A program made the translations under genes and the position numbers. Of a stretch of 20,932 nt of DNA, positions 1-20,932 are shown in pieces; positions within the stretch are counted from its first letter, which is position 1, and each line of letters starts with the position of its first letter. The notes beneath the pieces are model-generated. The model worked only from the letters and a program-made list of their open reading frames with translations. It did no database searches and was not told where the DNA came from. This DNA is from a virus: positions 1 to 20,932 of IMG/VR virus record IMGVR_UViG_3300006790_000852; one strand, 5' to 3'.

Positions 1-161
1 ATAGCATGATGAGACGTAATCTCAGCGGAACGCTTGGAGTTGCAGTCTTTACAGCAACCGTAGACATTACCTTCTTTATTTCCAGCGCTAGGGCCGCGAC
101 GTCTAAAGTAGTTGAGTGGCAGTAGCTCATTGCATACACAACATCTACGTAGCCTTGCCAT
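1..161 (-). CDS. Zinc-finger (HNH-like) protein, N-terminal part, cut by window edge
   Basis: The minus strand is open from an ATG at 161 to the left edge, about 53 residues. The reading begins MARLRRCCVCNELLP and holds two Cys pairs, C7-x2-C10 and C37-x2-C40, about 27 residues apart. This is the usual N-terminal zinc knuckle of small phage HNH or recombination endonuclease VII-like proteins, but the catalytic part lies outside the window, so the nuclease call is inference. The ATG follows the stop of the upstream gene by one base (TGA-C-ATG), which suggests translational coupling. It could also be a plain zinc-ribbon DNA-binding protein. Confidence 0.6.
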   Translation of the reverse strand, partial: MARLRRCCVCNELLPLNYFRRRGPSAGNKEGNVYGCCKDCNSKRSAEITSHHA

Positions 162-162
162 G

Positions 163-405
163 TCAGTGAGCCTGTTGACGTATACTCACTAGCTCAAATA
201 TTCTGGCTTTGAGAAACTCAATGCTACCTACTGCGGCAGTAGGGTTGTCGAATACGTCTGGAGACCAACCTACAAAAAGTCTCTCCGTGTCTTCGTCATC
301 TGTAACTTTCGCAATCAGTATGACATTTTCTACAAGTCCGCCATCTGAAACCTCATCTAAGGCTTCAAGCATGTCGTCAAGCGTTTCAAAGTTTGCTGTT
401 TTCAT
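163..405 (-). CDS. Small acidic phage protein, unknown function
   Basis: An 80-residue acidic protein with no motif I recognise. The N-terminal third is rich in Asp and Glu (TLDDMLEALDEVSDGG), the middle looks like a small beta/alpha unit (ENVILIAKVTDD, RLFVGWSPD), and there is no Cys, signal peptide or membrane segment. An in-frame TGA lies two codons upstream, which fixes the ATG at 405. I see no good Shine-Dalgarno site there, so it may be translated by coupling from the gene ending at 442. Its stop lies one base before the next ATG at 161. Sitting between two zinc-ribbon genes in one minus-strand unit, it is probably an early accessory protein; nothing more can be said. Confidence 0.6.
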   Translation of the reverse strand: MKTANFETLDDMLEALDEVSDGGLVENVILIAKVTDDEDTERLFVGWSPDVFDNPTAAVGSIEFLKARIFELVSIRQQAH

Positions 406-441
406 TAATCAACAATGAGGCAAGGACAGCTATCTGTCGTC

Positions 442-738
442 CTAGTCGTCATCGTATCCGCGTGAAGCCCTGCATTTCTTACAGTAATACCAGTTTTTGG
501 GGCGGCGCTCTTCAGCACCACACTCCATACACGGCCGCTCCCACATGGCCACGCTCTCTTTGCGCGCGACCACATACTTCGCACCTTCAAATTCTCTTAT
601 TCCCTCTCGCACCAGTATTCGCTTCAGAGTATCAACACATACGCCAATCCGTGTTGCGACGTCATTCAAACTCATTGCGTCGTGGTTCTTCCGAAGCCAA
701 TCAATCTGGTCGTCAGTAACATTGACAACTTTTGGCAT
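442..738 (-). CDS. Helix-turn-helix and zinc-ribbon DNA-binding protein
   Basis: A 98-residue protein in two parts. Residues about 7-50 form a resolvase/sigma-like helix-turn-helix (QIDWLRKNHDAMSLNDVATRIGV, then VDTLKRILVREGI). Residues 70-89 form a zinc ribbon with C70-x2-C73 and C86-x2-C89. The charged end is GYDDD. This HTH plus Cys4 layout is common in small phage DNA-binding proteins and accessory parts of homing nucleases, but no nuclease residues are visible. The ATG at 738 has TGAGG five bases upstream. A 7-bp inverted repeat (753-773) lies 15 bp upstream of the start, so autoregulation is plausible. It is the first gene of the left minus unit and diverges from the RuvC-like gene. Confidence 0.78.
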   Translation of the reverse strand: MPKVVNVTDDQIDWLRKNHDAMSLNDVATRIGVCVDTLKRILVREGIREFEGAKYVVARKESVAMWERPCMECGAEERRPKNWYYCKKCRASRGYDDD

Positions 739-752
739 GCGAACCTCACTAA

Positions 753-773
753 ACTACATTCAGGTTATGTAGT
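753..773. promoter_or_regulatory. Perfect 7-bp inverted repeat, candidate operator
   Basis: ACTACAT, a 7-base spacer, then ATGTAGT. It lies between the HTH/zinc-ribbon gene (start 738) and the candidate promoter at 827-855. Size and position fit a dimer-binding operator for the adjacent HTH protein; the link is inference. Confidence 0.4.
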
Positions 774-826
774 ATGCGTATTGTTTGTGATTTGTTCGCG
801 TTATGCAATACCCGTAGCCACTAAAT

Positions 827-855
827 TTGACAAAACACAACGAATATGTTAAAAC
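827..855 (+). promoter_or_regulatory. Candidate sigma70-type promoter for the RuvC-like gene
   Basis: A perfect -35 box TTGACA (827-832), a 17-bp spacer and TAAAAC (850-855; four of six matches to TATAAT). A start near 862 would give a leader of about 88 bases that carries the terminator at 902-934. The opposite strand reads TTGTCA over 828-833, with a weak TATTGC 17 bp further on (810-805), so a leftward promoter for the minus genes may share the same -35 bases. Confidence 0.45.
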
Positions 856-901
856 TTCTTCGTGTTTTAGTTATTAATTAATCATACTTATCCCTCCCTT
901 G

Positions 902-934
902 ACCCGCCTTAGCTTCGCTCGGCGGGTTTTTTTT
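902..934 (+). terminator. Strong intrinsic terminator in the leader of the RuvC-like gene
   Basis: The stem pairs ACCCGCC (902-908) with GGCGGGT (921-927), with a possible inner AGC/GCT pairing, and is followed by eight T (927-934). No plus-strand gene lies upstream in the window, and the next start codon is only 16 bases downstream. It must act either as an attenuator or antitermination point for the resolvase unit, or as the 3' end of a small RNA started near 862. Confidence 0.85.
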
Positions 935-949
935 CGGAAGGTTATTTAA

Positions 950-1402
950 ATGGCCTTAACGAAGAAGTTTCTCGGCCTAGACTTAGCTACCAAAACTGGT
1001 TGGGCGCACTCCGACGGGGTTGGGGGTGTCTTAAATCTTGCAAACAAAGAAAAACATCGAGGCAAGATGGCCGCTAAGTTCGACGAAGAAATTAGAACCA
1101 TTCTAAGAGAGCAAGATACCAGTCATGTAGTTTGTGAGCTACCTCCAGTTGGGTTAATGGGTAATGCACGTCTCATACTCCTGGGATTGTTCTGGCAAGC
1201 ACAGCATATAGCTTATGATTTTGAGCTACCATTCATACCAGTCAACGTCTCAACAGTAAAAAAATGGGCGACGGGTAGCGGTAAAGCAACAAAAGAAGAT
1301 ATGATTAACGCCGCGCGCGCACTTGATTGGATGGAGCCAGTCGATGATAACCACGCCGACGCAATGCTAATTTGTAAATGGGGCGAAGCTACAATTGAGT
1401 AA
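950..1402 (+). CDS. RuvC-like Holliday junction resolvase
   Basis: A 150-residue protein of the RuvC/RNase H-fold resolvase family, which cuts four-way junctions in replicating or recombining DNA before packaging. The N-terminal strand GLDLATKTGWA carries the first catalytic acid (D11). The second acidic motif is VVCELP (E63). The C-terminal motif DDNHADAML supplies H135 and D137. VNVSTVKKWATGSGKATK (about 98-115) is the basic stretch typical of phage and bacterial RuvC proteins. Length fits the family. ATG at 950 has GGAAGG eight bases upstream. It follows the terminator at 902-934, so its expression likely depends on read-through or antitermination. It probably acts with the Sak4-like ATPase and Cas4-like nuclease encoded further right. 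Confidence 0.92.
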   Translation: MALTKKFLGLDLATKTGWAHSDGVGGVLNLANKEKHRGKMAAKFDEEIRTILREQDTSHVVCELPPVGLMGNARLILLGLFWQAQHIAYDFELPFIPVNVSTVKKWATGSGKATKEDMINAARALDWMEPVDDNHADAMLICKWGEATIE

Positions 1403-1412
1403 GCTATCACCA

Positions 1413-1580
1413 ATGAGTAATGAGACTAGAGGCAACTTCTCAGACGAAGAGTGGAAAGCACTAGCAGACGCTTGGAAACAAGAAGCGCCTGAGTTGTTTG
1501 ATGCGGCTAAAAAAGTAAGGGAAGTGTTCGGGGAAGGTACAAAGATTACCTACATTGGTCCGATACGGAAGGCGAGGTAA
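1413..1580 (+). CDS. Small charged phage protein, unknown function
   Basis: A 55-residue protein from ATG 1413, mostly one predicted helix (SDEEWKALADAWKQEAPELFDAAKKVREVF) followed by a short basic tail ending IRKAR. I recognise no family. A TTG at 1395, overlapping the end of the RuvC-like gene by 8 bases, would add six residues (MSKLSP). Neither start has a convincing ribosome-binding site, so translation may be coupled to the resolvase. The stop codon sits at the base of a GC-rich hairpin (1571-1601). It converges with the oxygenase gene that ends at 1643. Confidence 0.55.
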   Translation: MSNETRGNFSDEEWKALADAWKQEAPELFDAAKKVREVFGEGTKITYIGPIRKAR

Positions 1581-1601
1581 GTCTCCCAACAAACCCTCGC
1601 C
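1571..1601 (+). terminator. GC-rich hairpin over the stop codon, weak terminator candidate
   Basis: GGCGAGG (1571-1577) pairs with CCTCGCC (1595-1601) around a 17-base loop that includes the TAA of the small gene. No T-run follows directly, so this is not a standard intrinsic terminator. It may protect the 3' end or slow polymerase between the two convergent units. Confidence 0.25.
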
Positions 1602-1642
1602 CTCCGCTCGGACGCTCTTTCTACTTACATTCTATTTTAATT

Positions 1643-2155
1643 TCAAGCCTTAAAAAAAGCGGCATACGTAAATCTATAATCTGGGCAAGCCTGACTGGGC
1701 GGACGTACACTGTGCATGACCCCTGCCTTTAACCACAAAACACGACCAGGCTTAAAAGTCACAGCATGTTCAGCTTCATAATCATGCTCCGAATATATTA
1801 TTGTTTCTCCAGCCCACTCAGGCTTCCACCTAGTATTGCAGTAATATATAAAAGTTTCTAATTCAGGGTGAGTGTGGGGGCAAAAAACATTTGAAGGCTC
1901 GGCAAGGTTGATTACATTATCGACTGGCGTTCTACCCCTAATAAGTTCATTAATTCGAGCGCTGTTATGGCAGTGCAATACACCCATTTCTTGGGCGTCT
2001 TCTTGGGTGTAGGCGCTATACATAATTCGGCGCTGACCATTCACATCACCCCAATGTTTTTCAGCCCATCCGAGTTGATACCTACTCCCAAGTACAAAGT
2101 TAAACATACGCTCCCTATCCTGCGCGGAGTATGCGTTATCAATAATTTCATACAT
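1643..2155 (-). CDS. 2-oxoglutarate/Fe(II)-dependent oxygenase
   Basis: A 170-residue protein with the core of prolyl-4-hydroxylase-type 2OG-Fe(II) oxygenases, which hydroxylate a protein or nucleobase side chain using O2 and 2-oxoglutarate. The iron site is visible as H96-P-E98 within CPHTHPELE and the distal H148 in GVMHSVRP. R161, 13 residues later, is placed to bind 2-oxoglutarate. FIYYCNTRWKPEWAGET and FKPGRVLWLKAG are the usual core strands. Similar enzymes are common in marine phages. The ATG at 2155 overlaps the end of the primase-helicase gene by 8 bases, so the two are translated together. The substrate is unknown: phage DNA bases and host or virion proteins are both possible. Confidence 0.88.
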   Translation of the reverse strand: MYEIIDNAYSAQDRERMFNFVLGSRYQLGWAEKHWGDVNGQRRIMYSAYTQEDAQEMGVLHCHNSARINELIRGRTPVDNVINLAEPSNVFCPHTHPELETFIYYCNTRWKPEWAGETIIYSEHDYEAEHAVTFKPGRVLWLKAGVMHSVRPPSQACPDYRFTYAAFFKA

Positions 2156-4058
2156 CTATCGCCTCTATTTCTAACCATGAGTTAATAACATCAAGCGGCC
2201 TGTTTAGTTCCATCGCTACCTCGGATGGGGGCTTGCCGCTCAACGCCATTTCTTTGGCGCGCTGTTTGGTTGAGTAGCTACACACTAACCTAGATTCACC
2301 CGTCATCTTGTGTGTCGCCCAGCCAATAAACTGGATGGGGTCATGTAGGTCTGTCCATTCCCTAACTTTGCCATAACGAACCTCAAGAACCATTGAAACA
2401 TACCATTCGTCCGTAAGTTTCTGTTCAAGTAAGTCGATAGGTGGGCGCTCGTACTTACCGTTCCAGATGCCAGCCTTTTGTTTTGCTGTATCTTCGTCAC
2501 GATAAACCTGCGCTATGCGTATCTGTGTTTCAAGAACCGTAAGCTGGTTCGTTGAACCAGCTTCACGTCCCAGCCCATCGTCGCCAGGTTTGTTTGAGTG
2601 GTGTAGCATGATGACGGACTTACCAGAGTTTCTCAGACGTAATGCCAGTTGGTTTACTTGGCTCCACTCGTCCGCTGAGTTTTCGCTCATACCACTCCAC
2701 GCTGTACGTATGGTATCAATTACCACAACGTCTGGGTTGGTAAAGTTTATCCAGCCAGCCAGTTCATTTAGTCCAGCGCCCGTTCGCAAATTCATTTCAA
2801 CCTGCTCAAGCCATGGCGTCCATACTTGAAACCGCTCTCCTGCGTCACCAAACAAACTCTTTAAATCAAGCATGCGTCTACCAAGGTCGCCACTTGATAA
2901 CTCAAAGTCCAAGTATAGGACATTCGCTGGCTTCCATATTTCAAAGGGGCCGAAGTACCTTTGTCCCGCGGCCATGGCATAAAGCGCATGTTGCAAAAAC
3001 ATTGTCTTACCTGAGCCGCTGTACCCATGTATCTGAATGATTGTGTTTGGTCTGAGCCAAGGCTCTATTAAATATTGTCGGCTCTTACCTTCTTCCACAA
3101 GCCGCTGTGCATCAGCCACAGTAACCAGCTTGCGCTCTCTCTTTTCATCGTCGATAGCAACAAGGTCTGGCCTTTTGTAAATGTACTCACCAGTTTGCGG
3201 GTCAAATCTTTCTGGGTGATTGCGGCGCTCCGCTCGCTCTATGCTTGCAACAGTCTCCTCAAACTCTACGTCTCGCAAGGGGTCTACAAACCACTTGTCC
3301 ATAAACGCTCTTACTTGCACACGCAGTTGCGGCCCGAAGTTTCCAAGCAAAATCATTTCGCTGGCGTACCGCATTACTCTATCGTTTCGCGCATTACCTT
3401 GGCCAGTAGGTATCTTGCCGTTAGGAAATCCCTTCTCTTTAACAAACTCTTCTGTTCTATCCCACTCACTTACTTTGTCGGCTGGGTCAAACTGTATGGA
3501 TGATAAGTCTAGGTCTTCAAACGATAGGTCTGGAAACTCTATAGGCGCGCTGACAGGAGACCAATCTTCCCAGACAGGCATGTCATCGTCTCGCTCCCAC
3601 CCCTCTGGAATAGCCCATTCGTAACCTTTGCTCGGTGGAAGTAAGGCATAAGACCCATCGCCACGAAAGTCCAAGCCATTGACCCGCGGCCAATCATGCC
3701 CTCGTGAGTTGCCGCCTGCCCTTGGTCCACGACGCACTCCATCCATAGGATGCTTGAACCACAGATGGTGTCCCCGTTTTGTCTTAACTCTTATGTTTGA
3801 CTGCATGCCGCAACTGACGGCCGCGTTGAGAGCGTCCTCGTTGTCGCAATCGACAATCACCACACCGCTTACACTGCCAGTCACAACCGCAATGTTTGCG
3901 TCTGGGAACTTCTCAAACCAGTCAGTTACCTCATCGGCCGTTGGCTGACGGTGCTGATACTCCATCCACTTAATGGCTGGTCGTTTTGTATCAGGTCTGA
4001 TTGGGATAATTGATAGACCTTCGTCCAGGTACTCAAGCGCCTGGTTTACCGTTTCCAT
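2148..4058 (-). CDS. Bifunctional primase-polymerase and RepA/DnaB-like helicase
   Basis: A 636-residue replication protein. Residues about 5-170 are a Prim-Pol (archaeo-eukaryotic primase) domain: the metal motif is VVIVDCDNED (D70, D72), followed by KTKRGHHLWF (H97-H98) and LDFRGDGSY. Residues about 310-530 are a RecA-like hexameric ATPase of the RepA/AAA_25 type: Walker A GYSGSGKT (345-352), the strand VLYLDFE, Walker B DVVVIDT (D448) and VIMLHHSNK as the sensor motif. The last 35 residues (AKEMALSGKPPSEVAMELN) look like a small helix-turn-helix. I chose ATG 4058, not the ATG at 4073, because AGGAGG sits six bases upstream of it. It overlaps the Cro-like gene by 26 bases and is coupled to the oxygenase downstream. 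It probably primes and unwinds phage DNA. Confidence 0.92.
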   Translation of the reverse strand: METVNQALEYLDEGLSIIPIRPDTKRPAIKWMEYQHRQPTADEVTDWFEKFPDANIAVVTGSVSGVVIVDCDNEDALNAAVSCGMQSNIRVKTKRGHHLWFKHPMDGVRRGPRAGGNSRGHDWPRVNGLDFRGDGSYALLPPSKGYEWAIPEGWERDDDMPVWEDWSPVSAPIEFPDLSFEDLDLSSIQFDPADKVSEWDRTEEFVKEKGFPNGKIPTGQGNARNDRVMRYASEMILLGNFGPQLRVQVRAFMDKWFVDPLRDVEFEETVASIERAERRNHPERFDPQTGEYIYKRPDLVAIDDEKRERKLVTVADAQRLVEEGKSRQYLIEPWLRPNTIIQIHGYSGSGKTMFLQHALYAMAAGQRYFGPFEIWKPANVLYLDFELSSGDLGRRMLDLKSLFGDAGERFQVWTPWLEQVEMNLRTGAGLNELAGWINFTNPDVVVIDTIRTAWSGMSENSADEWSQVNQLALRLRNSGKSVIMLHHSNKPGDDGLGREAGSTNQLTVLETQIRIAQVYRDEDTAKQKAGIWNGKYERPPIDLLEQKLTDEWYVSMVLEVRYGKVREWTDLHDPIQFIGWATHKMTGESRLVCSYSTKQRAKEMALSGKPPSEVAMELNRPLDVINSWLEIEAIDV

Positions 4059-4245
4059 TTTTGTCCTCCTCAAAGTACAAATCTACGTCTAACGTAAAAT
4101 GCTTTTTGATTTCAGACAGCTTTGTCGTGGTTATCATGTCTTGCTGTATCCACCTGTAGGGAGTTGTGCGAGACACGCCTATGGTCTTGGAGAGGTTGGC
4201 AACCCCGCCGCAATCATCAATCAGTTGTTTTACGTTGAATTTCAT
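4033..4245 (-). CDS. Cro/CI-like helix-turn-helix regulator
   Basis: A 70-residue protein from ATG 4245. The segment GGVANLSKTIGVSRTTPYRWIQQD (about residues 13-36) is a Cro-type helix-turn-helix, followed by TTKLSEIKKHF as the fourth helix and an acidic then Gly/Lys-rich tail. An in-frame ATG at 4311 would add 22 residues (beginning MNYKSKGVMFGG) that do not look like a folded extension and would use up most of the divergent control region, so I prefer 4245; neither has a clear ribosome-binding site. It overlaps the primase-helicase start. Its place beside divergent early genes, with an inverted repeat at 4301-4324, suggests it regulates both units, including itself. Confidence 0.75.
   Translation of the reverse strand: MKFNVKQLIDDCGGVANLSKTIGVSRTTPYRWIQQDMITTTKLSEIKKHFTLDVDLYFEEDKNGNGKPGA
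4065..4070 (-). promoter_or_regulatory. Ribosome-binding site that sets the primase-helicase start
   Basis: The minus strand reads AGGAGG, then six bases (ACAAAA), then ATG at 4058. The upstream in-frame ATG at 4073 would place this site inside the coding region, so 4058 is preferred. Confidence 0.8.
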
Positions 4246-4300
4246 ATCGAATAATTTAATAACTTGTTGACATTGTCCGCCGAACATGACACCTTTCGAT

Positions 4301-4324
4301 TTGTAATTCAACTAAAACTTACAA
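4301..4324. promoter_or_regulatory. Inverted repeat overlapping a candidate -10 box
   Basis: TTGTAA (4301-4306) and TTACAA (4319-4324) form a perfect 6-bp inverted repeat with a 12-base spacer. The right arm overlaps TACAAT (4320-4325), a good -10 box for the plus gene at 4337, though no clear -35 is visible and the leader would be only about five bases. A Cro-like dimer bound here would cover the rightward start; this is inference. Confidence 0.35.
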
Positions 4325-4336
4325 TTAAGTGACGAT

Positions 4337-4828
4337 ATGAAGATATTAGGACTTCCTGACACAGCCAATAAAACCGCACCCGAACCTCCAAATGAACCTT
4401 TGACCAATGTTAAAGGTGGTCATGCCGCCCACAGAGAGCATGGTTCAAACGTAGTTCATGTAGAAAACCTAGACCATGTGTTTAAGCAAGTTGAGCAAGG
4501 CCATGAGGCTCTGTCAAAAGCTAAGAAGCAAATCGAAGAAGCAGAAAAAATGCTTGTGCAAGTAGCGCGCGACTTTCAATTGTCCGAAGCCAAGTTGGTT
4601 GGTAATGATTTTGAGGCTGACGTGATACCAAAAGAGCGCGTTACTTGGAACACTAACGAGTTAGAAAATATTTTCCGTGAGAAAGATAAATTACCTGCGC
4701 ACGTCAAGAAATCTTTGCGCGTAGATAAAGACGCCTACGACAAATTACCGAAGGCGATGAAAAATATTCTGGAACCAGCCAGAATTGTGAACCCCCAGAA
4801 ACCCAAAATTAATGTTAGGAGAAAATGA
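4337..4828 (+). CDS. Coiled-coil protein of the recombination operon, unknown function
   Basis: A 163-residue protein I cannot assign. Residues 1-40 are Pro/Asn/His-rich and probably disordered. Residues about 44-85 form a charged coiled coil (VFKQVEQGHEALSKAKKQIEEAEKML, in two parts). The C-terminal part (about 98-163) holds VTWNTNELENIF, LPAHVKKSLRVDKDAYDKLP and a basic end KPKINVRRK. The layout of coiled coil followed by a small basic domain resembles uncharacterised proteins found next to phage annealing or recombination genes. It is first in the right plus operon and ends directly before the Sak4-like ATPase (TGA then ATG), whose AGGAG ribosome-binding site lies within its last codons. 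A DNA-binding or loading role is possible but not shown. Confidence 0.75.
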   Translation: MKILGLPDTANKTAPEPPNEPLTNVKGGHAAHREHGSNVVHVENLDHVFKQVEQGHEALSKAKKQIEEAEKMLVQVARDFQLSEAKLVGNDFEADVIPKERVTWNTNELENIFREKDKLPAHVKKSLRVDKDAYDKLPKAMKNILEPARIVNPQKPKINVRRK

Positions 4829-5599
4829 ATGGGAATGTTCAGTAGCACCAGCGAAGCTGGTATGAGGCATCACAAGACACTCTTGTATGCACACCATGGT
4901 TTTGGAAAGACTTATCAATGCAGGTTCTTTGCAGAAAACTATGGCAAAGGTTTGATACTTTCTGGCGAAAGTGGTCTGGCCTCACTGTCTGATGTGGATA
5001 TTGACTTTGTTGAGTTTCACATGTGGGACGAACAAATGAATGAAAAACTTGCTAAGGGACTGCCAGAAGGCGGTTATTCGTTCAAGGGTATCGTGCGTCT
5101 TATAAATTCACCAGAATTTAAAAAGCAGAACTACAAATGGATTTGCATTGATTCACTTACTGAGATGTCAGATAGGTGCATGAAAGACGTTGAGTGTACT
5201 TTTGCAGAACCCACTGACATGAGAAAGTGGCAAGCCTACGAAAATCAAATGATGGGTGCGCTCAAATTTATACGCGACTTGCCCATGGAAGTTTACGTTA
5301 CTTGTCTTGCTAAAGAAGAGAAGAACGATAACGACCAAACAGAATACTGGCCTATGGTTCAGCAAACCAAGGTTGCCAAGAAGTTGCCAGCGTTATTTGA
5401 CCACGTGTTTTGTGGCTTGCGCTCAACAGACGATAGCAGTTCAGACATTCAAGTGAATCGCCAAATCGTCACTGACCACGTCTACGGCTGGCACGGGAAA
5501 ACCCGTGACCCATCGAATTGCCTAGACCCAGTAGAGAAGGGTGGCAATGTTGTTGAACTTCTCAAACGTATCCAGAAACCAAAGAAATCCGAGGAGTAA
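4829..5599 (+). CDS. Sak4-like / AAA_24 recombination ATPase
   Basis: A 256-residue RecA-fold ATPase of the phage Sak4 (AAA_24) type, which works with a single-strand-binding protein to anneal DNA strands. The P-loop is AHHGFGKT (21-28); the first position is Ala where Gly is usual, but the Gly-x-Gly-Lys-Thr end is intact. Walker B is KWICIDSLTEMSD (D108). GLILSGESGLASL fits the second strand. VYVTCLAKEEKNDNDQTEYWPMVQQTKVAKKLPALFDHVF has the typical layout of these proteins around the sensor and C-terminal core. ATG 4829 has AGGAG seven bases upstream. The next gene is a DUF669-type SSB, the common partner for this family. Confidence 0.88.
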   Translation: MGMFSSTSEAGMRHHKTLLYAHHGFGKTYQCRFFAENYGKGLILSGESGLASLSDVDIDFVEFHMWDEQMNEKLAKGLPEGGYSFKGIVRLINSPEFKKQNYKWICIDSLTEMSDRCMKDVECTFAEPTDMRKWQAYENQMMGALKFIRDLPMEVYVTCLAKEEKNDNDQTEYWPMVQQTKVAKKLPALFDHVFCGLRSTDDSSSDIQVNRQIVTDHVYGWHGKTRDPSNCLDPVEKGGNVVELLKRIQKPKKSEE

Positions 5600-5603
5600 A
5601 TTA

Positions 5604-6137
5604 ATGAGTGATTTTGGAAGCCTTGACCTATCAAATGTCGAAGAGAATGGTGGCGGAGAACAGCGCAAAACCATCCCACCAGGAAATCATGCGGTTACGA
5701 TTACTGAAGCAAAAGTTCAAAGCACAAAAGCGGGCGGCAAAGCCTTGTATGTAAAGCTAGAAAACGATGACGGACAGTATGTAACTGACTACCTAAACTT
5801 TGTTCACAAGACATCTGAGCAAGCTGTTGATATTGGCAAACGTCGCATGAAAGAGATGCTTGTGTGCGGTGGTCATCCTACCCCAGACAAACCAGGTTCA
5901 GTTGAAAAAATTAAAGGGCTGAAACTGGGCGCGCGCGTAGTGCAGGGGCCAGACTGGAAAGACAAAAATGGTGAAGTACGTCCAGGCAAGGGTGAGCTTA
6001 GAAGCACCGCGCCATTCTTTAAGCTAGACGACGCAAGCGTCACACTTGGCGAAGCACCAAAGGACGACCAGATGTTTGGAAAGAAGGATAGTGATAGCAA
6101 TACGACTGAAATAGAAGATAGCGAGATTCCCTTTTAG
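5604..6137 (+). CDS. DUF669-type single-stranded DNA-binding protein
   Basis: A 177-residue protein of the DUF669 type, which replaces classical SSB in many phages. The N-terminal strand region (IPPGNHAVTITEAKVQST, AGGKALYVKLENDDGQYVTDYLNF) is an OB-fold-like entry. The middle (GLKLGARVVQGPDWKDKNGEV) fits the family. The last residues are acidic and end DSEIPF, very close to the DDDIPF tip of bacterial SSB that recruits partner enzymes. I chose ATG 5604, which has GAGGAG seven bases upstream; an earlier in-frame ATG at 5541 lies inside the Sak4-like gene and is not needed. It probably coats ssDNA for the Sak4-like ATPase and the primase-helicase. A terminator follows at 6173-6211. Confidence 0.88.
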   Translation: MSDFGSLDLSNVEENGGGEQRKTIPPGNHAVTITEAKVQSTKAGGKALYVKLENDDGQYVTDYLNFVHKTSEQAVDIGKRRMKEMLVCGGHPTPDKPGSVEKIKGLKLGARVVQGPDWKDKNGEVRPGKGELRSTAPFFKLDDASVTLGEAPKDDQMFGKKDSDSNTTEIEDSEIPF

Positions 6138-6172
6138 TCTTCACTTCCCTCCTCTCGGTCGATTAAAAGGGC

Positions 6173-6211
6173 GGGGGTGGTCTTTGGAGAAGGAACCACC
6201 CCCATTTTTTT
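6173..6211 (+). terminator. Strong intrinsic terminator between SSB and nuclease genes
   Basis: GGGGGTGGT (6173-6181) pairs with ACCACCCCC (6195-6203), a perfect 9-bp stem with a 13-base loop, followed by A and seven T (6205-6211). The next start codon is at 6214, three bases after the T-run. No ribosome-binding site fits between them; the purine-rich GGAGAAGGA lies in the hairpin loop, about 20 bases from the ATG. Confidence 0.88.
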
Positions 6212-6213
6212 GA

Positions 6214-7032
6214 ATGAATGAAAAAGATATTATACGTCAGATTGATGCGGCCTCTGTAGAAGATAGAGAGTTCCGACCATATTTAGGCGCGTCTTTAATT
6301 GGGAATAACTGCGAAGCGTTTTTGCAGATGCAATTGAAGGGCTACCCATCCAAAGATTTTGCACCACATACGCTACGCATTTTTGCATTAGGGCATGTCC
6401 TTGAGGACATGGTTGTCGCAGACTTAAAGAAAGCTGGCTTCAAGGTCATGGAAAAAGATGACCTGACAGGAAGGCAGTTTGAATGGAAGGAGTGCGGTGG
6501 CCATGTCAAGGCGCATGCCGATGGGCTTATTGATATAGACACTGGGTCACTGTCTTTATTAGAAATTAAGTCTATGAACGATAAGAAGTGGGGCGAGTTT
6601 AAAAAAGAAGGTGTTCGTATTTCACATCCAAATTATTATGCACAGTGCCAGATGATGATGGGGATGGGAAAGATTAAGAACGCTTTGCTCGTCGCATATA
6701 ACAAGAACAACAGTCACTACCACACGGAAATTATTCCGTTTGACGAATTGGCGTTTTCGCACATTGCACTCAAGATTAACAGGGTGCTTGCTGGTGGAAG
6801 AGAAAGAACGTCTGACTCTCCTGACCGCATGGTTTGTAAGTTTTGTAATCGCAGACCTGTTTGCTGGACTAACGAGATGGACGAATTGATTGCTAAAGAA
6901 TGTAGAACTTGCAACTGGTCTAAGGCTAACGATGATGGCTCTTGGCAGTGCAAGAAGCATGATAAGCGATGCCGCGAAATATGTGATGACTGGGTTCGCA
7001 TAAACCTTGAGGAGCCAGAGCCGTGGACTTAG
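6214..7032 (+). CDS. Cas4-like PD-(D/E)XK exonuclease with Fe-S cluster motif
   Basis: A 272-residue nuclease of the PD-(D/E)XK superfamily, closest in pattern to Cas4/AddB-type exonucleases that resect DNA ends. The catalytic core is HADGLID (D103), LLEIKS (E117, K119) and the motif YYAQCQMMMG (Q144). C33 in the N-terminal SLIGNNCEAF together with C208-x2-C211-x5-C217 has the spacing of a Cas4/AddB 4Fe-4S cluster. A further Cys-rich tail (C230, C233, C246, C253, C257) looks like an added zinc-binding unit. The start is ATG 6214 directly behind a terminator and without a clear ribosome-binding site, so the start and its control are uncertain. It probably supplies single-stranded tails for the Sak4-like ATPase and SSB. 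Confidence 0.87.
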   Translation: MNEKDIIRQIDAASVEDREFRPYLGASLIGNNCEAFLQMQLKGYPSKDFAPHTLRIFALGHVLEDMVVADLKKAGFKVMEKDDLTGRQFEWKECGGHVKAHADGLIDIDTGSLSLLEIKSMNDKKWGEFKKEGVRISHPNYYAQCQMMMGMGKIKNALLVAYNKNNSHYHTEIIPFDELAFSHIALKINRVLAGGRERTSDSPDRMVCKFCNRRPVCWTNEMDELIAKECRTCNWSKANDDGSWQCKKHDKRCREICDDWVRINLEEPEPWT

Positions 7033-7307
7033 CCACCTTTAAAAAGTTTAACGAAAGAATTATCCAAGCAGACGAAGTGCTTAGAGAAGATGGTCTGCAA
7101 CTAGAGTCCATCAATGACCGAGTGCATTTTCTAACTATCAGCCTGCATTGCGCTGTTGAGGACGACGAAGTTGAACGTCTAAAGGATGATTTGCAAAGAG
7201 CGCTAGATAAAAAGCGCCACCTGCTTAAACAAATGAACGAGCATAAAACTAATAAGGACAAGATAAATGCAGAAATGGAACAAGAAAAGTACGCCGCCCG
7301 TGGATGA
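7023..7307 (+). CDS. Small coiled-coil protein, unknown function
   Basis: A 94-residue protein, nearly all charged helix, with heptad-like stretches (VERLKDDLQRALDKKRHLLKQMNEH) and a basic end. It starts at GTG 7023, with GAGGAG eight bases upstream, and overlaps the end of the nuclease gene by 10 bases; its own end overlaps the DUF3310 gene by 41 bases. No family is recognised. Its place suggests an accessory factor of the recombination or nucleotide-metabolism set. Confidence 0.72.
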   Translation: MDLATFKKFNERIIQADEVLREDGLQLESINDRVHFLTISLHCAVEDDEVERLKDDLQRALDKKRHLLKQMNEHKTNKDKINAEMEQEKYAARG

Positions 7308-7527
7308 CAACGTCAACCACCCGTCTCACTACACTAACGGCAACGTAGAGTGCATAGATGCTATTCAGTCAGCGCTAACTTCAGCGGAGTTTGAGGGTTA
7401 CTGCAAGGCAAACGCTATTAAGTATCTATGGCGCGCTGGCCTTAAAAAAGACAAGGTTGAGGACTTAAAGAAAGCAAACTGGTACATAACAAAGCTAATA
7501 AACTTTATTTCATCCAGTTCTTCATAA
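7267..7527 (+). CDS. DUF3310 protein (T7 gp1.7-like)
   Basis: An 86-residue protein with the full DUF3310 signature: NHPSHYTNGNVECIDAI, then CKANAIKYLWRAGLKKDKVEDLKKANWYITKLI. The family includes T7 gp1.7, a thymidylate-kinase-like nucleotide kinase that affects sensitivity to dideoxythymidine, so a role in phage nucleotide pools is likely but not shown for this member. ATG 7267 has AAGGA about ten bases upstream and lies inside the preceding gene. The C-terminus is five serines. Its last 23 bases overlap, head to head, the 3' end of the giant late gene on the other strand. Confidence 0.92.
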   Translation: MQKWNKKSTPPVDDNVNHPSHYTNGNVECIDAIQSALTSAEFEGYCKANAIKYLWRAGLKKDKVEDLKKANWYITKLINFISSSSS

Positions 7528-10500
7528 AGTCTGACTTGTTGACGCCGCCACTTCCGCTTCTTCGTTCTCCAGCAACAGCGTCTACAATGCCTTCTCTTAC
7601 GTCTCGGTATCCACCAAGCACAGGTATGCGAGTTGCGGCCACTCGTGCCGCGGCTCGCTCTGGGTAGTTCTTGCTTTCGCTTGAGTCAAATACACCCTGA
7701 GCAAAAGTCATTCCGTCAAATGCAAGGCCGACAGAAGGACCGCCCAAAACCGAAGCTATTCTTTGGCGACCATATACACCATTGTCTGCCTGCTCCGCGG
7801 TTTGGTAAAGAATGTCTGCCAAAAGGCCGAGTCCACCCATCTGAACCATACCCTCTACATAATTACCCCAGAAAGCGTCAGCGCTAATTCCGTATATTTT
7901 TCCATGTACGTTTGCGTCCCAACCAATTGACTCAGCTATATCGTTGATAGAGCGGTCACGAGGTTGCCTGGTGTTTTCTTCACCACGAGCTTGGACGTAG
8001 TCTTTCACAAGGTTTGCACCACCACCACCAACAATTGGCGCTACAGTAGCGAGCATGACTGCTGGTGAGAATCTACGTCCACCACCTGTTTGCGGGTCTG
8101 CGGCAACTGCAAGACGCCCAACGTCATAACTCAGTCTACCCATCATCATTGGGAAAGATTTAAGTTGATAGACAATTTGACCAACAGGAGATTGTGCAAA
8201 CAAAGGTATGTCATTTGCGTTTGGCGTGAATATAGTCTGATTAGAGAACTTAATTACTGCCTCCTGCAACCGAGCCTTCGCGTCAGCCCTCTGAGGGCTG
8301 TCGTTAGGAGACGGTATAAAGCTGTCAAAATCATCAATCCTTTGATTGGTCGCAAGCAATTCGTCTAAGCCGTATGCGCGCAGAATACGATAAGCCTTTT
8401 TAAACTTTCTATTTTGTTGCGCCAGAGGAGCTTGCGGATTGAAGTTTGTTAGAGCAATAGCGTACTCAGCTTTGAACCACTCATGGCCAACGGCAGAGGA
8501 AGCGCTACGCCAGAACCCAGTCCACGGCGAAAGCAGGGTAGCGTTGAAGAAGGACACCGTATTCCTAGATGATTCCGCACCGTACAACCCTGTCATACGC
8601 TCATGTATTTGGTTTTCAAGTGCCGCCCCAATATTACGTGTCATTTTGCGGTACTGAGGATTACTCATGTACTGCCCCATACCCTTGGCAAAAGCCTTCA
8701 AACTTCCAGAGCGCACAAGTGGTAACACGGCATCACCCAACGACGTAAACACCGTTGAGCCAAGCAATGTAATTGCGTTGAAGTTGCGCAATACCTTAGA
8801 CGTTCTGTGTCCATAGTCAGAGAATATACCGTAACCAGCAGTGCCTTTGCGTTGCAAAGACTCAAGTGTGCCTATGGCAAACTTTTCTTGATTTCTGTCT
8901 ATCGGCCCAGGCATATTTTGACGGTCAAGTATTCCGCCAACTATCGCGTCTAAGCGCTTTGAAAACGCAGGTTCTCCGCGTGCAGTATCAAAACTCTTCA
9001 TAAACTGACGCATTGCGGCTTCACCTTTAGGCGCTAGTTTTATCAAGGTCTGAGCCGCGCGACGAGCCGCGGCTTCATCACCCTCAAATGGCATAGGTGA
9101 CTCACGTCTAATTTCCAAACTCTCATCAACTGTATCGTTCATCTTGTTGACAATAATTTTGCGCGACACTTTTTTCGTAGACAAAAGTTTTGCTACAGCA
9201 TCCACCATGCTTTCGGCCGTAACTATGCTCATATAATCGTAAAAGCCATGAGATTCATTGCCATATTTTTCGGCCAAGTCTATGCGACGCACAGCATTGT
9301 CCGCATATTTACTGACAATAGCCTCTAGGTCGTTTTCAAGATACTGACCCACATCATCCAAATGCTCCTTGAACTCATCCAGACGTATCAAGCGTTGGTA
9401 ATCAACGTGGTCGTCGTTAGTGTCACGAGTTCCGTGGGCTGGCGTATAAACCCCATCTTCTTCTACGAGACGTTTGTATACCTTATCCGCACGCTCCATG
9501 GCTCTCTCGAAAGGTATAATGTCATCTTCAAACCTCTCTGCTTCAGACATAAAATACCTTGCCAAACCAGCTTTGAAGTCATCAGGATTGCGCAGTATTT
9601 TTTCTACGCTCCAAACTTGTGGGAAATAGTCTTTAACGCGCCCCACCATTACACCTGCTTCGGTAAGTTCGTAATGGATGTTTTTGAACATATTTTGTAT
9701 TTTTTTGTACGCAAATCTTTCGGCAGTCGTAAGGTTCTCTACTGCTTTTGACCCTGGACCACGCCTGATTGCGTTAACAATTTTTCCGTAAGAACGGGGT
9801 TGGTCCACACCCATAGCATGATGCAGGCTCTTTCCGCCTATGACGTAATCAGTAGATTTGCGCGCCCAGTTTTTGATGCCTCCGCCCCCAGGCAGGCCAG
9901 CAAGAGCTTCAAAGATTGGGGCTACGTGGTTAGACGTGCGTGCGGCTAGACGTTCATAGTGGCCCGTACCCTCCATGCGTGCTGGAGAAATCCAGTCGGC
10001 CACCCAAGACATGCCAAAGCGTCTCATGTTGTGAGAGTTTTCTCCAAATCCTATGTTAAACGCACGCCGAATAGCACTTTGCTGACGGCCATTTGGTACT
10101 TTACCTCTGGATATTTGACCAATTCCAGAAGCCGCGTTAGCGGACACGCCAGCGTTTTGCATTTGCTCTTCTACTGTGATGGACTGAGCTTCGCTCATTT
10201 GCCCCTGCTCTGCCAAGGTGTCCATTACTTGAGCGTTTGTCCTGCTGACGTTGTCCTTACTATAAAGGTATCCTGTTATGTAGCGACTATCGTCAAAGTC
10301 GTCGGCCATAGCGTGTTTAATCTTACCTTCAGCTTCAAACAGCATGGTAAACGGGGCATCAGAAGTTAAGTCTCCATCTTCATGCCCTTTAATTCCATCA
10401 TACCCTACGTCTTGCAAAACCTTATTGAGCTTTTGAGCCGCGTTAGTTACTGAGATTGGTCGCCCAGTGTTCTCTCTGGCAACTTCCTGTATTACGTCTA

Positions 10501-13500
10501 TAAACTCTTGGTGCAGAGCATCGCCTGTAATGTAGCCTCTTGTGCTAATCATATTGATTGGGGCTTCGGTGTCGAATGTTGAGCGCGGGTCAAGGGCATC
10601 CATAACACTTCTAATAAATGTTACATCATCAACTCCATATTCTGCGGATATAGTAAAATCAAGTACGTTTGTTTTACCCAAGTAAACAGGATGATGCTTG
10701 TCTTGGCGGCTTATATTGAAGCGGTCAAGAATATTGTCCAACTCAGTGTTTATAGAAAGTAAGTTGTCATAGACATTGTTTACTTGTTTTTCAAAATGCT
10801 CAACACTTCCTGTCGCCCTTTCCCTGTCAGCCGATTTTGCATTGAGGTGCATAATAGAGTCTTTCATTATCTCCCGCATCTCAAGCAAATCATTATACTC
10901 TTCTATATCAACTTCTCTTGCACCACTCTCACGCAAAGCACCAACCATGGTTTCGTGGTATTGTTGCTCTTGCTCGTTAACATATTCACGTATTTTAACG
11001 CCATTGCCGTAACGCTTATCGGTTACAGTTGGTGGCTCAAGACCGCGTTCACCCAAAATGTGAGGTCTCTTACTACCAACATCAGCAACAGTTAGCATGT
11101 ACACCGTAGGTGGATTGTTTACGTCTTGGTTGCCCGTAAAATCATTGATGGCGTCTTTCCTGTTTTGGCTGGAGTTATTCCAAAAAGCCTCAGTGGTTCT
11201 TTTTAATCCAGACACATCACCGACAGCCTCATCATCATAACGGCTTGGATAGAAAACATTGTCAATGCTGTATTGCACTGATTCTCCGCTAAAGACATTA
11301 CCGTATGCGTCAAGGACGGGGTGAGCCTTTTTAATCCTATTATCCATTTGGCCATTGAGTATGTAAGCAACATGCTGTTTTACTGTATGCACATGGCCAG
11401 GTAAGAAGCCAGTTCCCGCTTCATCAAATGGCTCTGTTCCTGACATGTTGTCAGAAACCTTTTTGACTACATTATTTAGAGCTTGGTCCCAGTTTGCCTG
11501 AGTAACTTCTAACCCCTGCCCACCCATGCTTTTGGGGCCGAATGTTAGACGCCAAAGTTCTTGGTGAATTTTTCCGCGCGGGTCCATAATAACAACTGCC
11601 CTAATGACATCCTGCACAACTTGTTTGGCGTTCTTTTGACCTGTCGCCCCTTCTGATTTAGGCGAAAGATTAGTAGCCAAACTACGGATTTTTTTCCTGA
11701 GTTCGTTAAACTCTATGCTGTCCGTCTCAATTTGCTCATCTAGGTAGTTGCTAGGAGTGAGGTTCGGCATTTCATTGTTAGGGTCGTAAACGTCTATACG
11801 TCTTGCGACTTCGTTTACGTCGCTAACACCCATCATTGCCAAGTGCATGCGGCGATTAGGTCGGCTTGACCCTGTAATGTTTGCCATGCGGTAGAAAACA
11901 GTCCGCATAATATTCATCTTGTCTACGTCTCGGTGGCTTAATTTTTCTTGAGCCACGTTGATACCCGCTCTTGCGCCAGGGCTTACATTAGTTCCTGCAA
12001 TACCTTGAGATTCAGCAATCTCCATTTCAATAGCGTCAAGCGTCCACTGGTCATCTATCAGTTGAGGCTCTACCTCATTTGAAAGTGGGGCAGAGCGCTC
12101 GTTTTCTTTCATTTGACGCGCAATCATTTTGCCGTAATCAGTCTCACCATACTTAGCTAAATCATCTGCAAGCTGGGTTGCTGTAGCAAGCCTATAATTA
12201 ATGGCTTGGCCGTCATCTATCTCAGCTACAGTAGGCGACTTATTTAGCCTTGCGGCATCGGCATTTTTGCGGGTCTCTTTAGTTCGTTTTTCTTGAATAC
12301 GCTTCTTTTTTCTAGTCCCGTCACGCAACATTTTAGAATACTTGGCGTATCCTTTGAGTTCGGACTTGGGAGCAAACTCAATGCCTGCATAACCACCCTT
12401 CATTTTGATGGTTTCTTCTGAAAGTTTATTAAACGCTTTGCGTCCATCGCTTACAATGATGCCCAAAAGCTCGCTGGTCTCGAAACGTGGGTCTCCCGCT
12501 TCCGTTCTGTTTCCGTAAACAATCTGTCTAATTTTTTCTGCGTCAGCTTCTACGTTGCGTGATACTGCGTCATAGCTAAAACCAAGATTTTCAACTTCTT
12601 CTATGCTTAGAGCAGACACATCTTCGCCAAGAGCGTCGTATATTCTTTCATACAAGGTTTGAGACAGCTTGTGGGTCTTACCGAAAAGCATAAAGGGTTT
12701 ACCTTTTTCCCCGACTTGACCCCTTCTCTTATATTCTGGAGCCGCAATACCATACAGTCTGTTGGCAAGCATCTGCGCGTGGAAAAGAATACCATCATCA
12801 TTGCCACTTACTACTGCCTCTAGCAGGTCATCGTGGTGCATAGTCAAATCAATCATTGTCCTATGCACTGACTTACCTGCGTCAGACGTAGGCATCATTA
12901 CGCCGTCAGCTAAAGCCGCGGCTTGCAGATTGTCAGGGATAATTTTACTAAATACTGGAACCAAGTCTGGGTCTACACCCTTTTTGTTAAGGAAGAAATC
13001 AACAACAGACCTAACGTATTTCGCAACTTCTCTCATAAACGGAGATTTGTTCCAGTAGCTCTCTTCTCTAAATTCTGGTGCTAGTCTTTCGTTCATAGCC
13101 CAATTAGCGAACTGCGCGGCAAACCACTCTTGAGGCGTTTCATGGTGATTAGTGTCATATTTGTGGACTCCGACTCGAACCATACCAGTAGGGCCGTCCA
13201 AAAGTTCAGTGTTCGGTTCATCAAGGTTGTATAGACTTTTAGCCAGCTTTGTCTCGTCCACTCGTCCTGTGTCTGCGTCTATATAGCCTTGGGCAACTTT
13301 CCAAAACTCTAGTTTATCAGCAGGAGTTAATATATTTTGATAAGCCCAATGCCCTAGTTCGTGCATGACAGTTCGCATTTTAGGAAGATGGCTCTCTTTG
13401 TCAGAAAGCCTCACATGGTTCATGGCGTCTAGTCGGGTTTTTGAGTAGCCGTCTATTGCGTAGTCTATGAAACCAGACGGGTCGCCCTCTAAAAAAGCAG

Positions 13501-16500
13501 GGGCCAAGTCATCGGCCTGCTCAGATAGTGTTCGCAGAATAGAATTTACCGCTGATATTTCCTTTGCTGACATACTCCTGAGTACAGATTTCAGTTGTTT
13601 TTGTGACTCAGCAATAGTCGCGCCAGGAAATCTAATGTCGTCGGGAACAATGGACTTTCTTAGGTTGTGAAGTCCCGTAAAAAACTCCGCATAACTTCTG
13701 GTTAAATCACCCTGACCTAATCGCGGCCATCCTACCTCGCTCTCTATCATGTTTATGGTCGATACGAAGGTTAATTTATCCACCTCACCTGCGCGCTCTA
13801 CAAGTCGGTTAATAGCACTTGAAACAAAAGCGCGTTTCTCTGGGGGTATAGGCATCCCATCGACCAAGTCTTTCAACCCATCCATTTCCTGCACAAACTT
13901 TACTGGGGTCATATCAACTACTTGTTGAGATGCCTGTTGAGCAGTTAAGTATGTTCTGGAAATTCCATCAGGAGACCAAACCTCAAACTCTTCTGTAGCT
14001 GTTTGAGAGTTGCGAGCGCCTTTTGTATGACCAATTTCAAAGTCATCAATATCTGCTTTTCCAAGAAGGGCTTCTACACCCTTTCCGTCGTCAATTTGGT
14101 TTTGGCCAATGACGCGTATATTTCCTGTTTTTTTATTGCGCAAGGCTAAACGCTTGCCGTTGGAACTTAAAACAGGGACATCAGGAATATTGCTAGTAAC
14201 AGGAGTAAGGCTGTTTGTACCAGTCCTTTTTAACGCTTGGCCTAGCGCAGTTAGGTCGCCATCTAACTCATATTTTTCTACAGCTTTGGCGAGTATATCT
14301 TTGTCTGTTTCAACAGGTACATCTGTTGATGCGTAGTGTGTTTGGTTTGGCCCTTCGCCGCGAGCCATACGCATGTTTGCTTCGTTTTTCCACGATTTGT
14401 TGGTAATTGGGTCATAAAAGTAGGTCTCGCCTTTTTTGGCATACTCAGGCTTGATAATATTTTTCTTGCCATCGCCTCTAGGTAACAAAGACCCTTGGCC
14501 GTCAGCTATGCGCTCTCCACCTTCTGAGACGTAGCGCTGAACGCCCGTGTTCTTAACCAACTTTGTTTTAGTTTGAACGACTTCTTTTACCGCATTTGGA
14601 TTTTCTTCTGTTGGTGCAGGTTTATCAAACCGCACCTCATACTCTTCTTCTATCATTCGGTTAGCGGCGTTTATTGCATTATCAACTCCGTAAATAACTT
14701 TTGAGTCTGGGTCCAATCCCTCTGGGAGTGACGGCGCGCGGCCGATAAACTCGCCGCGTTTAAGGAAGCTCTGTATCTTGTTAAAAGTAGTACGGCCAGC
14801 AGTTGTTTCTGTTGGTGGGTTTGCCAGTGGACCAGTTAAATCGCCGCTACTTTTCTCAATCTCTGAAGCGCGCATGCGCACCACTTTCATGGTGGCGGCA
14901 AGCTCGGCCATTTGCTCAGGAATCCCGTTAGCAATCATATTTTTTGCCAGTTGTTTTACTTTTTTCTTTTCTGTGACAGTCAGTTCTGGCTGGCCACCGA
15001 CATTGTCTATGCTATTTTTCTCCCCCGTGACCCCCTTGTCATCCAGAGCTTCTATCAACTCATTAAAGATGCGGTCCCCTTGTTGCGGGTCTTCTCTTAC
15101 AATTATTGTCCTTGCTACTTCTGGATTTTGCTGTATCAGCTTTGCAAGCATCCCATCCAAGTCGTTATCAATCTTGGTTAGGACGCGCTCTGCTCGTTGT
15201 TGGTAGGGTAGGTCAGGCTCCAAATCCATAGGGTCATACGTTTTAAGAGCTTTAATTAAGTTTGGCCGTTTGATTTGTTTAATTGTGCCGTCCTTTGCTA
15301 CAGGTATAATTCCTTGTGCAACAGCCTCAACGACGTCTTCTTCTGTTTTGCCAAGCTCAGATAGGACTTTAGCAAAGGCAGACTTTTGGCTTTCACTACG
15401 GTATTTAAGTGTTTCGGGTGTAAGCGGCGTTAGTGTTCCTGCGGCTTCTTGCGGCAAGGAAATAGCGCCGTATCCGCGTGAATCAACTGCGTCTTCTGGA
15501 ACTCTTACAACAACCCTACCGCTGGTTTTTTCTCTGAAGCCAGGGAGCAAAAGGTCTCCGTCTTGCATAAGGACGTACTCGACAGGAGACGAGTCCACTG
15601 GTGCGGCCTCTACTGCTGGTTCAGGTGTAACTGCTTCAGGCTCAGGCGTCACAGCTTCAGGCGCAGTGGCAGGCTGAGACGTAGCTGGCTCCGTCGCAGG
15701 TTGCTCACCCTTAGACGCTATAATTTGTTTTACATCTTTGACGCTATATTTGCCTGATTTTGTGCTTGGCGTTACACCCTCAAAATCCGCTTCTGCTAAT
15801 CCAGCGTTTTGCGCCATTCCCCTTACAGCGGGGGTGGTGAAAATATCAGGCAACTCTGTTTTTGTTTCTACGGGCGCAGGAGCTTCTACTGGCGCGGCTT
15901 CAGTAACAGGAGTTTCAACAGGAGTTTCGACAGGAGTTTCTGCGGCTTGAGTTGCTGTAGGCGCAGGTTCAGGCGCTTCACCTTCGGGCTGACGTGAGCC
16001 AGCTTGTAGTATTGCTTCGCTTTCTTTTACTGCTTGGGCTGTAACGTCATCCCCACTGCGAGAAAAGTTTTTATAATCAGCTATAAGTGTGCGTAGCTCG
16101 CGAATACGTTTTTGAGCCTTTTCTACTGTGGCGGCGTTTGGGCTTGCTAAATCTGCGGCAATTTCATTTTGGTAATTAGCAATTCTAGTCGCAAGACCTT
16201 CCATCGAAGCAACAGTTTGTAGTTCTTTTAATATCTGTGCTTCGTTTTCTGTGTCACCTGTTCGGCGCGCTTCAGTTAAGTCTTCTTGCAACTGCACTTG
16301 TCGTTGTTGAATAGCTACTTCTGAGTCAGCTAGTTCTTGTTGCAAACCAGGGAATCTGGGGTCTTCTTGAACATCCTCTCCGATTGCGGCCACTTCGTCT
16401 GGTTCGGGCATATCCAAGCCGTCGATGTTTCCTTCTTCGATTCGGTCAAAGTAGTCGGCTCTTGAGATATTGTTTTTAAGAATCATGGCTATATTTTCTT

Positions 16501-17422
16501 TAGCCATGCCCTCTTCAACTATCCTGTTAATGTCATCGGGGCTAAAACCTAATTCAGATAAACGTGCGTTTTCAGCCTGCAAAGTAAATTGTTTACCAAA
16601 TACACCAAAGACTTGGTCAATCCCTCGGCCCGCAACACGGGCGGGGGCTAATACACCGCTGGCAAGTTTATCTATTTTTGTTGCTCCAGCGCCAGCGCGC
16701 GCTTGAGTAGCGGCCGCGCCACCTGCAAGACCAAACAACCCGCCAAGACCAGCACTTAAACCACCTTCAATTAGCCCCGCCCCTGCAACACGACCAAGAC
16801 TAAACTCATCTTGGATGCCTGTGGCCAAGTCTCGACCTTGTTGCAAAGTATCTTGAACAGCGCCTACACCAGTGCCTACAACACCTTCTGCAATAGCACC
16901 AGCTTTTGCCGCCCTACCTAATATTTGTTTTTGTGTAATGTTGGCGGCAGACCGCGCGGCGGTCTTAGCCGCTATTGCACCTGAGCCAAAGCCAACAAGG
17001 TTTACAGGGTCAGCAAGCGCCGCAAAAGCATTTTGAGCAAACCCACCGAAGCCTCTACCACCCTCACTAAAAGCGTTAGGTAGGCTGTCGAACACCTGCT
17101 TCATACGACCTTTAAGAAGAACCTGACGGTCATCTTGACCCCTCGTCTCCATAATGTCGTTAAAAGCAGAAACAGAGTTCATTGCTTTCCACGTCTGGTC
17201 TTCGTAAAACTGGTCTAACAGTTCTTCGATGTCTGACGGGTCTTCGACATCCCCTTGCTTACCATAATACTCCATCAGTTCAGAAATGAACTGCGGGTCT
17301 TGCAGAGCATCTAGCCCTGTAGAGCTACTTAAAACTCCAAGCGGATTTACGGGGTTTTCAAAACTTGTAAGCTGTTCTTCAGCAAAGCCTGAGCTTAGGG
17401 TCGGGAAATCATCTTGTGCCAC
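7505..17422 (-). CDS. Giant internal virion / ejection protein with metallopeptidase and ART-like modules
   Basis: A 3305-residue multidomain protein, third in a T7 gp14-gp15-gp16-like triad. Domains by residue: 116-250 Gly/Ala-rich and hydrophobic (glycine-zipper-like); 280-470 charged helices; 478-520 and 571-613 Pro/Ala/Glu linkers flanking 529-570, an E3-binding/HeH-like mini-domain; 1354-1358 HELGH followed by E1428/E1432 in HHETPQEWFAAQFANW, a gluzincin pattern; about 2240-2375 an ART-like segment with PVYLGKTNVLDF, GYDGIKG (2340-2346) and a terminal KIKHA; about 2470-3290 a helical region with DYFP, YQLKSFPMMMGRL and hydrophobic stretches, like the C-termini of polyvalent internal virion proteins (LPD38-like). 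Start is GTG 17422 with GGAG six bases upstream. A role in DNA ejection and delivery of the enzyme domains into the host is inference. The family's members vary widely in length. Confidence 0.9.
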   Translation of the reverse strand: MAQDDFPTLSSGFAEEQLTSFENPVNPLGVLSSSTGLDALQDPQFISELMEYYGKQGDVEDPSDIEELLDQFYEDQTWKAMNSVSAFNDIMETRGQDDRQVLLKGRMKQVFDSLPNAFSEGGRGFGGFAQNAFAALADPVNLVGFGSGAIAAKTAARSAANITQKQILGRAAKAGAIAEGVVGTGVGAVQDTLQQGRDLATGIQDEFSLGRVAGAGLIEGGLSAGLGGLFGLAGGAAATQARAGAGATKIDKLASGVLAPARVAGRGIDQVFGVFGKQFTLQAENARLSELGFSPDDINRIVEEGMAKENIAMILKNNISRADYFDRIEEGNIDGLDMPEPDEVAAIGEDVQEDPRFPGLQQELADSEVAIQQRQVQLQEDLTEARRTGDTENEAQILKELQTVASMEGLATRIANYQNEIAADLASPNAATVEKAQKRIRELRTLIADYKNFSRSGDDVTAQAVKESEAILQAGSRQPEGEAPEPAPTATQAAETPVETPVETPVTEAAPVEAPAPVETKTELPDIFTTPAVRGMAQNAGLAEADFEGVTPSTKSGKYSVKDVKQIIASKGEQPATEPATSQPATAPEAVTPEPEAVTPEPAVEAAPVDSSPVEYVLMQDGDLLLPGFREKTSGRVVVRVPEDAVDSRGYGAISLPQEAAGTLTPLTPETLKYRSESQKSAFAKVLSELGKTEEDVVEAVAQGIIPVAKDGTIKQIKRPNLIKALKTYDPMDLEPDLPYQQRAERVLTKIDNDLDGMLAKLIQQNPEVARTIIVREDPQQGDRIFNELIEALDDKGVTGEKNSIDNVGGQPELTVTEKKKVKQLAKNMIANGIPEQMAELAATMKVVRMRASEIEKSSGDLTGPLANPPTETTAGRTTFNKIQSFLKRGEFIGRAPSLPEGLDPDSKVIYGVDNAINAANRMIEEEYEVRFDKPAPTEENPNAVKEVVQTKTKLVKNTGVQRYVSEGGERIADGQGSLLPRGDGKKNIIKPEYAKKGETYFYDPITNKSWKNEANMRMARGEGPNQTHYASTDVPVETDKDILAKAVEKYELDGDLTALGQALKRTGTNSLTPVTSNIPDVPVLSSNGKRLALRNKKTGNIRVIGQNQIDDGKGVEALLGKADIDDFEIGHTKGARNSQTATEEFEVWSPDGISRTYLTAQQASQQVVDMTPVKFVQEMDGLKDLVDGMPIPPEKRAFVSSAINRLVERAGEVDKLTFVSTINMIESEVGWPRLGQGDLTRSYAEFFTGLHNLRKSIVPDDIRFPGATIAESQKQLKSVLRSMSAKEISAVNSILRTLSEQADDLAPAFLEGDPSGFIDYAIDGYSKTRLDAMNHVRLSDKESHLPKMRTVMHELGHWAYQNILTPADKLEFWKVAQGYIDADTGRVDETKLAKSLYNLDEPNTELLDGPTGMVRVGVHKYDTNHHETPQEWFAAQFANWAMNERLAPEFREESYWNKSPFMREVAKYVRSVVDFFLNKKGVDPDLVPVFSKIIPDNLQAAALADGVMMPTSDAGKSVHRTMIDLTMHHDDLLEAVVSGNDDGILFHAQMLANRLYGIAAPEYKRRGQVGEKGKPFMLFGKTHKLSQTLYERIYDALGEDVSALSIEEVENLGFSYDAVSRNVEADAEKIRQIVYGNRTEAGDPRFETSELLGIIVSDGRKAFNKLSEETIKMKGGYAGIEFAPKSELKGYAKYSKMLRDGTRKKKRIQEKRTKETRKNADAARLNKSPTVAEIDDGQAINYRLATATQLADDLAKYGETDYGKMIARQMKENERSAPLSNEVEPQLIDDQWTLDAIEMEIAESQGIAGTNVSPGARAGINVAQEKLSHRDVDKMNIMRTVFYRMANITGSSRPNRRMHLAMMGVSDVNEVARRIDVYDPNNEMPNLTPSNYLDEQIETDSIEFNELRKKIRSLATNLSPKSEGATGQKNAKQVVQDVIRAVVIMDPRGKIHQELWRLTFGPKSMGGQGLEVTQANWDQALNNVVKKVSDNMSGTEPFDEAGTGFLPGHVHTVKQHVAYILNGQMDNRIKKAHPVLDAYGNVFSGESVQYSIDNVFYPSRYDDEAVGDVSGLKRTTEAFWNNSSQNRKDAINDFTGNQDVNNPPTVYMLTVADVGSKRPHILGERGLEPPTVTDKRYGNGVKIREYVNEQEQQYHETMVGALRESGAREVDIEEYNDLLEMREIMKDSIMHLNAKSADRERATGSVEHFEKQVNNVYDNLLSINTELDNILDRFNISRQDKHHPVYLGKTNVLDFTISAEYGVDDVTFIRSVMDALDPRSTFDTEAPINMISTRGYITGDALHQEFIDVIQEVARENTGRPISVTNAAQKLNKVLQDVGYDGIKGHEDGDLTSDAPFTMLFEAEGKIKHAMADDFDDSRYITGYLYSKDNVSRTNAQVMDTLAEQGQMSEAQSITVEEQMQNAGVSANAASGIGQISRGKVPNGRQQSAIRRAFNIGFGENSHNMRRFGMSWVADWISPARMEGTGHYERLAARTSNHVAPIFEALAGLPGGGGIKNWARKSTDYVIGGKSLHHAMGVDQPRSYGKIVNAIRRGPGSKAVENLTTAERFAYKKIQNMFKNIHYELTEAGVMVGRVKDYFPQVWSVEKILRNPDDFKAGLARYFMSEAERFEDDIIPFERAMERADKVYKRLVEEDGVYTPAHGTRDTNDDHVDYQRLIRLDEFKEHLDDVGQYLENDLEAIVSKYADNAVRRIDLAEKYGNESHGFYDYMSIVTAESMVDAVAKLLSTKKVSRKIIVNKMNDTVDESLEIRRESPMPFEGDEAAARRAAQTLIKLAPKGEAAMRQFMKSFDTARGEPAFSKRLDAIVGGILDRQNMPGPIDRNQEKFAIGTLESLQRKGTAGYGIFSDYGHRTSKVLRNFNAITLLGSTVFTSLGDAVLPLVRSGSLKAFAKGMGQYMSNPQYRKMTRNIGAALENQIHERMTGLYGAESSRNTVSFFNATLLSPWTGFWRSASSAVGHEWFKAEYAIALTNFNPQAPLAQQNRKFKKAYRILRAYGLDELLATNQRIDDFDSFIPSPNDSPQRADAKARLQEAVIKFSNQTIFTPNANDIPLFAQSPVGQIVYQLKSFPMMMGRLSYDVGRLAVAADPQTGGGRRFSPAVMLATVAPIVGGGGANLVKDYVQARGEENTRQPRDRSINDIAESIGWDANVHGKIYGISADAFWGNYVEGMVQMGGLGLLADILYQTAEQADNGVYGRQRIASVLGGPSVGLAFDGMTFAQGVFDSSESKNYPERAAARVAATRIPVLGGYRDVREGIVDAVAGERRSGSGGVNKSDFMKNWMK
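10298..10705 (-). other. ADP-ribosyltransferase-like segment of the giant protein
   Basis: Residues about 2240-2375. The order PVYLGKTNVLDF, a helical insert, LQDVGYDGIKG, then FTMLFEAEGKIKHA resembles the C-terminal half of ART-type domains in polyvalent proteins, which often end in a strand and IKSA-like motif. The first half is less clear (about 2040-2120), so activity is not assured. Confidence 0.5.
13088..13405 (-). other. Gluzincin-type metallopeptidase motif region of the giant protein
   Basis: Residues about 1340-1445. TVMHELGHWAYQNIL gives the HExxH zinc motif (H1354, E1355, H1358). E1428 or E1432 in ETPQEWFAAQFANW would be the third ligand, about 70 residues later. The pattern matches the zincin domains found in phage polyvalent proteins. 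Confidence 0.75.
15584..15991 (-). other. E3-binding/HeH-like mini-domain between two Pro/Ala/Glu linkers
   Basis: Residues 478-613 of the giant protein. The core (529-570) reads TTPAVRGMAQNAGL, then FEGVTPSTKSGKYSVKDVKQI. It has the helix, loop and second helix layout of the peripheral subunit-binding domain of 2-oxoacid dehydrogenase E2 subunits. A SAP/HeH-type DNA-binding helix-loop-helix is an alternative. Confidence 0.45.
15902..15941 (-). repeat. Three 12-bp tandem repeats encoding ETPV
   Basis: On the plus strand the unit ACAGGAGTTTC plus one variable base occurs three times in a row (15906-15941). It encodes ETPV-ETPV-ETPV (residues 496-507) in the first linker. A second, more diverged pair, EAVTPEP twice, lies at residues 589-602. 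Both look like expanding low-complexity linker DNA. Confidence 0.85.
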
Positions 17423-17428
17423 TAGGTT

Positions 17429-17432
17429 CTCC
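17429..17432 (-). promoter_or_regulatory. Ribosome-binding site that sets the GTG start of the giant gene
   Basis: The minus strand reads CTGGAG, six bases (AACCTA), then GTG at 17422. The nearby ATG at 17441 is out of frame and opens only a 10-codon reading frame. Confidence 0.7.
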
Positions 17433-17493
17433 AGTTTCCATTGGTGGGTATTTCACACAAATGTAGAAGAACTGCGAGTGTCTGTCGTCCCTT

Positions 17494-19347
17494 TTACGGC
17501 AGTGCGCTTATCAAAGCGGCGGCCAAGGCGCGCTGGTCTTTGCTGAATTTTTGATTCCTAGATTCACTCATTCTGCCGCCAGTTACACCCATAGCGGCGG
17601 CATACTGTAAGGCAGTCAACCGCCCTCTATTTGTGTTAATGTCAATGTTGTTCTTACGCAAATAATTAGCCATGGCTTTTGCCGCATCTTTGATTTCGGC
17701 TCCGTCAAACTCTTTATTTTGAGCGTTAAACTGACGGTTTCTGTTTTGAGACCTGGCTCCTAGCGCACGAACTTCATCTTGTTTTTTGCCAAGATTTTCT
17801 ATGTTATTTTTAATTGTTCCTATCATGGAATCAATTTTTGCGTCCGTTTCATTAAGTGCTTTCATTTGGCTTTCAGGCTCGCCACCCTGACCGCGAGTGG
17901 TTGCAAAAAAGTTTGATTGGTTTCTAATCTTCTTTTTTACTTCTATTAACTCTTGTAACGACCTTTGCTGTTGACCTATGGCAGTAGTAATATCATTAAC
18001 GTGTTGGGCATAAGCGGAACTGGTCGCCAATCCAAATTTATTTGTACCTCCGTAAAGCTCCGCTGTGGTTTGAATTTGCAAGGGAGTTGTAGCCTCAATA
18101 TTATTTGCTTGAGTCTGCGTTATATAGCCGTCATCGCCAAAATTTGTTCCTACGTATTGCATAAAGGTTTGAGGCGCATCACCACCTAAACCCCGTATTG
18201 CTAAATACGCTTCCTGTTGCTGACGCTGATACTCAGACGCGGGCATTGTGGCGTTTGGAATAGCGGCATCAATTTCTGCGAGAATATCTTGTGAGGTAGT
18301 ATTATCTGTTGTTTCTAAAATGTTAATGATTTTAGGAATAGCAGTTGGATTTATAACTTGAGTTGCTAATTGTCCCAAGGCGTTCTGTATTGCCTTGTCT
18401 TTAGTGCTGTCTCCGCCAGCAAAGGAAGCAAAGGCTGTTTTTTGAGCTTCGAGCCTTTGTGTCAAAGCTGTATTACCTGCCGCATAAGCCTTATCTAAAG
18501 CCGCAACTTTTTCAGCATCCCACTCATTTCCGCGTATAGCATTGTGAACACCAATGATGTATTCGTCTAGCTCGCCTTCTTTGTTATATCGGTCATAAAA
18601 TTCTGGGCTTAATTTTTCTCTAATTGCAGACAAATCACCCATGCCGATGCTCTTGGACAAAACGGGGTCTTTTACAAAATCAGCCGCTTCTTTAAAAACC
18701 CTATCCCTAATGCTTCTATCGTAGTTACTAAATTTGCCTTCCAGTAAGTTGCGCGCGGACTCTCCTTGTAGGTACACAGGCAAAGAACCCCGCAAAGACT
18801 CAAAGTCCATACCTGATTCCATCATTCCTTGTATTTGGTCGCTGTTCTCACCAAGACCCGTATAGATAATATTATTAGCTAATGTATCAGCTCTTCTTGA
18901 AAGACCGTCCAAAGTTTTTTTAATTTGAGCATCTCTCGCTGGGTCGCCAGGTAAGCTGGAGCCAAACATGTTTTGCGTTTCTGTTAAGGCACTTTTCACA
19001 TCACCAGTGTTTTTAAATTGATTTGTAAAAAATTCTTCGACGCTGTTAACAAATCCTGTCTCTTCTTCAATAGCTTCAAGTTGCCGTTTTCTATCTCTAA
19101 TTAAACGGTTATTTCTGTTTTCTGCCGCAATACGCTCCAATGCCGCGCCAGTTGCGTTTCCAGGCCGTAGAAAAAAATCAGCCCCTACCAAAGAGTCTGT
19201 GAAGTTTTGTAAGTCCAATGCAGTCGCATACGGGTTATCTCTGCGAAAATCCTCAAAGGCTTTTGCAATTGCAACGCGGCGCGTATCGTTAGCCGTCTTT
19301 TGTTCGCGCATGCCTTCGGCGGCATCAATAGAAAACATTCCAAACAT
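17494..19347 (-). CDS. Internal virion protein, T7 gp15-like position
   Basis: A 617-residue, mostly helical, Gln/Asn/Ala-rich soluble protein without Cys-rich or membrane segments. Charged helices occur at about 60-100 (ERIAAENRNNRLIRDRKRQLEAIEEE) and 450-540 (QRSLQELIEVKKKIRN; SMIGTIKNNIENLGKKQDEVRAL). The C-terminus (KAMANYLRKNNIDIN, then RALAAALISALP) is amphipathic. I recognise no catalytic motif. Its place between a short gp14-like and a giant gp16-like gene suggests the periplasm-spanning ejection tube protein, as T7 gp15; this rests on order and character, not on sequence similarity. ATG 19347 has AAGGAG eight bases upstream, overlapping the stop of the upstream gene. A 71-base gap separates it from the giant gene, the largest gap in this block. 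Confidence 0.85.
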   Translation of the reverse strand: MFGMFSIDAAEGMREQKTANDTRRVAIAKAFEDFRRDNPYATALDLQNFTDSLVGADFFLRPGNATGAALERIAAENRNNRLIRDRKRQLEAIEEETGFVNSVEEFFTNQFKNTGDVKSALTETQNMFGSSLPGDPARDAQIKKTLDGLSRRADTLANNIIYTGLGENSDQIQGMMESGMDFESLRGSLPVYLQGESARNLLEGKFSNYDRSIRDRVFKEAADFVKDPVLSKSIGMGDLSAIREKLSPEFYDRYNKEGELDEYIIGVHNAIRGNEWDAEKVAALDKAYAAGNTALTQRLEAQKTAFASFAGGDSTKDKAIQNALGQLATQVINPTAIPKIINILETTDNTTSQDILAEIDAAIPNATMPASEYQRQQQEAYLAIRGLGGDAPQTFMQYVGTNFGDDGYITQTQANNIEATTPLQIQTTAELYGGTNKFGLATSSAYAQHVNDITTAIGQQQRSLQELIEVKKKIRNQSNFFATTRGQGGEPESQMKALNETDAKIDSMIGTIKNNIENLGKKQDEVRALGARSQNRNRQFNAQNKEFDGAEIKDAAKAMANYLRKNNIDINTNRGRLTALQYAAAMGVTGGRMSESRNQKFSKDQRALAAALISALP

Positions 19348-19359
19348 CTATATCACTCC

Positions 19360-20877
19360 TTATGCCTTCCCGAAGAGTTTGTTGTACCAACCACTTCCGC
19401 CACTATATACGCCGTCACTATCATACGACCCACCGTATCTGTCATCCAAGAAGCTACCGAATCCAGTTATAGCATCTTGCATATATTGACCACCCAGTTT
19501 ACCTGCCTTAGAACCCATCGCCATGGCGTCGGCCATTCCTTTGTTTGCTGACGCCAATTGGGAGCCTAGCATTGAGTTAATATTTGTCAGGTCAAGCATT
19601 TGATTGGGCATACCTGGCATATTCAGTCCAGCAAGCGCATTGTATTGAGTGCGATTGCCATACGGGTTGCTCATGGAAAGCAAGTCCGCAACACCAGAAG
19701 AGGGCGCGCCATATATTTTAGCCAGACTATTTATACTCATCGGTCCAGAAACACCTTGGTTAGACTTAGTCGGCCCCATCGCTAGATAGTTGTTCACTGC
19801 TGACCCTAAGTTTCTATCAAGAATACCGCTTGAACTACGTCTTACATTTGCGTCTAGGTTAAGACCTGTGGTTCCAGCCATGGCTGTGTTAGACAACTTG
19901 TCCTGAAGAGCCTGTCTAAGCAAAGCAAATCGGTCTGTTTTAATTTTATTTTCGCCAGTGATTTCAGCAAGTGCTTCGGCATAAGATTGTTGCGCGGCTT
20001 TCTGTACGCTGGGCGCTACGCGCGCCAGCACTTCTGCACGTCTAGCGTTCGAGTCTGCACCATCTGTTCCAACGCCGCGTCTGATAAGGTCTGACTCAGT
20101 TTTAGATAGCATCTGGTCTACCGCGCGCTCGACCTCTTCGTTAAGAACCCTGAACTTTTCATCAGCGCGCTCACCTATTTCCTCTTCTCCTGCAAGCTCA
20201 GGCGTTTGCATGTTGCCTTGCGCATTGAGAATGGCTGTCAATTCATCGCGTGTATTTGACGTCTGCCGCAGTATATCGTCAGCTAAATCTCTTTCACGTT
20301 GAGCTTCACTCGCACGCATCGCACGGTCTTCGAGGAACCTTTCTTCGCGGTTTTTCATTTCTCTGTCTAAGCGAGCTTGCGCACTGTTCATATACTCGCG
20401 CTGTTCTTCGCGTTCTTTTGCGGCAATACGACGTTCGCGCTCTAACTGCTCCAGCGCAAACCGTCTTTCTTCTTTCCGTATTCTTTTGTCGTTTGCTATC
20501 TGTTCTAAATCAAACATACGCCGTTCGCGTGCCGCGGCCTCCAGCGCTCTTTGCTGTTCTGATATTCTTCTGTTTTGCTCAAGCGCAAACTGCTCGCCCA
20601 TTTCATCTTGCTCACGCATATACCTCTTGGTATCCAAGCGCTCGTTCATAATTTCGTTGAAGAACGCCATATCTCTTTCGTACTGCTCTTGCGCCTGCTG
20701 TCTCATTCTTTCTTGTTGAGCAAAATCAATCATCATTAAATTTTGCTGTTGTTGCCTAGCATCGCGCGCTAAAGCGGCGTTATACTTTTGCCACGCCTGG
20801 GCGTTTTTCGCCGCTTTGCGTGAGCTAAATATACCGTAGACGTTAGAGGCTACATTGAAAGCAGTACCGAAGCTCAT
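19360..20877 (-). CDS. Internal virion protein, T7 gp14-like position, long coiled coil
   Basis: A 505-residue protein. The first 20 residues (MSFGTAFNVASNVYGIFSS) are weakly hydrophobic and may touch a membrane. Residues about 25-215 form a very long Arg/Glu/Gln-rich coiled coil (for example RRFALEQLERERRIAAKERE). The middle (about 230-340) is helical; the last 150 residues are Gly/Ser/Asn/Met-rich and end in a Gly/Tyr/Ser segment before WYNKLFGKA. Members of the gp14-type group in podoviruses often start MSFG-like and carry such helices, and this is the first of three late genes in the T7 order 14-15-16, so an outer-membrane ejection-channel role is inferred. ATG 20877 has AGGGGG upstream and lies one base after the stop of the preceding gene. 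Confidence 0.85.
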   Translation of the reverse strand: MSFGTAFNVASNVYGIFSSRKAAKNAQAWQKYNAALARDARQQQQNLMMIDFAQQERMRQQAQEQYERDMAFFNEIMNERLDTKRYMREQDEMGEQFALEQNRRISEQQRALEAAARERRMFDLEQIANDKRIRKEERRFALEQLERERRIAAKEREEQREYMNSAQARLDREMKNREERFLEDRAMRASEAQRERDLADDILRQTSNTRDELTAILNAQGNMQTPELAGEEEIGERADEKFRVLNEEVERAVDQMLSKTESDLIRRGVGTDGADSNARRAEVLARVAPSVQKAAQQSYAEALAEITGENKIKTDRFALLRQALQDKLSNTAMAGTTGLNLDANVRRSSSGILDRNLGSAVNNYLAMGPTKSNQGVSGPMSINSLAKIYGAPSSGVADLLSMSNPYGNRTQYNALAGLNMPGMPNQMLDLTNINSMLGSQLASANKGMADAMAMGSKAGKLGGQYMQDAITGFGSFLDDRYGGSYDSDGVYSGGSGWYNKLFGKA

Positions 20878-20878
20878 G

Positions 20879-20932
20879 TTAGACCCCCTGCGCTAACAGG
20901 TTGCGAGCAAACGAACTAGCGTTGTAGTTCAT
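20879..20932 (-). CDS. C-terminal end of an upstream late gene, cut by window edge
   Basis: The minus strand is open from the right edge to TAA at 20881-20879, giving 17 codons that end FARNLLAQGV. The first codon at the edge is ATG but is probably internal. Only one base separates its stop from the ATG of the 505-residue gene, as expected for the preceding member of the late operon. Product unknown. Confidence 0.5.
   Translation of the reverse strand: MNYNASSFARNLLAQGV

What the first reader, a model, noticed from the sequence alone, without database searches (positions are those of the whole stretch)
7505..17422. A 3305-residue ejection-type protein that carries several enzyme-like modules
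The sequence shows one unbroken 9.9-kb frame with a glycine-rich N-terminus, a zincin motif, an ART-like segment and a long internal-virion-like C-terminus. Phage polyvalent proteins and T7 gp16/N4 vRNAP-type proteins are known to enter the host with DNA. The inference is that this protein delivers a peptidase and perhaps an ADP-ribosyltransferase at the moment of infection.
Basis: partly seen in the sequence, partly recalled or inferred. Interest (0 to 1): 0.72.

Follow-up and report, generated by a model that had tools for sequence, protein, structure and literature searches.

The report
Giant phage-injected protein with one peptidase
A marine phage related to Roseobacter phage CRP-810 encodes a 3305-residue protein that is probably carried in the virion and pushed into the cell with the DNA; it keeps a metallopeptidase site found in every relative examined, but the ADP-ribosyltransferase that most relatives carry at the same place has lost two of its three catalytic residues here.

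Summary
The open frame is real: 3305 aa, minus strand 7505-17422, GTG start behind GGAG, under purifying selection, and one intact frame in over 20 uncultured relatives. The window is a fragment of a CRP-810-type phage. The N-terminal ~190 residues match internal virion protein D of pelagiphages; the last 885 match virion-structural PHROGs and, in 7 of 29 members, the T7 gp16 family. The gene ends an ejection-type cassette (505, 617, 3305 aa). The zincin is confirmed by sequence: HExxH plus the downstream Glu are intact in all 53 proteins that cover it. A second zincin, intact in 19 of 62 members, is degenerate here. The ART is the main correction: relatives carry a genuine ART-PolyVal domain with the published H-Y-D triad (43 of 67), but this protein reads L-K-D, Pfam sees nothing, and its whole 13-member clade lacks the histidine. 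So the likely cargo is a self-processing (or host-cutting) peptidase on a gp16-like ejection protein, with former effector regions kept for non-catalytic reasons. Virion presence, injection and cleavage were not shown. The kind is known (polyvalent or ejection protein); the family pattern, a universal zincin with repeatedly lost ART and second zincin, appears undescribed.

The parts
7505..17422 (-). giant ORF, 3305 aa, GTG start with GGAG ribosome-binding-like site
   Evidence: one frame in relatives L002, L003, L013, L016, L025, L034 and others; dN/dS 0.06-0.23 in every segment where it could be computed against L002
16727..17305 (-). aa 40-232: N-terminal region homologous to internal virion protein D of autographivirid pelagiphages; Gly/Ala-rich second half
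   Evidence: tblastn to HTVC019P/121P/168P; hhalign with HTVC121P IVP-D prob 99.6, E 2.3e-24, 190 columns; PHROG 342 in 3 of 24 members, best 5.8e-6
15701..15838 (-). aa 529-574: small motif that resembles the E3_binding (peripheral-subunit-binding) domain, in a Pro/Ala/Glu-rich linker
   Evidence: Pfam PF02817 hits one relative, 1.1e-5, not the window; resemblance by eye in the window
12923..13435 (-). aa 1330-1500: zincin-like metallopeptidase domain 1; HELGH at aa 1354-1358, Glu ligand in PQEWFA at aa 1432; boundaries approximate
   Evidence: HEHE intact 53/53; AF2 helices with both motifs in blocks of pLDDT 85-91; hhalign to zincin region of Podoviridae ctfjg026 3859-aa protein prob 97.9; sub-threshold match to Pro-Pro endopeptidase at the Glu helix
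11423..11635 (-). aa 1930-2000: position of a second zincin (HEIGH...EEWFxE) in CRP-810 and other relatives; degenerate here (KQVVQ)
   Evidence: intact in 19 of 62 members
10247..11122 (-). aa 2101-2392: former ART-PolyVal region; triad L-K-D instead of H-Y-D, GYDG and YLYSKDNV kept
   Evidence: Pfam PF18760 in 16 of 30 members but not the window; over cut-off in L065 and L025; triad table
7508..10162 (-). aa 2421-3305: C-terminal virion-structural / gp16-like region, mostly helical
   Evidence: PHROG 684, 6958, 16310, 30152 and (7 members) 342; AF2 mean pLDDT 62.6; no PDB fold match
17494..19347 (-). 617-aa gene directly upstream; syntenic partner (615-873 aa in relatives), in the place of T7 gp15 / N4 gp51
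   Evidence: by position, no sequence link to T7 gp15 or N4 gp51 found
19360..20877 (-). 505-aa gene, first of the three in this fragment; homologue of CRP-810 gp38
   Evidence: blastp 26% over 461 columns, E 4e-30

Best explanation
The protein is the giant internal virion (ejection) protein of a CRP-810-type marine phage. It is most likely packed with its two upstream partners and passes into the cell ahead of or with the DNA, its N-terminal part helping to cross the envelope and its C-terminal part holding it in the virion core, in the manner of T7 gp16 and N4 vRNAP. Its one intact recognised enzyme site is a zincin peptidase, whose most likely job is to cut the giant chain itself, in the head or after entry. 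The former ART and second zincin regions are no longer catalytic and are kept for structure or binding. Shown: reading frame, family, selection, motif states, homology of both ends. Inferred: packaging, ejection, peptidase activity, and self as substrate.
For: Homology of the N-terminus to pelagiphage internal virion protein D and of the C-terminus to virion-structural PHROGs and PHROG 342. A 615-873-aa partner gene ends within 100 nt of the giant frame in 20 of 23 loci. Fold match of aa 1225-2420 to three phage 'large polyvalent protein associated domain' models, E 1.6e-13 to 8.6e-11. Zincin HEHE 53/53 while the ART histidine and the second zincin change at least 2 and 4 times on the tree, so keeping the peptidase does not depend on having an ART to release. 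Purifying selection on the whole chain, including the former ART (dN/dS about 0.09) and former second zincin (0.08). Iyer et al. propose self-processing by such zincins, with P1 DdrB cleaved before packaging (PMC5512222).
Against: No virion proteomics found in the CRP-810 paper. N4 vRNAP, with a HExxH domain, is packaged unprocessed (PMC5512222). No significant PDB fold match to a zincin. The match of the C-terminal profile to T7 gp16 itself is not significant. A host substrate cannot be excluded.
Confidence: 0.6

Rival explanations
1. The zincin is an injected effector that cuts a host protein (for example a defence or envelope protein) rather than the chain itself.
For: Iyer et al. list this as an alternative for polyvalent zincins. 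The peptidase is universal, even in lineages that lost the other enzymes, as a needed host-directed activity would be.
Against: Family members are reported from quite different hosts (Roseobacter, SAR11, Sphingomonadaceae: PMC11288001), which would need one conserved host target; no target is known.
Confidence: 0.2
2. The HExxH domain is now structural (zinc-binding or scaffold), needed for packaging but not proteolytic; the protein is purely a part of the ejection machine.
For: The MPTase region of N4 vRNAP is required for encapsidation although the protein is packaged uncut (PMC5512222). Two other enzyme regions of this protein lost catalysis and are still under selection.
Against: The general-base Glu is invariant along with the ligands, 53/53, which mere zinc binding does not require.
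Confidence: 0.12
3. The window protein is an active ADP-ribosyltransferase with a divergent active site.
For: The position is homologous to true ART domains, the GYDG Asp is kept, and the region is under selection.
Against: His and Tyr of the H-Y-D triad are absent (L-K) in the window and its near kin; the His is gone in all 13 clade members; Pfam finds no ART.
Confidence: 0.03
4. The giant frame is not a virion protein but an intracellular polyvalent protein made after infection.
For: No proteomics; the function of aa 640-1225 is unknown.
Against: Homology of both ends to virion proteins and place in the structural operon.
Confidence: 0.05

Closest known systems
Roseobacter phage CRP-810 gp36/gp35/gp34 (OR671924; CRP-810-type family, PMC11288001)
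   Same: Homologous over the whole length, same gene order, same zincin 1
   Different: The record splits the stretch into three overlapping ORFs and only gp36 is called internal virion protein D; CRP-810 keeps the second zincin and the intact ART triad, which the window has lost
Polyvalent proteins of phages (Iyer et al. 2017, PMC5512222)
   Same: Very large, multi-domain, zincin(s) plus ART-PolyVal in the family, likely virion-carried
   Different: In this member only one enzymatic site appears intact; the ends resemble internal virion protein D
N4 virion RNA polymerase (3500 aa, PMC12633501)
   Same: Giant last gene of an ejection cassette, HExxH domain followed by a large helical C-terminal domain
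   Different: No RNA polymerase found in ours; profile comparison aligns the two HExxH regions but not significantly (probability 1.2); C-terminal regions do not match
T7 gp16 / pelagiphage internal virion protein D
   Same: Place in operon; N-terminal homology to the pelagiphage version; PHROG 342 hits in some members
   Different: 2.5 times longer; no lytic transglycosylase domain found; an enzyme region lies between the two ends

Membership tests
Polyvalent proteins (Iyer et al. 2017) | several domains of disparate biochemical activity in one chain | tested here: inconclusive
   Family: yes (zincins plus ART-PolyVal). Window: one intact enzyme site, others degenerate.
Polyvalent proteins (Iyer et al. 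2017) | zincin-like MPTase with HExxH and a Glu in the next conserved helix | tested here: met
   HELGH aa 1354, Glu aa 1432; 53/53 in family; both on predicted helices. By sequence only; PDB fold search found no zincin
Polyvalent proteins (Iyer et al. 2017) | delivered into the host with the DNA | not testable with these tools
   Needs virion and infected-cell proteomics
ART-PolyVal (PF18760, H-Y-D clade) | H, Y, D active-site residues | tested here: not met
   Window L-K-D; family 43/67 H-Y-D; triad as defined in PMC5512222
ART-PolyVal (PF18760, H-Y-D clade) | match to the Pfam profile | tested here: not met
   No match in window; 16 of 30 relatives match, L065 33.9 and L025 31.5 bits against cut-off 31.2
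Internal virion protein D (T7 gp16 family, PHROG 342) | sequence match at the ends | tested here: met
   At family level: C-terminus, 7/29; N-terminus, 3/24; pelagiphage IVP-D against the profile that includes the window. The window's own sequence is not among the PHROG 342 hits listed for it
Internal virion protein D (T7 gp16 family, PHROG 342) | N-terminal lytic transglycosylase (endolysin) domain, as in T7 gp16 | tested here: not met
   No such Pfam match in the window; the N-terminus is of the pelagiphage type instead and does not match T7 gp16
N4 vRNAP-like proteins | T7-like RNA polymerase domain | tested here: not met
   No Pfam or PHROG RNAP match in the whole protein
CRP-810-type phage family | shared core genes and synteny | tested here: met
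   Prim-Pol 57.7% identical; Cas4-type nuclease, Sak4/AAA ATPase and giant gene in the same layout

The most novel reading that the evidence does not exclude
In this family the zincin cuts the ejected giant chain into an N-terminal channel part, a central cargo part and a C-terminal core part, and the cargo part turns over in evolution: active ART and second peptidase in some lineages, catalytically dead but conserved binding modules (perhaps decoys) in others. The split of CRP-810's gene near two of these borders would then mirror the cleavage map.
Probability: 0.12. Interest if true: 0.7.

Novelty: new member of a known kind. Interest (0 to 1): 0.4.

Why it matters
CRP-810-type phages are reported as globally distributed, and their published description names only the first ~380 residues of this protein and mentions neither a peptidase nor an ADP-ribosyltransferase. 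Knowing that the whole ~3000-residue chain is one gene with a universal peptidase site and an ART that is lost repeatedly gives a natural experiment: sister phages with and without an injected ART, and a direct test of the 2017 proposal that zincins process polyvalent proteins.

Tried and rejected
Pfam and PHROG scans of the window protein alone gave nothing useful for the enzyme region (the ANIS5 match to aa 2199-2244 is below cut-off and lies in a predicted long helix, so discarded). PDB sequence search with the central profile gave only coiled-coil and sub-threshold hits; with the N-terminal profile, designed helical repeats and low-scoring peroxidases, taken as composition effects; with the C-terminal profile, nothing. 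Fold searches against the PDB for both models: no significant match; the models are low-confidence or multi-domain (pTM 0.60 and 0.40), so this neither supports nor refutes the folds. Homology with N4 vRNAP and T7 gp16 by direct profile comparison: not significant. RNA-polymerase content considered and rejected for lack of any match. Pseudogene decay of the ART region considered and rejected by dN/dS, with the caveat that synonymous sites are near saturation. The tree is a quick one with some long branches and near-duplicate rows, so the counts of changes are minimal and unrooted.

Full report
What the window is. The 20.9-kb record is a virus fragment. Its best cultured relative is Roseobacter phage CRP-810: the primase/helicase is 57.7% identical and the gene layout agrees, with early genes on one strand and the structural operon converging on them. 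CRP-810 founded a described family of marine phages, most with an integrase (PMC11288001).

The observation. The frame 7505-17422 on the minus strand is intact, 3305 codons, GTG start behind TGGAGAACCTA. Random sequence of this composition would hold such a frame with probability about 10^-72. Homologues are one frame in more than 20 complete uncultured loci, 2917-3387 aa stop to stop. In CRP-810's record the same stretch is three overlapping ORFs, of which only the first is called internal virion protein D; the gp35/gp34 border sits on a 32-nt tandem duplication, and its nearest relative L057 runs through that point in one frame, so the split may be peculiar to that record. All segments where dN/dS could be computed against L002 give 0.06-0.23 (synonymous sites are near saturation, so the values are rough).

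Ends of the protein. The N-terminal region matches pelagiphage internal virion protein D (tblastn; hhalign 99.6% over 190 columns). The last 885 residues match PHROG 684, 6958 and 30152 (virion structural) in 25-28 of 29 members and PHROG 342 (internal virion protein with endolysin domain) in 7. Directly upstream stand a 617-aa and a 505-aa gene; a partner of 615-873 aa ends within 100 nt of the giant frame in 20 of 23 loci. The order resembles T7 genes 14-15-16 and the N4 ejection cassette.

Zincin. HELGH at aa 1354 and Glu 1432 in PQEWFA. Across the relatives fetched with the C-terminal alignment plus CRP-810 and the window, H, E, H and E are intact in 53 of 53 that cover the site. AlphaFold puts them on two helices in blocks of pLDDT 85-91. 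A 3859-aa podovirus protein matches the region with probability 97.9. A PDB fold search with the 1196-residue model found nothing significant, so the fold is supported by sequence only. The viral fold library gave three strong matches, all named large polyvalent protein associated domain-containing proteins.

Second zincin and ART. CRP-810 and 18 other members have a second HExxH with EEWFxE; 43 of 62 members, the window among them, do not. Pfam ART-PolyVal is found in 16 of 30 members, two shown over the curated cut-off, never in the window. Iyer et al. define this ART by H, Y and D; 43 of 67 members have H-Y-D, the window has L-K-D. The loss of the histidine is shared by the 13-member clade of the window and occurs apart in L082/L083/L085 and in the Poseidonocella locus L089. 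The lost regions are still under purifying selection.

Interpretation. The peptidase site is kept where the ART and second zincin are gone, so its job is not just to free them. The simplest reading is a processing peptidase of a gp16-like ejection protein, as proposed for polyvalent proteins; host cleavage or a structural role remain open. N4 vRNAP offers the nearest architectural parallel, a HExxH domain followed by a large helical domain, but relatedness was not demonstrated. Nothing here shows packaging, injection or catalysis.

Noticed in passing
L006 (CRP-810 record 24061-24160 and 30065-30111): The CRP-810 homologue is annotated as three overlapping ORFs; a 32-nt tandem duplication lies at the gp35/gp34 overlap, and its nearest relative L057 is in one frame there. 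L044 also seems to be broken relative to its close relative L043.
   Followed up: partly
window 7267-7527 and 7505: CRP-810 has holin and GH108 endolysin genes 3' of the giant gene; in the window the giant gene overlaps the end of the convergent 86-aa gene and no lysis genes lie there. PF05838 was found in CRP-810 but not in six relatives of 52-59 kb.
   Followed up: partly
window 15701-15838: A motif like the E3_binding (peripheral-subunit-binding) domain sits in the Pro/Ala/Glu-rich linker of the giant protein; one relative hits PF02817 at 1.1e-5.
   Followed up: partly
L089 2603-12436: A Poseidonocella sp. HB161398 scaffold of 292 kb carries a CRP-810-type locus with a 3277-aa version that keeps zincin 1 and has lost the ART histidine; the family paper already mentions a Poseidonocella prophage.
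   Followed up: partly
window 1643-2155: A 170-aa 2OG-Fe(II) oxygenase-like gene (PF13640, 28.7 bits against cut-off 27) lies next to the primase; CRP-810 has one near the same place (gp21). Substrate unknown.
   Followed up: no
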